Below, in pieces: positions 1 through 64,000 of a stretch of DNA of 64,000 nt; position 1 is the stretch's first letter, and every line of letters begins with the position of its first letter. The DNA comes from Prevotella herbatica. GTDB taxonomy: Bacteria > Bacteroidota > Bacteroidia > Bacteroidales > Bacteroidaceae. A program made the translations under genes and the position numbers. Location of the stretch: contig NZ_AP024484.1 of assembly GCF_017347605.1 (NCBI RefSeq), positions 1,269,501 to 1,333,500 of the forward strand, given 5' to 3'. Under the pieces are notes generated by a model that was given only the letters and a program-made list of their open reading frames with translations, searched no databases and was not told the origin of the DNA.

Positions 1-1
1 A

Positions 2-991
2 ATGGGTATCGGACTATATACAGCCCACATGATGGCACAACAGCATTATGGAGATCTTACATATAAGTCAACTTCACCGAAAGGCGGTTCTCTGTTTACA
101 ATAACTCTTCCTACAGATGAAGACATATTCCAACCAGAGGACTATTGCGCAGACACCGCAATAAACACTGACTACAAAGATGACGAACGCAGTATTCAGT
201 TGATAAAGGAAATGGCTCCTGAAGCTCTAAACAATCAAAAGATTGTGATTATAGAGGATGATCCCGACATGATGGAACAAATCAAGGGAGAGGTCGGTAT
301 TTATTTCAACGCCATAGGCTTCTGTAACGGAAAAACCGGATACGAAGGTGCCATAAAAGAACATCCAGACCTTATACTATGCGACATCATGTTGCCGGAT
401 ATGAACGGATATGAAATCGTAAAGAAACTCAAAGAGCACAATGAATTCAAGCATACACCAGTGATAATGCTTACAGCCCTTGACGATGAAAACCATCAGA
501 TAAAAGGGTATCAAGCCGGAGCTGACGACTATATGATAAAGCCTTGTAATTTCAATCTTCTTATCGCACGTATGATTCAACTTATAAAGTGGAATACAAC
601 ATGTGGCGAAGTAGAAAGTACGCCTACTGAAAATAATGCAACTGTAGCTGACGCACCTATACTAACCAATAAGGCTGATAAGATTTTCCGCCAACAGGTG
701 GCTTCAATCATCAGTCAGCATATCGGTGACGCTGATTTCAACGTAGACAGACTGGCACAGATAATGTGCATGGGACGAACTAAGTTCTATGGAAAGATGA
801 AAGAAGTATATGGCGTGTCGCCAAACAGATATCTAATTAACGAGCGTATGGAATATGCCGCAAAACTAATACTTGAAGGAAAGTACACGATATCAGAAAT
901 CAGTTATAAGGTCGGCATTCTGGATTCTTCCTATTTCAACAAATGCTTCAAGGCTAGATACGGCATCGTACCAAGCAAATATCAAGGATAG
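2..991 (+). CDS. Hybrid two-component system regulator (HTCS), C-terminal part
   Basis: The reading frame is open to the left edge, so only the last 329 or so residues are visible. They contain, in order, the end of a histidine kinase ATPase domain (GIGLY and the GG-S-F-I-LP tail, residues 1-37), a response-regulator receiver domain (about 80-197, acidic pocket EDDPD, phospho-acceptor Asp128 in LILCDIMLPD, conserved Lys180), and an AraC-type DNA-binding domain (about 231-329). In Bacteroidetes this order marks HTCS proteins, which sense a glycan fragment in the periplasm and activate the neighbouring PUL. Its stop lies 3 bp from the stop of the convergent esterase gene, so it probably controls the RG-II-like enzyme genes to its right. 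The sensor half lies outside the window, so the ligand cannot be read. Confidence 0.93.
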   Translation: MGIGLYTAHMMAQQHYGDLTYKSTSPKGGSLFTITLPTDEDIFQPEDYCADTAINTDYKDDERSIQLIKEMAPEALNNQKIVIIEDDPDMMEQIKGEVGIYFNAIGFCNGKTGYEGAIKEHPDLILCDIMLPDMNGYEIVKKLKEHNEFKHTPVIMLTALDDENHQIKGYQAGADDYMIKPCNFNLLIARMIQLIKWNTTCGEVESTPTENNATVADAPILTNKADKIFRQQVASIISQHIGDADFNVDRLAQIMCMGRTKFYGKMKEVYGVSPNRYLINERMEYAAKLILEGKYTISEISYKVGILDSSYFNKCFKARYGIVPSKYQG

Positions 992-994
992 AAA

Positions 995-2308
995 TTACTT
1001 TCCGTTGATATGACTTTGCAGGGCTGAAGGTTCCAATATCTTCACCTTGCTTTCGTCTAGTTTTGTCTTGTCAAGGTTAAACACTTTTATAAAGAAGTCA
1101 TAATTGGCTTGACGCTTGTTGATTCCAAAGTCGTGGCGTTCATTCGGCAGATGCACATTCGTTACTTTATCTTCTGCACCATAAAAGCCATAAATACGTT
1201 TCAGGAACGGGAATTCCAGTTCTGGCACGCTTGATGTCCAGTCGCCACCATCACTAACAATAAGCAAAGGACGTGGCGCAAAGAATGATATTAGTTCAGG
1301 ATTGCATGTACCACCGCCTGCCAATTGGATAGGTTTGCCGCTTTCGCAAGGACATCCTCCGTCGAAATGACTAGCTAGATTAACAGTAGGGGCAGCAGCC
1401 GTAATGCGATTATCAAGAACCGTGAGCAGAATGGTATGAGTGCCGCCGCCGCTACCGCCGTTTACGCCGATACGTTTTTTGTCAACATCTTTTCTGTTAT
1501 TCCACATGTAATCAAGCAATACTTCCGCATTCAAAGCCTGTATCACATGGGCACGATCTGTCTGGTGACTATCTTTACCATATTCCATTTCGCTTTCTCC
1601 CCATCCATATAGGTCAAAGTCCACACATATTGCACCCATTCTTGCAAGAGTGCCAAGACGTTGCTGTTCGTCTTTGCGATAACGCCCACCATTAAAATGT
1701 CCGTCTGGACAGATGATAAGCGGGTGTTTTCCCTTTGTAGCAGGACTATATATACTTCCAAACAGATGTTCGCCCGGTAAAGTCTCTATACAGATGTTCT
1801 GTACTGTATATCCGTCATTCTTTATGATCTTACCAAGTATTGCCTTATGATGTACAAGACTGTCTTTGTATTTATCTATCTCTAGTAGTTTTCTTACCTC
1901 TCGTCTCACGCTGTCACGGCGCATTTCAAACTGTTCTTTATTCGAGTACAGACCACTGAGATACTTCAACATCTGTTCACCCTCCTGCACATGACGACGC
2001 GGATACTCATAAGGTTTTATCTTATATATATTATTCGACTGCTTCCAATAATTAAAATCAAACTGAGCGAGAATATTTCTCAACGACTCTTCCAAAGAAT
2101 AAGCACGCACTCTGAAATCGGCATAAGTCAATTTCAAACCAGTTGTGTCTACATTGTACTTAAACTTAACCTTAAAGCGTTTTTCCAAACCATTCATTAC
2201 GGTGCTTAATGGTTTCTCATATTTTGTAGAATATGTCTGTGCCTGAATTGGAGATTGATGTATAAACATCAAAAGTGCCAATGCCAATATTGATTTAATC
2301 TTTTGCAT
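995..2308 (-). CDS. Periplasmic serine esterase of the alpha/beta-hydrolase fold with STN-like N-terminal domain
   Basis: The 437-residue protein starts with a signal peptide ending near IQAQ (residue 24). Residues 28-100 resemble the short STN/DUF4974 fold found at the start of TonB receptors and FecR proteins. The rest is an alpha/beta hydrolase: nucleophile Ser286 in GGSGGG, likely acid Asp353 or Asp356 in SDGGDW, and His392 in ERHDFG. Family knowledge suggests a carbohydrate esterase. Its place beside a GH143-GH142-like gene recalls the Bacteroides thetaiotaomicron RG-II locus, where an esterase (BT1017) demethylates pectin, but orthology is my inference and acetyl-ester specificity is equally possible. 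It is the last gene of a minus-strand operon, 25 bp after the glycosidase fusion. Confidence 0.8.
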   Translation of the reverse strand: MQKIKSILALALLMFIHQSPIQAQTYSTKYEKPLSTVMNGLEKRFKVKFKYNVDTTGLKLTYADFRVRAYSLEESLRNILAQFDFNYWKQSNNIYKIKPYEYPRRHVQEGEQMLKYLSGLYSNKEQFEMRRDSVRREVRKLLEIDKYKDSLVHHKAILGKIIKNDGYTVQNICIETLPGEHLFGSIYSPATKGKHPLIICPDGHFNGGRYRKDEQQRLGTLARMGAICVDFDLYGWGESEMEYGKDSHQTDRAHVIQALNAEVLLDYMWNNRKDVDKKRIGVNGGSGGGTHTILLTVLDNRITAAAPTVNLASHFDGGCPCESGKPIQLAGGGTCNPELISFFAPRPLLIVSDGGDWTSSVPELEFPFLKRIYGFYGAEDKVTNVHLPNERHDFGINKRQANYDFFIKVFNLDKTKLDESKVKILEPSALQSHINGK

Positions 2309-2333
2309 GATCAGTTTGTTTTATATATTAGAG

Positions 2334-5300
2334 TTACTTCAATATATCCTTAACGATTATTCTACCGAGTTTATTGCTATTAGCGGCCTTCTTTCCGTCA
2401 ACGAATATCGTCATGCCCCGTCCGATATGGTATCTACCGCCATTCTCATCCCATACAATACATACGTTATGACCATGATAAAGGATGTTATCGAGACAGA
2501 ACCACTTCCATTTCCCATTTGGTAACAATGGATTTATTTCAAGGGTATTGTCCTGACGTGGACGTAGTCCGCACAATCCAGTGATGACAAGATCAGCAAA
2601 AGTACTGTGGTTGTAATATCTGCTTCGCTCCTGATCACCTTTCAACCAATATCCAGTTGTCTCATCAAGATATTCACCGATATATGGTTTACCACGATAG
2701 TTCTGACTCTGTACATATTTCTCAAGTTCAGTGAAATATACTTTGTGCCACGAATCATCATTATCGCCATCTTTATTTATGATAGGTAGATGGATGTAAT
2801 CATTCAGAAGATTAGCCATTGAAGTAAGCGTCTGACTAGTAGCAAAAGGCCATACGGCACCGTCCCATTCACATTTACCGACTCCATGACTACGGAATCC
2901 TGGATGTCGACGTTCTGCAGTAGTCAATCCAAATGGAGCGGAAAAGCCTTTCTCGTCTGTCACCTGAAGCCATGCCTGAGAAAAGTCACTATTGTCTGTC
3001 GGCAGATTGAAATACCATGGCAGAAAACCTATTTCCTCACGAACAGCGGCAAACTTATTATTTGGATATTTCACTTCAAAGAACTTTGCACTGTCGTTCC
3101 ACAACTTAGTTTCTACCAAATTTCTGATAGTGTCAGCCTTGAGATTATATAGTGTGGCAACATCATTCTTCCCTGCAAGACCTGCTATATTAGCAATGGC
3201 ACGATCGTTTCCATACATATAACTATTAATGCTAGGACGGGCATTCTTCTCTTTTCGTCCTCCACTTATCGTTTCTTCCATCGCGTCTCTCACGTCATAT
3301 TGCCAATATAGAGACGGTTTGTTCTCATTTATCCAACGATGACTATCCCACAGTTTATTTTCCCAGACCAAATCATTCAGCAATGCTGTTGCATTATCCT
3401 TGCGATGATCAACGAGATAACGGTTCCATATACTTGACGCAATCCATGAACTATAGAAATTTATCTTCTTCATCGGTTTTCCGTCGTTGCCTCGAAACCA
3501 TGTATTGATGATCTGGTCAAGATATATTGGATTGCGCAACCATCTACTTTCATTAATATGATGCCCTACAGCAGACGCAATCAAGTTATACTTATCAGCA
3601 TAATTGCGTTTTACTAGAAATTCCGTCATCGCATATCCTTCAGGAGTCTTCTCAATATGCTTGCGAAGTGTCCACCAACGATAATACCATGTCTGTTCAA
3701 AGTCTTTCTGCGGACAGTCAAACAACGGGATGTTACTTTGCATCCACTGCCATGCACTGTCGTTAGGAATAGCCTGAACGATATTCTCGTCTTCCATATT
3801 ATTGAAGTAATCAACATAATGGCGATAATCAGATGGTTTTAATACAGCAGCTCCAGCATTTGCATCATCACTTTCCGTCTTGAAATTTGCTATACGATAT
3901 TCAGCAAGAGAATCTGTACCGCCAGCATTATCAAGTGTTCCATTCCAATCGGCAGGAGAATCAACATCAGGACTTGTACGCTGAATACCTGTACGCATCA
4001 TTATCCGCTCTATTTCATGCACTGGAGCATAGAAAATTCTCGTTCCTGCATTTTTTCCGTCAACAAAGAATTCTGCCATGCGGTGATCCACACTAAGATG
4101 TACCTTAATATGATATACATGATTGGGCACATAATCACAAATTTTGCCATATCGTGCCCCACTCTTCACACGCATAATGCCTTCATTGGTTAGTTCTATA
4201 CGAGATGCTGCTATTCCTTTATCATCAAGAAATTCTATCTGTAATATTCCATTATGATTTTGCATTGCCTGCAAATCAAAGTCTACTGTCAACTCGCGTG
4301 TTGCAGGTATCTTGCGCTCTACACGTGCATAGTCGAAAGGATCTTCATCTTTCAATGTAAGCCATTTGTCACTTATTCCAACTGGCGCCATTAAAGGAGA
4401 ATATATATTCCACATGGTAAGTTGTGACAATGATGAATAATGCGAGAAGTCATCGTCTGCCTGACTATGTGAATCTGTCTGTACAGGTACAGGTATGCGT
4501 GCCACCCAAATGTCTTCCTTATTCATTGAGTAACTAACCCACATGTTTCCGTCTTGCGGTTTTCCATTCCCTTCAAGTATTCCCCTTACATATTGTGGTC
4601 CAAAACTTTTATAGTTACCCCCATATCTCATTGGAGGAACTTCTCCGCATACAAGATTGAGAGTTGTGTAATTAAGTCCGTCTGCTGACAATGATATGCC
4701 AAGTGGCCATCTGTATTCAGAAGGGTTATATACTGTTGCGTAACTGCCGTCTGACAATCGCTGTCCCCAAATCTTTGCATTACTATTTACAAACCCCGCC
4801 GCACGTTCCACTGGTTGACTCCACGTATTTCCACCATCTGCGGATATTGATGTAAGAGCGTGTTTCCACAAAGCAACTAGGCGACCATCCGGCAACGTAT
4901 AGTCATTATAAGCCTTATAAGGTTTGTCTAGCGGAATGAGCTTGTCATTTCTGTCAGCCTCTTCCACCCATTGCATACGATAACGAGGGTTAGCAAGAAT
5001 CTCTTTTGCAGCCTTTACAAGGTGTCTATCAGCATGAGTGAAATATGGATAATCAGTATTCGACTCATTAAAAGAGTGATTATAATATATAAAGTATATC
5101 TTTCCGAAACGACCGTCAGCCTTCACTTCTCTTATCACACGTCCGATACCGTTACCATCGTTTGGATCATCCTTGGGATCTAGTGCAACTCCATAATTTC
5201 CTAAAGCATACAGACGGTTTTCACTGCTAATATACCAACCCACACGTTGATGCATTACGGCAATCAAATTATGGGCTTTTATGTTGTTACCAACTTTAGT

Positions 5301-5681
5301 ATAACCTTCTGGCACACGATATTCGGGAAATATCGCAACGGGTGAAGTCCAGTGGTATCCGTCTAGTGACGTTTGCAGATTGGTATGCGAAGGTGGAATA
5401 TGCTCATCCGAAGGATCAGAAAGATAGTGTACATAAAACTTGCCTTTCCAATAAGCAATCATCGGCTGATGATTATATGTCCACCCATTTCCGTTCTGCA
5501 AAGAAGGGTGCTCACGATTGGCACGAAGAATTTGTATATTATGCACTCCAACAACAGGCGAGAGTCCTCCGTCATGACGGTTTGGATCACTTAGTTGACT
5601 TCCTGAGTAATGTACTAGCTGCGCATTCATTGGCGAAGCTAGCATGCAAAATGCTATTGTAGCGAAAAACAGTTTCTTCAT
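2334..5681 (-). CDS. Two-domain glycoside hydrolase, probable GH143-GH142 fusion (RG-II degradation)
   Basis: The protein has 1115 residues with a signal peptide (cleavage near MNAQ). The N-terminal half (about 25-600) looks like a sialidase-type beta-propeller followed by a beta-sandwich. The C-terminal half (about 630-1115) looks like an alpha/alpha-barrel glycosidase, with HINESRWLRNP, KCEWDGAVWPFATSQT and a terminal beta-sheet. Size and order match BT1020 of B. thetaiotaomicron, where GH143 releases 2-keto-3-deoxy-D-lyxo-heptulosaric acid (DHA) and GH142 releases beta-L-arabinofuranose from RG-II. The assignment rests on remembered architecture, not an alignment. Its ATG overlaps the stop of the upstream GH43-like gene (ATGA), which suggests translational coupling. 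It is likely periplasmic. Confidence 0.78.
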   Translation of the reverse strand: MKKLFFATIAFCMLASPMNAQLVHYSGSQLSDPNRHDGGLSPVVGVHNIQILRANREHPSLQNGNGWTYNHQPMIAYWKGKFYVHYLSDPSDEHIPPSHTNLQTSLDGYHWTSPVAIFPEYRVPEGYTKVGNNIKAHNLIAVMHQRVGWYISSENRLYALGNYGVALDPKDDPNDGNGIGRVIREVKADGRFGKIYFIYYNHSFNESNTDYPYFTHADRHLVKAAKEILANPRYRMQWVEEADRNDKLIPLDKPYKAYNDYTLPDGRLVALWKHALTSISADGGNTWSQPVERAAGFVNSNAKIWGQRLSDGSYATVYNPSEYRWPLGISLSADGLNYTTLNLVCGEVPPMRYGGNYKSFGPQYVRGILEGNGKPQDGNMWVSYSMNKEDIWVARIPVPVQTDSHSQADDDFSHYSSLSQLTMWNIYSPLMAPVGISDKWLTLKDEDPFDYARVERKIPATRELTVDFDLQAMQNHNGILQIEFLDDKGIAASRIELTNEGIMRVKSGARYGKICDYVPNHVYHIKVHLSVDHRMAEFFVDGKNAGTRIFYAPVHEIERIMMRTGIQRTSPDVDSPADWNGTLDNAGGTDSLAEYRIANFKTESDDANAGAAVLKPSDYRHYVDYFNNMEDENIVQAIPNDSAWQWMQSNIPLFDCPQKDFEQTWYYRWWTLRKHIEKTPEGYAMTEFLVKRNYADKYNLIASAVGHHINESRWLRNPIYLDQIINTWFRGNDGKPMKKINFYSSWIASSIWNRYLVDHRKDNATALLNDLVWENKLWDSHRWINENKPSLYWQYDVRDAMEETISGGRKEKNARPSINSYMYGNDRAIANIAGLAGKNDVATLYNLKADTIRNLVETKLWNDSAKFFEVKYPNNKFAAVREEIGFLPWYFNLPTDNSDFSQAWLQVTDEKGFSAPFGLTTAERRHPGFRSHGVGKCEWDGAVWPFATSQTLTSMANLLNDYIHLPIINKDGDNDDSWHKVYFTELEKYVQSQNYRGKPYIGEYLDETTGYWLKGDQERSRYYNHSTFADLVITGLCGLRPRQDNTLEINPLLPNGKWKWFCLDNILYHGHNVCIVWDENGGRYHIGRGMTIFVDGKKAANSNKLGRIIVKDILK

Positions 5682-6586
5682 TTTATCAATTTATTTACCA
5701 AGCGTTTTGGAACTTTGAAAATTGTACCGTGCTTATGCAGACTAGGTATTCTTATTTCAGACGTAATGTCTGTAAAGTGTATGAAATCACGTGTCTTCAT
5801 TGCACCAAAGTCGTGCTTCTGATAACGGTCATAATATATAATATAGTCTTTACCCAACTTAACAGTAGTAGGACCTTCAACAAAGTTCTCTGTAAATGTC
5901 TCTGATGGTTTTGTCCAAGGGCCATGGGGATCATGAGCAAAAGAAATACGGAGATTGCGATTTTGGCGCGTGTTATCTTTTACCACCATTACATAATCGT
6001 CTTTACCACGCTTTAATATCGTGGCGTCGATAGCACTGAAATGGGTGTCAACAAGCAACTTTGTAGGAGAGAATGTCGCAAAATCCTTTGTTGTTGTATA
6101 GTAAAGTCTATGATTATTGTTCTCCTCTTCCTGTCCCTTATCAAATTTATATGGAACACATGAAGCCCACACAATCATCATTTCTTTACGTGCATCATCA
6201 TAAAAAAGTTCGGGTGCCCATACATTAACAGTTGTCGTATCTGGCATAACCTCTATGAATCTTTCTTTGCTCCAATGCACGAGGTCACGAGAAGATGCAT
6301 ATCCAAAACCACGGTCGCCGCGCCAACTACTAGTCCATACCATGTGAAAAACGCCATCAGGTGTTGACTGTATTGAAGGATCTCTCATCACGTGTTGCTT
6401 TCCAACTTTCGGAGAAAGCCATATTCCACGTATAGAGTCCCAATGAATGCCATCACGACTCCAAAGATAGCGCAATCCGTCTGTAGCAGGTTCATGGAAA
6501 CTGCTATACATATATACGTCACTACTGCATGATACTAAAAATGTTGTAATTATCAGGAATATTATATTGAAAGCTCTTTTCATCAT
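5678..6586 (-). CDS. GH43-like five-bladed propeller glycosidase, lipoprotein
   Basis: This 302-residue protein has a lipoprotein signal (LVSC, lipid-bearing Cys20), so it is probably membrane-anchored. The repeated W/Y-rich blades and three acidic residues fit GH43: Asp69 in MRDPS as base, Asp187 in SAIDAT as pKa modulator, and Glu237 in VEGPT as acid. Family members are mostly alpha-L-arabinofuranosidases or beta-xylosidases. Beside a GH143-GH142-like gene, an arabinofuranosidase acting on RG-II is the best guess, as for BT1021 in B. thetaiotaomicron. It is the first gene of the minus-strand operon and is divergent from the TonB receptor at 6777. The start used is the second of two adjacent candidate Met codons at most one codon apart, so it is secure. 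Confidence 0.8.
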   Translation of the reverse strand: MMKRAFNIIFLIITTFLVSCSSDVYMYSSFHEPATDGLRYLWSRDGIHWDSIRGIWLSPKVGKQHVMRDPSIQSTPDGVFHMVWTSSWRGDRGFGYASSRDLVHWSKERFIEVMPDTTTVNVWAPELFYDDARKEMMIVWASCVPYKFDKGQEEENNNHRLYYTTTKDFATFSPTKLLVDTHFSAIDATILKRGKDDYVMVVKDNTRQNRNLRISFAHDPHGPWTKPSETFTENFVEGPTTVKLGKDYIIYYDRYQKHDFGAMKTRDFIHFTDITSEIRIPSLHKHGTIFKVPKRLVNKLIK

Positions 6587-6670
6587 TACGGATGTATAGG
6601 GTCGTTTTTCTATTTAAGACGATATTATCCTAATTTTGTAATCACAAAAAGCGAAACGTGATTTTGCATA

Positions 6671-6688
6671 TTGTAAATGAATTGTAAA
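6671..6688 (+). promoter_or_regulatory. Direct repeat TTGTAAA-N4-TTGTAAA, candidate Pho-box-like operator
   Basis: Two exact 7-bp copies of TTGTAAA (6671-6677 and 6682-6688) are separated by 4 bp. This is the spacing of the PhoB site, although the letters differ from the E. coli consensus. An inverted third copy (TTTACAA, 6717-6723) lies nearer the promoter. The site sits about 55 bp upstream of the -7 box of the TonB receptor-phosphatase pair, a sensible place for an activator of phosphate genes. Function is inferred. Confidence 0.4.
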
Positions 6689-6742
6689 GATTACGATTCA
6701 GACTCTTAATAGAATGTTTACAAATTCTTAACGTGTAAACCA

Positions 6743-6750
6743 TAACTTTG
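6743..6750 (+). promoter_or_regulatory. -7 promoter element TAACTTTG for the TonB receptor/phosphatase pair
   Basis: The sequence matches the Bacteroidetes -7 consensus TAnnTTTG and lies 26 bp before the ATG at 6777. A 6-bp inverted repeat (GTTTAC 6716-6721, GTAAAC 6735-6740) occupies the region where a -33 box would be, and no clear TTTG is present there. That fits a promoter needing an activator. Confidence 0.6.
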
Positions 6751-6776
6751 CACCTGAAATTAAAAACAAGATAAAC

Positions 6777-9569
6777 ATGAAGCATGTATACAAGGTACTA
6801 ACGGTTATTTTATTTTACACATCATTATGTAACGGAATGTTTGCCGAGCAAGGTGCAGACTTTAAAGCCAACGGAACAGTAAAAGGGAGAATAACAGACT
6901 CGTCTAAACAAACATTGCCAGGAGCAACTGTTATTGTTGAAAGTATTCATACTGGTGTGACCAGTGATGCAAATGGATATTACACTTTGTCTAATCTAAG
7001 GCCAGGAATTTATGATGTAAAGGTATCTTATGTTGGATACACTCCAAAGGTAATAAAGATAAAAGTAATTAATGGTAAAACTTTAGAAGAGAATATTACT
7101 CTTGATGAAGGTGCAACCTTGCATGAGATAAATATAACAGGTGCATTCTCTGGACAAAGACGTGCATTACAACAGCAAAAGAGTAAAATGGGAATTGTAA
7201 ATGTCGTTCCAGCAGATCAAGTGGGCAAGTTCCCTGATTCAAATATTGGTGATGCTCTAAAAAGAATTAGCGGTGTTAACGTCCAATATGACCAAGGTGA
7301 GGCGAGGTATGGTCAGGTTCGTGGAACTTCTGCCGATTATACTTCGGTAACTATCGATGGAGACAGACTACCTTCTGCCAGTGGAGACACACGTAACATT
7401 CAATTGGATTTGATTCCTGCAGATATGATACAAACCATAGAACTTAACAAGGTTGTTACTTCAGATATGGATGGTGATGCGATTGGCGGAGAGATAAACC
7501 TTATTACAAAGAGTACTCCTAGCCATAGAGTACTTAATGCCACTGTAGGTAGTGGATATAACTGGATTAGTGACAAACCTCAACTTAACCTTGGACTCAC
7601 CTATGGTAACAGATTCTTTAAAAACAAACTAGGCATAATGCTTGCGGCTTCATATCAGTATGCTCCAGGAGGTTCTGATAACACAGAATTTACTTACGTA
7701 AACGACGGGAAAAATAATATTATTCTGAATAAAGCAGAAGTAAGACAATACTATGTCACCCGTGAACGCCAAAGCTATTCAGCAGCTTTTGACTATAAAT
7801 TCAATCCTGCTAATAAAATATGGTTTAAAGCTATATACAATAAGAGAAATGACTGGGAAAATCGTTATAGAATAACATACAAAAAATTAGATAGTAGCGA
7901 CAAAAAACAGTCGGTAGTTCTTCAAACTAAAGGTGGAGATAACGGTGATGATAAGAATGCCAGATTAGAACGACAGCAAACATACGATTTCAACTTAGGA
8001 GGAGAGCATGAATTAAGTGCTTTAGCAATTAATTGGGGAGTATCTTATTCCAGAGCTTCAGAAGATAAGCCTAATGAAAGATATTTCGGTATTTCACTGA
8101 AATCACCTTTCAGTAGTTCTTTTCAAGACGTATCAGGACGCCAACCTTATTCAAATATTAAAATTCCAGATATAGAAGGAAATAATTGGACTATCGACGA
8201 ACTAACTAATTCAAATAGACATATTTACGAAAATGAATGGAAAGGTAAACTGGATTTTACTTTGCCGATAGGTAATGGAGGAGAATACGGCAAATTGAAA
8301 TTCGGTGGAAAATTTGCGTCAAAGGTGAAAGACCGTGATACAAAAAATTATGAATATAAAGATGTGATAGGTGATGAATGGAAAAATCACCTGACTACTG
8401 AAGTCAGAAATGGTTTTATGCCTGGCAATCAATACCCTATTGGTACCGATTTTGTAAGCAAAAAATATCTTGGAAGCATTGACTTTAACAAACTTACAGG
8501 AACTGAAGTATTAGAAGATGCAGCAGGAAATTATCATGCTAATGAGAATATTAAAAGTGGATATGTAAGATACGATAGACAATTGGGTAAAAAATCAGAT
8601 TTGATTATTGGATTTCGTGTTGAAAATACAAACTTGAAATATAGTGGTTTTAATCTAATTGCCGACAATGATGGAAATCAAAGTATAACAGCTACAGGAT
8701 CTTTAAAAAATCATTATACAAATTTACTACCAAGTGTGTTGTATAAGTATAATGTTGACGATAACTGTAAACTGAGAGCTTCATTCACAAAGACACTTGC
8801 AAGACCCAAATACACAGATCTAATACCTAATGTTAATTATAATGTTCAAGATGCAACCGCTGAAATAGGAAATGAGAAATTGCGTCCCACTACTTGCAAT
8901 AATTTTGATCTCAGCAGCGAATACTATTTCAAGAGCGTTGGACTTGTAAGCGTTGGAGTATTTTATAAGGACCTGCATAATGTAATCGTTACAGAGAAAT
9001 GGGTTGGTTCCGCAAAAGAGCTACCATCAAACATTGGAAGTGCTGACTATGTTATCGAGAAACCAAATAACGCATACGATGGAGGAATTTTCGGAACAGA
9101 ATTGGCTTATGAAAGAGACTTTGGTTTCATAACTCCAGCTTTAAAATGCATCGGTTTCTATGGTACATATACTTATACGCATAGTACCACTCGAAATTAT
9201 AATTTTGAACATCGTGTGGTAGCAAATGGTGAGAAAATTAAGATGCAAGGAACTCCAGAACATACTGCTAATGCATCAATTTACTTTGAAAAGAGTGGCG
9301 TTAATATTAGATTATCTTATAATACAGCCTCTAGCTTTATTGATGAAATGGGTACAGAAGCTGCACTTGATAGATATTATGATCACGTAAATTATTTGGA
9401 TTTGAACGCTAGCTTCACATTCGGAAAAAAATTCAAAACAACAATCTACGCCGATGCAACAAATCTATTGAACCAACCGTTAAGATATTATCAAGGAACA
9501 AAAGAAAGAACGATGCAAGTTGAATACTACGGCGCAAGAATTAATTGTGGAATTAAAATAAACTTATAA
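6777..9569 (+). CDS. TonB-dependent receptor (non-SusC type)
   Basis: The protein has 930 residues: signal peptide (to about 23), a carboxypeptidase-regulatory-like beta-sandwich (about 33-110, from GTVKGRITD), a plug domain (about 135-245, containing VRGTSADYTSVTIDGDRLP and GGEINLITKS) and an outer-membrane beta-barrel to the end. The plug wording is typical of the TonB receptor branch that works without a SusD partner. No SusD follows; instead a phosphatase gene begins 5 bp downstream. I infer uptake of a phosphorylated compound or of the product released by that phosphatase. The candidate Pho-box-like repeat upstream supports this, but the substrate cannot be read from the sequence. Confidence 0.9.
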   Translation: MKHVYKVLTVILFYTSLCNGMFAEQGADFKANGTVKGRITDSSKQTLPGATVIVESIHTGVTSDANGYYTLSNLRPGIYDVKVSYVGYTPKVIKIKVINGKTLEENITLDEGATLHEINITGAFSGQRRALQQQKSKMGIVNVVPADQVGKFPDSNIGDALKRISGVNVQYDQGEARYGQVRGTSADYTSVTIDGDRLPSASGDTRNIQLDLIPADMIQTIELNKVVTSDMDGDAIGGEINLITKSTPSHRVLNATVGSGYNWISDKPQLNLGLTYGNRFFKNKLGIMLAASYQYAPGGSDNTEFTYVNDGKNNIILNKAEVRQYYVTRERQSYSAAFDYKFNPANKIWFKAIYNKRNDWENRYRITYKKLDSSDKKQSVVLQTKGGDNGDDKNARLERQQTYDFNLGGEHELSALAINWGVSYSRASEDKPNERYFGISLKSPFSSSFQDVSGRQPYSNIKIPDIEGNNWTIDELTNSNRHIYENEWKGKLDFTLPIGNGGEYGKLKFGGKFASKVKDRDTKNYEYKDVIGDEWKNHLTTEVRNGFMPGNQYPIGTDFVSKKYLGSIDFNKLTGTEVLEDAAGNYHANENIKSGYVRYDRQLGKKSDLIIGFRVENTNLKYSGFNLIADNDGNQSITATGSLKNHYTNLLPSVLYKYNVDDNCKLRASFTKTLARPKYTDLIPNVNYNVQDATAEIGNEKLRPTTCNNFDLSSEYYFKSVGLVSVGVFYKDLHNVIVTEKWVGSAKELPSNIGSADYVIEKPNNAYDGGIFGTELAYERDFGFITPALKCIGFYGTYTYTHSTTRNYNFEHRVVANGEKIKMQGTPEHTANASIYFEKSGVNIRLSYNTASSFIDEMGTEAALDRYYDHVNYLDLNASFTFGKKFKTTIYADATNLLNQPLRYYQGTKERTMQVEYYGARINCGIKINL

Positions 9570-9574
9570 ATAAT

Positions 9575-10534
9575 ATGAAAAATATCAGAAATTTTATACA
9601 GACAACTTTAGTTGTATCATCACTATTACTATTCAGTAGTTTTGTTAAAGCACAGACTCCTAATGAATGGAAAAAATTAAAAGATGATATCAATGTGTTC
9701 ATGGTAAACGATATGGGCAGAAACGGATATTATGATCAAAAACCAATAGCAGAACTCATGGGAGAAATGGGAGAAACAATCGGACCTAAATGTATTATCG
9801 CTGCCGGAGACATCCATCATTTCAACGGAGTAGCATCAGTCAATGATCCATTATGGATGACAAATTTTGAACTGATATATTCTCATCCTGAACTTATGAT
9901 AGATTGGTTCCCAGTCTTGGGAAATCATGAATATAGAGGTAATACCCAAGCTGTACTGGATTACGGAAAAATAAGTAGGAGATGGGTAATGCCAGCAAGA
10001 TATTATACCAAAGTACTTCGTTCGGGAAATGCAACTTTAAGAATTCTATTCCTTGATACAACACCACTTATTAGCAGATATAGAAACGAAAGCGAAATAT
10101 ACCCCGATGCAAGCAAACAAGATCGACAGGCAGAACTTGATTGGATAGATGAAACGCTTAAAAACGCTAAAGAAGATTGGGTAATATGCGTGGGGCATCA
10201 TCCAATATATGCAGACACAGGAAAGGATACAGAAGAACGTACCGATATGCAGAAATATTTGCTACCAGTTCTTCATAAATATGGAAATGTTGCTATTTAC
10301 GCATGTGGACATATACATAACTTTCAACACATTAAAAAAACAGGTGATAATATTGATTATGTTGTAAACTCATCTGCATCATTATCTCGCAAAAAAGTAT
10401 CCAACATAGATGGTACTGTTTTCTGTAGCAACGATGATGGATTCTCAATAATAGCCGCATCGAAAAATGAGCTTAAAATGTATATGATTGACAAAAAGGG
10501 TGAAGTGATTCATACAATTACTAAGAGCAAATAA
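9575..10534 (+). CDS. Purple-acid-phosphatase-like metallophosphoesterase
   Basis: This 319-residue exported protein (signal peptide ending near VKAQ) carries the five metal-binding blocks of calcineurin-type phosphoesterases: Asp46 (VNDMG, where many relatives have GDWG), Asp79 (AGDIHH), Asn117-His118 (GNHE), His208 (GHHP) and His246/His248 (CGHIHN). The length and order resemble the small tartrate-resistant acid phosphatases, which hydrolyse phosphomonoesters. It follows the TonB receptor gene by 5 bp, so the two are almost certainly co-transcribed as a phosphate-ester scavenging unit. Other phosphoesters, including nucleotides, remain possible substrates. Confidence 0.85.
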   Translation: MKNIRNFIQTTLVVSSLLLFSSFVKAQTPNEWKKLKDDINVFMVNDMGRNGYYDQKPIAELMGEMGETIGPKCIIAAGDIHHFNGVASVNDPLWMTNFELIYSHPELMIDWFPVLGNHEYRGNTQAVLDYGKISRRWVMPARYYTKVLRSGNATLRILFLDTTPLISRYRNESEIYPDASKQDRQAELDWIDETLKNAKEDWVICVGHHPIYADTGKDTEERTDMQKYLLPVLHKYGNVAIYACGHIHNFQHIKKTGDNIDYVVNSSASLSRKKVSNIDGTVFCSNDDGFSIIAASKNELKMYMIDKKGEVIHTITKSK

Positions 10535-10714
10535 GCTTTCCTTTTTATAATGTGCAGGTTTATCGCTTCCACAGACTATTATTGTATGAATTGCGAAAAC
10601 ACAAAAAACAATAATACATAATATCAGGATGTTCTGATCTATAATAGTCAAGTAATGGCAAATACAACCTTTAAACACTAACAAAAAAACTTTTTTTGTT
10701 CAAAATCGCAAAAT

Positions 10715-11288
10715 ATCCTCCACACATAGCTTAAGCTATTATAAATCAGAACTTTAGCAGTGGAGGATAACCTCCACTATCATCCACTAACCTCCACTTA
10801 TTTCTGAATAAATCACATATTAGAACAAGGAATGCCATTTTACATGGCGTTTCTACGATACAAAGTTTGCGTTTCTACGACATAAAGTTTCCATTTCTAC
10901 GATCAAACGTTTGCGTTTCTACGATCAAACGTTTCCGTTCTATCGATCAAACGGAGTCTATTTCTACGTAAAACAGATGGAGTTTCTTTGAATTAATTAA
11001 AATCGCAGTAAGTATAATGTCTTTCATTCAAATATGGATATATCATACTTTGTTCTAGTTTCTAAAGTATTATAATATCTACAAAAGTAAGGAATGATAA
11101 ATACTTCAAGGAGTTTATGTAAACATATATTATCTTTTATTATTTTCAACAATTCATATTTATGCTTAGCACCAGCTATATATTTCTTATTGCTTTACAA
11201 AAAGGTGGAGGATAGTGGAGGTTAGTGGAAGATAACCTCCACTCTTAACATATTGCATATCAGATTATATCACTATGCGTGGAGGTTT
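10715..11288. repeat. Repeat element 1: imperfect inverted arms around a tandem array
   Basis: The left arm (about 10715-10800) and right arm (about 11203-11288) are imperfect inverted copies of roughly 85 bp, both rich in CCTCCAC/GTGGAGG blocks. Each arm also folds on itself (for example GTGGAGGATAACCTCCAC, 10759-10776). The core between them carries the 22-bp array. There is no ORF and no target-site duplication that I can see. It resembles a non-autonomous repeat or a protein-binding island; the class is unknown to me. Confidence 0.7.
10846..10987. repeat. Array of about six 22-bp tandem repeats (GCGTTTCTACGATCAAAC type)
   Basis: Consecutive units begin with variants of GCGTTTCTACGA and end with AAAGTTT or AAACGTTT. 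The two middle units are nearly identical and the outer ones decay. The units abut with no spacers, so this is not a CRISPR array. The 22-bp step, two helical turns, would put every unit on the same DNA face. Confidence 0.8.
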
Positions 11289-11397
11289 TTAGGCAGTTTT
11301 AAACTCTTGGGTGATTTTTATATTTCAACGAATTTATTGCGTAAGGAAAAATCATCTATAAAAAAGAACATAAAGCACGTTGTTCGTTAATGAATCG

Positions 11398-11949
11398 TTA
11401 TAACATTCCATTACAATAGTCCATTTCTTCTAGTTCAGCCCAACCTGCATCCTTTATTTCCCGTAGAAATAATTGGGCACACATGTTAGCATCATCTCCA
11501 GCCCGGTGATGAGTACCATAAGGGATTTCAAACTGGTCACATAGGTAATCTAACTTATTGCACCCGAAATCGTAGAGATGGCGAGCTGCACGCAATGAAC
11601 AATAATATGTGATATCAGGATGTGCCAATCCATAATATTCTAAGGATTTACGAATGCAACTGATGTCGAAAGCGGCATTGTGGGCAACGAGTACAGGACA
11701 ATCATTAAGGTATTGTCCTATTTCATTCCACACATCAGGAAATTCGGGAGCATCTTCTGTGTCTTGGGGATGTATGCCATGAATCTGTATGTTCCAGAAG
11801 CTATATTGATTGTCTTCAGGACGTACCAACCATGATTTAGTTTCAACCACTTTGCTATCTTTCACAACACAGATACCAGCTTCGCAAATGGAAGTACGCT
11901 TACCTGTAGCGGTTTCAAAATCTATTGCTATAAAATCTATTCCTTGCAT
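11398..11949 (-). CDS. DnaQ-like 3'-5' exonuclease
   Basis: The 183-residue protein has the DEDDh exonuclease signature: Asp10 and Glu12 (IDFET), Asp95 (HNAAFD), His148 and Asp153 (HRAGDDA). It is a single-domain enzyme with no BRCT or polymerase part, like many stand-alone epsilon-like exonucleases that trim DNA or RNA ends. A -7 element (TACATTTG, 11990-11997, minus strand) lies about 40 bp upstream. It is convergent with the phosphatase gene and separated from it by repeat element 1. The exact physiological substrate is not readable. Confidence 0.9.
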   Translation of the reverse strand: MQGIDFIAIDFETATGKRTSICEAGICVVKDSKVVETKSWLVRPEDNQYSFWNIQIHGIHPQDTEDAPEFPDVWNEIGQYLNDCPVLVAHNAAFDISCIRKSLEYYGLAHPDITYYCSLRAARHLYDFGCNKLDYLCDQFEIPYGTHHRAGDDANMCAQLFLREIKDAGWAELEEMDYCNGML

Positions 11950-11989
11950 TCCTTACTTATATTTCTTTATAATACGATGTCTCGTATTT

Positions 11990-11997
11990 CAAATGTA
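11990..11997 (-). promoter_or_regulatory. -7 promoter element (TACATTTG) for the exonuclease gene
   Basis: The minus strand reads TACATTTG, an exact TAnnTTTG match, 41 bp before the start codon. Confidence 0.5.
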
Positions 11998-12121
11998 GGA
12001 TACAAAAATAATAAAAACATAACTAATCACGACACAAAACATCAAAAATAACACTTTGTTAAAATTATATCTGCTAACATTAATTATAATCAAAGATAAT
12101 ATCACTAAACGACTATTTATA

Positions 12122-12129
12122 TATCTTTG
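12122..12129 (+). promoter_or_regulatory. -7 promoter element (TATCTTTG) for the PL9 gene
   Basis: An exact TAnnTTTG match lies 32 bp before the ATG at 12162. Confidence 0.6.
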
Positions 12130-12161
12130 CGTATTAGAAATAATCTACAAATAACAATAGC

Positions 12162-13679
12162 ATGAAACTAAAACAAAACTTATTAATGACGATGTTTATC
12201 TTATGTCCATTTGCGATGAACGCAACAGACTACTACACCGCACCTAATGCTACAGGAGACGGTACCAGTGCAGATTCTCCAATGACATTAACTACTGCGA
12301 TAGACAAGCTCGTTGCTGGCGACAACCTGTATCTGCTTGACGGACAATACGACTTAACCTCCACTATTAGAATAAATAAATCAGGAACGGAAAACAACAT
12401 GATATTCATAGGCGCATACAAAAACAGCAAACCTATTCTGGATTTCAGGAAGGAAACTTATGGAAGTCATGGTGTTGATCTTAATGCAGACTATGTACAT
12501 ATAAAAGGAATAATAGTGAGATATGCCGGCAAACAAGGATTCCAGAACAATGGTTCATATAACATGATGGAATTAATGGATGTATATGGTAACAGCGATA
12601 CTGGAATACAACAAAAAGGAGGCAAAAGCAACGTTATACAGAACTGTGACTCACATGATAACTTTGACTATGAAAAAGGTGGCATCATGGCTGCAGACTT
12701 TGGAGGTAATGCTGACGGATTTGGAGACAAGCAATACGAGGCATCTCCAGGAAACACGTATATTGGATGCAGATCATGGAATAATTCTGATGACGGATGG
12801 GACTTCTATCAACGTATTGGAGGAACGACTGTATTCATAAACTGTATCTGTTTTCAAAACGGTCCTGCTACTTTCGACTTGAGTAATTTCCCCAGACTGG
12901 AGAAAGACGCAGCATGGTTTAATCAGTTTACCGGAGACGGAATAACGATTACCGATGACAATGATAAAACCCACAAATGCTCATTAAAGGAATATTACAA
13001 CAACGGAAATGGAAACGGATTCAAAATTGGCGGAGCGAATACAAAGCATGATGTATTGCTGTTCCGTTGCCTTTCTATTGGAAACTCTGTAAAAGGTTTC
13101 GACCAGAACAGTGACGGTGGCAAGATACAGATATACAACTGCACATCATACGCTAACGGAAACAATGGCGGAAGTAACTATGGTTTCTACAATGACAATG
13201 GTTATAGCCTTGATATAGAAAACTGTATTAGTCTTGATTCAAAGGGGACTAACTCGTTTAAATGCAGCAACCTTGTGAATGAGAACAACACATGGAACTC
13301 TGGATTCAGTGTAAGTAATTCTGATTTTGCAAGTATAGACACATCAAAGGTGCTTGCCTCACGCAATAGCGACGGAAGTATTGCCGAGAGTTCATTGCTT
13401 CATCTAAGTCCTGGTTCACAACTTATTGGCGCAGGAGCAGACCTTACTGCAAAACTTACAGAGGTGACTGTCAGGGGATATCGTATTGGCAACACAAAAG
13501 ACATTGGCTACATTGAATATAGTTCTACTGCTGCCGTGGATAATATAAAAGGAGATGATGCAAATGGCAACATTGCAGCCATATATACTATCAACGGAAT
13601 GCGTACCAACAGCATACAGAAAAGAGGACTCTATATAATTAGATATAATACTGGGAAGACAAGTAAGGCTGTTGAATGA
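12162..13679 (+). CDS. Pectate/rhamnogalacturonan lyase of family PL9
   Basis: The 505-residue secreted protein (signal peptide to about 21) is a right-handed parallel beta-helix. The PL9 calcium site is visible as Asp185 (NADGFGD) and Asp210, Asp211 and Asp214 (SDDGWD). The catalytic base is probably Lys288 in GNGFKIGG. PL9 enzymes cut polygalacturonate or the RG-I backbone by beta-elimination. The C-terminal 50 residues (IYTINGM to GLYIIRYN) look like the short sorting tail seen on many Prevotella secreted enzymes, which suggests surface display by a type IX-like route. It stands alone under its own promoter but fits the RG-I PUL further right. Confidence 0.9.
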   Translation: MKLKQNLLMTMFILCPFAMNATDYYTAPNATGDGTSADSPMTLTTAIDKLVAGDNLYLLDGQYDLTSTIRINKSGTENNMIFIGAYKNSKPILDFRKETYGSHGVDLNADYVHIKGIIVRYAGKQGFQNNGSYNMMELMDVYGNSDTGIQQKGGKSNVIQNCDSHDNFDYEKGGIMAADFGGNADGFGDKQYEASPGNTYIGCRSWNNSDDGWDFYQRIGGTTVFINCICFQNGPATFDLSNFPRLEKDAAWFNQFTGDGITITDDNDKTHKCSLKEYYNNGNGNGFKIGGANTKHDVLLFRCLSIGNSVKGFDQNSDGGKIQIYNCTSYANGNNGGSNYGFYNDNGYSLDIENCISLDSKGTNSFKCSNLVNENNTWNSGFSVSNSDFASIDTSKVLASRNSDGSIAESSLLHLSPGSQLIGAGADLTAKLTEVTVRGYRIGNTKDIGYIEYSSTAAVDNIKGDDANGNIAAIYTINGMRTNSIQKRGLYIIRYNTGKTSKAVE

Positions 13680-13736
13680 TGTTTTGTACAAAACCAGATG
13701 TTTCACTTAAAAAAACAACCTGTTGACTGAATTATT

Positions 13737-13767
13737 TTTGAATTATTGAAACGAGGGCATATATTTG
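13737..13767 (+). promoter_or_regulatory. Complete Bacteroidetes promoter (TTTG-N19-TATATTTG)
   Basis: TTTG at 13737-13740 is followed, after exactly 19 bp, by TATATTTG at 13760-13767. This is one of the best consensus promoters in the window and lies 48 bp before the small Spy-like gene. Confidence 0.7.
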
Positions 13768-13815
13768 CATAAAGTTTAAAAATCAAACAATCGTAAAATC
13801 AACAAAAAGAGAATT

Positions 13816-14253
13816 ATGAAAAAGATTATGTTAACAATGATTGCCGCAATGACTATGTCACTGGCAATGGCTCAAAATCCTTCAGACGGTAGACCTAAAA
13901 ATCACCCAGAGCCAATGACTGTGGAACAGATAACAACACTGATGCAAAACAAACTTGGGCTTACAGATGAACAGTATGCTAAGGTTAAGGCTTTGAACGA
14001 TAAATACGCCGACATACTCAAAGGTCATCAAGGAATGAGAGGTCAGCGTCCTCCTAGAATGGGGAATATTGATAATAGCGAGTTTCCGCAGATGACAGAA
14101 GAGATGAAGAAGATGATAGAAGAACATCGCGCAAAGAAGCAGGCTTATGAAAATGAATTGAAGGCAATTTTATCTTCAAGTCAATATACAACATACCAAA
14201 GCATGATGCCACAGCGCAGACACAGAGGACCAGCCGAAGGAAACGACAAATAG
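13816..14253 (+). CDS. Small periplasmic Spy/DUF4890-like protein
   Basis: The 145-residue protein has a signal peptide (AMAQ, about 20). The mature part is helical and charged, with two LTxxQ-like stretches (LGLTDEQYAKVKAL and ILSSSQYTTYQSM) and many Met, Arg and Pro residues. In Bacteroidetes such proteins are listed as DUF4890; in Proteobacteria the related CpxP/Spy proteins act as envelope stress chaperones. A chaperone role is an inference. It is monocistronic: a strong promoter precedes it and a rho-independent hairpin follows. Confidence 0.8.
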   Translation: MKKIMLTMIAAMTMSLAMAQNPSDGRPKNHPEPMTVEQITTLMQNKLGLTDEQYAKVKALNDKYADILKGHQGMRGQRPPRMGNIDNSEFPQMTEEMKKMIEEHRAKKQAYENELKAILSSSQYTTYQSMMPQRRHRGPAEGNDK

Positions 14254-14271
14254 ATTATTTCACTAAATATC

Positions 14272-14313
14272 AAATACCCCCGAGAGTATGACAATTAACT
14301 TTCGGGGGTATTT
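14272..14313. terminator. Terminator hairpin between convergent genes
   Basis: ATACCCCCGA (14274-14283) pairs with TCGGGGGTAT (14302-14311), extended by A/T pairs and followed by TTTT. It serves the Spy-like gene and, from the other strand, could serve the beta-lactamase gene. Confidence 0.8.
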
Positions 14314-14329
14314 TAATATCTATATTCGA

Positions 14330-15202
14330 TTACTTTTTATTTTCAGCTATGATTTTCCCAATCTCAGCTATAATATTATAGTTCGTGTCAGAAGTCTCTT
14401 TAGAATCTTTAATAAATATAGCATAGGCTACGGCCTTTTTATTTGGGAAGACCATTATGCCAACATCATTATTAACAGCAGTTCCATTCTTTATATTTGG
14501 AGCAGATCCCGTTTTATGTATAACAGCAATTCCTTTTGGCAGTTTATTTTTAATAGAGCCAGTAGCTGTCTTTTTCATTGTCTCCCACAAAAAATTCTGA
14601 GTAGCAGGTTTCAACAAACTATGTTTATAGAACATTGTTAGCAAATTTATAGCCTCATTAGGAGTTGTCCAATTTTGAACTTGTTTATCAGGCTTTGCTT
14701 GTTGTTCCGCCTCGTTTATCTTAATTGTCATATTTTCAATTCCGATAGACCTTAAATAATGATTAACAGATGAAGCACCTCCATTGTTTTTCAGAAGGAC
14801 GTCACACCCAATATTATCACTGATAGCTACCATATAATAGATGATATCAGAAAGTGCCATTTTAATATTTCCATTTGGATATTTCTCTTGTATAGTACTC
14901 CATGTTTTTTTCTTTAATTCTGCAGAACTAATAAATATTGAGTCACTAAGTTTTATCTTATCATTGTCAACATCATTTAAAACTTTTAGAGCTATCGGAA
15001 ATTTGAATACACTCTGCATCGGGAAATGCTCTTCACCATTAATAACAACAGACTCGTTGCTATTAAGGTCTAATATTGCTACCCCTATTCCTGCATTCTT
15101 ATTATTGATAACATTGTTTATCTTATCTTTAATAGTACTTATCTGTGAAAAAGAACTGATGGAGATTAACACGAGTAAAAATGAAAGTTTAAATCTTCTC
15201 AT
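14330..15202 (-). CDS. Class A beta-lactamase (subclass A2-like)
   Basis: The 290-residue protein has a signal peptide (SSFSQ, about 20) and no lipobox. All class A motifs are present: Ser64-x-x-Lys67 (SVFK), Ser128-Asp129-Asn130 (SDN), a Glu164 omega-loop (NEAEQQAK ... QNWTTP) and Lys230-Thr-Gly (KTG). The omega-loop wording matches the CfxA/PER/VEB-like subclass A2, so hydrolysis of cephalosporins is plausible, but it is not CfxA itself. It acts in the periplasm. The gene looks more AT-rich than its neighbours, and its own promoter (15236-15243) and terminators isolate it. No mobile gene is near, so it is probably chromosomal and resident. Confidence 0.93.
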   Translation of the reverse strand: MRRFKLSFLLVLISISSFSQISTIKDKINNVINNKNAGIGVAILDLNSNESVVINGEEHFPMQSVFKFPIALKVLNDVDNDKIKLSDSIFISSAELKKKTWSTIQEKYPNGNIKMALSDIIYYMVAISDNIGCDVLLKNNGGASSVNHYLRSIGIENMTIKINEAEQQAKPDKQVQNWTTPNEAINLLTMFYKHSLLKPATQNFLWETMKKTATGSIKNKLPKGIAVIHKTGSAPNIKNGTAVNNDVGIMVFPNKKAVAYAIFIKDSKETSDTNYNIIAEIGKIIAENKK

Positions 15203-15235
15203 ATATTTATTTTATATAATTATCTATTCTGATTG

Positions 15236-15243
15236 CAAAGATA
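15236..15243 (-). promoter_or_regulatory. -7 promoter element (TATCTTTG) for the beta-lactamase gene
   Basis: The minus strand reads TATCTTTG 34 bp before the start codon. Confidence 0.55.
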
Positions 15244-15342
15244 AACGCATTAAGTTAAAGTTGATACATTTACAAATTAATTTTTAAATATAATTCTAAC
15301 CTTTAGCTTTACTTAACCACAGAATTTGCGTTTATCTTATTA

Positions 15343-15379
15343 AAAAAGCTGAGAGTGAAATATTCATTCTCAGCTTTTT
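15343..15379. terminator. Terminator hairpin after the RNase R gene
   Basis: AAAAAGCTGAGA (15343-15354) pairs perfectly with TCTCAGCTTTTT (15368-15379). A/T runs on both sides make it usable in both directions. It follows the RNase R gene on the minus strand. Confidence 0.8.
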
Positions 15380-15418
15380 ATATTTAAGTTGAACAACTAT
15401 GTCCTGAAGAATACCGAA

Positions 15419-17614
15419 TTATTCGCTAAGCCCGAAATCAAGCTGTTTTCTTTCAAGATTGGCTTTTGCAACTTTAATCTTAATAGGGTCACCAAGCTGG
15501 TATGTATGGTGATGACGACGACCACGCAAACAGAAATTACGCTCGTCAAAATCATAATAGTCATCATCCAAATCACGCATAGGTATCATTCCCTCGCAAT
15601 GGTTTTCGTCTATTTCTGCATAGACTCCATAACTTGTGATACCACTGATATGAGCATCAAAGACTTCTCCAAGTTTATCACTCATAAACTCTACCATCTT
15701 ATATTTTATAGAATCTCGTTCGGCATTCTGAGAGATAATTTCCATATCAGAACAATGCTCACAAAGTTCCTCGTAATGCTTCTCGTTTGCACTTCGTCCA
15801 CCTTCTGCATATCTTGTAAGAAGACGATGTACCATTGTGTCAGGATATCTACGTATAGGACTCGTGAAATGAGTGTAATAGTCGAAAGCCAATCCAAAGT
15901 GTCCGATATTGTGAACACTATATTTTGCCTTCATCATTGCACGCAAGGCAACAGACTGAATCATCTTCTGTTCTGGTTTTCCATCACAGTCATCCATCAA
16001 CTTGTTAAGACTACGTGCAGTAGCGCCCTTAGTTCCTTCTGTCTTTACCCTATATCCGAATTTAACGATAAACTGGCGCAGTGTTTCCAACTTCTGTGGA
16101 TCAGGATTGTCATGAATACGATAAGGAAGCGTCTTTGCCTTTGCACCATTCTTCACCTTGCCGATACTCTCAGCAACAGTTCGGTTGGCAAGAAGCATGA
16201 ATTCCTCAACAAGTTTGTTAGCATCTTTTGAACGCTTGAAATAGCAACGTGTAGGTTTGCCTGTCTCATCAATATCGAAATGAAGTTCCTCACGATCAAA
16301 CTTAACAGCACCATTCTTAAAGCGTTTAGCACGAAACATCTTTGCAATTCTGTCGAGCATAATCAACTGATCAGCATTCTCGCCCTTATATCCTCCAACT
16401 GGAGCTACAGGAGCTGGTTCGCCAGTACCGTCTACGACGCCATTATCCTCAAGCAGTTGCTGAACCTCTTCGTAAGCATATCTTCTATTGCTTCGGATTA
16501 TAGTATGAACTACTCTCCAACTCTTTATGTTAGCCTCTTCATCAATATTGAATATAACGCTATACGTAAGTTTATCCTCATCTGGTCGTAAAGAGCAGAT
16601 AAAATTGCACAAGCGTTCAGGTAACATCGGTATCGTGCGGTCTACAAGATAAATACTTGTGGCACGTTTTACAGCCTCCTTATCTATGATAGAACCCTCA
16701 GTTACATAATGGCTTACATCAGCAATATGAACACCGACCTGCCATAAACCTTTATCAAGCAATTTAATTGAAAGAGCATCATCAAAGTCCTTTGCGTCTT
16801 TAGGGTCAATAGTACAAGTGAACACATCACGGAAATCTTCACGTTCAGCCTCATCCTGTTTTGTGATTTCACCCGTAATGCTGTTAGCGGCATCTTCCAC
16901 TACTTTAGGATATTTATAGGGTAGTCCATATTGTGCGAGAATAGTATTCATCTCCACATCATTGTCGCCAGTCTGTCCCAACACATCAATAACTTCACCT
17001 ATAAGGTTCTTATGCTCAGCATCAGGCCATTGAGTAATCTTTACAATAGCCTTGTCATCACTTTGTCCACCTTTAAGTTTACTCTTCGGGATGATGATGT
17101 CATGAACAAACGTGTTTTCAGGAGTTACAAGATAAGCAAGACTCTTGTCTACACGAAGCCTACCAACAAACTGATCTTTCTTTCTTTCAAGAATTTCTAT
17201 CACCTGTGCTTCCTTGATATGTTTCTCACGACGAGCCATGAAACTTACTTTCACGCGATCACCATTAAGCGCCCACATTGAGTTGCGTTCAGAAACAAAT
17301 ATAGGGGAACCCCCATCCTCAGGCAAGAATGAATTTTTACCATTAGACTTTCTGAGAAAAGTACCTTCCTGCAGCTGTCCCTTTGTATTCAAAGTATATG
17401 AACTATCTGTAACCTTCGTAATAAAATCATCCCAGACCATTTCTTCCATTATATCAATGGCAAGCATCTTTAGTGGATGAGTGTCTAATCTTAGGGTACG
17501 GAATATCTCCTTAAAACTCAGCGTTTTACCTGGCTGAGAAGAGAAGAAACCTTGCAATTGTTCGCTCAGCTGCTTCTTTGTCATGCGTTTACCGCCTTTT
17601 TTCCCTTTTCCCAT
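15419..17614 (-). CDS. rnr: Ribonuclease R
   Basis: The 731-residue protein has the RNase II/R layout: a basic N-terminus with a helix-turn-helix-like part (about 10-65), cold-shock OB domains (about 70-225), the RNB catalytic domain (about 255-590, Mg-binding DAKDFDDA near 273-280) and a C-terminal S1 domain (about 635-720). The enzyme is a processive 3'-5' exoribonuclease that degrades structured RNA and defective ribosomal RNA in the cytoplasm. The start ATG follows a clear AT-rich leader, and the lysine-rich opening (MGKGKKGGKR) is common in this family. Confidence 0.96.
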   Translation of the reverse strand: MGKGKKGGKRMTKKQLSEQLQGFFSSQPGKTLSFKEIFRTLRLDTHPLKMLAIDIMEEMVWDDFITKVTDSSYTLNTKGQLQEGTFLRKSNGKNSFLPEDGGSPIFVSERNSMWALNGDRVKVSFMARREKHIKEAQVIEILERKKDQFVGRLRVDKSLAYLVTPENTFVHDIIIPKSKLKGGQSDDKAIVKITQWPDAEHKNLIGEVIDVLGQTGDNDVEMNTILAQYGLPYKYPKVVEDAANSITGEITKQDEAEREDFRDVFTCTIDPKDAKDFDDALSIKLLDKGLWQVGVHIADVSHYVTEGSIIDKEAVKRATSIYLVDRTIPMLPERLCNFICSLRPDEDKLTYSVIFNIDEEANIKSWRVVHTIIRSNRRYAYEEVQQLLEDNGVVDGTGEPAPVAPVGGYKGENADQLIMLDRIAKMFRAKRFKNGAVKFDREELHFDIDETGKPTRCYFKRSKDANKLVEEFMLLANRTVAESIGKVKNGAKAKTLPYRIHDNPDPQKLETLRQFIVKFGYRVKTEGTKGATARSLNKLMDDCDGKPEQKMIQSVALRAMMKAKYSVHNIGHFGLAFDYYTHFTSPIRRYPDTMVHRLLTRYAEGGRSANEKHYEELCEHCSDMEIISQNAERDSIKYKMVEFMSDKLGEVFDAHISGITSYGVYAEIDENHCEGMIPMRDLDDDYYDFDERNFCLRGRRHHHTYQLGDPIKIKVAKANLERKQLDFGLSE

Positions 17615-17769
17615 ATTTATATGTTCTTAATTATTTTTCTTTCCACAAAGTAACAAAAAAGAAATGACAAAAACAATATTTATTAGGTTTTATTTTATTA
17701 TTGTAAGCAATGTTACACCGCAAAAAGAATTTGAAACATAATCATTGGCTAAAATAAAAAATAATATTG

Positions 17770-17777
17770 TATATTTG
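17770..17777 (+). promoter_or_regulatory. -7 promoter element (TATATTTG) deciding the GH31 start
   Basis: An exact TAnnTTTG match. It lies downstream of an upstream in-frame ATG (17745), so that ATG cannot be transcribed from here; the start at 17826, which opens a signal peptide, is preferred. Confidence 0.6.
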
Positions 17778-17825
17778 CACATATTAAATAAAGACATTGA
17801 ATTAATATTATTTTTAAAATATATC

Positions 17826-20228
17826 ATGATATTTAGAAAACTATTTCTGATAGGGTTTATAGGCATTGCCTTAACCACAACAGCAAAAAACGAAGTGGAA
17901 TTTACCACTAAGTCATGCGACATCAAGGTGGAGTTCTACACTCCGTCTATCGTGAGGATTGTAAAGGTCCCCAAGGGTCACACTTTCAACAAGAAAAGTC
18001 TTGTTGTTATTGCCAATCCGTTAGATGTGGCAATAACTAGAAATGGCAACAAGATTACAAGTGATTCTTTAAGCATAACTGTTGACAATCTGGGTAGAAT
18101 TACTTTCAAAAACAAAAAAGGAAAGCTACTTTTGAAAGAAAAAAACAGTAATTTTGTTTTACGTACAGATGGCGCTGATAAAGGAGCATACAAAGTTAGT
18201 CAGACTTTCTCATTGGAAAAAGACGAACCGGTATATGGTCTTGGAACAATACAAAACGGCATTCTCAGCCGCCGAAACACTCACAAACTTATGGAACAGT
18301 CTAATTTGGAAGACTTTCAGAATGTTGTGCAGTCAATAAAAGGTTGGGGACTATACTGGGACAACTATTCACCGACGAACTATGACGACGACGCAAATGG
18401 AATGTCATTATCATCAGAAGTGGGAGACGGAATGGATTATTATTTCATGTACGGCAAGAATGCCGACGGAGTGATATCACAGATGAGACATCTTTCAGGT
18501 AAGGTTCCGATGTTCCCTTTATGGACTTTCGGATATTGGCAGAGCAAGGAGAGATACAAGAGCAGCAAGGAAGTTGTTGACGTAGTAGATAAATACAGAG
18601 AACTGCATGTTCCTCTTGACGGAATAATACAGGACTGGCAATATTGGGGAAGCAACTATAACTGGAACGCAATGGAATTTCTTGCCGACGATTATCTTGA
18701 TGGAGCAAAGATGATTGAAAAGGTACACAGCAAGAACGCACATTTCATGATATCTATATGGGCAAGTTTCGGACCTATGACAAAAGCATACAAACAACTA
18801 AACGAGAAAGGACTGTTGTTTGATTTCCAAACTTGGCCACAAAGTGGACTCACCCCTTGGCCACCCCGTATGGACTATCCATCAGGAGTGTGTGTATATG
18901 ATGCTTTCAGCCAAGACGCACGTGATATATATTGGCAAAACCTAAAGCGTCTTTTTAATCTAGGCGTTGATGCTTGGTGGATGGACTCTACAGATCCTGA
19001 CTTCTTCAATCCAACAGAACATGACTATGAACATAAAGCTGGCAACGGAACATGGCGTAGCCTAAGAAACGCATTCCCACTATGTACAGTTGGTGGAGTT
19101 TATGACAGCCAGCGCAAAGAAAATAGTAATAAGCGTGTGTTTATCATGACACGCTCTGCCTTTGCAGGTCAACAAAGATATGGTTCAAATATGTGGAGCG
19201 GTGATGTGGCTTCGTCATGGGATATGCTGAGAAAGCAGATTCCTGCTGGACTTAACTTCTCTCTTACTGGTGACCCTAACTTCAACACAGACATAGGCGG
19301 TTTCTTCTGTGGCTCATATAATAACCATGGTAGCGGTTCTGCCACTCATAACCCACAATACCAAGAACTATATGTACGTTGGTTGCAATATGGTTTGTTC
19401 TGTCCTGTATTCAGAAGTCATGGAACAGACGCACCACGTGAAATTTATCAGTTTGGTAAGAAGGGCGAACCTATATACGACGCCATAGAGAAGATGATTA
19501 ATCTTCGCTACCGACTGCTACCTTATATATATTCAACAGCATGGCAAGTAACCAGCAAAGACTACAGTTATATGCGCCCGCTATTTTCTGATTTTGCATC
19601 AGACCGCAAAGTATGGAATATGCCAGATGAATTCATGTTTGGAAGTTCTATCCTCGCAGCCCCAATAGTAGAAGCAAAATACACACAGGAAAAGATAATA
19701 AAAGAAAACGCTATGACTGGCTGGGACAGCAAAGAGGTCAAAGCGCAACCCGAGAGCACTGCGGCAAACTTCAATGAAAATAAGACCACACGTAAATATC
19801 TTCCTGCTGGAACGAAATGGTTTGACTTCTGGACAGGCAAGCAATACAACGGAGGTCAATATGTAAACATAAGCACATCTCTATCTGAGGTACCAATGTT
19901 TATGCGTGCAGGAAGCATTATTCCACTTGCGCCAGAAATGGAATATACTGGCGAAAAGAAATGGGACAACTTGGAAATAAGAATCTACCCTGGTGCAGAC
20001 GGCAACTTTACGTTGTATGAAGACGAGGGTGATAATTATAATTACGAGAAAGGAATGTATGCCACTATAAATTTCCATTGGGACAATGCCAACAAAATCC
20101 TAACAATAGGTAAGCAAAAAGGCAACTATCCTGGAATAATAAAAGATAGGCAATTTAATATCGTAACGCCAAACGGTAAAAAGTATCACATTAATTACAA
20201 CGGAAGCGAAATAAAGGCACATATTTAA
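17826..20228 (+). CDS. GH31 alpha-glycosidase, probable alpha-xylosidase
   Basis: From this start the protein has 800 residues, beginning with a signal peptide (MIFRKLFLIGFIG). It shows the GH31 order: N-terminal beta-sandwich, (beta/alpha)8 barrel and C-terminal beta domains. Asp387 in WWMDSTDPD is the likely nucleophile and Asp460 in WSGD the acid/base. The barrel wording (TDIGGFF, FRSHGTDAPREIYQFG) resembles periplasmic alpha-xylosidases of Bacteroidetes xyloglucan loci more than starch glucosidases, though alpha-glucosidase or alpha-galactosidase activity cannot be excluded. A terminator and then a GH43 gene with its own promoter follow, so the two are a functional pair but separate transcripts. 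Confidence 0.88.
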   Translation: MIFRKLFLIGFIGIALTTTAKNEVEFTTKSCDIKVEFYTPSIVRIVKVPKGHTFNKKSLVVIANPLDVAITRNGNKITSDSLSITVDNLGRITFKNKKGKLLLKEKNSNFVLRTDGADKGAYKVSQTFSLEKDEPVYGLGTIQNGILSRRNTHKLMEQSNLEDFQNVVQSIKGWGLYWDNYSPTNYDDDANGMSLSSEVGDGMDYYFMYGKNADGVISQMRHLSGKVPMFPLWTFGYWQSKERYKSSKEVVDVVDKYRELHVPLDGIIQDWQYWGSNYNWNAMEFLADDYLDGAKMIEKVHSKNAHFMISIWASFGPMTKAYKQLNEKGLLFDFQTWPQSGLTPWPPRMDYPSGVCVYDAFSQDARDIYWQNLKRLFNLGVDAWWMDSTDPDFFNPTEHDYEHKAGNGTWRSLRNAFPLCTVGGVYDSQRKENSNKRVFIMTRSAFAGQQRYGSNMWSGDVASSWDMLRKQIPAGLNFSLTGDPNFNTDIGGFFCGSYNNHGSGSATHNPQYQELYVRWLQYGLFCPVFRSHGTDAPREIYQFGKKGEPIYDAIEKMINLRYRLLPYIYSTAWQVTSKDYSYMRPLFSDFASDRKVWNMPDEFMFGSSILAAPIVEAKYTQEKIIKENAMTGWDSKEVKAQPESTAANFNENKTTRKYLPAGTKWFDFWTGKQYNGGQYVNISTSLSEVPMFMRAGSIIPLAPEMEYTGEKKWDNLEIRIYPGADGNFTLYEDEGDNYNYEKGMYATINFHWDNANKILTIGKQKGNYPGIIKDRQFNIVTPNGKKYHINYNGSEIKAHI

Positions 20229-20233
20229 TAAAA

Positions 20234-20281
20234 AAAACTGCCATGTTACATAACAAAAAGTTTATGAAACATGGCAGTTTT
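20234..20281 (+). terminator. Rho-independent terminator after the GH31 gene
   Basis: AAAACTGCCATGTT (20234-20247) pairs with AACATGGCAGTTTT (20268-20281), followed by a T-rich stretch. It starts 5 bp after the stop codon. Confidence 0.85.
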
Positions 20282-20301
20282 CTTTGCATTATAAAAAGTT
20301 G

Positions 20302-20309
20302 TATTTTTG
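20302..20309 (+). promoter_or_regulatory. -7 promoter element (TATTTTTG) for the GH43 gene
   Basis: An exact TAnnTTTG match directly after the GH31 terminator and 23 bp before the ATG at 20333. It rules out the upstream in-frame ATG at 20243. Confidence 0.6.
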
Positions 20310-20332
20310 CGGGAACTAATATAATATTTGAT

Positions 20333-21940
20333 ATGATCCGTAATCGCTTTTTACTTTTTTTATTTCTTACATTGGCTGCATCCACTTGTTTTGGAAAGAA
20401 CCAGAAAGAGAGTAGTAACATCACTAGTCGTCAATTCACAAATCCTGTGATTTGGGCAGATGCTCCAGACCCAGATGTGATAAGGGTTGGGGATTATTTT
20501 TATATGGTGACCACAACGATGCATCTTATGCCCGGAGCACCAATCATGCGATCTAAGGACTTAGTGAACTGGGAAACAGTTAACTACGTATTTGACAAAC
20601 TTACGGATTCGCCAAAATACGACATGAAAGAGGGAACAGTATATGGTCGTGGGCAATGGGCTACATCACTTAAATATCATAAGGGCAGATTCTATGTTCT
20701 GTTTGCACCAAATGATAATCCTGGAGGCGATACATATATATATACTGCAAAGAATCCTACAGACAAATGGACTCTAGTTTCAAGAATGAAACATTTCCAT
20801 GATGCCACACTATTTTTTGACGATGACGATCGTGCTTATGTTGTATATGGCACAGGACAGATGTGTGAGCTTACACCTGATTTGAAAGGTGTGAAAGAAG
20901 GCAGCGATGTGAAACTATTCAATCGTGAAGCTGACGAAACAGGACTTCTTGAGGGTAGCCGTATGATAAAGCATAACGGAAAATACTATCTGTTAATGAT
21001 TTCATGGCCTGCTGGTAAGGCTCGCCACGAGGTATGCTATCGCTCAGAAAACATTCATGGTCCATTTGAGAAAAAGACTATTTTGGAAACTCCATTCGGA
21101 GGTTTTTCATACGTAGGTCAGGGTACAATCGTTGATGCAAAAGACGGGAAATGGTATGGAATAATTTTTCAGGATCGCGGTGGAGTCGGTCGTGTGTTGA
21201 CTCTTGAACCATGTAAATGGATTAACGAATGGCCTATTCTCGGTGACGAAAAGGGGCACGTACCTGAGATCATGGACAAACCTATACAGGGATGTAAGAC
21301 TACTGATATTGTAGGAAGCGATGACTTCAACAGTAAAAAACTAAATATGTATTGGCAATGGAATCACAACCCTATTGACAATGCGTGGTCATTATCAGAA
21401 CGAAGTGGCTATCTTAGACTTAAAACTAGTCGCATATCAAATAGCATATTTGACGCACCCAACACTATATCACAGCGCATGAAGGGACCAAAGAGCAGTG
21501 CTATTATAAGTCTTGACATCAGCAAGATGAAAGATGGTGATAAGACTGGGGTCGCAGCTTTCAATGGTGATTCTGGTATCCTAACAATAAGCAAGACTGG
21601 TAAAAAGAATGTATTAACAATGAGTGAAGAGTCTGTTAGTCTCAGCGACCGTGCAAAAGCCATTACAGGAGTTAAGAAAAACGTAAAAGACAGTGTGGAG
21701 ATTAAATCAAACAAGATTTATCTACGCATAGATGTAGACTTCAATCCAGGTAAGGACATTGCAAAGTTCTATTACAGCCTTAACAACAAGAATTGGAACA
21801 GAATAGGAAGCGATTACAAAATGATTTTCGACTATCGCCGTTTCTTTATGGGTACAAGATTTGCAATCTTCAATTATGCGACAAAACAAGCAGGCGGTTA
21901 TGTTGATATGGACTTCTTTAAATTCAAAATGATGAAATAA
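20333..21940 (+). CDS. GH43 glycosidase (subfamily 12-like) with C-terminal beta-sandwich
   Basis: From this start the protein has 535 residues, with a signal peptide (LTLAAS). The N-terminal five-bladed propeller opens with the GH43 base motif ADAPDPD (Asp46), and the modulating Asp sits in FHDATLF. The acid is probably the Glu of LLEGSRM. Residues from about 330 form a beta-sandwich typical of two-domain GH43 enzymes. The opening resembles the GH43_12 arabinofuranosidases of xyloglucan loci. Next to a GH31 alpha-xylosidase-like gene, removal of arabinose from xyloglucan-type side chains is a fair inference; beta-xylosidase activity is the alternative. Confidence 0.88.
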   Translation: MIRNRFLLFLFLTLAASTCFGKNQKESSNITSRQFTNPVIWADAPDPDVIRVGDYFYMVTTTMHLMPGAPIMRSKDLVNWETVNYVFDKLTDSPKYDMKEGTVYGRGQWATSLKYHKGRFYVLFAPNDNPGGDTYIYTAKNPTDKWTLVSRMKHFHDATLFFDDDDRAYVVYGTGQMCELTPDLKGVKEGSDVKLFNREADETGLLEGSRMIKHNGKYYLLMISWPAGKARHEVCYRSENIHGPFEKKTILETPFGGFSYVGQGTIVDAKDGKWYGIIFQDRGGVGRVLTLEPCKWINEWPILGDEKGHVPEIMDKPIQGCKTTDIVGSDDFNSKKLNMYWQWNHNPIDNAWSLSERSGYLRLKTSRISNSIFDAPNTISQRMKGPKSSAIISLDISKMKDGDKTGVAAFNGDSGILTISKTGKKNVLTMSEESVSLSDRAKAITGVKKNVKDSVEIKSNKIYLRIDVDFNPGKDIAKFYYSLNNKNWNRIGSDYKMIFDYRRFFMGTRFAIFNYATKQAGGYVDMDFFKFKMMK

Positions 21941-22002
21941 TAGTTTGATCAAACTATAAAAAAATCAAAGAAGGAACGATATCAACATAAGAGCCAAACT
22001 CT

Positions 22003-25000
22003 TTACTTCTCAGGAATAACTTCCAACATATAGATTGCATCAAGACTCCAAAGAGCAGCATCATTTGTTGAGAAGTTATCTATATCCTTAAGCAGGCTAT
22101 TCCAAGCAGCGTTTCGCAGAACCTTATCGTTAAGCGAATAAGCTGCGAAAGCCTGCAGTCGTCTTACAGGGAAATGGTTATGATTCTTCGCAGCCATGAA
22201 TTGATATCTACGAGCAAAATCAAGCCATGTATGTTCAAATTCAGGGACAGTTATCATCTGGCGCAGTTCATTCATTACTTCGAAACCGCCCATAATAGTC
22301 ATTAAGTGATTTGTCTTCTTCATATTAACGTCACCCTCATAACTAATTATACCAGTTGCAGGATCATATCCTTTAGCAAGATTTCCTGTGAATATTCCGT
22401 CAGGAAGCGAAGAAATACTCTTCAGACCAGCAATAATCTTATTACGATATTTGGTATTACCCGTTCTCTCCCACTCTGTCATCCAGTTTCCTGCATAAGC
22501 AAGCCAGTCTGGACCAAAACGCAAACGAGCTGGCGCAGTACATGGATACTCAGAAATCGGCTCAGCAAGTCGCATCGGATCAATATGATATAACATCATA
22601 TCAGCATCGGTTTCATCATGCATAATATCACCAAGTCGTTCGTCAGATGTTAGATAATATAGGAATCTATCAAAAGCTGACTGCGAGATTCTTGCCTCTT
22701 TAGCTCCGCATCCCCAATGACTTACATTATGGCGACTTCCTAGTCCTTTCATATCACCTAGATGGTATACATCTACTTCAGAGTTATGCCTTGTCATAGC
22801 CTCTGCCATCTTCCATATATCGGCACGTCCTGTACGAAGGAAACTATACCATAGCCAATCAGGACTTGCTAATTCTGTATTGTCCCACGCATATCCACCA
22901 ACATCATAACGCCATTCTGAACGTTCTGGGGAATATGCATGCATGAAATCTCCATAATTCCAGAAGCCAAACCAATGATAATCTGCTACGGCTTTTTTAT
23001 ATGTTTCTATCCACCAATTAAGTTTATTCTCAACAACAGATGTTACCGAATCAGTACTTTGACGTGGCAACGACCAAATACCAAAAGCTTTCTTATCATG
23101 TAGATATTCAGCTGTAGGAAGTAGACGAGCATCGTCTGCTGAAACAATTGCATCTTGTTTCAAACGGAGTGTTCCCGGAACAGAAGAATATGGACGAAGC
23201 GTGATAATACTTGTACGCCCTACTCCATAAGGTTCACTCATACCTTTCTGAACATCCTCGTAACTAGACTCAAGTCCATGTGCCCTGACATCATAATGGC
23301 GCAAGTCCATAGGTTCAGCTTCAGGACTCCACAACCAAATAGTCATACGCCCCATATTTGTTCGTGCGCTATCTATCTGAAGTGTTGATGGATAACTTTG
23401 CCAGAAATCTTTTAATGTAGCAGAGATACCACCACTGACATCACCAACGTAAGCAAGTCCACATGATCTTGTGCCAGTAAAGGTTCCTATCCAAGGAGAC
23501 TTACCTGTAGCACGTTTGCGAATGGTAAACGAACCATCATTAAGTTGTGACAGACGGAAACCATCCCAAGAAGCCCAATCATCCAGAAGGGTTTTCTGTT
23601 CATCATCAAAGGTTGAATATTCTGGTATGCGCAATCCTTTCATCTGGTCAGAAAGATAATTATGCTCTCTATCTAATTCGCGCCTACCATCAAGAGGCTG
23701 CACTGATTCTGTCCACACGCTATCCTCGCTAAAAGAAAATGCAACATGACGATTATAAACGGTTTCACGAAAAGGAACATTAAACTGAAGTCCCAAGCTC
23801 TTAATGAAATCATTATTCTGATTCCCGTCATAAACAAAGCTGTGTTGAATTTTGATTTGTTCACTTCCATAATATAGATAAAAGCGAAGTGTAAAAGGTA
23901 ATGTCATGCTTGACCCTTTATCACCTATCAGGTGACCATTAACACGTACTACCGCCCTAATATTACCACAGTTCTCTATATAGGAAGTATCTATGACAGA
24001 CTTATATGATGATAAAGATGTTGACGCTACGACATGTCCTTTGTCAGCTACCTTTATACCCTTATATATGATATAATCCATAAAACTATTCCCATGTCTT
24101 GGGAACAGCACTTTCATATTACCAGTATTTACAATAATTCCGTTTTTGGAAATGTCAACAAGTTTATGCTTTACATGCTGTCCATAACCAGCCTTTAATG
24201 TGGTAGCATTTACTCTTTTAGGTATTAAAGCAGAGAATGCAGCCCATTTAACACTTCCATCTTGCCAACGTGCATTTATCCAACTATCAACTGGAATATT
24301 GCTAATTCCATAATTACGTAATGACTTATCAGTAACTTCGCCCTTTGCAAAAGGCACACCGAATGTTACAGGCATAGCTACATCAGGAACATTTCCGACC
24401 CAATGGAGTGAAACGTCAGATAAGCTACTTCTATATGTGTGAAAATTAGCTATACGAGTATGTGAAAGGGTTGTGCGAAAACCAAACCAGCCCCGTTCAA
24501 GAGGCTTTGCATCAATATAATCGACGATGCATTCGCCATCAAAAAAATATCTTATTCTGTTTCCGACCTTCTCGATCTTGATATGATACCAATGATTTGC
24601 TTTAAGAAGATGTGAAGCATCTTTATATTCTCTAATTACAGGAGGTTGACCATTTCCTGTATAACGTCGGAAACGTGTGGTTGTATTATAGTTACCTCCA
24701 TAACCTAGATAATACATCTGTAAAGCAGTCTGTCTACTAAAAACTCCACCTCTAGCAGCCATATTGGTCCAAATATTCTTGGCTTTTGGATCTGAAGCCA
24801 TAAAGAAAGAGTTGAGGTCACTAAGTCTGTCATTTGGACCAGCCATTACAACTTGTGCATCAAACTCAACTGTGACATCACCATGAAGAGGGCTTACATT
24901 CCATAATGTAAGCCCTTTTGGGGAAACTATTTCCAAAGTATCACCACCATTCTGTATAACCTTATATTGTGATGATTCAGATTCAACACGCCATTTCTTC

Positions 25001-25065
25001 TGCCATGACTGCGCATTAGAGACTATACATACAGTCAGCAATAACAATGAAAACAGTTTCTTCAT
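22003..25065 (-). CDS. Exo-rhamnogalacturonan lyase, probable family PL26
   Basis: About 1020 residues with a signal peptide (VSNAQ). Residues 25-215 form a concanavalin-like sandwich (DUF6250-type: WNVSPLHGDVTVEFDAQV, HWYHIKIEKVGNRIRYF). After that comes the layout of PcRGLX-type lyases: GVPFAKGEV and ARWQDGSVKWAAFSA, a beta-sandwich, and an alpha/alpha-barrel. PL26 enzymes remove unsaturated disaccharides from RG-I chain ends. It is the last gene of the RG-I operon. A start two codons upstream (25071) touches the stop of the preceding gene; I prefer the ATG at 25065, which opens MKKLFSLLLL. Confidence 0.82.
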   Translation of the reverse strand: MKKLFSLLLLTVCIVSNAQSWQKKWRVESESSQYKVIQNGGDTLEIVSPKGLTLWNVSPLHGDVTVEFDAQVVMAGPNDRLSDLNSFFMASDPKAKNIWTNMAARGGVFSRQTALQMYYLGYGGNYNTTTRFRRYTGNGQPPVIREYKDASHLLKANHWYHIKIEKVGNRIRYFFDGECIVDYIDAKPLERGWFGFRTTLSHTRIANFHTYRSSLSDVSLHWVGNVPDVAMPVTFGVPFAKGEVTDKSLRNYGISNIPVDSWINARWQDGSVKWAAFSALIPKRVNATTLKAGYGQHVKHKLVDISKNGIIVNTGNMKVLFPRHGNSFMDYIIYKGIKVADKGHVVASTSLSSYKSVIDTSYIENCGNIRAVVRVNGHLIGDKGSSMTLPFTLRFYLYYGSEQIKIQHSFVYDGNQNNDFIKSLGLQFNVPFRETVYNRHVAFSFSEDSVWTESVQPLDGRRELDREHNYLSDQMKGLRIPEYSTFDDEQKTLLDDWASWDGFRLSQLNDGSFTIRKRATGKSPWIGTFTGTRSCGLAYVGDVSGGISATLKDFWQSYPSTLQIDSARTNMGRMTIWLWSPEAEPMDLRHYDVRAHGLESSYEDVQKGMSEPYGVGRTSIITLRPYSSVPGTLRLKQDAIVSADDARLLPTAEYLHDKKAFGIWSLPRQSTDSVTSVVENKLNWWIETYKKAVADYHWFGFWNYGDFMHAYSPERSEWRYDVGGYAWDNTELASPDWLWYSFLRTGRADIWKMAEAMTRHNSEVDVYHLGDMKGLGSRHNVSHWGCGAKEARISQSAFDRFLYYLTSDERLGDIMHDETDADMMLYHIDPMRLAEPISEYPCTAPARLRFGPDWLAYAGNWMTEWERTGNTKYRNKIIAGLKSISSLPDGIFTGNLAKGYDPATGIISYEGDVNMKKTNHLMTIMGGFEVMNELRQMITVPEFEHTWLDFARRYQFMAAKNHNHFPVRRLQAFAAYSLNDKVLRNAAWNSLLKDIDNFSTNDAALWSLDAIYMLEVIPEK

Positions 25066-25071
25066 AAACAT

Positions 25072-26703
25072 TTATTTTAAATAACTAGCAAGTTTACTAT
25101 GTATAGCTTTCAGACCCTTAGCAATATTGTTTGCGTTTGTCTTAGCACCCAAAAGTGAAGAGTGGGTGTGGTCATGATTATAATACTTATCTGCCTTTTC
25201 TTTACTTCCACATTTCTTATCAAGATAATCAGCCATAATGTTATGCAGGTCAACAAACTCAACTCCAGTCTGGCTGACAACCTCACGATACCACTTTCCA
25301 TAAGTATCGTTACGGCGTTCTATCTTTCCATTGCTCCATTCATTACGTGGTGTGAGAGAAACAAGGATTGGTGTTGCACCCTTCTCACGAACATCATCAA
25401 TAAACTTCTTCAGATACCAACCAAAGCTATAAACCAATTCATAAGTACCATCCTTAGCTGATTTATATACATGACATGTATCAGCAGCTCCAGGAATTAC
25501 ACCACGTTCTTTATCCTTGTCTATACCACCAATATCATTATGACCAAATTGTATAAACACGAAGTCTCCAGGTTCCAGTGCATTATACACCTTATCCCAA
25601 CGACCCTCATTCAGATATGTACGTGTAGAGCGTCCTGCTTGAGCGGCATTATAACATGTTATTTTCTTTTTATCGAATACGGTATAAGCCTGAGAACCTA
25701 GTCCCCACATACCATTTTTGTCCTTATCAGTATTCTTAACAGTACTGTCTCCTGTAAACCATACAACAGGTTTACCCTTCTCTCGCTGAACTTTATACGC
25801 TGGAAGTTCTACAGTAAGCATCATATTCTGAAGCGGTTTCAATGCTGGATTATCACTCATGGCAATACCTTCCGCTGCGCTTCGGGCATTCATCATTGCA
25901 CCAAAACGGCTACCATGAATATGATCTCCATAGAAGAAGTACTTTTCTTTCCATTTACTGTAACCATCAAGTTGCTCTCCTGAGATTTCATTGAGGTCAA
26001 TAAAAGGAACTCCTTCTTCGGCAGCAACCTGCATCAGCCACTGTGTGTGTATTTTCCTAACAATCTTTCCAGTTTTCTCGTCATAAGCATCACGTGGAGT
26101 AAGACTCATCAGAATAGGCTTTGCACCTACAGCACGACAATCACGAATGAAACGACGCATATATTCACCATAAGTATAAACAGTTTCTTTCACTCCTGTT
26201 TCCTTTATAGTAACATTCAGAGAATCATAACCAACTCCTGGAATACTAGCACGAGCACGTCCACTGTCATAAGGACCATTATCATTATGACCAATAGAGA
26301 TTATAACCCAGTCACCAGGCTTAAGAGCTTTTCTTACATCTGGCCACAACTTGTTATAAAATGTTCGGCTGCTTGTTCCACCCAAAGCTTGATTCTCAAC
26401 GGTTATCTTATTCTCGTCAAAAAACGAATGGGCAAAAAATCCCCAGCCCCACTGTCCATTACTACCATTGCCTAAAGTTCCATTACGCATTGTAGAATTA
26501 CCGACAAGAAACAATACAGGATTGTTTCCTTTACGGCTACTTCCAGCAGGAATACGTGCAGTCTCAGCTTTATTGAGACTGTCAAGAGTTAAATCAACTA
26601 CATGATTGACATCTGCCAAAGGTTTTGGCACATTATTCTGAGCCATTGAAGGCAATGCCAACATACAAAGTGCTGTGATAAATAATTTTGTTTTGATTAT
26701 CAT
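25072..26703 (-). CDS. Double-domain SGNH esterase, rhamnogalacturonan acetylesterase (CE12 x2)
   Basis: From this start the protein has 543 residues, with a signal peptide (ALPSMAQ). It contains two complete SGNH/CE12 domains in tandem. The first (about 60-285) has Ser70 in VGNST, GHND and Asp260-His263 (GDHIH). The second (about 312-540) has Ser320 in TGDST, FGHND and a closing DHTH. The two domains look like an internal duplication that has diverged. Such enzymes remove acetyl groups from galacturonate in RG-I so that lyases can work. An upstream start (26733) adds ten residues before the signal peptide and is less likely. Confidence 0.9.
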   Translation of the reverse strand: MIIKTKLFITALCMLALPSMAQNNVPKPLADVNHVVDLTLDSLNKAETARIPAGSSRKGNNPVLFLVGNSTMRNGTLGNGSNGQWGWGFFAHSFFDENKITVENQALGGTSSRTFYNKLWPDVRKALKPGDWVIISIGHNDNGPYDSGRARASIPGVGYDSLNVTIKETGVKETVYTYGEYMRRFIRDCRAVGAKPILMSLTPRDAYDEKTGKIVRKIHTQWLMQVAAEEGVPFIDLNEISGEQLDGYSKWKEKYFFYGDHIHGSRFGAMMNARSAAEGIAMSDNPALKPLQNMMLTVELPAYKVQREKGKPVVWFTGDSTVKNTDKDKNGMWGLGSQAYTVFDKKKITCYNAAQAGRSTRTYLNEGRWDKVYNALEPGDFVFIQFGHNDIGGIDKDKERGVIPGAADTCHVYKSAKDGTYELVYSFGWYLKKFIDDVREKGATPILVSLTPRNEWSNGKIERRNDTYGKWYREVVSQTGVEFVDLHNIMADYLDKKCGSKEKADKYYNHDHTHSSLLGAKTNANNIAKGLKAIHSKLASYLK

Positions 26704-26722
26704 CGTTCTATTATCAAATATT

Positions 26723-27910
26723 TTAATTTCCATCAGGTTTTATAGTATCACTAACAGGAGCAGGATACCATACAAATTTATTATAATCATCTGGAGAAGA
26801 AGGATCATAATCTTTCCAATCATTACGAAGATAATTAACCATAGGAAGATTAAGTTGCTTCATCCCCATAATAACCATTTTGGCTACTTCGTAAGCACCA
26901 TAAGGGTTAAAATGAGTATTATCGGCAAGAGCCTTGTCCTGTCCTTTGAAAGTTCCAGCAGGATAATGCACTAGAGCCTTCTTGCTATTTTCAAATCCCA
27001 AGGTTTCGAAAAAAGTACGAGTCATATTATGAAGTTCGATCACTGGTACATTTTCACGATGAGCTACAGCACGCATTGCATCTGGATAATCGCCATGAGT
27101 TTCTTGTATGCGAACTTTTGCGGCATCGAAGCTACGTCTTTGGGTTGGAGTTACAAAGATGATATTACCACCTTTAGCACGAACTTCATCAATAAACTTT
27201 TTCAGATTATATGAGAAATTATACCAAGCTCCTGCACCAGGTCCTTTCTCTTTCTGATCATTATGTCCAAATTCACACATGACATAATCACCTTTCTTCA
27301 TCATACATAATATCTTATCAAGACGGTTTCCAGCCAAGAAACTACCAGCTGTCAATCCACTTTCTGCATGATTGCTAATTGAGACATTTGGTCCAAACCA
27401 ACGCGGTATCATCTGTCCCCAACTAGCCCAAGGCTCTTTGCTTTGATCAACAACCGTCGAATTACCACATAAGAATACAGTAAGAGCTGTTGTATCTGGT
27501 TGTATCTTTATGCTCTTCACACATGGATTAACACCATTAAACTCAAGAGTAAGACTATCATCCCAATCAAGATAAGATTTTTCTCTTTCTTTTAGAATAA
27601 CCTTCTTGGTGTCACTGATTCTTGGAGAACGCTTGTTTACGATGAACTCATAAGTTTTGAATTGTCCTTTTAACGTTGGGCAATTCTCTACCATTAGTCT
27701 TCGTGACTCTGCACGCACGGTAGTTATAGCCTTCTTTTTACGTGATCCAAGTGTAACAGTTACCTTATAATTACCGTCAGGCACCTTTACTGAAAAGTAA
27801 AACGGTGTTTCAGACTGCTTTGATAATTTAAAATTCATTTCTTGTGCAACAGCAGATACTGTCATCGCAAAGATAATGAATAATGAGAATAAACGCTTTG
27901 ATATTTTCAT
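26723..27910 (-). CDS. Rhamnogalacturonan acetylesterase (CE12) with N-terminal beta-sandwich
   Basis: The protein has 395 residues from the ATG at 27910, with a signal peptide (VSAVAQ). Residues 22-138 form a beta-rich domain like the galactose-binding folds seen in front of YesT-type esterases. The SGNH domain follows: Ser151 in CGNST, FGHND, and the closing DNTHFN Asp/His pair. It deacetylates RG-I. The stop of the PL11 gene lies 4 bp upstream, so they are one transcript. An ATG nine codons earlier overlaps the PL11 gene and lacks a signal-peptide start, so it is rejected. Confidence 0.9.
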   Translation of the reverse strand: MKISKRLFSLFIIFAMTVSAVAQEMNFKLSKQSETPFYFSVKVPDGNYKVTVTLGSRKKKAITTVRAESRRLMVENCPTLKGQFKTYEFIVNKRSPRISDTKKVILKEREKSYLDWDDSLTLEFNGVNPCVKSIKIQPDTTALTVFLCGNSTVVDQSKEPWASWGQMIPRWFGPNVSISNHAESGLTAGSFLAGNRLDKILCMMKKGDYVMCEFGHNDQKEKGPGAGAWYNFSYNLKKFIDEVRAKGGNIIFVTPTQRRSFDAAKVRIQETHGDYPDAMRAVAHRENVPVIELHNMTRTFFETLGFENSKKALVHYPAGTFKGQDKALADNTHFNPYGAYEVAKMVIMGMKQLNLPMVNYLRNDWKDYDPSSPDDYNKFVWYPAPVSDTIKPDGN

Positions 27911-27914
27911 ATTT

Positions 27915-29729
27915 CTAGAATTTAGATTCCGCACCAAAATAAAAGCCTGTCTCTGGTGGTTGATTATAACCAGAGTTTTCTGCAGCTACACCAAGTCTAT
28001 AAGGAACATCCTCCTCAAGACAATTTATACGATGGGTAGTAGGTATCGTTGAAACATAAAGTCGAAGTTCGCTGCTAGCTACATCACGTGTAAGTATTTC
28101 TTCACGCCAGTCACCTAGTATATCAGCACTCAGACATGGATTTGACTTTGTTCCGTTATTAAACTTACAGAATTTAAGCTGCTGCAACGTATATGTTCGT
28201 CCAGCTTTCCAATCATATTTAAGCACACGCTCATGGTCAAGCAATTCACGTAGCAGATCTCCATCCCACCAAATTCCAAAGTTAGTAGAACGAACTCTTC
28301 CATTAAGAATTTCACCTTTTACATTACGCAGACCTTTACTGTCGGCACTCCACATTTCCAATCCAGGATTAGTAGGGTCAATATCAGCAGCCATACAACG
28401 ACCGACATCTTCATTACTCGGTATTTGGAATTTTACTTTACCTGTAGCTGCATCGCGGAAATCACTTCCGTCACGACGGTTTTCATGACAATCCCATACT
28501 TGCAGTTTGTCTGAGTTTGGATAAAAAGCTGTAAGATGAATGGCATCACCATGTCCCATGTGAGTATTATATAAGCCAGTACCATCATTATCAATAGCAA
28601 CAGAACCCAATGTTATTTCGTCACAACCATCACCGTCAACATCTGCAACTCTTATGTTGTGATTGCCATTTCCTCCATAATCTTTCCATTTAGGATTATT
28701 TGTATCAAAAACCCAATGCTGTTTAAGTTCTTTCCCATCCCAATCCCATGCTGCAACTACGGTACGGGTATAATATCCTCTTATGAATATAGCACTTGCA
28801 TGCACGCCATCAAGATATCCAACTCCTGCTAGATAACGTTCAGATCGATTAGCATGGTCATCTCCCCAGTCTTCAACTTTACCACGCGAAGGTACATAAT
28901 TGACAGTAGAAAGAGCTTTTCCGGTCAATCCGTCAAAAACTGTAAGATATTCATTGCCATGCTTTATTATGCCCCTCCATTTATTCTCTGCTGTCTCACG
29001 CCAATCTACATTTGGATCACCGATAACATTTCCTAATCCATCTACAGTTCCATCGCAAGTTCTCATCATAACTTCTGCCTTGCCATCACCGTCAAAGTCG
29101 TAAACCATAAACGGAGTATAATGAGCACCAGAACGAATATTCTTGCCCAAATCAATACGCCACAATTGCTTTCCTTCCAATGTGTAACAATCAAGATATG
29201 TATTGCCAGTGTATCCACTCTGAGAGTTATCATGAGAATTTGTAGGATCCCATTTTAGAATAATTTCATATTGTCCGTCCCCATCAACATCGCCGATACT
29301 TGCATCATTTGCAGTATAGTCATATCTCTGTCCATCAGGAGTTATTCCACCTTCCGGTTTGTTGATCTTTATTGGAATATAATCATTTGGAGAATTAGCT
29401 TTCAACAAATATTTTCCATCAACACTTCCTCCTTTTACCGTATACTCGACATTACCATTAACACGAGCGGTATCAGTGAAGAATGTTGCACCTGTTATCT
29501 TCTTTTTATTTATTTTAATACCATTACGATATAAATCAAAACCACATTTGCTATTATCTTCACGCAGCATGCGCCACGCTACAGCTACATCTCCATTACT
29601 TTGGCGAATTGCGACCAATCCACGATTAAGATTTTCGTGTATCATCTTCCCCCAAATATATCGTGGCTGAGCATAAGCGCCAGCCACGATAAGTAGAGAT
29701 AGTAAAGATAATAATATTTTTTTATTCAT
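27915..29729 (-). CDS. Rhamnogalacturonan lyase, family PL11
   Basis: The protein has 604 residues with a signal peptide (VAGAYAQP). It opens with the fibronectin-like domain of PL11 (LNRGLVAIRQ) and continues as an eight-bladed propeller with calcium loops (DVDGDGQYE, DFDGDGKAE, DVDGDGCDE), close to YesW/YesX of Bacillus. These enzymes cut the rhamnose-galacturonate backbone of RG-I by beta-elimination. It lies in the RG-I operon, after the second SusD gene and before the deacetylases. A start three codons upstream (29738) is also possible. Confidence 0.95.
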   Translation of the reverse strand: MNKKILLSLLSLLIVAGAYAQPRYIWGKMIHENLNRGLVAIRQSNGDVAVAWRMLREDNSKCGFDLYRNGIKINKKKITGATFFTDTARVNGNVEYTVKGGSVDGKYLLKANSPNDYIPIKINKPEGGITPDGQRYDYTANDASIGDVDGDGQYEIILKWDPTNSHDNSQSGYTGNTYLDCYTLEGKQLWRIDLGKNIRSGAHYTPFMVYDFDGDGKAEVMMRTCDGTVDGLGNVIGDPNVDWRETAENKWRGIIKHGNEYLTVFDGLTGKALSTVNYVPSRGKVEDWGDDHANRSERYLAGVGYLDGVHASAIFIRGYYTRTVVAAWDWDGKELKQHWVFDTNNPKWKDYGGNGNHNIRVADVDGDGCDEITLGSVAIDNDGTGLYNTHMGHGDAIHLTAFYPNSDKLQVWDCHENRRDGSDFRDAATGKVKFQIPSNEDVGRCMAADIDPTNPGLEMWSADSKGLRNVKGEILNGRVRSTNFGIWWDGDLLRELLDHERVLKYDWKAGRTYTLQQLKFCKFNNGTKSNPCLSADILGDWREEILTRDVASSELRLYVSTIPTTHRINCLEEDVPYRLGVAAENSGYNQPPETGFYFGAESKF

Positions 29730-29750
29730 ATTATTCATTATAAGTCAAAT

Positions 29751-31475
29751 CTATTTCCATCCAGGATTCTGTGTAAGGTTGCCATTCTTAAGAATTTCTG
29801 TCTGTGGTATCGGGAAAAGATACATTTTGTCATCCCACTGACGAGTCACTGTGTTAGGAGTATAAGAAATAGATCCATCAGCATTCTTCGTAAGTTTCAT
29901 TTCCTTTATTTCCTTGAAATACTTGTCTGCTTCCTTCCAACGACGTACATCCCAAAAACGATGTCCTTCAAAGGCTAGCTCAACAAAACGCTCATTGGTG
30001 TATTTTGCCCAGAAAGCATCATTGCCCATACCTATAGGGAATTGTGGCATTCCTGCACGAACACGAGTCTTACTTGCTGCTTCTCGTGCCGACATTGGGA
30101 ATTCTGCAGATGTAGCATCAGCACTACCAAGATACTTAAATACAGCTTCAGCATAGTTTAGATAGAATTCTCCCAAACGGAAAGTAACCCAAGTATGATA
30201 ATCAACTGAATATTTACTATTTGCAGTAAGATTAATTGCCCCGTGACACAATTTCTTCACATAATAACCTGTTAAAGTTCCACCAGAAATAGGCTGTGCG
30301 TTTACACCACCATAAAAAGTTTCAAGTTTAGCTTTTTGATATGTTGGCCATACATCACCGTTCTTAGCAACCGTAGCATCCAATCGTGGATCACGACCAG
30401 CATAAGGATTTGACTCTACATAACCACTTCCTGTATCATGAATTCCAAGTCCGGTAGCCTTCATGTCATAAGCATCAACTAGATTCTGAGTAGGACAGTT
30501 TCCGCCATTTCCACCTTCTATACCAATAGGATAGTTGCGACTTTCAAATGTATTTGAAGCACCATTTGAACCAGAACCATATATACGTCGTCCAAAAATA
30601 ATCTCCTTTGTTATATTTGCATCTTTCCAATTAGCAGTAGACCACAAATCAGCATAATTAGCTGTAAGATCCATGCCCCTTTGCTTGCATTCATCAAGAA
30701 GCTGCTTCGTATATAGCGCAGCTGTATGATAACGCTCCTTATCACCTTGTGGATTAAATAAAGGACTAGCCCAATACAATGCAGCACGTGCCTTTAATGC
30801 CAAAACTGTAATGCGACTAGCACGACCATTATCATTTTCTGAAGGCAAGTTGAAATCTGAAGGATTCTTAACAATACTATCTTGTACAAGATTACACTCA
30901 TCAATAATAAATTTGAATGTTTCGTCAGATGTTGCTCTTGAAGTTTTATTTGTAACATCAGTAGACTGTACTTTTGTTATCAATGGTACACCACCATACT
31001 GCTTTGCAAGATTAAAATAGAAATATGCACGCCAGAAACGAGCCTCCCATTTATAATTCTTATAACGTGCCATCTGTTCATCATAATCAGAGTTCATCTC
31101 ATAATCTGGGAAAGTAAGTCCAACAAACTTTTCCATAACCTGATTACAAATATTGATACCCTTATACATGCTACCCCATACAGAATTCTTTGCATTGGTA
31201 GCACTCCATGCTCCATTAAAGAAGTCATCAATAGAAGTTCCACTCACAGAAAATTCAGATTCATCAGTAGTACTACCCATGATAGCACTTCCGTAGCTAC
31301 CATAATCATAATCGATAGTATTATATATATCTGTCATAAAGCCACCAACATTGTTGAATGTCTTTGATACATAATCCTTATCATAAATATTGTACTCGTT
31401 ATAGTCCATCTTGTCATTGCATGAAACAAGAGCAAGAACAGCAAGCGAAGAACAAAGTATATTATTTAGTTTCAT
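29751..31475 (-). CDS. SusD/RagB-type glycan-binding lipoprotein, second pair
   Basis: The 574-residue lipoprotein (LVSC, Cys19) has the helical TPR-like SusD fold: EARFWRAYFYFNLAKQYGGVPL near the middle, then LGEFYLNYAEAV, ERFVELAFEGHRFWDVRRW and a C-terminal NPGWK. SusD proteins cap a SusC transporter at the cell surface and bind the glycan. It directly follows its SusC gene (21 bp). The tail of the protein is intact. Confidence 0.95.
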   Translation of the reverse strand: MKLNNILCSSLAVLALVSCNDKMDYNEYNIYDKDYVSKTFNNVGGFMTDIYNTIDYDYGSYGSAIMGSTTDESEFSVSGTSIDDFFNGAWSATNAKNSVWGSMYKGINICNQVMEKFVGLTFPDYEMNSDYDEQMARYKNYKWEARFWRAYFYFNLAKQYGGVPLITKVQSTDVTNKTSRATSDETFKFIIDECNLVQDSIVKNPSDFNLPSENDNGRASRITVLALKARAALYWASPLFNPQGDKERYHTAALYTKQLLDECKQRGMDLTANYADLWSTANWKDANITKEIIFGRRIYGSGSNGASNTFESRNYPIGIEGGNGGNCPTQNLVDAYDMKATGLGIHDTGSGYVESNPYAGRDPRLDATVAKNGDVWPTYQKAKLETFYGGVNAQPISGGTLTGYYVKKLCHGAINLTANSKYSVDYHTWVTFRLGEFYLNYAEAVFKYLGSADATSAEFPMSAREAASKTRVRAGMPQFPIGMGNDAFWAKYTNERFVELAFEGHRFWDVRRWKEADKYFKEIKEMKLTKNADGSISYTPNTVTRQWDDKMYLFPIPQTEILKNGNLTQNPGWK

Positions 31476-31496
31476 ATTTTCACTCGTTTTTATTTA

Positions 31497-34295
31497 TTAG
31501 AATGTAACTGAAAGACCTGCAACAATGCTTCTTGTCAATGGATTTGTCGCACCATAAGACTCTGGATCTGAAACATCCATATGGTCAAGACTGAACAAGT
31601 CTGTTCCACGAACGTAAACCTTAGCTCCATTAACGAAACCTGTTTTTTCAAGCAGAGACTTAGGCAAGTTATAATAAAGTTCGATGTTACGAAGTTTAAA
31701 GAAAGAACGGTTTACCAACCATAAAGTACTTGTCTGATAATTATTTGCATTATTCTCATTACTTAAACGAGGGAACTTTGCGTCCTGATTGGCTGGAGTC
31801 CAACGATTATCGTAATAATACTGTGATATTGTCGTATTATTTATAAGAGGCCAATACATACTCTTTGTATTGAGTACGCCTGAATAAAGACCCGTCCCCT
31901 GGAAAAGACAATAGAAACCAAAGCCTTTATATTCAGCACCTAGATGCAATGAATAATACATACCAGGAGTCGTACTATGACCGATTGCACACTTATCATT
32001 GGCATCGATAACATTATCACCATTTACATCAAGATATTTGATATCACCAGGCTGAACAGTAGAGAAATTCTGCTTAGGGCTTGCTGCTATATCAGCAGCG
32101 TCTTTAAATAATCCTATAGCCTTCAAACCATATATCTGACCAAGTTGATGACCAGTCTGTACAAGGTTACTGTAAAGACGAGGCTCTTCATATTGTTCCT
32201 GAATCTTATTATGGTTATAGTTGAAGTTACCACCAATGTTAAACGTCACCTCACTGATTGTCTTATTGTAATCAAGTCCGATTTCAAAACCAGAATTATC
32301 AACAATTCCACCATTTTCATAAGGAGCATCCTGACCAATAACATCAGTATATTTACCGTCAGAAGATACCCATATATTATTATGACGTGTAAAATAACCT
32401 TCTAAAGTTACATCTAACCCGTGGAAAAGAGTAGCCTCAATACCTACATTATACTTATAAGCTTTTTCATGAGAAGGATGCTCTGTAGCATATCTATCAA
32501 GACTTGTACGACCAAAAGAAGACTGCCATGTTTCATTAAAAGGATATGTCCCGCCTGTCATAGTATACTGCTGAGTATAATATGTCCATGTGTTGTTTGG
32601 CAAAAAGTCCGCATTAATGATACCAGCAGAAGCACGTAGCTTCAAGAAGTCTACCCAAGAAATATTCTTCATGAATTTTTCCTTTGATATAATCCAAGCT
32701 GCAGACAAAGTTGGAGAGAAGTTCCATTTTGTACTTGGTGCAAGTCTACTTGATCCAGATTCCACAAGAGCTAAATCTGCAAAATAACGATTTTTAAAAC
32801 CATAATGAGTGTACCAAGACGCATCCTGACGATAAATTACTGTATTTATACCGTTTGTTTCCTCATACTCATAATCCCATTTTAGTTGAGAATATACAGA
32901 ATGATTGCCAAACGTATTATTATAGTTAAATCCACCATCAAAGTGGAAACGCTTGCTGAAACTATTTGTTGTGGCACCATCGCCCATAGCAGTATCAGCA
33001 CCTCCAGTAAATAAATTACCAGGTGTTGCTGTTCCATCAGTTGCCCAAGTTGCACTATTCATTCCATATACATAACCTTTGCTGTGGTTTTCCAATATAT
33101 TTGAAGTATTATCATAAGATACTCTTAATGTTGCAGCTAAACCATCCAACCAATCAGATAGATTCTGAGTAAGAGTAGCATCTGAGAAAAGAGTTTTTGA
33201 ATGATTTTTCGCGTATGCTGCGCCTGCACTTTGAGCAACAGGATTTACAGTTCCATCCCATGTAGAGTTACCACCCCAAATACCGTTATCATTCTTTATT
33301 GGGAACGCTGCTGATGGAACAGAATAGATCATATCCCAAATATTTGCAGAATTACCAGGACGGCTAGCTTCAGCTAAAACGCCAAGGAGATTTACGTTAA
33401 ATTTTGTTGTTTCCGAGAGGTCTATATCCAAATTTGTACGAAGATTACCCTTCACATATTTATTCTGTGTTGAATAACCATCATTCATATCAAAATTCTT
33501 AATGAATCCCTTATCTGAAATAAGATCAATCATTGTATAGTAGCGGAATTTCTTCGCACCACCACGGAACTCAATATTGAATTTATTAGTTACGCCAGTA
33601 TTGCGGAATGCTTCATCAACCCAATTTACATTAGGATACATTGTTGGGTATGTACCATTTTGAAATGCAGCAATTTCAGCATCAGAATATTTGGCAGCTA
33701 ATCCATCATTACCACGTGCCTCATTTACGGCCTGTGCGTAAGTAGATGCATCAACAAACTTAGGCTTGTTTGCCATAAAGTTCCACAAATGATCATAAGT
33801 AAACTTTATTTCCTGTGAATTGTACTTACCATGTTTTGTTTTTATCAAAACAGCGCCATTTGTACCCTTATATCCGTACAATGCAACAGCAGCTGCATCT
33901 TTCAATATCTGTATAGATTCAACTTCTTCTGCAGTTATATCATTAATATCACGCTCTATACCATCAACAAGTATTAATGGTGAGCTACCAGATAGACTTT
34001 GCAATCCACGAACGTAAAACGTTGGATTATATGCAGCATAATTACCTGAATTCTGCAAAGATATAAGACCAAGTCCCTGTCCTATAATTGAATTACCGAT
34101 ATTCTTATCACTACGCTTATCTACTGTTTTATTGGTAATAATAGAAACAGCAGCCGTAGACTGTTCACGTGAAAAATTCACGTTGGCACCAACATCAACT
34201 AATTGGTCCTTGAATACAGTTGTATCTTTCTGTGCAGCAGCCGGCAAGCCAAGGCTTGCCAACATTGCCAACACTAATATATTATTCTTATTCAT
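31497..34295 (-). CDS. SusC-type TonB-dependent transporter, second pair (no N-terminal regulatory domain)
   Basis: From the ATG at 34295 the protein has 932 residues, with a signal peptide (LGLPAAAQ). The plug follows almost at once (SIITNKTVDKRSDKNIGNS, YVRGLQSLSG, LVDGIERDINDI, ALYGYKGTNGAVLI), and the barrel runs to SIVAGLSVTF. Most SusC proteins carry a carboxypeptidase-regulatory-like domain in front; here it is missing. That variant is common for a second SusC in a PUL. It should import oligosaccharides from RG-I with the SusD encoded next. Confidence 0.95.
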   Translation of the reverse strand: MNKNNILVLAMLASLGLPAAAQKDTTVFKDQLVDVGANVNFSREQSTAAVSIITNKTVDKRSDKNIGNSIIGQGLGLISLQNSGNYAAYNPTFYVRGLQSLSGSSPLILVDGIERDINDITAEEVESIQILKDAAAVALYGYKGTNGAVLIKTKHGKYNSQEIKFTYDHLWNFMANKPKFVDASTYAQAVNEARGNDGLAAKYSDAEIAAFQNGTYPTMYPNVNWVDEAFRNTGVTNKFNIEFRGGAKKFRYYTMIDLISDKGFIKNFDMNDGYSTQNKYVKGNLRTNLDIDLSETTKFNVNLLGVLAEASRPGNSANIWDMIYSVPSAAFPIKNDNGIWGGNSTWDGTVNPVAQSAGAAYAKNHSKTLFSDATLTQNLSDWLDGLAATLRVSYDNTSNILENHSKGYVYGMNSATWATDGTATPGNLFTGGADTAMGDGATTNSFSKRFHFDGGFNYNNTFGNHSVYSQLKWDYEYEETNGINTVIYRQDASWYTHYGFKNRYFADLALVESGSSRLAPSTKWNFSPTLSAAWIISKEKFMKNISWVDFLKLRASAGIINADFLPNNTWTYYTQQYTMTGGTYPFNETWQSSFGRTSLDRYATEHPSHEKAYKYNVGIEATLFHGLDVTLEGYFTRHNNIWVSSDGKYTDVIGQDAPYENGGIVDNSGFEIGLDYNKTISEVTFNIGGNFNYNHNKIQEQYEEPRLYSNLVQTGHQLGQIYGLKAIGLFKDAADIAASPKQNFSTVQPGDIKYLDVNGDNVIDANDKCAIGHSTTPGMYYSLHLGAEYKGFGFYCLFQGTGLYSGVLNTKSMYWPLINNTTISQYYYDNRWTPANQDAKFPRLSNENNANNYQTSTLWLVNRSFFKLRNIELYYNLPKSLLEKTGFVNGAKVYVRGTDLFSLDHMDVSDPESYGATNPLTRSIVAGLSVTF

Positions 34296-34336
34296 TATAG
34301 CTATTAACTTATTAAATGTTAACAATTAACTTTAAA

Positions 34337-36358
34337 TTACCAACCAGGATTTTGAGTTAAGCCATATCCCTTGTTAACTTCTGTCTGAGGGAATGGCTCA
34401 AGATACCATTTTGGATCATAACCAGACCACCATGTACGAGATTGTCGTGACTCAAACTTTTCGTAATCAAAGTGTGTAGGCTCGTAGAAACCAGGGTTAA
34501 GATTACTACCCTTATCTGTCTTCTTATCACCATTCCACCATTGTGTATTGGCATTTTTTATATCATTCACATGAACCCATTTTCCATCAACCTTTCTTAA
34601 TCGATACATTTTTAGACCATGTAACTTCTGTGAAAGAACTTGTTGTCCGAGTTTATACCTCTTAATATCAAAATAACGAGAATTACTCATACCAAGTTCA
34701 CAAACACGTTCACGAAGGATCTCACTTAACAAGTTTTCCTTGTTTGAAGTCAAGTCCTCACCAGGATTACATTCAGCCAATCCCTTGAGACCTACACGTG
34801 AACGAATTTTGTCAACATATTGCAAAGCACCAGTAAAATTATCATCTGCTTGTAACAATGCTTCCGCATAAGTAAGATAGAAATCATTCAAACTTAGTAC
34901 AACCCACTGAGGTTGAGCACGTAAATATACATTATTTGTACCTGTGATATATTTGTTGTTACCATATCCAGTAGCGAAATAACCACTTTCTGTAGAAGGA
35001 CCGTTCAACGCACGTGAACCACCATCCCACAACTCGAAATTATTACCACTCATTGTTCCTGAGTTCAAAGAAGATGTTTCAAGGTCACCATTCACCATTA
35101 CCGTTTCATAAAGACGTGGATCACGAGTATATGTACGATGCTGCAGTTCCTGTTTTGTTGCGATAGTATCACCCTTAACAAACATTTGATCTAATTTTCC
35201 TGCATTTTCAGTCGCAGTCCAATTAAATGGTTTTCCGTCTGCCCAAGGGAACATTTCAACATATTCCTGCGTTGGAGCATAAGAATAACGTTCATTCAAT
35301 CCACCACCAAGCTGTGTCCACATAAATTTCGTGTCTTTACCAAAAGAAGATACACGTGTTGCAAATATCACTTCAGGACTATTCTGATTTACGTAACCAT
35401 AGCGGAATGCATAGCGATACCCCTCAATAGTCTTTGAAGCTGGTTGAACAAGAGAATAACCTCCATTTGCATTCAACTGCTGCAAGAATTCCTCACATGC
35501 AGTCTTGCAGCGTGTCCAACGATCTTTACTATAGTTTCCATACCAAACTGGACTACTGTCAGTTATTGAATAAGTTGAACCATAATATGGTTTATCAGAA
35601 TTGAACAAAGGTGAAGCCGCGAATTGCAGAATCTGACATTTCATAGCCATAGCTGCTGCTTTTGTCCATCTACCTGTTTCCGAAGTAGGGTCTTCGGGTG
35701 TCCAAGGTAAAACTTTAGAAGCCTCATCAAGTAAACCAACCATAAAGTTTACAGTCTCTTCAACAGATGCACGTGGCAAATCATAAGAAGTCTCACCAAC
35801 GTTAAAACTGCGTTTTACGATAGGAAGACCACCGTACATTCTAAACAGATTAAAATATGTAGAAGCAATAAGGCATTTAGCCTCTGCTTTCATCTGCGTT
35901 TTTTCAGTTTCCTCCATGTTTGGAGTCCTACCAATATTCTCCTGAAGCAAATAAGCAGAGCGTATCAGTTCCCAACAATTCTCATTCAAATAACCAAAAA
36001 CAGAAGAACTACCAGAGGTAGCATTCAACTGTCCTGAATAATATGTTTGAAAAACTGATGATTGAGTGAAATGCAATTGCCAACAGTCTGTTAGAGCATC
36101 AAACTTACCATTCCAATAACTCGCAGAGCTATGAGAACTTGTATATGGCAAACCATAATATTGCAGAGCATAAGCACCGACAAGGAACTGTCGCGTATAT
36201 TCAGCATTATTAAATACAGTATCTTTTGTTGCATCAGTACCAGGAGCCTTGCCAAGGAATTTATTACCAAAGGCAATATCATCTGTACAAGAACCAAATC
36301 CTAAGGCTAAAGACAAAGTCAGGAATGCTCCAATAAATGTCTTATTATTTAGTTTCAT
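34337..36358 (-). CDS. SusD/RagB-type glycan-binding lipoprotein, first pair
   Basis: The 673-residue lipoprotein (FGSC, Cys24) is longer than most SusD proteins. It has the expected landmarks: CLIASTYFNLFRMYGGLPIV, FYLTYAEALLQ, RVCELGMSNSRYFDIKRYK and a C-terminal TQNPGW. It binds glycan at the surface for the SusC encoded upstream. It lies 46 bp after that SusC gene and 41 bp before the next SusC start, inside one long transcript. Confidence 0.95.
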   Translation of the reverse strand: MKLNNKTFIGAFLTLSLALGFGSCTDDIAFGNKFLGKAPGTDATKDTVFNNAEYTRQFLVGAYALQYYGLPYTSSHSSASYWNGKFDALTDCWQLHFTQSSVFQTYYSGQLNATSGSSSVFGYLNENCWELIRSAYLLQENIGRTPNMEETEKTQMKAEAKCLIASTYFNLFRMYGGLPIVKRSFNVGETSYDLPRASVEETVNFMVGLLDEASKVLPWTPEDPTSETGRWTKAAAMAMKCQILQFAASPLFNSDKPYYGSTYSITDSSPVWYGNYSKDRWTRCKTACEEFLQQLNANGGYSLVQPASKTIEGYRYAFRYGYVNQNSPEVIFATRVSSFGKDTKFMWTQLGGGLNERYSYAPTQEYVEMFPWADGKPFNWTATENAGKLDQMFVKGDTIATKQELQHRTYTRDPRLYETVMVNGDLETSSLNSGTMSGNNFELWDGGSRALNGPSTESGYFATGYGNNKYITGTNNVYLRAQPQWVVLSLNDFYLTYAEALLQADDNFTGALQYVDKIRSRVGLKGLAECNPGEDLTSNKENLLSEILRERVCELGMSNSRYFDIKRYKLGQQVLSQKLHGLKMYRLRKVDGKWVHVNDIKNANTQWWNGDKKTDKGSNLNPGFYEPTHFDYEKFESRQSRTWWSGYDPKWYLEPFPQTEVNKGYGLTQNPGW

Positions 36359-36404
36359 AATTAATTTGCGTTATTTATTATTTTAGGCAAAATCATTTTT
36401 TGCA

Positions 36405-39400
36405 TTAGAATCCCACCTTTAAAGAGAATGTATATGTCTTTTGAAGTGGATAAGAAGGAGAGCCACTAGCTCTTGCTTCAGGATCTCCCCATTTATATGG
36501 AGTAAAAGTCAAGAGATTATAACCACTGAAGGAAAGTTGAAGCTGATTTAGTCCAAGTTTCTTCATAAATGCCAAATGAAAATCGTAAGCTACCTGCAAA
36601 GTTTTCAGACGCAGATACTTAGCATCTTTTTCATATAATGTAGATGTAGCATAGTTATTAACAGCATTGTCCAAAGTTGCACGTGGGTACTCATAATTCT
36701 GACCAGGATTTTCCGCATTCCAAGTATGATCGATATGGTATTGAAGCAAACCACCTTCAGTATTGCCAGTACGATTTTTAAATGGCTCACGGAATACATC
36801 ATCAAGCATTCGGCTCACGTTCCACGCACCAGTCCACTGAGTACTGATAGAAATATTCTTAAATGAAAAACCAAAATTGACACCCATTACATATTCAGGA
36901 TCTTCAGTATAGCCGTAATCACGACTCATATCATTTTGGTCAATTATACCATTATGATCAAGGTCTACATAAACAGCATCACCTGGTTTCAAATCAACAC
37001 CTGCAAGCTGAGTAGGGAACTTTTCACCAAATTTTTTTTCATAAAGAGCGGGAGTTTCTGCATCGTAGAAACGATAGAACTTATACTCAGAGCGTGCTCC
37101 AAGACGATGTCCCTTTGAATACTGATACAGATTATTGTAAGGAGCTTCCTTAGCTTCCTTTACTTCATTCTGATTGTAACTAAGGTTTAAACCAGCCCAA
37201 TAAATGAAATCTTTTCCAATTTTATCATTCCATTTAAGAGACAATTCGTAACCCCAACTATCAACAACACCAAGATTCTCTGCAGGAGTTGTAAAACCAA
37301 GAATTGAAGGTGCTGTGTCATCATGAAGTAGAATATCTGTACGATGTTCCTTGTAATAATCAACAGTAGCACGAAGTTTATCTTTTATAAAGTAGATATC
37401 AGCACCATAATCTTGTTTAAATGCTTTTTCCCATGTAACGTTAGGATTGTTTCTTGACATTTCGTAAGCACCCTTTGATACCGTGTTATTTTCTATACCA
37501 AAGTTATAACCACGACCACCACGAGAATAAATTCCAGAATTGTTCACATTGTATGGATCATCAAGATACATAAAACGACTACCACCAATTTTATCATTAC
37601 CTACAAGACCGTAACTTACACGAAATTTAAGGAAACTAACAACTTTCTTCAATGGTTTCCAGAAAGACTCGTCACTGATTACCCAACCTAAAGAACCTGC
37701 AGGGAATGTACCATAACGTCTGCTAGGTGCAAAGTTTTCAGAACCGTTATAACCAATGTTGAACTCTGCCATATATCGGTTGTTCCAGTCGTATGTCAAA
37801 CGACCTACAACACCAGCATATCCTTGTGGAATATCAGAGAATGTTGAAGGATAATAGTTCTTACTTTGGTTAAGCAACAACAAAGCACCTACATTATTCA
37901 ATCCGAAAGAACGATTATATGTAAGAGATGTCTCAAAATACCAATCACGATCCCGACCTGTTGATTCAGAATAAGCTATCTGACCTGTCTGACCAGCCAT
38001 CTTATATCCAATTGAACCATCCTTTTTTAATACTGGATAATATGAAGCCATGGCACGTGAACCTTCCTTAGTAACACCAAACAAACTATTGTATGAACCT
38101 TTGATCTTAAAAGAAAGACCTTTAGTTATCATGTCAAGTTTCTGGTTCAACTGTGCATCCAACTGAAGTTTATTATTACTATATTGGAAAAAACCGCCAT
38201 TAACACCAGCATTACCATAATAAGTAATACCACTTCCACCAACGAATGGCAATCTCAAATCTGAATAATCAGTTGTTGTTTCAATATATTTACCATCAAT
38301 AATACCTGGACTAGAGAACGGAGTTGCCTGATAAAGAGCCTGAACCATTCCACTTGTACCCTGTCCCGTATGTGGCTTATTTGAGTTATCAACACTACCA
38401 GCAATGTTAAATGATAATGTTGTCGTTTTAGTTACATCTAAGTCTAAGTTAGCACGATAGTTGAAACGATTATATTGATAGCCAAATTTATAATCTTGTC
38501 CAAATTCCTTAAAAAGTCCACCTTGGGTATACATACCAGCATTGACAAAGTAGCGCATTTTGCTAGTACCACCACTAATGCTGACATTTGTCTTTGTCTG
38601 CATTGTAGACTTCTTCATGATATAGTCATCCCACTTAATACTTGGGAAACGAATCGGATCACTTCCTGTACGGAATTTTTCAACGATAGCGTCTGAAAAT
38701 TTATGTTCTTTACCATCATTGTCATTCATCTGATTATAGAATGTAGCGTATCCGTAAGAATCAGCCTGCTCAACCATCTTGGTTGGAGTCAATATAGAGA
38801 ATGAAGTATTGGCTGTAACAGAAGCCTTACCTTCTTTACCACGTTTAGTTGTGATAAGGACAACGCCGTTTGCACCACGTACACCAAACACAGCTGTAGC
38901 AGAAGCATCTTTCAAAACTGTAATACTTTCAATTTCCTCAGGATCAATATCTCCCATGCTGCGCTCTACACCATCAACCTGAACAAGAGGTTCCGCATTG
39001 TTGAATGTTGCCTGGCCACGTACAAACACCTTTGCGGCATCACTTCCAGGCTCACCAGAATATTGTACTGTAGTTACACCACTTAACTGACCTGCTAGGA
39101 CATTGTTAACTGAACTTACCGGAGTACGAACAAGGTCTTCACCTTTTATACTTGAAAGAGCACCAGTAACGGTAACTTTTTTCTGCACACCATAGGCAAC
39201 AACCTCAACTGTTTGCAAGTTGTTTGTGTTTTCCTTCAGTGTGACTTTCATTCCGTTCTTGGCAATTACGATCATTGGGTCGTAACCCACAAAAGAGATT
39301 TTTAACTTTGCACCTGATTTTACATTCAGGTTAAAGTTACCATCAAGATCTGTCACAGTTCCATTAGAACCAGGACCAACAACCATTACGGTCGCACCGA

Positions 39401-39569
39401 TTACAGTTTCACCATGTTCATCAACAACGGTTCCGCGAACAATGTTTTGTCCTACCTGCTGGGTATTGGCAAACGCATGTTGCACACCAATCGCTGGTGT
39501 AAAAGTCATAGCCGCACTAATCACAGCTACTGGTAATACTGTACCTTTTAACAATTTTCTACGATTCAT
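36405..39569 (-). CDS. SusC-type TonB-dependent transporter, first pair
   Basis: The 1054-residue protein has the full SusC layout: signal sequence (to about 34), carboxypeptidase-regulatory-like domain (about 43-115, IVRGTVVDEHGE), TonB-box-like region (VEVVAYGVQKK), plug (about 120-245, with VQVDGVERSMGDI and AVFGVRGANGVVLI) and barrel ending TFSLKVGF. The signal begins MNRRKLLKG, which resembles a twin-arginine motif and is unusual for an outer-membrane receptor. It is the first gene of the 17.5-kb RG-I operon, behind a -7 box and an inverted repeat. Confidence 0.96.
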   Translation of the reverse strand: MNRRKLLKGTVLPVAVISAAMTFTPAIGVQHAFANTQQVGQNIVRGTVVDEHGETVIGATVMVVGPGSNGTVTDLDGNFNLNVKSGAKLKISFVGYDPMIVIAKNGMKVTLKENTNNLQTVEVVAYGVQKKVTVTGALSSIKGEDLVRTPVSSVNNVLAGQLSGVTTVQYSGEPGSDAAKVFVRGQATFNNAEPLVQVDGVERSMGDIDPEEIESITVLKDASATAVFGVRGANGVVLITTKRGKEGKASVTANTSFSILTPTKMVEQADSYGYATFYNQMNDNDGKEHKFSDAIVEKFRTGSDPIRFPSIKWDDYIMKKSTMQTKTNVSISGGTSKMRYFVNAGMYTQGGLFKEFGQDYKFGYQYNRFNYRANLDLDVTKTTTLSFNIAGSVDNSNKPHTGQGTSGMVQALYQATPFSSPGIIDGKYIETTTDYSDLRLPFVGGSGITYYGNAGVNGGFFQYSNNKLQLDAQLNQKLDMITKGLSFKIKGSYNSLFGVTKEGSRAMASYYPVLKKDGSIGYKMAGQTGQIAYSESTGRDRDWYFETSLTYNRSFGLNNVGALLLLNQSKNYYPSTFSDIPQGYAGVVGRLTYDWNNRYMAEFNIGYNGSENFAPSRRYGTFPAGSLGWVISDESFWKPLKKVVSFLKFRVSYGLVGNDKIGGSRFMYLDDPYNVNNSGIYSRGGRGYNFGIENNTVSKGAYEMSRNNPNVTWEKAFKQDYGADIYFIKDKLRATVDYYKEHRTDILLHDDTAPSILGFTTPAENLGVVDSWGYELSLKWNDKIGKDFIYWAGLNLSYNQNEVKEAKEAPYNNLYQYSKGHRLGARSEYKFYRFYDAETPALYEKKFGEKFPTQLAGVDLKPGDAVYVDLDHNGIIDQNDMSRDYGYTEDPEYVMGVNFGFSFKNISISTQWTGAWNVSRMLDDVFREPFKNRTGNTEGGLLQYHIDHTWNAENPGQNYEYPRATLDNAVNNYATSTLYEKDAKYLRLKTLQVAYDFHLAFMKKLGLNQLQLSFSGYNLLTFTPYKWGDPEARASGSPSYPLQKTYTFSLKVGF

Positions 39570-39605
39570 TTAATTATTATTTAGGCTTAGTTTGTTAATT
39601 CGTCG

Positions 39606-39613
39606 CAAATATA
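39606..39613 (-). promoter_or_regulatory. -7 promoter element (TATATTTG) of the RG-I operon
   Basis: The minus strand reads TATATTTG, 37 bp before the SusC start codon. From here, closely spaced genes run to 22003. Confidence 0.6.
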
Positions 39614-39638
39614 CATATACTTAATTAACGCAAAACGG

Positions 39639-39676
39639 TATTTTCGTACGTTTGTTGGTAAAAACGTGCGAAAATA
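39639..39676. promoter_or_regulatory. Inverted repeat upstream of the RG-I operon promoter, candidate operator
   Basis: TATTTTCGTACGTTT (39639-39653) and AAACGTGCGAAAATA (39662-39676) are inverted copies with one mismatch and an 8-bp spacer. The repeat ends 20 bp after the GH2 stop and begins about 25 bp upstream of the -7 box, where an activator would bind. It could also fold as a GH2 terminator, but it lacks a T tract. Confidence 0.5.
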
Positions 39677-39696
39677 CAAATAAACACTAAATTCTT

Positions 39697-42093
39697 TTAT
39701 TTTAAGTATAATGTTATGGTCTTTGTCTTATATCCTTGTCCGCTAACCTTAAGTTTCACTTTCCCTGATTTCTTACCAGAACGAAGTATGACCATAGCAG
39801 AACCATTATAAAGTCTCCGAGAGTTACCTACTGTCAATTCTTCACTAGAAATATCACCATTGCATACGCCAATGATATCAGCATCACTAGAAACATCAAA
39901 CATTAATTTGCTGTTTGCCATAGGTGAGCGTAATCCTTTATGATCAACAGCCAATATGCGTACATGCATCAAATCATTGCCATCAGCTTTCCAATTTTCA
40001 ACATCTGGGATTAGTTGAAGTTCCTTTGGCTTTCCGGCAGTTTCTATCTTATGACGTGCTACTATTTTACCATTGGTCCTTGCTACTGCTTCAAGTGTAC
40101 CCTTTTGATACTCCACGTCTGTCCACTTTATCTTATTACGTGTCTTTGGATCAAAAGAGTTTTTCTTTATCCCAAGACTTCTTCCGTTAAGATATAATTC
40201 AACCTCATCAGCATTTGTATATGTATATACAGTATATTTATTTCCAGGCTTACGATTCCAATGATCTGAAATACGATCTCCATCAAACTTTACACCATTC
40301 CACATTTCTGCATCATCCTTTGAATCGGCAATGCCTATATGTACAACTGGTTTATCTGAGAATATAGATTTCAGGAAATAAGCTTGCGGTTTTGGTTCCA
40401 ACGATATATCAAAGACACCATTATCCCAACCTTTCTTTGGCCATCCAAGACTTTCTCCAAGATAATCTATCATTCCCCAATAAGCAAGTCCCACAACTTT
40501 ATCAAGATTCATCTCATAATAGTTTGGTCCCATCATCGGCATATTCGCCTCACTCTGATAGAATATCATATTTGGAAAACGACGTCCATCACCAGGAAAA
40601 TACATATATCGATAATTGTATGCCTGAATATCTGTTATCATTGCCAAGTCACATGGTAGCGAATCGGTTTCCCAATTTCGACCTCTTGGATGCATCGCCA
40701 CAGTTGTAAGACGTGTACTGTCATAACGGTTAAGCAACGTCTTCAACAAACGATATGGCGTTACACCCCAATCATTAAAAGGCAAATCTGGATATGTCTG
40801 CAATTCGTTTCCAAGACTCCATAATATCACAGAAGGGTGATTTCTATCTCTCTCTATCCATTCAGGAATATCATACTGCCAATGGTTAGACCAAGATTCT
40901 CTTCCACCAGAATATTGTGTAAGCCATTTATCATAGACCTCATCAACAACAAGTATTCCATATTTATCACATAGTTGATAAAGTTCTTCACTATATGGAT
41001 TATGTGAACAACGAATATGGTTAAAACCAAATTCCTTCAAAAGTTTGATTCTTTTTTCAATAGCACGAGGATATGCGGCTGATCCCAATGCTCCTAGGCT
41101 ATTATGATTGGCAATACCTTTCAGCATAACTTTCTTACCATTAAGCTTAAAACCAAAAGCAGGTGAAAACTCAATAGTACGTATACCAAACTGTTCTGTA
41201 ACCTTATCTGTAATCTTTCCATTTTCATCATATACAGAAACTTCTGCCATATATAAATAAGGTGAATCTATATCCCACAGATTAGCGTTTGAAATATGTA
41301 TAGGTTCCAATTTATATTCAGCATCACGGCTATGTTGTGAGAATCTCACGTCGTTGTCTTTCTCTGCTACCAAATTTCCTTTGGCATCAAGAATGCGTAC
41401 TTTCACATTACCATTTTTCTGCTTATTAAAACGAAATATCTCAGCTTTAATATTTACGGTGTTATTATCCTTCGTAGTAATATAAAGCGGATGGCGTGAA
41501 AAATAGAGTTGTTTGTCTGTCAATATCAATTTTACAGTTCTGAACAATCCACCACCAGTATACCATCTTGAATTGTTTTCTTTTCGTGTGTCGGCTTTTA
41601 CAACGAGAATATTCTCACTACCATATTTTATCTTATCAGTAATATCTATACCAAATCCGATATATCCGTATTCTGTTCCGCCTATGCGTTCACCATTTAG
41701 ATAGACATCACCGACAAGCATGATACCACCAAATTCCAACATAGCGCGTTTTCCTTTCCAGTCTTTTCCTGGAGTGAACGACTTACGATACCACCCTATC
41801 CCCATTTCCTTAAAGCCACGTGCTGACAAACGACTTTTCACATTAGCAGCCTGATCAGAATTGTCGGCATGTTCTTCTTTAGAAGGAGCCACCCATGGTT
41901 GCTCAATCTGAAAGTCATGAGGAATTATTACGTTTTTCCAAGTACCATGCTGTTGTGTAGCATCAACGGCGTTTAGCGAACTCCTGCTAAACTGCCAACT
42001 GTCTATTGTTATAGTATCACGCTGTGCAAAAGCGTTTTCACTCACACAAAGCATCATTGAGGCGATGCCATAAATTAGTTTTTGCTTGTTCAT
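39697..42093 (-). CDS. GH2 glycosidase, probable beta-galactosidase
   Basis: From the ATG at 42093 the protein has 798 residues with a signal peptide (SENAFAQ). The GH2 order is complete: sugar-binding jelly roll (about 30-190), immunoglobulin-like domain (about 200-310), barrel (about 315-600) and C-terminal sandwiches. The acid/base is Glu430 in LGNEL and the nucleophile probably Glu515 in YQSEAN. The RCSHNPYS motif favours beta-galactosidase, which would trim galactan side chains of RG-I; beta-glucuronidase is the alternative. A TTG start at 42156 lies at the -33 box of its own promoter and is rejected. Confidence 0.9.
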   Translation of the reverse strand: MNKQKLIYGIASMMLCVSENAFAQRDTITIDSWQFSRSSLNAVDATQQHGTWKNVIIPHDFQIEQPWVAPSKEEHADNSDQAANVKSRLSARGFKEMGIGWYRKSFTPGKDWKGKRAMLEFGGIMLVGDVYLNGERIGGTEYGYIGFGIDITDKIKYGSENILVVKADTRKENNSRWYTGGGLFRTVKLILTDKQLYFSRHPLYITTKDNNTVNIKAEIFRFNKQKNGNVKVRILDAKGNLVAEKDNDVRFSQHSRDAEYKLEPIHISNANLWDIDSPYLYMAEVSVYDENGKITDKVTEQFGIRTIEFSPAFGFKLNGKKVMLKGIANHNSLGALGSAAYPRAIEKRIKLLKEFGFNHIRCSHNPYSEELYQLCDKYGILVVDEVYDKWLTQYSGGRESWSNHWQYDIPEWIERDRNHPSVILWSLGNELQTYPDLPFNDWGVTPYRLLKTLLNRYDSTRLTTVAMHPRGRNWETDSLPCDLAMITDIQAYNYRYMYFPGDGRRFPNMIFYQSEANMPMMGPNYYEMNLDKVVGLAYWGMIDYLGESLGWPKKGWDNGVFDISLEPKPQAYFLKSIFSDKPVVHIGIADSKDDAEMWNGVKFDGDRISDHWNRKPGNKYTVYTYTNADEVELYLNGRSLGIKKNSFDPKTRNKIKWTDVEYQKGTLEAVARTNGKIVARHKIETAGKPKELQLIPDVENWKADGNDLMHVRILAVDHKGLRSPMANSKLMFDVSSDADIIGVCNGDISSEELTVGNSRRLYNGSAMVILRSGKKSGKVKLKVSGQGYKTKTITLYLK

Positions 42094-42126
42094 GTTTAGG
42101 TACAACGAATTTGTAATTATATGTTG

Positions 42127-42156
42127 CAAAATTACGACATAGAACAGAATTTGCAA
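42127..42156 (-). promoter_or_regulatory. Promoter of the GH2 gene
   Basis: On the minus strand a TTG at 42154-42156 is followed after 19 bp by TAATTTTG (42127-42134), an exact -7 match, 34 bp before the chosen ATG. Confidence 0.6.
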
Positions 42157-42290
42157 TAAACATTTGTACGCAAATCAGTAATTTAGTACTATTTTATTGC
42201 TCTTCCGAAAACCAAGTATATAAGTTATTGTAGAAAAAGGGCTTACGTGTATTGTCTACTAGTTTACATAGACAGCTCCCTACTTTTTTG

Positions 42291-42745
42291 TTTTTTAGCT
42301 ACAGCATATATTTCTCTATATATAAGGTACGCATACACGCACGCGCACTACAGACTTTTTGAAATACTAGCGTCAAAGTATCGATTGACTGAATATCAAT
42401 GTGTTAGGTATCATTTCTACTGATAACAAGTGTTGATGAAAGTGTCGGTAAAATATAAAGCCAATCCATGTTGTTTTACCGAGTGATTAGGCCCATATCA
42501 CTCGGTAAAACAACGCAAAACGCATGCCAACACTTCGTAAAACGGATAGCGTTTCTACGTGAAAACGTGACACAAAACTTCAATTATCATGCATTTTCTC
42601 CGACACGTAATTATTACCAAAATGCAAAGTAACTTACTAGTAATCAGCAACTAGTCACTCCGACACTTATATTTTGAAAAGCCTGTAGTACGCGTGCGTG
42701 TATGCGTACCTTATATATAGAGAAATATATGCCATAGCTAAAAAA
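42291..42745. repeat. Repeat element 2: 69-bp inverted arms around a hairpin-bearing core
   Basis: The arms at 42291-42359 and 42677-42745 are inverted copies with about four mismatches in 69 bp. Each contains CTATATATAAGGTACGCATA. The 317-bp core has a perfect 17-bp hairpin (42471-42513) and one unit close to the 22-bp repeat of element 1 (GCGTTTCTACGTGAAAAC, 42549-42566). There is no ORF and no visible target duplication. Confidence 0.8.
42471..42513. repeat. Perfect 17-bp inverted repeat inside element 2
   Basis: TTGTTTTACCGAGTGAT (42471-42487) pairs with its exact complement at 42497-42513 across a 9-nt loop. No T tract follows, so a protein-binding site or RNA stem is more likely than a terminator. 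Confidence 0.8.
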
Positions 42746-42789
42746 ACATTGGAGAGCCACAGCCATAATAAAGGCAAGGACTCTCCAAT
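42741..42789 (-). terminator. Rho-independent terminator after the AspT-like gene
   Basis: On the minus strand ATTGGAGAG (complement of 42781-42789) pairs with CTCTCCAAT (complement of 42748-42756), followed by a run of seven T (42741-42746 and the preceding base). The T tract overlaps the outer end of repeat element 2. Confidence 0.8.
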
Positions 42790-42816
42790 CTTCAATTATA
42801 TTAATAAAGGCAGTTG

Positions 42817-44478
42817 CTATGCCAGAAACATTATAATCATTTGAGCTATAATAACCCTGACAAACATACCAAGTGGATATACAGATGCATAACTTATACT
42901 TGCACTATCTGTTTTCAATGAATCATTAGCGTAGCCCAATGCCATAGGATTTGCCATACTTCCACAAAGTATTCCACAGATCGTTCCGAAATCAAACTTA
43001 TGTGTCTTTAATGCAATAAGTCCGATGATAATAATCGGCACAACAGTTATAAGAAAACCTATTCCCACCCAAGCAATACCTTCAGGTCGGACAACCGTAG
43101 CGAAAAAGTCTTTTCCTGCGTCAAGTCCCAAGCATGCAAGATACAAGCTAAGTCCCAACTTGCGTAACATCAGCGACGCAGATCGAGTGGTGTATGATAT
43201 AAAATGAAGTTTCGGGCCTAGAGCACCGATAATAATACCCATGATAATAGGACCACCTGCAATGCCTAGACGTACAGGACTAGCCATTCCCGGTAAAGAT
43301 ATAGGAATGCATCCTAGTCCCAAACCTAGGATTATACCAAATAATATGCTGCCGATATTAGGCTCGTTCAAAGTCTTAACGGAGTTACCAAAATATCCCT
43401 GCATATTATTCACAGAATCATGCTGACCAACAACCGTAATTCTGTCGCCATATTGCAATCGCAAATCGTCTGTAGCAAGAAGTTTTATATCACCACGTGT
43501 GACACGACTCACGTTGACTCCATAAGAAGTACGTAGATGCAGTTCGCCCAGTCTCTTTCCATTGAGTTCTGTTCTTGTAAGAACCAAGACACGACTCTCA
43601 ACCTTTGAGTCTATAGCATTCCAGTCAATCTTCTCTCCGTTCCAATCTTTATTAACTCTCTTCCCGAAAAGAATTTCCATAGCAGCCTCATCTTCACGAT
43701 TGGTAATAACAAGCAAGCTGTCATTTTCCATAAGTTTTGTCTCAACCATAGGAACAATAACTTCCTTGCCTCTCCAGATACGTGATATAATAAAACGAAG
43801 ATGAGTCATTCGTGATACATCAGAAATAGACTTTCCGGCAACAGCAGGATTTACTACTTCAAACTGAGCTATATATGTATGATCCTCCTCATTTATCTTT
43901 TTAACAGCCAAATCTTCAGGCTTTACAAAGACTTTACGCAGGAACAGCATCGCAAATATGACACCAAGCACACCAAGGGGATATGTCACGGCTGTAGCCA
44001 AGGCTGTGCTACCACTGCCCATTCCAAGATGATTTATAGCCTGAGTGGCTGCACCAAGAGCAGGAGTATTTGTTGTAGCACCACAAAGCAAACCTACCAT
44101 ATTAGGCAGACTTACTCCTGTTAAAGGAATAAGCAACAAGGCAAAGACAGTACCAAAGATGATAACAGCCAAGCTCCAAAGATTCTGCGCCATGCCTTCA
44201 TGCCGCAATGATCCAAAGAAATTAGGCCCTACATGAAGTCCCAGGCAATAAACAAACATTGATAGTCCGAATGTCTCAATATAATCCAATAAGACTGGAT
44301 TTATTGTAAAACCAAGGTGTCCGGCAAAGATACCAACGAAAAATACAAAGGCTACTCCAAGTGATATTCCCATCACCCTGACTTTGCCAAGAGCCAGACC
44401 ACAGGCGATAATTAAAGAAAGAATAACTAAGGTCTGTATTGAAGAATGAATGTTAAATAAACTATTAATCCAGTCCAT
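42817..44478 (-). CDS. Transporter of the AspT/YidE duplication family
   Basis: The 553-residue inner-membrane protein has two homologous halves of about five membrane segments each (repeated GLxVGPNFF-like and GLSLYLACLGLDAGKDFF motifs). Between them, around residues 195-365, are two TrkA-C regulatory domains (VNPAVAGKSISDVSRM, TRTELNGKRLGELHLR). In lactobacilli the founding member AspT exchanges aspartate for alanine; most Bacteroidetes members have no known substrate. Its start is 5 bp after the stop of the pyridoxal kinase gene, so the two are one operon. Confidence 0.9.
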   Translation of the reverse strand: MDWINSLFNIHSSIQTLVILSLIIACGLALGKVRVMGISLGVAFVFFVGIFAGHLGFTINPVLLDYIETFGLSMFVYCLGLHVGPNFFGSLRHEGMAQNLWSLAVIIFGTVFALLLIPLTGVSLPNMVGLLCGATTNTPALGAATQAINHLGMGSGSTALATAVTYPLGVLGVIFAMLFLRKVFVKPEDLAVKKINEEDHTYIAQFEVVNPAVAGKSISDVSRMTHLRFIISRIWRGKEVIVPMVETKLMENDSLLVITNREDEAAMEILFGKRVNKDWNGEKIDWNAIDSKVESRVLVLTRTELNGKRLGELHLRTSYGVNVSRVTRGDIKLLATDDLRLQYGDRITVVGQHDSVNNMQGYFGNSVKTLNEPNIGSILFGIILGLGLGCIPISLPGMASPVRLGIAGGPIIMGIIIGALGPKLHFISYTTRSASLMLRKLGLSLYLACLGLDAGKDFFATVVRPEGIAWVGIGFLITVVPIIIIGLIALKTHKFDFGTICGILCGSMANPMALGYANDSLKTDSASISYASVYPLGMFVRVIIAQMIIMFLA

Positions 44479-44483
44479 TTTAA

Positions 44484-45302
44484 TTATAAAATGTTCAGAT
44501 ACTGTTCCAAGGGTATTCCCCTGTTTTTATCTATATTGTCTTTATTCAGGTCAATAAGTTTGTAGACTCCGTCCATAGCCTTTCTGGTTGAATCTTTCAA
44601 CGACTCACCGTCAAGCAGATGCCCGATAAGTATAGCCGAGAAAATATCTCCTGTACCAGGAAAATGAACAGGAATCTCATCATAGCATAATTTGAAATAC
44701 TCGTTATGTATGTTATTGTATCCAACAACTGAAGGTTGTCCGTCAACAGTGATACTTGTTATGAGAACAGACTTTGATCCTATCTTGCGCAAATGTTCAA
44801 GAAGGTTATGAGCCTCATCTTTTGTAACGCCTTCAGCTTTATATTCGCGTCCGGTAAGATAGCATGCTTCTGTATAGTTTGGATAACATAAATGAGCAAC
44901 ACTCAACATCTCACGCATACTTTTTACCGCTGCAGGAGTTACCCCATTATACAGTTTGCCCTCATCGCCCATGATAGGATCAACAAAAATTGTTGTTCCA
45001 GTTGACGCTTGTTCCAAGCAATAACGCGACACTATGTCGGCTTGACGCTCGCTGGCTATAAATCCTGTGGCGATGGCATCAAAAGAGAATCCAAGTTCCT
45101 TCCATACGGGAAACACGCCTTTTATATAGTCTGTGGTATCAAGTAGATTAAACTTTCCGTAGTCAAGTGTATTAGACACTAAGGCTGTGGGAAGATTATA
45201 TGTGGGATGTCCAAAATAAGACAATATCGGAAGCATTGCTGCCGTGGCTACTTTGCCATATCCCGCCATATCATTTATCAGAAGAATTTGCTTCTTATTC
45301 AT
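44484..45302 (-). CDS. Pyridoxal/pyridoxamine kinase (PdxY/PdxK-like)
   Basis: The protein has 272 residues from the ATG at 45302, a ribokinase-fold enzyme. It opens with LLINDMAGYGKVATAAMLPIL and has VDPIMGDEGKLY near the middle and FPGTGDIFSA as the anion-hole and catalytic Asp motif. It phosphorylates B6 vitamers as a salvage route to pyridoxal phosphate in the cytoplasm. An earlier ATG (45326) lies inside the -7 element TACCTTTG (45324-45331) and is rejected. The downstream AspT-like gene might carry an amino acid used by PLP enzymes, but that link is speculative. Confidence 0.9.
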   Translation of the reverse strand: MNKKQILLINDMAGYGKVATAAMLPILSYFGHPTYNLPTALVSNTLDYGKFNLLDTTDYIKGVFPVWKELGFSFDAIATGFIASERQADIVSRYCLEQASTGTTIFVDPIMGDEGKLYNGVTPAAVKSMREMLSVAHLCYPNYTEACYLTGREYKAEGVTKDEAHNLLEHLRKIGSKSVLITSITVDGQPSVVGYNNIHNEYFKLCYDEIPVHFPGTGDIFSAILIGHLLDGESLKDSTRKAMDGVYKLIDLNKDNIDKNRGIPLEQYLNIL

Positions 45303-45323
45303 CCTTAAATTAATATTTCGGGG

Positions 45324-45331
45324 CAAAGGTA
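45324..45331 (-). promoter_or_regulatory. -7 promoter element (TACCTTTG) of the pyridoxal kinase operon
   Basis: An exact TAnnTTTG match on the minus strand, 22 bp before the start codon. Confidence 0.6.
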
Positions 45332-45375
45332 GTAAAAAGTTAAGATATGAAAGGTGTTTATACTAATAATTTCAT

Positions 45376-45383
45376 TATATTTG
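45376..45383 (+). promoter_or_regulatory. -7 promoter element (TATATTTG) before a frameshifted small ORF
   Basis: An exact TAnnTTTG match 24 bp before the ATG at 45407. Confidence 0.5.
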
Positions 45384-45406
45384 CATAAAAATCTACCTAA
45401 CTTCTA

Positions 45407-45573
45407 ATGAAAAAATATTATTACTGATAACGTTACTTAATGCATGGCTTGACCAGACGGCTGGAAGCATAAATAGAAGAACTGTAATCACACGAAGAAC
45501 GGCACATGTAAGCACTGCAGATACGCTATCATTATTCACTATAGGAAATGTAGATTTGCTGTTACAACTATGA
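45407..45573 (+). pseudogene. Small exported-protein ORF split by one base in a poly-A run
   Basis: ATG at 45407 runs into a stop after six codons. One base added to the six-A run (45410-45415) would join it to an open frame that ends at TGA 45571-45573. The joined 54-residue product would begin MKKILLLITLLNAW, a typical signal peptide, followed by a basic part (NRRTVITRRT). A promoter -7 box stands just upstream. It could be a decayed gene, a phase-variable gene, or one rescued by slippage. The family is not recognised. Confidence 0.4.
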
Positions 45574-45633
45574 TAATGTAAAAATGGTTGGAATATCCGT
45601 AATATATATAACTCAGTGTTGCCTGATTATTCT

Positions 45634-45641
45634 TATCTTTG
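45634..45641 (+). promoter_or_regulatory. -7 promoter element (TATCTTTG) of the tandem AraC genes
   Basis: An exact TAnnTTTG match 27 bp before the ATG at 45669. Confidence 0.55.
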
Positions 45642-45668
45642 CAACCATAAAATTATAATCAAGTAAAT

Positions 45669-46586
45669 ATGGCAGAGAATGATGTTGTTATTATAGACTC
45701 CATTGACAAGTACAATGAGATGATGGGACTCGAGACAAAGCACCCACTAATTGCTGTTGTAGACATGTCAGAGGCTAATTATCAAAATGCCAAAAAAGAA
45801 AAGACTTTAGAATATGAAGTCTATTCGGTTTGGCTTAAACAGACCATGTGTGGCGACATCACATACGGACGCCAGCCCTACGACTATCAGGAAGGCACGG
45901 TGACATCTTTCGCACCTGGACAAGTGGTACATTTCAAACCAGCAAAAGATTATAAGCCACAGGCACTTGGGCTTATCTTTCATCCCGACCTTATACGTGG
46001 AACATCTCTTGGGCACGACATCAAGCAATACGCTTTTTTCGACTATTCTTCACGTGAGGCATTGCACTTGAGCGAAGATGAAAAGGCTATATTCAAAGAC
46101 AGCCTTAACAGAATTAAACTGGAACTTGACCATCCGATAGACAATCACAGCAAAAAACTAATTTGCAGAAACATAGAGTTACTGCTTGATTATTGCATGC
46201 GATTCTATGAAAGACAATTTGTAACCCGTAAAGCAGCAAACCGTGATGTTCTTGATAAGTTTGAAAAGCTGCTTAACAATTACTTCACTGGAGACAGAGC
46301 ATTACATGATGGTCTGCCATCTGTAAAATACTTCGCCGAGGAATGTTTTTTATCACCTAACTACTTCGGTGATTTGGTAAAAAAAGAAACAGGAAAAGCT
46401 CCACAGGATCACATACAAAGCAAAATTATAGACCTTGCCAAAGAAGAACTTGCAAGTTCACAGGATACTATCAACGAAATAGCATATCATCTTGGATTTC
46501 AATATAGCCAGCATTTCAATCGTTACTTCAAGAGAAACGTTGGCGTAACGCCAAGCCAATTCAGAAAACAAATGGCTGAAGCCTAA
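45669..46586 (+). CDS. AraC-family transcriptional regulator, first of a tandem pair
   Basis: The 305-residue protein has a cupin-like N-terminal sensing part (about 20-170, with SFAPGQVVHF and GLIFHPDLIRGTSLG) and a C-terminal AraC double helix-turn-helix (about 205-302; CFLSPNYFGDLVKKETGK, then INEIAYHLGFQYSQHFNRYFKRNVGVTPSQFR). Its ligand is unknown. The downstream neighbour (46619) is a clear paralogue, 32 bp away, so the pair arose by tandem duplication and is probably one transcript. Confidence 0.93.
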   Translation: MAENDVVIIDSIDKYNEMMGLETKHPLIAVVDMSEANYQNAKKEKTLEYEVYSVWLKQTMCGDITYGRQPYDYQEGTVTSFAPGQVVHFKPAKDYKPQALGLIFHPDLIRGTSLGHDIKQYAFFDYSSREALHLSEDEKAIFKDSLNRIKLELDHPIDNHSKKLICRNIELLLDYCMRFYERQFVTRKAANRDVLDKFEKLLNNYFTGDRALHDGLPSVKYFAEECFLSPNYFGDLVKKETGKAPQDHIQSKIIDLAKEELASSQDTINEIAYHLGFQYSQHFNRYFKRNVGVTPSQFRKQMAEA

Positions 46587-46618
46587 GAGCTTTTATCAAA
46601 AATATTAAGATTATTCTG

Positions 46619-47503
46619 ATGGGTAACCATTACAAAGATATAAATACGGTGTGCAACTGCAATAAACTGTTCAACGCAAAAACTCTTCATCCACTCGTTA
46701 GCATAATAAATTTATCTGGGAAATATGAGGAAGAGGAAATAAAACTGAACACTTATTCAGTACTGATACAGGAACATCCGCTACTCGGAAGTGGCGGAAG
46801 AAAGCCCTATGATTTCAATGCTGCTACCATATTCTTCAGATCACCAGATAAAACGATTAACATTGCCGGGGAGAAAGATTGTCTGCAATCAGGTAAACTG
46901 CTGATTTTTGATACTGACCTTCTATGTGGAACAACTTTAGGCAAACAAATCAAAAACTACACTTTCTTCAAATATAAGCCAGAAAATGAATCTTTGCACG
47001 TTTCAGCTGCTGAACTTAAGACGATATACGACTGCATTGACAACATTAATCGCGAACTACGATGGGGTATTGACAAATTCAGTTCAACGATCATAAGCAA
47101 CAAGATTGAGTTGCTACTAAATTACTGTTGCCGTTTTTACGAAAGGCAGTTTATCACACGTCATGATGCATTTGATGAAACATACAACACGATACGTAAT
47201 GAGATAGATGATTATATGCTAAATGGCAAGATACATAAAATGGGTATGCCATGCACATGTTGTTTTAGTAGAAAACTAAACTTATCAAGTGCATACATCA
47301 ATGATCTTATAAAGCATGAGAGTGGAAAAGACTTTGCCAGCTATTTACAGATAAGGCGTATTGACATAGCAAAACAAATGATTATTGAGAATAAGAAAAG
47401 TGATGCATATATAGCATTAGCACTAGGCTTCGGCGGAATTGCAAACTTTACGAAACTGTTCATGCAGATTACAGGAATGACAACAGAAGAATACCGCAGA
47501 TAA
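46619..47503 (+). CDS. AraC-family transcriptional regulator, diverged second copy
   Basis: The 294-residue paralogue of the preceding protein shares TLGKQIKNYTFFKY, NKIELLLNYCCRFYERQFITR and the AraC domain. The DNA-binding part has diverged: the first helix-turn-helix is preceded by a cysteine cluster (MPCTCCFSRKLNLS), and the second reads AYIALALGFGGIANFTKLFMQITGMTTEEYR in place of the usual IAYxLGF...YFxRxFK form. It may bind a different operator or have become a modulator of the first copy. The cysteines could sense redox state or metal, but that is a guess. Confidence 0.88.
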   Translation: MGNHYKDINTVCNCNKLFNAKTLHPLVSIINLSGKYEEEEIKLNTYSVLIQEHPLLGSGGRKPYDFNAATIFFRSPDKTINIAGEKDCLQSGKLLIFDTDLLCGTTLGKQIKNYTFFKYKPENESLHVSAAELKTIYDCIDNINRELRWGIDKFSSTIISNKIELLLNYCCRFYERQFITRHDAFDETYNTIRNEIDDYMLNGKIHKMGMPCTCCFSRKLNLSSAYINDLIKHESGKDFASYLQIRRIDIAKQMIIENKKSDAYIALALGFGGIANFTKLFMQITGMTTEEYRR

Positions 47504-47613
47504 GACTTTTTTATCTAAATAAATTAGTAGAAATTATATATAGTAATAGCGAGAAAAAAGCAGTTACAAAAACTTAAACGCAATAATTAGTTTTTGATTA
47601 CGAATTATTTTTG

Positions 47614-47621
47614 TAACTTTG
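47614..47621 (+). promoter_or_regulatory. -7 promoter element (TAACTTTG) of the PfkB kinase gene
   Basis: An exact TAnnTTTG match 19 bp before the ATG at 47641. Confidence 0.6.
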
Positions 47622-47640
47622 CAGAAATTAAACAACGATA

Positions 47641-48510
47641 ATGAAAGATATTTGCTGCATTGGACATATAACTCTGGATAAAATCATCACTCCTAAAGAT
47701 ACCGTCTTTATGGCTGGAGGTACATCCTTTTATATGTCTTATGGTATGAATCGGCTTCCAAATGACGTTTCATATCAACTTGTCACAAAAGTAGGAAAGG
47801 AATCTCTTGACGAAGTTGAGAATATGAGGAAACTCGGCATAGACGTGGAATGTCATCAAAGTAATAAGAGCGTTTTCTTTGAAAACAAATATGGCGACAA
47901 TACAAACAACCGCACACAGCGTGTTTTAGCTAAAGCTGATCCATTCACAGTTGACGAGATGAAAGGTATTGACGCACGTGTATATCATCTGGGAAGCCTG
48001 CTTGCCGATGACTTCTCACCAGAAGTTGTTGAATACCTCTCAACAAAAGGACTTATCTCTATTGATGTTCAGGGATATCTGCGTGAAGTTAGAGGAGAAA
48101 ATGTATTCGCTACAGATTGGAAAGACAAAGAGAGAATACTTGAATGCACTGATATCATAAAACTAAACGAGCATGAAATGGAAGTTATCACAAATTCAAA
48201 AAATCCACGTACTGTAGCTATTAAACTAGCAGAAATGGGAGTACGTGAGGTCGTGATAACGCTCGGCAGTTATGGCAGCGTAATATATGCAGAAGGCAAA
48301 TTCTATGAGATTCCTGCTTACAAACCAAATGTAGTTGTTGACGCAACAGGATGTGGTGACACATATTCTGCAGGATATCTTTATATGAGAAGTTTAGGTG
48401 CTGGCTATTCTGATGCAGGAAAATTCGCAGCTGCCATGTGCACACTTAAACTTGAACATAGCGGCCCCTTTGACAAAAATATAGAAGATATTAAGAATAT
48501 TATAAAATAA
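47641..48510 (+). CDS. PfkB-family sugar or nucleoside kinase
   Basis: The 289-residue ribokinase-fold protein opens with CCIGHITLDKI and has the N-terminal glycine pair (MAGGTSFYMSYG) and the C-terminal signature DATGCGDTYSAGYL. In the signature the usual GAGD is GCGD, with the catalytic Asp kept. Members phosphorylate ribose, fructose, nucleosides and similar small molecules; the substrate cannot be read here. It has its own promoter, and its terminator hairpin overlaps the end of the convergent ABC gene. Confidence 0.88.
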   Translation: MKDICCIGHITLDKIITPKDTVFMAGGTSFYMSYGMNRLPNDVSYQLVTKVGKESLDEVENMRKLGIDVECHQSNKSVFFENKYGDNTNNRTQRVLAKADPFTVDEMKGIDARVYHLGSLLADDFSPEVVEYLSTKGLISIDVQGYLREVRGENVFATDWKDKERILECTDIIKLNEHEMEVITNSKNPRTVAIKLAEMGVREVVITLGSYGSVIYAEGKFYEIPAYKPNVVVDATGCGDTYSAGYLYMRSLGAGYSDAGKFAAAMCTLKLEHSGPFDKNIEDIKNIIK

Positions 48511-48525
48511 TCAATAGTTATATTG

Positions 48526-48570
48526 AAACATGATAGTTTATGATTTAATCTTAACTATCATGTTTTTTTT
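48526..48570 (+). terminator. Rho-independent terminator after the PfkB gene, inside the end of the ABC gene
   Basis: AAACATGATAGTT (48526-48538) pairs perfectly with AACTATCATGTTT (48553-48565), followed by a run of T to 48570. The right arm encodes the last residues of the convergent ABC protein. Confidence 0.85.
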
Positions 48571-49302
48571 ATCAAACTCTATACTGTCCCGTTCGATATA
48601 ATTTCCTAAAGTGCCATCTGATGACAATTCACGAGGTGTTCCTATACACATTTTATCATCATTCATAAGCCACAGTTTGTCAGCTAACTGTAAAGCCTGC
48701 TCTACATCATGTGTGGATAGCAATATTGTCTTACCAAACTGATGTGAAAGATTCTGCAATAGCTTCATCATTTCTATCTTACTTGGAAAATCCAGAAAGG
48801 CAGTTGGCTCATCAAGAAAAATCATTTGAGTATGCTGAGCAAGTGCTTTCGCAATCATTGTCTTCTGTCGTTCTCCATCACTTAGCGTCTGAACCATACG
48901 GCTTTTCAATTTTAAGACTCCAACCATATCCAAAGACTCATCAATAATTCTCTCGTCATCCTTATTCAATATCCCCCAAAATCCAGTAAAAGGGTATCGC
49001 CCCATGCCAACCAACTCTCCTACAGAAATGTTTTCCACTCCTGGTTTTCCTGTAAGCACAACACTTATCTTTTGTGCCAGCTTTGCCGAAGAATAATCAT
49101 TGATATTAGTATTGTCAATGATAACATTACCAGCAAGTGGTTTAATAAATCCTGATATCGTTTTAAGCAGTGTTGACTTCCCTACTCCATTTGATCCCAG
49201 CAGACATGTAAATTCACCGCTGCAAAGCGAAGCATTGATCTCTTCACCCACTTTTTTATCCTTATATCCGATAGACAAACCATGCAAAACAACTGATTCC
49301 AT
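48538..49302 (-). CDS. ABC transporter ATP-binding protein, iron-siderophore/cobalamin type
   Basis: The protein has 254 residues from the ATG at 49302. Its motifs are Walker A (GSNGVGKST), signature (LSDGERQ), Walker B with D-loop (IFLDEPTAFLDF) and the switch histidine (STHD). The closest subfamily by wording is FecE/BtuD, which drives import of siderophores, haem or cobalamin. No permease or binding-protein gene lies beside it, so its partners must be elsewhere. The start is set by a -7 box (49307-49314) that ends 4 bp before the ATG; the earlier ATG at 49329 lies upstream of that box. Confidence 0.93.
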   Translation of the reverse strand: MESVVLHGLSIGYKDKKVGEEINASLCSGEFTCLLGSNGVGKSTLLKTISGFIKPLAGNVIIDNTNINDYSSAKLAQKISVVLTGKPGVENISVGELVGMGRYPFTGFWGILNKDDERIIDESLDMVGVLKLKSRMVQTLSDGERQKTMIAKALAQHTQMIFLDEPTAFLDFPSKIEMMKLLQNLSHQFGKTILLSTHDVEQALQLADKLWLMNDDKMCIGTPRELSSDGTLGNYIERDSIEFDKKNMIVKIKS

Positions 49303-49306
49303 ATCA

Positions 49307-49314
49307 CAAAGATA
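49307..49314 (-). promoter_or_regulatory. -7 promoter element (TATCTTTG) almost touching the ABC start
   Basis: An exact TAnnTTTG match on the minus strand. Only 4 bp separate it from the ATG, so the transcript would be leaderless. Confidence 0.5.
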
Positions 49315-49445
49315 CAGCAAGTAAAACACAATACAAAATAAAAAAGACGTTTTTTGTTTTTATTATTAAGACGCTGTCTTTTGTTCAACGTTAGTTAAAG
49401 ATACTCCAAACAAGTGGAAAATCAAAGGAAAAGGAAAATTTTTAG

Positions 49446-49453
49446 TAACTTTG
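49446..49453 (+). promoter_or_regulatory. -7 promoter element (TAACTTTG) next to the helicase start
   Basis: An exact TAnnTTTG match 8 bp before the ATG at 49462, so the leader would be only a few nucleotides at most. Confidence 0.5.
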
Positions 49454-49461
49454 CACTCGAT

Positions 49462-51354
49462 ATGAATCAACAGACATCACCAATACAAGAACTACAAAGA
49501 CAGAAGATGCTCTTAGAAATAGAGTATCATTCAGAAAAAGAAGCTTTTCGCAAACAAACAGAATCAACAGGACTAATGCGTAAGGTAAAGAAGGGAGAAG
49601 CATGGTTTCCTCTAAATATAGGAAAAAGTTACTATAACTCTCTAAACCAGATGGCAATAGAGGTAACAAGAAATACGGATACGGATACAGAACATAACTT
49701 TGAATTCGGAAGACCTGTAGCATTCTTTAAAACAGACGGAAAATCATTACATTACTTTAATTTCACAGGTACAGTCTCTTTTGCCGATGGCAACAGAATG
49801 GTCGTGATTATTCCTGATGGAGGACATGCCATAGATCTTCAAGGATGCACAGAAAAGATAGGAATACAACTGTTTTTTGACGAGACAAGCTACAAGCTGA
49901 TGTTTGAAGCTCTTGACAGAGTGATCAAAGCAAAGGGAAACAGACTGGCATATTTGCGAGATTTATTTTATTCACATCAGAAAGCAGAACATTTCTCTTT
50001 TACGGCACAACGCTTTCCTTGGCTCAATCCTACTCAGGAGAAGGCCGTAAACGAGGTACTTTGGGCTAAAGATGTTGAAGTTGTGCATGGCCCTCCAGGA
50101 ACAGGAAAGACAACAACTCTTGTTGAAGCTATCAACGAGACGCTTATGCGAGAGAATCAAGTTTTGGTATGCGCACAAAGCAACATGGCTATTGACTGGA
50201 TTTGCGAGAAGTTAGTAGACAGAGGAATAAACGTGTTGAGAATAGGAAATCCAACCAAGGTGAACGATAAAATGCTTGGATTTACTTACGAGCGGAAGTT
50301 TGAGGGTCATCCCGAATATTCTCAACTATGGGCTATAAGAAGAGCTATACGAGATTTGAGAAGTCACAGAAAAGAACGTGACGAAAAATATCATCAGAAA
50401 TTGGAACATCTGAAAGCACGCGCCACAGAAATAGAGATTCGAATTAATTCTGAATTACTTGGTGAGGCTAGAGTAATAGCATCTACACTTGTTGGTTCGG
50501 CAAACAGACTTCTTGAAGGACAGAAATTTGGAACATTGTTTATTGACGAAGCAGCACAGGCTCTTGAAGCTGCATGCTGGATTCCAATAAAACGAGCAAC
50601 AAGAGTAATCTTGGCAGGAGACCACTGCCAACTTCCACCTACAATAAAAAGTATTGCCGCACTTAAGGCAGGACTAGGCAAGACTCTGATGGAACGCATT
50701 GTAGAAAACAAGCCAGAAGTTGTTACGTTGTTGAAGATACAGTATAGAATGAACGAAAAAATCATGCGTTTCTCCAGCGACTGGTTCTACCACGGCCAAG
50801 TGGAAAGTGCTCCACAGATTAAATTCCGTGGTATACTTGACTATGACACACCTATAGAATGGACAGAAACAGCACCAGTAACAAATGACAAAGATAACAC
50901 TAAAGCCGCAAGTGGTGAAGGCAGAGACGGAGAATCAATAATTAATAAGGAAGAGGCTCGCATAACTCTTGAAAAACTTGAAGATTATTTCACGAAAATT
51001 GGCAAGCAAAAGATTCTTGAAGAACAAATAGATGTGGGAGTGATATCTCCATACAGGGCACAAGTGCAATACATGCGCAAACTGATAAAGAAAAAAGAAT
51101 TCTTTAAACCATATAGGCATCTAATAAGCATCAACACTGTGGATGGTTTCCAAGGGCAGGAACGTGATGTGATATTGATTTCTTTGGTAAGAAGTAATAC
51201 TGATGGTCAAATAGGATTCCTCCATGACCTTAGGCGAATGAATGTCGCTATAACACGTGCAAGGATGAAACTAATAATAATAGGCGACAAAGATACGCTG
51301 TGCCGTCACCCATTCTATAATAAACTATGGGAATATATTAACGAAGAAGATTGA
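49462..51354 (+). CDS. Superfamily 1 DNA/RNA helicase of the UPF1/IGHMBP2 type
   Basis: The 630-residue protein has an N-terminal OB-like stalk (about 15-165), then a RecA core: Walker A GPPGTGKTT, Walker B DEAAQALE, Q-rich AGDHCQLPPT, YRMNEKIM, VDGFQGQERDVI and NVAITRAR. This is the UPF1-like branch, which unwinds DNA or RNA 5' to 3'. Its role in Bacteroidetes is not settled. The MATE gene overlaps its stop by 1 bp, so they are co-transcribed. The upstream in-frame ATG (49414) precedes the -7 box, so 49462 is preferred. Confidence 0.93.
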   Translation: MNQQTSPIQELQRQKMLLEIEYHSEKEAFRKQTESTGLMRKVKKGEAWFPLNIGKSYYNSLNQMAIEVTRNTDTDTEHNFEFGRPVAFFKTDGKSLHYFNFTGTVSFADGNRMVVIIPDGGHAIDLQGCTEKIGIQLFFDETSYKLMFEALDRVIKAKGNRLAYLRDLFYSHQKAEHFSFTAQRFPWLNPTQEKAVNEVLWAKDVEVVHGPPGTGKTTTLVEAINETLMRENQVLVCAQSNMAIDWICEKLVDRGINVLRIGNPTKVNDKMLGFTYERKFEGHPEYSQLWAIRRAIRDLRSHRKERDEKYHQKLEHLKARATEIEIRINSELLGEARVIASTLVGSANRLLEGQKFGTLFIDEAAQALEAACWIPIKRATRVILAGDHCQLPPTIKSIAALKAGLGKTLMERIVENKPEVVTLLKIQYRMNEKIMRFSSDWFYHGQVESAPQIKFRGILDYDTPIEWTETAPVTNDKDNTKAASGEGRDGESIINKEEARITLEKLEDYFTKIGKQKILEEQIDVGVISPYRAQVQYMRKLIKKKEFFKPYRHLISINTVDGFQGQERDVILISLVRSNTDGQIGFLHDLRRMNVAITRARMKLIIIGDKDTLCRHPFYNKLWEYINEED

Positions 51355-52709
51355 TGGCTAACACTAATGATATGACAATAGGGTCTCCTGTAAGAGACAT
51401 CCTGAAATTTTCTATTCCACTGATACTAGGATATATACTGCAACAGATGTATCTTATCATTGACGCGGCAATTGTAGGAAGGTGGATTGGTGTAGATGCT
51501 CTTGCGGCAGTGGGAACATCAAGCAGCATTATGTTCCTTATTATGGGATTCTGCAATGGCTCTTGTGCGGGCTTCGCCATTCCTATTGCTCAAGCTTTCG
51601 GAGCAAAGGACTACAAGAAGATGCGGTCATACGTGAGTAACGCTATGCGCATTGCAATAGTAATGGCTATAGTGATAACATTGATGAGCTGTATATTCTG
51701 TGGAAGGGTTCTAAAGATCGTAAACACTCCTACTGACATATTCGATAACGCCTACATATTTCTGTTCCTGCAATTTCTAGCCATACCATTTACAATCGCA
51801 TACAATCTTCTTTCTGGATTCATACGCGCTATAGGCAACAGTAAACAACCGTTTTATTTTCTTATAGCATCTTCGTTTATCAACATCATACTTGACGTAA
51901 TTCTCATTCTAATTCTCGGAATGGGCGTAGAAGGTGCAGGAATAGCCACACTGATATCACAATGCTGTGCATCGTTGATGTGCTGGGTATATATCAAAAG
52001 GAAACTGCAACTGCTGATACCAAAGGGAGAGGAAACACATTTCGACAACAAATTAATAAATATATTGCTCAACAACGGCATGCCAATGGGAATGCAATTC
52101 TCTATCACTGCCGTTGGAATCATTATGCTGCAAAGTGCCAACAATGCGTTAGGTACCACCTATGTAGCAGCTTTCACGGCAAGCATACGTATAAAATATC
52201 TATTCACATGTGTATTTGAGAACATCGGAGTTGCCATGGCTACCTATTGCGGACAAAATATTGGCGCAAGAAAAATTAATCGCATAAAGACAGGAATATA
52301 CGCTGCCATAAAAATTATGCTTGTGTATTTCATCATCACGTTTATCGTTATATATCCTTTTGCCGACTACATGATGATGCTTTTTGTAGATGGTAGCGAA
52401 AAGGATGTAGTAAGCAACGCAGCAATGTTTATGCGCATTGCAAACTACTTCTACCCTGCACTGGGACTGCTCACCATATTCCGCTATAGTATTCAGGGAC
52501 TTGGATACAGCAACCTAAGCATGATGAGCGGAGTTATGGAGATGATTGCACGATGTGGCGTAAGCCTTTGGATTGTACCCGCCCTGAAGTTTACGGGTGT
52601 ATGTTATGGCGATCCTGTGGCATGGATAATGGCTGATATGTTCCTTATACCTGCCTTTATCTGGCTATATGGTCATATCAAAAGGAAGACGCCTCTATGC
52701 GTCTCTTAA
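51354..52709 (+). CDS. MATE-family efflux transporter
   Basis: The 451-residue inner-membrane protein has twelve hydrophobic segments in two repeats; the first begins PLILGYILQQMYLIIDAAIVGRWIG. MATE pumps export drugs or metabolites in exchange for Na+ or H+. Its ATG shares one base with the helicase stop codon (TGATG). The 3' end runs 32 bp into the 3' end of the convergent MFS gene. Substrates cannot be told from the sequence. Confidence 0.94.
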   Translation: MANTNDMTIGSPVRDILKFSIPLILGYILQQMYLIIDAAIVGRWIGVDALAAVGTSSSIMFLIMGFCNGSCAGFAIPIAQAFGAKDYKKMRSYVSNAMRIAIVMAIVITLMSCIFCGRVLKIVNTPTDIFDNAYIFLFLQFLAIPFTIAYNLLSGFIRAIGNSKQPFYFLIASSFINIILDVILILILGMGVEGAGIATLISQCCASLMCWVYIKRKLQLLIPKGEETHFDNKLINILLNNGMPMGMQFSITAVGIIMLQSANNALGTTYVAAFTASIRIKYLFTCVFENIGVAMATYCGQNIGARKINRIKTGIYAAIKIMLVYFIITFIVIYPFADYMMMLFVDGSEKDVVSNAAMFMRIANYFYPALGLLTIFRYSIQGLGYSNLSMMSGVMEMIARCGVSLWIVPALKFTGVCYGDPVAWIMADMFLIPAFIWLYGHIKRKTPLCVS

Positions 52710-53871
52710 CAAAGAACTTGCCGGCAAACATGAAGAACAGTAAAACTCCAAATGCATTTTCAATGGCTACCATCCAGAAAGCAGCTTTGTAACCAACCAT
52801 TTCGGAAACTACTCCACCAAGAAGTATTCCTATACCAAAGCCCAAATCCCATGAAGTTAGTATTGATGAATTGGCTGTACCCCGTTCATCATGATGAGCC
52901 ACAGATATAAACATATTAAGAAATGCAGGATACATGTGACCGTTACCTAATCCTATAAGGAATGCCGACAGATAATAACCTACTGGATTTATCCAGGCAA
53001 CAAACATAATATAACCAATAAGAGCAATACACATCCCGTATGCGGCATTATGAGTGAGACGACCTTCACGTAAAGCTTTAGCTCCCTCAATACGAGAACT
53101 AAACAGTCCTATTGAAAGTAATGCAAAATATGTGCCTGTTCCTCCAGTAATTCCAAGTTCCTGTTTGCTGTAGATTGCAAGATAATTGCTTAATACTCCA
53201 AAACAAAAACCAAACATAGCTATATTAATTGCAAGCAACCATGCACGTGTAAGGAAAAATCTGTCAAGAGAAAGTTTTCCATTATTCTTCACAATAGAAT
53301 TAGCTAGTATCTTCACCGTTCCGTCAACAAGTAAGCCCACAAAAGCTACGACAAGGGCTATCCAGAACAACACGCTGAAATCGTCCAACAACTTATATAA
53401 GTATATTCCTATTGAAGGAGCGATAGCCATTGCAAGATTATTGCTTAGTCCATAATATCCTAAGCCTTCATTTCTACGACTTGATGGAAGTACATCTATA
53501 GCAACTGTACTATTAGCTACTGTAGCAGCACCGAAAGGTCCTCCGTGTAATGTTCTAACTATAGCAAACATAAGGAGTGTGCTTGCTGCTATATATCCGA
53601 CGAAAAATACAAAAAACGAGAAAAGACAAATAACAAGTACCTTTTTGCGGTTGAAACTATCTACAACAAAACCACTGAACGGACGTATTATCAATGACGC
53701 AATAGTATACCCCGAAAGTACAAGTCCGATGACATCATTCGTCGCTCCGAATCTCTCACTCAGATATATAGGGAGTAATGGGGTAAGTATATAAAAGGCA
53801 AAATACATCATAAAATTAGCTGTCATCACCTTTATATACTTTGCATTCCAAAGTTTTTCTTTTGTATTCAT
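52678..53871 (-). CDS. Major facilitator superfamily transporter
   Basis: The protein has 397 residues from the ATG at 53871, with about twelve membrane segments. The MFS loop motif is visible after segment 2 (RPFSGFVVDSFNRKK), with a related one later. The N-terminus (KYIKVMTANFMMYFAFYIL) is typical of drug or sugar-efflux-like MFS proteins in Bacteroidetes. Its start overlaps or touches the stop of dinB (53874), so the two are co-transcribed. Earlier ATG/TTG candidates (53877, 53886) overlap dinB. The substrate is unknown. Confidence 0.92.
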   Translation of the reverse strand: MNTKEKLWNAKYIKVMTANFMMYFAFYILTPLLPIYLSERFGATNDVIGLVLSGYTIASLIIRPFSGFVVDSFNRKKVLVICLFSFFVFFVGYIAASTLLMFAIVRTLHGGPFGAATVANSTVAIDVLPSSRRNEGLGYYGLSNNLAMAIAPSIGIYLYKLLDDFSVLFWIALVVAFVGLLVDGTVKILANSIVKNNGKLSLDRFFLTRAWLLAINIAMFGFCFGVLSNYLAIYSKQELGITGGTGTYFALLSIGLFSSRIEGAKALREGRLTHNAAYGMCIALIGYIMFVAWINPVGYYLSAFLIGLGNGHMYPAFLNMFISVAHHDERGTANSSILTSWDLGFGIGILLGGVVSEMVGYKAAFWMVAIENAFGVLLFFMFAGKFFVKRRIEASSF

Positions 53872-53873
53872 TG

Positions 53874-54977
53874 TCATTTGCCCCAATCTTTAAATTCTAG
53901 CTCCAACTGTATCCATTCAGGTGTAGGAAGTTCGTCATCTGCCCCCGGATTTGAAACCGACAATCCCAAGAGTCTTATGGGATGATCGGCACTATATGCG
54001 ATCAGTTTAAGCAATTTCTTTGCCAAAGGCAGAATATCATCTTTGGTCTTCAATATCCTGTTACCAGTAATACTACGTGTTATCTGCTGAAAATCACCAT
54101 ATTTAATTTTCAAAGTAAGTGTCTTTCCTTCGAAATCATCTTTTGATATCCGCTCACAAAGTTCCAACACGGAGTGATAAAGTTCAATTAACACCGCCGA
54201 CTTCATACTTATATCCTGAAGGAATGTCTGCTCGCATCCCACAGATTTCCTTATACGCTCAACAACCACAGGACGATCGTCAATACCCCTTGCAAAGTTA
54301 TAAAAAACTGGTCCAGCCTTTCCAAACACTTCAGATAGATGTTTTAATGAACATTCCCTAAGCTGAGCACCGTTGAATATTCCAATATGGTGCATGCGCC
54401 TTGCCGTTTTAGGTCCAACTCCCCAGAAACTTTCAATCGGTAATTTGCCGATAAAGTCAAGAGCCATATCGGGATGTATTGTACATATACCATCTGGTTT
54501 ACGGTATTCAGACGCTATCTTCGCAAGAAATTTATTGTATGATATTCCTGCAGAAGCAGTCAGGTTTAACTCATTTTTTATGCGTTGCTTTATTTCCTTT
54601 GCTATATCTATAGCAAGATCTATTCCGAGTTTGTTTTCTGTAACATCAAGGAAAGCCTCATCTATGGATAAAGGTTCTATGACATCTGTATAGTCTTTAA
54701 ATATAGCATGTATCTGCGACGAAACTTCACTATAATGTTCATGACTACCCCTAACAACAATCAACTGGGGACAAAGGCGCTTAGCAACAATCATAGACAT
54801 TGCAGAATGCACACCATATTTACGGGCCTCATAGCTAGCTGTAGACACGACACCACGTTCACCGTCATAACCCACAGCAACTGGCTTGCCACGTAAATCA
54901 GGATTATCACGTTGTTCAACGCTAGCAAAAAATGCGTCCATGTCAATATGTATTATCTTGCGGTCTAAGCTATCCAT
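53874..54977 (-). CDS. dinB: DNA polymerase IV
   Basis: The 367-residue Y-family polymerase has catalytic acidic residues Asp12 and Asp14 (HIDMDAFFASVEQ) and the SIDEAFLDVT motif. These are followed by helix-hairpin-helix DNA-binding (FWGVGPKTARRMHHIGIFNG) and a little-finger domain. It copies past damaged bases. No classical beta-clamp motif is obvious at the C-terminus (LEFKDWGK). A -7 box (54988-54995) lies about 10 bp before the ATG. The MFS gene follows directly. Confidence 0.96.
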   Translation of the reverse strand: MDSLDRKIIHIDMDAFFASVEQRDNPDLRGKPVAVGYDGERGVVSTASYEARKYGVHSAMSMIVAKRLCPQLIVVRGSHEHYSEVSSQIHAIFKDYTDVIEPLSIDEAFLDVTENKLGIDLAIDIAKEIKQRIKNELNLTASAGISYNKFLAKIASEYRKPDGICTIHPDMALDFIGKLPIESFWGVGPKTARRMHHIGIFNGAQLRECSLKHLSEVFGKAGPVFYNFARGIDDRPVVVERIRKSVGCEQTFLQDISMKSAVLIELYHSVLELCERISKDDFEGKTLTLKIKYGDFQQITRSITGNRILKTKDDILPLAKKLLKLIAYSADHPIRLLGLSVSNPGADDELPTPEWIQLELEFKDWGK

Positions 54978-54987
54978 AAAGTAATTG

Positions 54988-54995
54988 CAAAGATA
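54988..54995 (-). promoter_or_regulatory. -7 promoter element (TATCTTTG) close to the dinB start
   Basis: An exact TAnnTTTG match on the minus strand, 10 bp before the ATG, giving a leader of only a few bases. Confidence 0.5.
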
Positions 54996-55085
54996 CGCAA
55001 TTTACCGCAAACGTGGATAATGACTATATCATTATCTTCAAACAAATAATATCTCTTTTTATTTTGTAGGTTCGTAAAAATACCA

Positions 55086-55093
55086 TAATTTTG
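55086..55093 (+). promoter_or_regulatory. -7 promoter element (TAATTTTG) of the DUF6557-like gene
   Basis: An exact TAnnTTTG match 64 bp before the chosen ATG at 55158. Confidence 0.5.
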
Positions 55094-55157
55094 TAATAAC
55101 ATTGACTATATTTAATTATAATAACAGCAACTATTATTGCAAAACAAGGAAAGAAAT

Positions 55158-55556
55158 ATGACATCGATAAAGGATTTAATGAATAAGGTAAGTTTCAATG
55201 AGGTAAGTGAAATCTTAAAGGAACTACATCCTCTAGAGACAGAAGATATAAAGGAATTTGAAAATACATTCAATTCTCTGCGTACGATCAAACCAACATT
55301 TGACTATTTCGACATGATAATTGAAGTGAAAGAAAATAACGGCAAAATATACGTAAGCAACACTCACCTTGGTAGTCTTGCAGACCTTGCCGGCCGTAGA
55401 TATAAAAAACAAGAAAACATTACTGATAATGCATTTGCAGCCCACTGCTTATATCAAATAGCTGTTCACACATACGAAACAGAGCGCTACAAAGATCATC
55501 TTGACGAATGGGATGACGATATGATGAATCCACAAAAGGCACGTATCGTAAGATAG
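55158..55556 (+). CDS. Hypothetical cytoplasmic protein, possibly DUF6557-like
   Basis: The protein has 132 residues from the ATG at 55158, which is preceded by an AGGAAAG ribosome-binding site. There is no signal peptide or membrane segment. The layout (SIKDLMNKVSFNEVSEIL at the start, AAHCLYQIAVHTYE near the end, acidic DEWDDDM tail) resembles small Bacteroidetes proteins that I recall as DUF6557, where a conserved AAHCL-W/Y-I block occurs. This match is from memory and uncertain. An ATG seven codons earlier (55137) is less well placed. No function is known. Confidence 0.7.
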   Translation: MTSIKDLMNKVSFNEVSEILKELHPLETEDIKEFENTFNSLRTIKPTFDYFDMIIEVKENNGKIYVSNTHLGSLADLAGRRYKKQENITDNAFAAHCLYQIAVHTYETERYKDHLDEWDDDMMNPQKARIVR

Positions 55557-55576
55557 CATGCCTCTTGATGATTTTT

Positions 55577-55975
55577 TTATCCAACGTCAAGCAGTTCTAT
55601 TTCAAATATTAAAGTAGAACAACTTGGAATTCCAGGTTGTGCGAATTTTCCATATCCCATATCAGAAGAAAGGTATACCTCCCACTTGTCGCCCACATGC
55701 ATTTTCTGCATAGCGATAACCCAGCCTTCTATAACGTCTGAAAGACGTATTGCCAAAGGTACGCCACCAATACTACTATCGAAAATATTTCCGTCTATAG
55801 TACGCCCAGTATAGTGAGTAGTAACTATGCTGCGAGCAGATGGTTGCTTACCATTCACGTTTCCCGAAGATATAACCTTATATGATACACCTTTCACTAT
55901 AGTGAACACTCCATCTTCGCATGATTTATCAATAAGCCACTTTTTATTTTTATTAATATATTCCCTATTTGCCAT
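55577..55975 (-). CDS. FKBP-type peptidyl-prolyl isomerase
   Basis: The protein has 132 residues from the ATG at 55975. The FKBP core is clear: VTTHYTGRTIDGNIFDSS, LSDVIEGWVIAMQKMHVGDKWEVYL, YGKFAQPGIPSCSTLIFEIELL. It catalyses proline cis-trans isomerisation in protein folding. There is no signal peptide from this start, so a cytoplasmic location is implied. A longer frame to 56062 is rejected because the -7 box TAACTTTG (56009-56016) lies within it. Confidence 0.93.
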   Translation of the reverse strand: MANREYINKNKKWLIDKSCEDGVFTIVKGVSYKVISSGNVNGKQPSARSIVTTHYTGRTIDGNIFDSSIGGVPLAIRLSDVIEGWVIAMQKMHVGDKWEVYLSSDMGYGKFAQPGIPSCSTLIFEIELLDVG

Positions 55976-56008
55976 ATTGTTTAAGTTAGATAAATAATAA
56001 TAACGCCA

Positions 56009-56016
56009 CAAAGTTA
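56009..56016 (-). promoter_or_regulatory. -7 promoter element (TAACTTTG) of the FKBP gene
   Basis: An exact TAnnTTTG match on the minus strand, 34 bp before the start codon. Confidence 0.55.
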
Positions 56017-56144
56017 CGTCTTTTTTCACAAAAGAAAGATTTATTTCAGTAAGATTCATCATAGATATCTTTAGGCTATCCTTTTTCTATGTTCAATAGC
56101 TTTTATCATAAAGCCTATAAGAGTCTTATATTTTTGATTAAACA

Positions 56145-56185
56145 ATAAGCCCGGATAGGTAAAAAAGTTTCCTGTCCGGGCTTAT
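56145..56185 (-). terminator. Terminator hairpin after the rnc gene
   Basis: ATAAGCCCGGATAGG (56145-56159) pairs with CCTGTCCGGGCTTAT (56171-56185) with one mismatch. It lies 23 bp after the rnc stop on the minus strand. Confidence 0.75.
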
Positions 56186-56207
56186 CTGTACTGTATCAGA
56201 ATTTATT

Positions 56208-57302
56208 CTATTCTGAAAAAGCAGCAGACTCTGCGGCTTCTATTATGCTTTCACGACTTTGTGGGCGTGAACTTATGTCGCTCAAATCAAAATCTTCATC
56301 TTCTGTATTATGATTTTCTGGTTCTGCAACTTCGGCATTTTTAACCTCATTATCGCTTCTATACATAGGAGAACGACGAGACATTTTACTGCTCTTATCT
56401 TCGAAGACTTCTTCCTTGAATGCTGTTACACGTTTTTTATCTTCAGGTTCCTCAATATCATGCTTGATAATAAAACCATCATTAACATCTGTACTCGGAA
56501 CGTCCTCAACTGGTTCTTCCTCCATTTTTGTACGACTAGCTTTAACAGCAAACACCTCGTCAATGAATTTAGGTTCCTTACGTAACTTATCAAGAGTCAG
56601 CTTGCTAGCTAGCTGCTGACTTTCTTTCTTGCTGTATCCACCACCTGAACATCCATCAACACCTTCAATGCAAACCTTATAGTTAAACATTGGGCTGCCA
56701 TTTTCATCCTTCTTCTGTTCAAGCATTTCGAAAGTTAGCTTCACACGATTCTTCTGTCCCCATTCAATGAGTTTGCTTTTAAAATTTACTTCTTTATAAG
56801 CAACCTTATCAATATTGATCATCTGTGATAATATACGCTCTTCCATAAAGTGCATACATGCATTATAACCTCTGTCAAGATACATTGCACCAACAAGTGC
56901 CTCGAAAGCATTTCCTCCCATATAACTATTATGAGAAGAACTGCGTCCGTTGCTTAGTATTAACTTATTGATGCCCATTTCATTGGCAAGCTTGTTAAGA
57001 GTGTCTCTCTGTACAAGCTTTGAACGAGTGTTTGTAAGGAATCCCTCACGCTTACCAGGAAAATGTCTATAGACAATATCTCCTACGATTGCATCAAGAA
57101 TAGCATCGCCCAAAAATTCTAAGCGCTCATTGTTTACAGGTTTTCCCTTTGCATTACGCTTCATAACGCTCTTATGCATCAATGCTAACTTATAGTAACT
57201 GATGTCATGTGGGTAAAAACCTAGAATAGCGTGTAAAGAAGAATAAAGTTCCTTTTCCTTACGGAAAGGAAGCTTTATTCTGTCTATGAAGTTATTCAGC
57301 AT
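56208..57302 (-). CDS. rnc: Ribonuclease III with long C-terminal tail
   Basis: The protein has 364 residues from the ATG at 57302. The catalytic domain (about 15-160) carries the signature ERLEFLGDAILDAIVGD and later ALVGAMYLD. The double-stranded-RNA-binding domain follows (about 168-245: FKSKLIEWGQ, SGGGYSKKESQQLASK). A further 115 residues or so are charged, mostly acidic and of low complexity (DVPSTDVNDG, NTEDEDFDLSD), and are not part of the standard enzyme of about 220-250 residues. RNase III cuts ribosomal RNA precursors and structured mRNA. The start overlaps the fabF stop by 11 bp, so the two are translationally linked. Confidence 0.94.
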   Translation of the reverse strand: MLNNFIDRIKLPFRKEKELYSSLHAILGFYPHDISYYKLALMHKSVMKRNAKGKPVNNERLEFLGDAILDAIVGDIVYRHFPGKREGFLTNTRSKLVQRDTLNKLANEMGINKLILSNGRSSSHNSYMGGNAFEALVGAMYLDRGYNACMHFMEERILSQMINIDKVAYKEVNFKSKLIEWGQKNRVKLTFEMLEQKKDENGSPMFNYKVCIEGVDGCSGGGYSKKESQQLASKLTLDKLRKEPKFIDEVFAVKASRTKMEEEPVEDVPSTDVNDGFIIKHDIEEPEDKKRVTAFKEEVFEDKSSKMSRRSPMYRSDNEVKNAEVAEPENHNTEDEDFDLSDISSRPQSRESIIEAAESAAFSE

Positions 57303-58554
57303 ATTTCTTGAAAATGACACAACAATTATGACCTCCAAATCCGAAGGTATTGCTAAGTGCTGCACGCACTTCACGCTTTTGAGCCTTGTTGAAAGTAAAA
57401 TTCATGTTGTAATCCAAATCGGGATCATTATCATCTTCCGCATGGTTGATGGTAGGAGGTACGATATCATTCTTAACACTAAGTACACACGCCATAGCCT
57501 CTATCGCACCAGCAGCACCAAGCAGGTGACCAGTCATACTCTTTGTAGAGCTGATATTCAGTTTGTAAGCGTGCTCACCAAATACGTCCTTAATAGCCAA
57601 AGCTTCAGAAAGATCGCCTATATGAGTAGATGTTCCGTGGACATTGATATAATCTATATCTTCTGGCTTCATGCCTGCATCCTCAAGTGCATTTCTCATA
57701 ACGAGTTTTGCACCTAGTCCCTCTGGGTGAGAAGCTGTAATATGATAAGCATCAGCACTTGCGCCTTCGCCAACCATTTCGGCATAAATTTTTGCTCCAC
57801 GAGCTTTAGCATGTTCCAATTCCTCAAGGATAAGACAACCTGCACCTTCGCCCATGATGAATCCATCACGACTTGCGCTGAATGGGCGACTTGCATGTTC
57901 AGGATCGTCATTGCGAGTAGAAAGAGCTTTAATGGCATTAAAACCACCAACACCACTTTCACAAATGGCAGCTTCGGCACCACCTCCGACGATGACATTA
58001 GCCTTTCCTAAACGGATAAGGTTGAAAGCATCAGCAAGAGCGTTACTTGAAGAAGCACATGCACTAGTTGTTGTATAGTTTGGACCGCGAAAACCAAAAT
58101 GAATACTAATTTGACCTGAAGCGATATCCGCAATCATCTTAGGAATGAAGAATGGACTAAATTTAGGTCCTTCTTCCTTGTGCAGAGCATAATATGAAAC
58201 TTCCTCCTCGAATGTCTTGATACCACCGATACCAACACCAAAGACAACGCCAATACGGTTTTTGTCTTCTTTCTCAAGGTCGAGACCTGAATCATTCACA
58301 CCTTGCATTGCTGCAATCATGGCAAGTTGAGTATATCTATCCAACTTGCGGGCTTCTTTACGATCAAGATAATCATTCACATTAAGGTCTTTAACCTCAC
58401 ATGCGAATTTAGTCTTGAAATTTGTCGTATCGAAATGTGTAATAGGAGCGGCACCACTCTTGCCTGCAAGAAAATTATTCCAAGTTTCCTCAGGATTATT
58501 TCCGACAGGAGTCACTGCACCAAGACCCGTTACTACTACTCTCTTTAATTCCAT
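57292..58554 (-). CDS. fabF: 3-oxoacyl-[acyl-carrier-protein] synthase II
   Basis: The 420-residue thiolase-fold condensing enzyme has the full catalytic set: Cys in TTSACASSSNAL, His in NVHGTSTHIGD and His in STKSMTGHLLGAAGA. It elongates acyl-ACP with malonyl-ACP in type II fatty-acid synthesis in the cytoplasm. The acpP gene lies 123 bp upstream with a stem-loop between them, and rnc follows with an 11-bp overlap. The order acpP-fabF-rnc is conserved widely in bacteria. Confidence 0.98.
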   Translation of the reverse strand: MELKRVVVTGLGAVTPVGNNPEETWNNFLAGKSGAAPITHFDTTNFKTKFACEVKDLNVNDYLDRKEARKLDRYTQLAMIAAMQGVNDSGLDLEKEDKNRIGVVFGVGIGGIKTFEEEVSYYALHKEEGPKFSPFFIPKMIADIASGQISIHFGFRGPNYTTTSACASSSNALADAFNLIRLGKANVIVGGGAEAAICESGVGGFNAIKALSTRNDDPEHASRPFSASRDGFIMGEGAGCLILEELEHAKARGAKIYAEMVGEGASADAYHITASHPEGLGAKLVMRNALEDAGMKPEDIDYINVHGTSTHIGDLSEALAIKDVFGEHAYKLNISSTKSMTGHLLGAAGAIEAMACVLSVKNDIVPPTINHAEDDNDPDLDYNMNFTFNKAQKREVRAALSNTFGFGGHNCCVIFKKYAE

Positions 58555-58581
58555 GTGTGTATATATAAAAAATGACTAGGA

Positions 58582-58646
58582 ATTAGGGATTAGTGATTGA
58601 AAATACATTTAATGACGTTTTCAATCCTTAATCACTAATCCCTAAT
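58582..58646. repeat. 17-bp perfect inverted repeat between acpP and fabF
   Basis: ATTAGGGATTAGTGATT (58582-58598) pairs exactly with 58630-58646 across a 31-nt loop; a further GAAAA/TTTTC pair extends it past a bulge. It has no T tract on the minus strand, so it could be an attenuator, an mRNA-processing site or a repeat unit. Fabs are often needed in different amounts from ACP. Confidence 0.75.
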
Positions 58647-58677
58647 CGTATAAATTTGCAAAAATAATTATAGACTA

Positions 58678-58914
58678 TTATTTTGCGTTTTCCTCGATGT
58701 ACTTGATAGCGTCACCTACAGACTGGATTGTCTCAGCCTTGTCGTCTGGGATAGAAATACCGAATTCTTTCTCAAATTCCATGATAAGTTCTACAGTATC
58801 CAGTGAATCAGCACCAAGATCATTTGTGAAGCTTGCCTCTGGCTTAACTTCAGCCTCGTCTACACCAAGTTTGTCTACGATAATAGCCTTTACCTTGCTT
58901 TCAATTTCTGACAT
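58678..58914 (-). CDS. acpP: Acyl carrier protein
   Basis: The 78-residue acidic protein has the phosphopantetheine attachment site at Ser36 in [19 protein letters not shown]. It carries growing acyl chains for fatty-acid synthesis. The start ATG is the only sensible one. It leads the acpP-fabF-rnc group; its -7 box is a near match (TTCCTTTG) about 45 bp upstream. Confidence 0.98.
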
Positions 58915-59096
58915 AATTGTAACTTTTTAAAATGTTTATAAATAATTTCTAATTAAAAATCGGGTGCAAAGGAACGAATTTATTTTTAATTTCGCAAATA
59001 TTTTATCCAAAAAAGCACTTAGGGTTGCACAAACACCCCATTAGTGTGCATTATTTTGGACTTTTATTCGTGTAATTCACGAAATATCAATTAGTT

Positions 59097-60149
59097 TCAC
59101 TTTGTTTGTAATATTCGTTCTATATGTTCTACAACAACTTCCGGACTGATATTATGCATACAAGCCCAATCGCCACGCAGGCATGGTTTGTTTCCATAGA
59201 TACTACATGGACGACATGGCAAATCAGCTTGCACAACATTATCCATACTCTGATTCCATCCCATGAAACCTGCAAATGGATGCGTTGAGCCCCAGATGCT
59301 CACGACCTGTGTATTAACAAGCGAAGCCAAATGCATATTGGCACTATCCATACTCACCATTACATCTAAATGACTCATCAGAATCAACTCCTGCTGCAGT
59401 CCATTCATCAATCGTGACGCATTTATTATCTGTTTACTCTCTGAAGATATTTCATCGAGTAGTTTCATTTCTTCATTTCCTCCACCAAAGAGGAATACTC
59501 TGCACGAAGGATGTTTATTAACAAGCATCCTTATGACATTCTTCATTAATGGCAACGGATACATCTTACCTTCATGTGCAGCAAACGGAGCTATACCTAT
59601 CCATTGTTGAAACGGGCGTTTATCTCCAATTTTATCTGAAAGTAATCTAAGATTACCTCCTTCTGGCGGGAAAAGTGAATTGAATTCCAGTTTCACCGGA
59701 TAACCCAACTTTTCTAACACATCGGCATAGTTTTGAAAAGATGTAGGCTGCTGTATCAATTCTTTATTATGTTCTGCTATGAGTTTGCTTTTCCCACTTC
59801 TGTGCTTGTCAATACTCTCAACACGGTAATGGTCGAAGTTAAATCTCATACGCAGATAATCAGAACGCAACACACTGTGAAAATCGGCAACAGCAGTAAA
59901 ATTCTTTGCAGCCAATCTCCTATAAAGTGCGTTCAGCCCTCTAACCCCATGATATTCTTTTTTAATATCTGCAGCCATAAAGCCTACATTTGGAGCTATA
60001 TTCTCAAAGAAAGGGCGAGCAAAAGGTTTGCTCAACATCGTTATGCGTAGATTTGGATATTGGCTTGCCAATGAATAAACCACAGGAACAGTCATCGCCA
60101 CATCACCCAAAGCCGAGAAGCGCATTATAAGCAAATGCTCAGTATTCAT
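59097..60149 (-). CDS. Glycosyltransferase family 9 (heptosyltransferase-like)
   Basis: The 350-residue GT9 protein has an N-terminal Rossmann half starting LLIMRFSALGDVAMTVPVVYSL and a C-terminal half with WIGIAPFAAHEGKMYP, VFLFGGGNEE and VSMDSANMHLASLVNTQVVSIWGSTHP (motifs shown here in pieces). GT9 enzymes add heptose or other sugars to the lipopolysaccharide core from the cytoplasmic side. A tail of cysteines (CRPCSIYGNKPC) is common in the family. It is co-transcribed with the DUF4254 gene, whose stop it touches. Confidence 0.93.
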   Translation of the reverse strand: MNTEHLLIMRFSALGDVAMTVPVVYSLASQYPNLRITMLSKPFARPFFENIAPNVGFMAADIKKEYHGVRGLNALYRRLAAKNFTAVADFHSVLRSDYLRMRFNFDHYRVESIDKHRSGKSKLIAEHNKELIQQPTSFQNYADVLEKLGYPVKLEFNSLFPPEGGNLRLLSDKIGDKRPFQQWIGIAPFAAHEGKMYPLPLMKNVIRMLVNKHPSCRVFLFGGGNEEMKLLDEISSESKQIINASRLMNGLQQELILMSHLDVMVSMDSANMHLASLVNTQVVSIWGSTHPFAGFMGWNQSMDNVVQADLPCRPCSIYGNKPCLRGDWACMHNISPEVVVEHIERILQTK

Positions 60150-60752
60150 TTATTTCTTATACAAAATTGGATTCGTGTCTACGTCATTATACATTTTCAT
60201 CTGACGATATACCTTCATGTATTTACGACCTGCTTCTATATCTTCTATCAACTGATCTATTGCAGTCCCAAGATCCTTCTGCTGTTCAAGCAGAACTCCT
60301 AGCTTAGCGTTGCATTTTGCAATATGAGACTCATCGGCATCCTTACGTTCAGCTTCCTCTTTCATATGAAATATTTTGAGAGATAAAATACTGAGACGGT
60401 CTACAGCCCAAGCCGGACTCTCTGTATTTATTCGTGCATCATCAAGAACTTTCACATTTTTATATTTATCTAGAAAATATGAGTCTATTTGTTCAACCAA
60501 ATCAGTACGGTCTTGGTTGCTCTTATCAATACGTCGCTTTAGGGTAAGCGCACCTGCTGGGTCTATTTCCGGATCACGGATAATATCCTCAAAATGCCAC
60601 TGCACTGTGTCTATCCAACATTTCAGATACAATTTGTTTTCAATAGTCCCTTTTTCGAATGGATTATTAATAGGGGTATCTATATTGTCATAAACATGGT
60701 AATCATCGATTGCCTTATTAAAAATCTCATTACAATGCTGTGTAAAAGACAT
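60150..60752 (-). CDS. DUF4254 protein
   Basis: The 200-residue helical protein has no signal peptide. It matches the DUF4254 pattern (NPFEKGTIENKLYLKCWIDTVQWHFEDIIRDP, here given in broken form, and a coiled-coil-like C-terminal half). The family is confined mainly to Bacteroidetes and almost always lies beside a GT9 gene, as here, so a part in lipopolysaccharide or glycan assembly is likely though not shown. A -7 box (60782-60789) lies 30 bp upstream. Confidence 0.9.
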   Translation of the reverse strand: MSFTQHCNEIFNKAIDDYHVYDNIDTPINNPFEKGTIENKLYLKCWIDTVQWHFEDIIRDPEIDPAGALTLKRRIDKSNQDRTDLVEQIDSYFLDKYKNVKVLDDARINTESPAWAVDRLSILSLKIFHMKEEAERKDADESHIAKCNAKLGVLLEQQKDLGTAIDQLIEDIEAGRKYMKVYRQMKMYNDVDTNPILYKK

Positions 60753-60781
60753 ATTTATAATATTATTTTAAGTTTATTCTG

Positions 60782-60789
60782 CAAAAATA
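60782..60789 (-). promoter_or_regulatory. -7 promoter element (TATTTTTG) of the DUF4254/GT9 operon
   Basis: An exact TAnnTTTG match on the minus strand, 30 bp before the start codon. Confidence 0.55.
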
Positions 60790-61059
60790 GGTAATTATTT
60801 TTAAAGTCACAAATATTTATTAGTTAAATGAAGTCTGATGATGCTTTATGAGCACAATGTATTTTATTTAAGTTAATAATCTCAGTATATATTATATTTA
60901 TGTGACAAATCAGTTGAACCACTTTTCGTAAATATAGCCATGTCGAATTAAATAAATAGTCGATTTTTTTTTGTAACAAAATAATAGAATATCCTCTACC
61001 GACGCTGTAAAATATTGTTGTTTTGTTTATTAAATGCTAGAGGAGACCTCTATTCACCA

Positions 61060-61080
61060 AGTGATTAGGAGCTAATCACT
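61060..61080. repeat. Short perfect hairpin AGTGATTAG-GAG-CTAATCACT
   Basis: Two exact 9-bp arms (61060-61068, 61072-61080) with a 3-nt loop. The same AGTGATTAG string is in the left side of the element 2 hairpin and a related one is in the acpP-fabF repeat. Confidence 0.7.
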
Positions 61081-61162
61081 AATTTCGCACTGAAAAAGGC
61101 GATATTACCATAGCTACGCTTCTGCAGCAAACAATAACCATGTGTATTTGAATAACGCTCTG

Positions 61163-61982
61163 CCAGAAAAAGTTTTTTTAATGCCACTAATGTCATAATA
61201 TCACAAATCCTTTGTTTATCGGGCTTCAGCCAGTGACATTAAGTGACATTATCGGGGTAAAAGTGACATTAAACTCTAAATCATACCTGTTTTTGGCGAT
61301 TATTTGCAAAATATACAGCACATGTATAGACACTTTTTCGTTTATGATGGTCTGTACTTGCCATTGCGTGTACTATACTTCGCAATATGTTTAATTCTCA
61401 TCCCAGAACCCAACTGTAATAATAGCGATATTTATCATCAATTCTATTCTTGTCGTCTTATTGATAATCATTCGTTTACCTACGCCTAGTAATATACTTT
61501 TTCACGTTAGGTAATTCAATTGCTTAACGTGGGTAATTGAGTTATTCACGTTAGGTAACCCGATTACACACGTTGGGTAATCGGATTACACATGTGCTAA
61601 GGTAATCTTATTACACACACGCTGATGTAATCGAATTACCCAAAAGCTGAGACAATTTAGGTAATAGTTTGTGCAATCTATTTCTATATTTATTTGCATC
61701 CTTCAAAATCATTCTCTCATATTTACATATATGTATAGAGTCGATTTTTAAATTATTCATGCTGTTTAGGAAGCCCCGCCCTTATGTTCTATAAAACTTA
61801 ATAAGCACAAACATGTATTATGAAAATAGCATAATTGCGAAAAAAACGCAAAAAACAGGTATGATTTGGAGTTTAATGCCACTTTTACCCCGATAATGTC
61901 ACTTAATGTCACTGGCTGAAGCCCGATAAATAAAGGGTTTGTGACATTATAACATTAGTGACATTAAAAAAACTTTTTCTGG
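61163..61982. repeat. Repeat element 3: 134-bp inverted arms around a palindromic array
   Basis: The arms at 61163-61296 and 61849-61982 are inverted copies with about eight differences over 134 bp. Inside each arm AGTGACATTA occurs three times. The 552-bp core carries the GTAAT/ATTAC array. There is no ORF, no visible target duplication, and no transposase or recombinase nearby. Confidence 0.85.
61503..61666. repeat. Seven tandem palindromic units of about 22-25 bp (GTAAT-N3-ATTAC)
   Basis: Units follow one another from 61503. Most centre on a palindrome such as GTAATCGGATTAC, GTAATCTTATTAC or GTAATCGAATTAC, preceded by ACGTT(A/G)G or similar and followed by ACAC. The first two and last are degenerate. 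Spacing is about two helical turns. Confidence 0.75.
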
Positions 61983-62185
61983 TAAAGTCCCCCTTTATGG
62001 AGGATGTTACCCCAAAAAATAACGGAGCCCCCTTTATGGGGATTGTTCTTGAACTTTAGATCGAAATATGATGGTTTATCCTACACATAGAATAAACAAA
62101 TATTATTATGAACAACAATTATAACTTCACTTAATTGATTTAGATTAAGAATATAGTGATTTTTTAATAGAAATGATGCATTTTC

Positions 62186-62216
62186 TTTGGTGTGTGCGCA
62201 AACAGCAGTATCTTTG
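62186..62216 (+). promoter_or_regulatory. Complete Bacteroidetes promoter (TTTG-N19-TATCTTTG) of the 29-codon ORF
   Basis: TTTG at 62186-62189 is followed after exactly 19 bp by TATCTTTG at 62209-62216. The predicted start of transcription is near 62223, giving a 67-nt leader. Confidence 0.7.
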
Positions 62217-62289
62217 CAGTGAAAATAAAAGGATAATAAAAAACGAACGGATACCAAACGGGTACCGAAATAATTAAAAGAAAAAAATT

Positions 62290-62379
62290 ATGGTAACATT
62301 AATGATTGTTTTAGCAGTAGTCGCAGCATCTATTTCACTCGCAGTGAATGTAAACGACAAAATCTCTATGGGTTTATAA
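62290..62379 (+). CDS. 29-residue hydrophobic small protein
   Basis: ATG (62290) to TAA (62377-62379) encodes a peptide beginning MVTLMIVLAVVAASISLAV and ending in a short polar tail (NVNDKISMGL). This is one likely membrane segment. It has a consensus promoter, a 67-nt leader and a strong terminator (62429-62465), so it is transcribed as a unit. It does not match the smalltalk family or any small toxin I know; a type I toxin, a membrane-complex subunit or a leader peptide are all possible. The RNA might also be the functional product. Confidence 0.55.
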   Translation: MVTLMIVLAVVAASISLAVNVNDKISMGL

Positions 62380-62428
62380 ACCCTTAAGGGATTTACTTTA
62401 AAAGGAAGTTTTAAAAATTTAGATATTA

Positions 62429-62465
62429 AAAAACCAGATATACAAATATGTATATCTGGTTTTTT
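62429..62465. terminator. Bidirectional terminator after the 29-codon ORF
   Basis: AAAAACCAGATATACA (62429-62444) pairs exactly with 62450-62465 across a short loop, with T and A runs at both sides. It can also end the convergent DUF3108 gene. Confidence 0.9.
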
Positions 62466-62471
62466 ATTTTA

Positions 62472-63284
62472 TTATTTTAATTGAGATTCCATTGGATTAG
62501 CTAACCCTTTCATTCCTACAAGAAAAGCCTTTGCCGAACCGAATTTAAGAAACATATCCAATCTTATTGGGACATGATTCTCATCATCACTCACATAGAA
62601 ATCAACAATATTCTTATATTTTCCATCATCTAATTCCAAATATGAAAGTTGCAAACAGCGATACTTCGCTCCATTATCAGCCTTTATCACCGTCTTACCT
62701 TTATATCTAAGTTGCGCTGGAGTACGTCCGTTGCCATCAGCAATAGGGAACTTCACAACAAATCCCTCTTTCCAACTCTTTGGATTAAAAGATCTTGCAC
62801 GCAAAAATATGCTCATCATATCATAAACACAATCTTCATACGTATGTCTTTCCCAAGAGTGTGTTCCATCAGCATGCTGTCGATGCATTTTAACGCTACA
62901 ATTTCCGTTAGGATATGTATAAAAAACCTCGTCAACAGTATATCGACTACCTTCATGTGCTCCCTTACGATAATAGAGCGGAGCCAGCTCTAACGTATTA
63001 TAGCATAATAATGTATCACGTAGCACGAACATGTTGTCAACCTTGCTGTTACCACGAGTTGTAAGACTAGCCCTATAAGCTGGCTTACCAGCAAAGCGGC
63101 TTTCTACAGTATACATGGCTGCCGTTCCTGCTTTAACCCAAACGAATTTCCAATTATAATACAAGTTATAAGAGAGAAATTCGCCAGACTTGAAAGCTGT
63201 GTTACGGAATGAGCACTGCGCATTCGATGCTAGTGCGAAGCATGTCAGTGCCACAGTCATTATCCATTTCCTTAGTTGTCTCAT
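62472..63284 (-). CDS. DUF3108 periplasmic or outer-membrane-associated protein
   Basis: The 270-residue protein has a signal peptide (LASNAQ, about 22). It shows the DUF3108 beta-barrel-like pattern: FKSGEFLSYNLYYNWKFVWVKAGTA at the start (motif shown in part), YDMMSIFLRAR in the middle and IRLDMFLKFGSAKAFL near the end. In Bacteroidetes it usually follows the Ig-like gene found here, 32 bp upstream, and the two are probably one operon. The family's function is unknown; an envelope role is inferred from the signal peptide. Confidence 0.88.
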   Translation of the reverse strand: MRQLRKWIMTVALTCFALASNAQCSFRNTAFKSGEFLSYNLYYNWKFVWVKAGTAAMYTVESRFAGKPAYRASLTTRGNSKVDNMFVLRDTLLCYNTLELAPLYYRKGAHEGSRYTVDEVFYTYPNGNCSVKMHRQHADGTHSWERHTYEDCVYDMMSIFLRARSFNPKSWKEGFVVKFPIADGNGRTPAQLRYKGKTVIKADNGAKYRCLQLSYLELDDGKYKNIVDFYVSDDENHVPIRLDMFLKFGSAKAFLVGMKGLANPMESQLK

Positions 63285-63316
63285 ATTGTTAATTATTAGT
63301 TTTTACACTTTACAAA

Positions 63317-64000
63317 TCAACCACCTGTCGGTATATATTCTATGCCAAACTTCTTTGCTCTGTCAGCATTGCGTCTTTTTACAGTTTTCTGTTTATCGAC
63401 TTTCTGTTTTGTAATTTCTCTTGGTTTCTGCAAATATAGCGGTTTATCTATAGGGTTCCAAGATTCTCGAACATCCCACTTAGCCTTACACTCAATCTTA
63501 CCAGGATAGTAATACACCTCCTCTGGCTGAATGTTTTTTTCAAAATCACCAGTATCCCAGATGCCATTATTATTACGATCCACAAACATTCTTAGATAAT
63601 AATCGTCTGCCGCAAGATAGAAAAATTCAGCCTGTCCTTTTTCTGCCTCCAATTCCTTCACAACGTTATCACTTTTATCCAAAAGTTGCAGAATGCAATG
63701 TTTATTATCCATACCAATTAAAGATATGGTGAGAGTGCCATATTCGTCATTGCTCTTTACTTTAAAACCATACTTTCCCTTTCCTGACACCTTTCCGTAT
63801 ATGTCAACAAAAGCCATACTATCCATTTCAAGACTATACTCCTGCCCAGGACGCCATTCACCGACTAGTTCATAATCCATTCCATACTTCAACGTGTCGC
63901 TGCGAACAAACTTTCCATTAGCATCCCGATGTGCCAATGGCCTAAATGCATATTTTGCTTTATACCAAAGAGTATCGATCTTTGTATATAAATGTATCTT
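63317..64000 (-). CDS. C-terminal part of a large Ig-like-type exported protein
   Basis: The frame is open to the right edge, so the start lies beyond the window and only about 228 residues are visible. They include a beta-rich segment (VFVDRNNNGIWDTGDFEK-like calcium loop, shown in part as DRNNNGIWDTGD) and a basic lysine-rich tail (TKQKVDKQKTVKRRNADR). I recall this tail from Bacteroidetes proteins annotated as Ig-like or SbsA-domain proteins that precede DUF3108 genes. The identification is from memory and moderate. Confidence 0.65.
   Translation of the reverse strand, partial: KIHLYTKIDTLWYKAKYAFRPLAHRDANGKFVRSDTLKYGMDYELVGEWRPGQEYSLEMDSMAFVDIYGKVSGKGKYGFKVKSNDEYGTLTISLIGMDNKHCILQLLDKSDNVVKELEAEKGQAEFFYLAADDYYLRMFVDRNNNGIWDTGDFEKNIQPEEVYYYPGKIECKAKWDVRESWNPIDKPLYLQKPREITKQKVDKQKTVKRRNADRAKKFGIEYIPTGG

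Follow-up and report, generated by a model that had tools for sequence, protein, structure and literature searches.

The long inverted repeat at 61158-61987 of the window (the whole 64,000-nucleotide stretch of Prevotella herbatica DNA that was analysed) is best explained as a non-autonomous, internally deleted MITE of a 3.2-kb element that carries DUF6078 and VapE genes; its family has ISL3-type ends and was probably spread by an ISL3 transposase acting in trans. We put the probability of this reading at about 0.85. The novelty lies in the gene-carrying parent family more than in the MITE itself. The parent family had no name and seems to be undescribed: a literature search found no description of it, and searches for VapE or ISL3 combined with MITEs, inverted repeats or Bacteroidales returned nothing relevant.

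The element consists of 157-nt inverted arms, 90% complementary, with 516 nt between them. The first-pass annotation had described 134-bp arms of about 94% identity, each with three copies of a repeat, around a palindromic array. This description was borne out, as the outer ~137 nt of the two arms differ at only about ten positions, the inner side of each arm has three AGTGACATTA copies (exact or with one mismatch), and a palindromic array of six units lies between them; what had been missed is that the structure belongs to a dispersed MITE family with a gene-carrying parent. The outer edge of each arm contains three degenerate inverted copies of the inner repeat (TAATGTCACT), and each arm is thus a fold-back in its own right. 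When folded as DNA, most arms of the elements studied outperformed dinucleotide-shuffled sequences (z as low as -6.5) and some were weak; the left and right arms of the window copy gave z values of -1.7 and -3.3, respectively, and its core folded far better than shuffles (z -4.2). The features of the window copy are as follows.

61158 to 61314, plus strand: left arm, a fold-back with outer TAATGTCACT-type repeats, the centre CCTTTGTTTATCGGGCTTCAGCC and three inner AGTGACATTA copies
61831 to 61987, minus strand: right arm, the left arm copied in inverted form
61503 to 61645, no strand: palindromic array of six GGTAAT..ATTAC units (61510-61640) spaced 22-25 bp apart, a candidate protein-binding or origin-like array
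61284 to 61416, minus strand: what is left of the parent VapE gene at its 3' end (the final ~38 codons), partly inside the arm as in the parent
61429 to 61771, minus strand: remnant of the region that separates VapE from DUF6078 in the parent, with ~100 bp from the 3' end of DUF6078
61988 to 62029, minus strand: degenerate ISL3-type tail (GGCTCCGTTATTTTTTGGGGTAACATCCTCCATAAA, compare GGTTCTTCGTCAATTTAGGGGGATATCCTCC; E 0.003)
61053 to 61141, minus strand: arm remnant of family B, adjacent or nested at the left, with matches to family B MITEs and to the end of VapE in the B parent (L096 4872-4954)
60899 to 62099, no strand: entire inserted segment, as judged from the empty orthologous sites of Segatella paludivivens and the sister MAG

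The structure did not arise by chance, because the whole 820 bp recurs in the same genome in seven other near-complete copies at 72-86% identity. A genome-wide search, which had been suggested for the arm as a check, gave 81 matches to the window element in the 3.52-Mb, single-contig genome. These form 13 paired copies, most of them 0.78-1.1 kb long, plus roughly a dozen solo arms. We call these copies family A; they occupy intergenic positions. A lack of copies in related strains had been named as the outcome that would speak against the element, and the opposite was found: 91 matches in S. paludivivens DSM 17968 (G174) and 54 in a sister MAG, Prevotella MAG Gw_SlPrim_bin_161 (G175). A search of the element DNA against 35 genomes of the same genus yielded no full match and two short matches to the core array, both in G017. 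The window element has no intact gene, is multi-copy and is present or absent between relatives, as a MITE is. The MITE copies diverge by 14-28% and are therefore old.

A 3.2-kb copy in the same genome (G000:C1:1100205-1103380) contains two genes between family A arms. The first encodes a 150-aa DUF6078 protein (PF19555) and the second a 710-aa protein with BT4734-like_N (PF08800), VapE-like (PF05272) and DUF3874 (PF12990) domains, so that the layout is arm, DUF6078, palindromic array, BT4734-N/VapE/DUF3874, arm. No integrase or packaging-interference gene was found between the parent arms, where only DUF6078 and VapE lie. The parent unit of S. paludivivens shares 87% identity with it across 3.27 kb and has the same arms (84% complementary), and the flanks of the two parents do not match, which places them at non-orthologous loci. 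The parent with family A arms was found in three genomes, the third being MAG G175, whose contig holds just the VapE-proximal end. The family A VapE was also sought in viral contigs, with no match. Past the VapE-proximal parent arm lies a conserved ~45-bp tail (GGCTCACGC..GCGCAGA..CTGCAGAGAATAC; L021 7382-7430 and L140 6250-6300) that is not ISL3-like.

Along its core, the MITE runs colinear with the reversed parent: arm, VapE 3' end, intergenic array, DUF6078 3' end, arm. These colinear remnants of VapE and DUF6078 show derivation from a gene-carrying parent and make the window element the parent minus both gene bodies. The stretch at 61429-61771 matches the G000 parent with E 4e-28. The VapE remnant of the window copy is weak by tblastn (VapE residues 673-710, E 0.039) and gives a nucleotide match of E 2.8e-8; in another copy (L002) tblastn reached 5e-5. 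The deletion removed both gene bodies of the 3.2-kb parent and kept the arms, the array and both 3' stubs. We also considered that arms had merely been inserted on either side of a VapE gene, and rejected it on the colinear remnants of both genes in the MITE cores.

At the orthologous site of S. paludivivens (L178) the element is absent, and the sequences corresponding to window positions 60898 and 62100 are 6 bp apart; the orthologous site of MAG G175 (L179) is also empty, with a less precise junction. The 1.2-kb insertion includes, on the left, the arm remnant of family B, a second family whose parent carries another VapE gene at 1713801. Other family A copies have cleaner empty sites, which put the true ends about 50 bp beyond the arms, and the arm edge (CTCTACCAG) was rejected as the element end on this ground. 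The best copies have GGTTCTTCGTCAATTTAGGGGG at both ends. Their target duplications are A+T-rich and 8 bp long, with three pairs identical at 8/8 positions (AAAAATAA, AATTTATT and AAATGTTT) and two more pairs at 7/8; no duplication was found at L016 and L166, and just 6/8 positions agreed at L154 and L157. The last 22 nt of the terminal inverted repeats are intact in the better copies and degenerate in the window copy. The window copy has neither a clean terminal repeat nor a recognisable target duplication. On the right it ends in the degenerate tail, and the family B remnant has taken the place of its left side. It looks like an old, immobile member of the family.

Other repeats were noticed in the window. 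A second long inverted repeat at 42291-42745 has 126-nt arms (79%) that are 203 nt apart and is probably the second element of the first-pass annotation. Its sequence is not family A and contains a family-B-like GTGATTAGG motif; at the corresponding site, S. paludivivens (L157) and MAG G175 (L154) have a family A copy. A 22-bp repeat array (TTTCTACGATCAAACGTTTGCG) lies at 10846-10987, and 78 bp of it match at 90% a sequence beside a family A copy in MAG G175 (L158 2078-2155).

An 8-bp target duplication is typical of ISL3. S. paludivivens carries a multi-copy ISL3 IS (PF01610 transposase) with the end GGTTCTTCTCTAATTTAG, which the MITE end GGTTCTTCGTCAATTTAG resembles. Since the better copies combine GGTTCTTCGTCAATTTAGGGGG ends with 8-bp duplications, the simplest account of how the end-preserved copies spread is cut-and-paste transposition, with the ISL3 transposase acting in trans. 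We infer ISL3-mediated movement of family A from end similarity, from the 8-bp duplication and from a transposase that is present in the sister species only. No PF01610 transposase was found in the P. herbatica genome, so its copies are probably stranded now; none was found in MAG G175 either, and viral contigs and plasmids contained no ISL3 end motif. The intact parents are without ISL3 ends, and the ISL3 account therefore leaves the movement of the parent unexplained. MITEs in two other genomes (G161 and G105) have other tails, so ISL3 does not move such elements in general.

The association of VapE genes with long inverted repeats extends across Bacteroidales. We examined 54 loci chosen via DUF6078 and VapE and scored an ORF as bracketed when inverted repeats 60 nt or longer lay within 1.2 kb. 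Inverted repeats bracketed 18/25 VapE ORFs and 0/89 other large ORFs (controls of at least 350 aa), a plain contrast whose Fisher p of 1e-15 overstates independence, as some of the loci are related. The arm sequences are entirely different between most families. Most arms nevertheless follow a common plan, with short direct repeats outside, a centre, and the same repeats inverted inside. In 10/10 other genomes probed, the arm of the parent recurs elsewhere in the genome; gene-less arm pairs of 250-710 bp occur in G161, G105, G106, G068 and G176, while G034 has solo arms. In several parents, a palindrome separates DUF6078 from VapE. Arms also surround VapE genes that have no DUF6078 partner, in the B and C families and in Bacteroides finegoldii (L147), and VapE is therefore the constant partner.

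Several further loci were observed in this survey. A third family in the P. herbatica genome (L097 1433-5351; G000:C1:2234432-2238350) has a VapE gene without DUF6078 and several nested inverted repeats of up to 201 nt. DUF6078 genes often occur alone, without VapE (L100-L139, in other genomes), a genome can hold 5-7 of them, and a lone DUF6078 gene sometimes lies beside a single palindrome of ~60-140 bp (L120, L128 and L107). The record MT836291.1 (L145), listed as 'Bacteriophage sp.', contains a full arm-DUF6078-palindrome-VapE-arm unit. Its VapE motifs equal those of L130 (G068), and the record may represent a piece of bacterial DNA instead of a phage.

BT4734-like proteins form a family of archaeo-eukaryotic primases, and the PF05272 domain has been predicted to act as a helicase in mobile elements (PMC5862659). 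A phmmer search matched VapE to a solved protein (7pds) described as 'similar to D. nodosus vapE'. Both acidic residues of primase motif I (hhhDhD/E) were present in 0/18 full-length proteins aligned (LLTICNL in family A), which makes primase activity doubtful. In most DUF6078-linked VapEs, QG[YW]NK[ST] replaces the canonical P-loop, with Walker B intact. Four cysteines are invariant in 44/44 DUF6078 sequences, making it likely that DUF6078 is a zinc-binding protein, probably with a DNA-binding role. AlphaFold2 models of DUF6078 and VapE, built from 3- and 4-sequence alignments, had a pLDDT of 43, which is too low for interpretation. A literature search on DUF6078 found no paper.

The arms and the array may be cis-sites of the VapE/DUF6078 machinery, bound by VapE or DUF6078, with the arms serving as fold-back terminal sites and the array as an iteron-like site by the helicase gene. 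The window copy would then be a degenerate MITE whose cargo is a set of VapE-type cis-sites. The array had been proposed earlier to offer many sites for one dimeric protein, next to a proposal that the element acts as RNA. The DNA proposal came nearer: the array comes from the region that separates the DUF6078 and VapE genes in the parent, and iteron-like sites recognised by an element protein would be expected there.

It is also possible, though we hold it only tentatively, that the VapE/DUF6078 machinery itself replicates or mobilises the arm-and-array DNA through a rolling-hairpin or replicative intermediate, and that the ISL3 ends were a later addition. Gene-less arms with unrelated sequences occur in ten other genomes and lack ISL3 tails where the flanks were read, the arms are fold-backs, the parents of G000 and S. 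paludivivens do not occupy orthologous loci, and the VapE protein matches 7pds. However, ISL3-type ends with clean 8-bp duplications suffice for the window family, the DUF6078-linked VapEs have an atypical Walker A and lack a conserved AEP motif I, and no excised or circular form is visible. A broader suggestion, just as tentative, is that DUF6078-VapE units form a new class of small mobile elements in Bacteroidales without a recognisable transposase or integrase. In such a class, the VapE helicase would act on fold-back, family-specific arms and the array to replicate or mobilise the units and their gene-less derivatives, and the window element would be a derivative that acquired ISL3 ends.

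The intergenic copies and the regular spacing of the palindromic array might instead suggest a fixed regulatory or nucleoid-organising repeat of the host, a BIME-like array for one dimeric protein that is retained for host function. This is very improbable given the presence or absence of copies at orthologous sites, the target duplications, the internal deletions, the solo arms and the decayed gene remnants; host exaptation of single copies is possible. Least probable of all is that the arms act as an RNase III-processed RNA regulator, for although they are highly complementary and a transcript over both would fold into a long dsRNA stem, the internal remnants are decayed coding sequence, so that no selected RNA is needed, and an Rfam search of the window element found no family reaching threshold.

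In the cases tested, Bacteroidales genes widely annotated as 'BT4734/BF3469' or 'VapE domain-containing protein' mostly lie between long fold-back arms whose sequence is also scattered, gene-less, through the same genome. This gives an unnamed gene family a context, namely a small mobile element that has non-autonomous derivatives. For DUF6078 it suggests a role that can be tested, as a zinc protein binding the arms or the array. A class of striking intergenic regions with inverted repeats in Prevotella-type genomes is explained as fossils of such elements.

Parvovirus-type ITRs offer a resemblance only: the arms, with outer repeats, a centre and inverted inner repeats, can fold back, and an AAA+ helicase is encoded, but no nickase was recognised in the parent element and nothing points to a linear or single-stranded form. 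With BT4734-like primases the parent protein shares the fusion of an N-terminal PF08800 domain with PF05272 and PF12990, and differs in the motif I acidic pair, which is incomplete in 18/18 proteins. Like SaPI/PICI satellites, the parent has a VapE-like AAA+ helicase domain (PF05272; 7pds match) beside a repeat array. Unlike them, it is 3.2 kb long, with two genes only, long fold-back inverted repeats and no integrase or packaging genes. The window family resembles ISL3-family MITEs (8-bp duplications, GG..TCTT ends), with which it shares GGTTCTTCGTCAATTTAGGGGG repeats, A+T-rich 8-bp duplications, multiple copies without an intact gene, and a sister species in which a multi-copy ISL3 IS ends in a similar way. 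It differs from them in a host genome without ISL3 transposase and in its interior, which derives by deletion from a DUF6078-VapE element, complete with 157-nt arms of its own, rather than from an ISL3 transposase.
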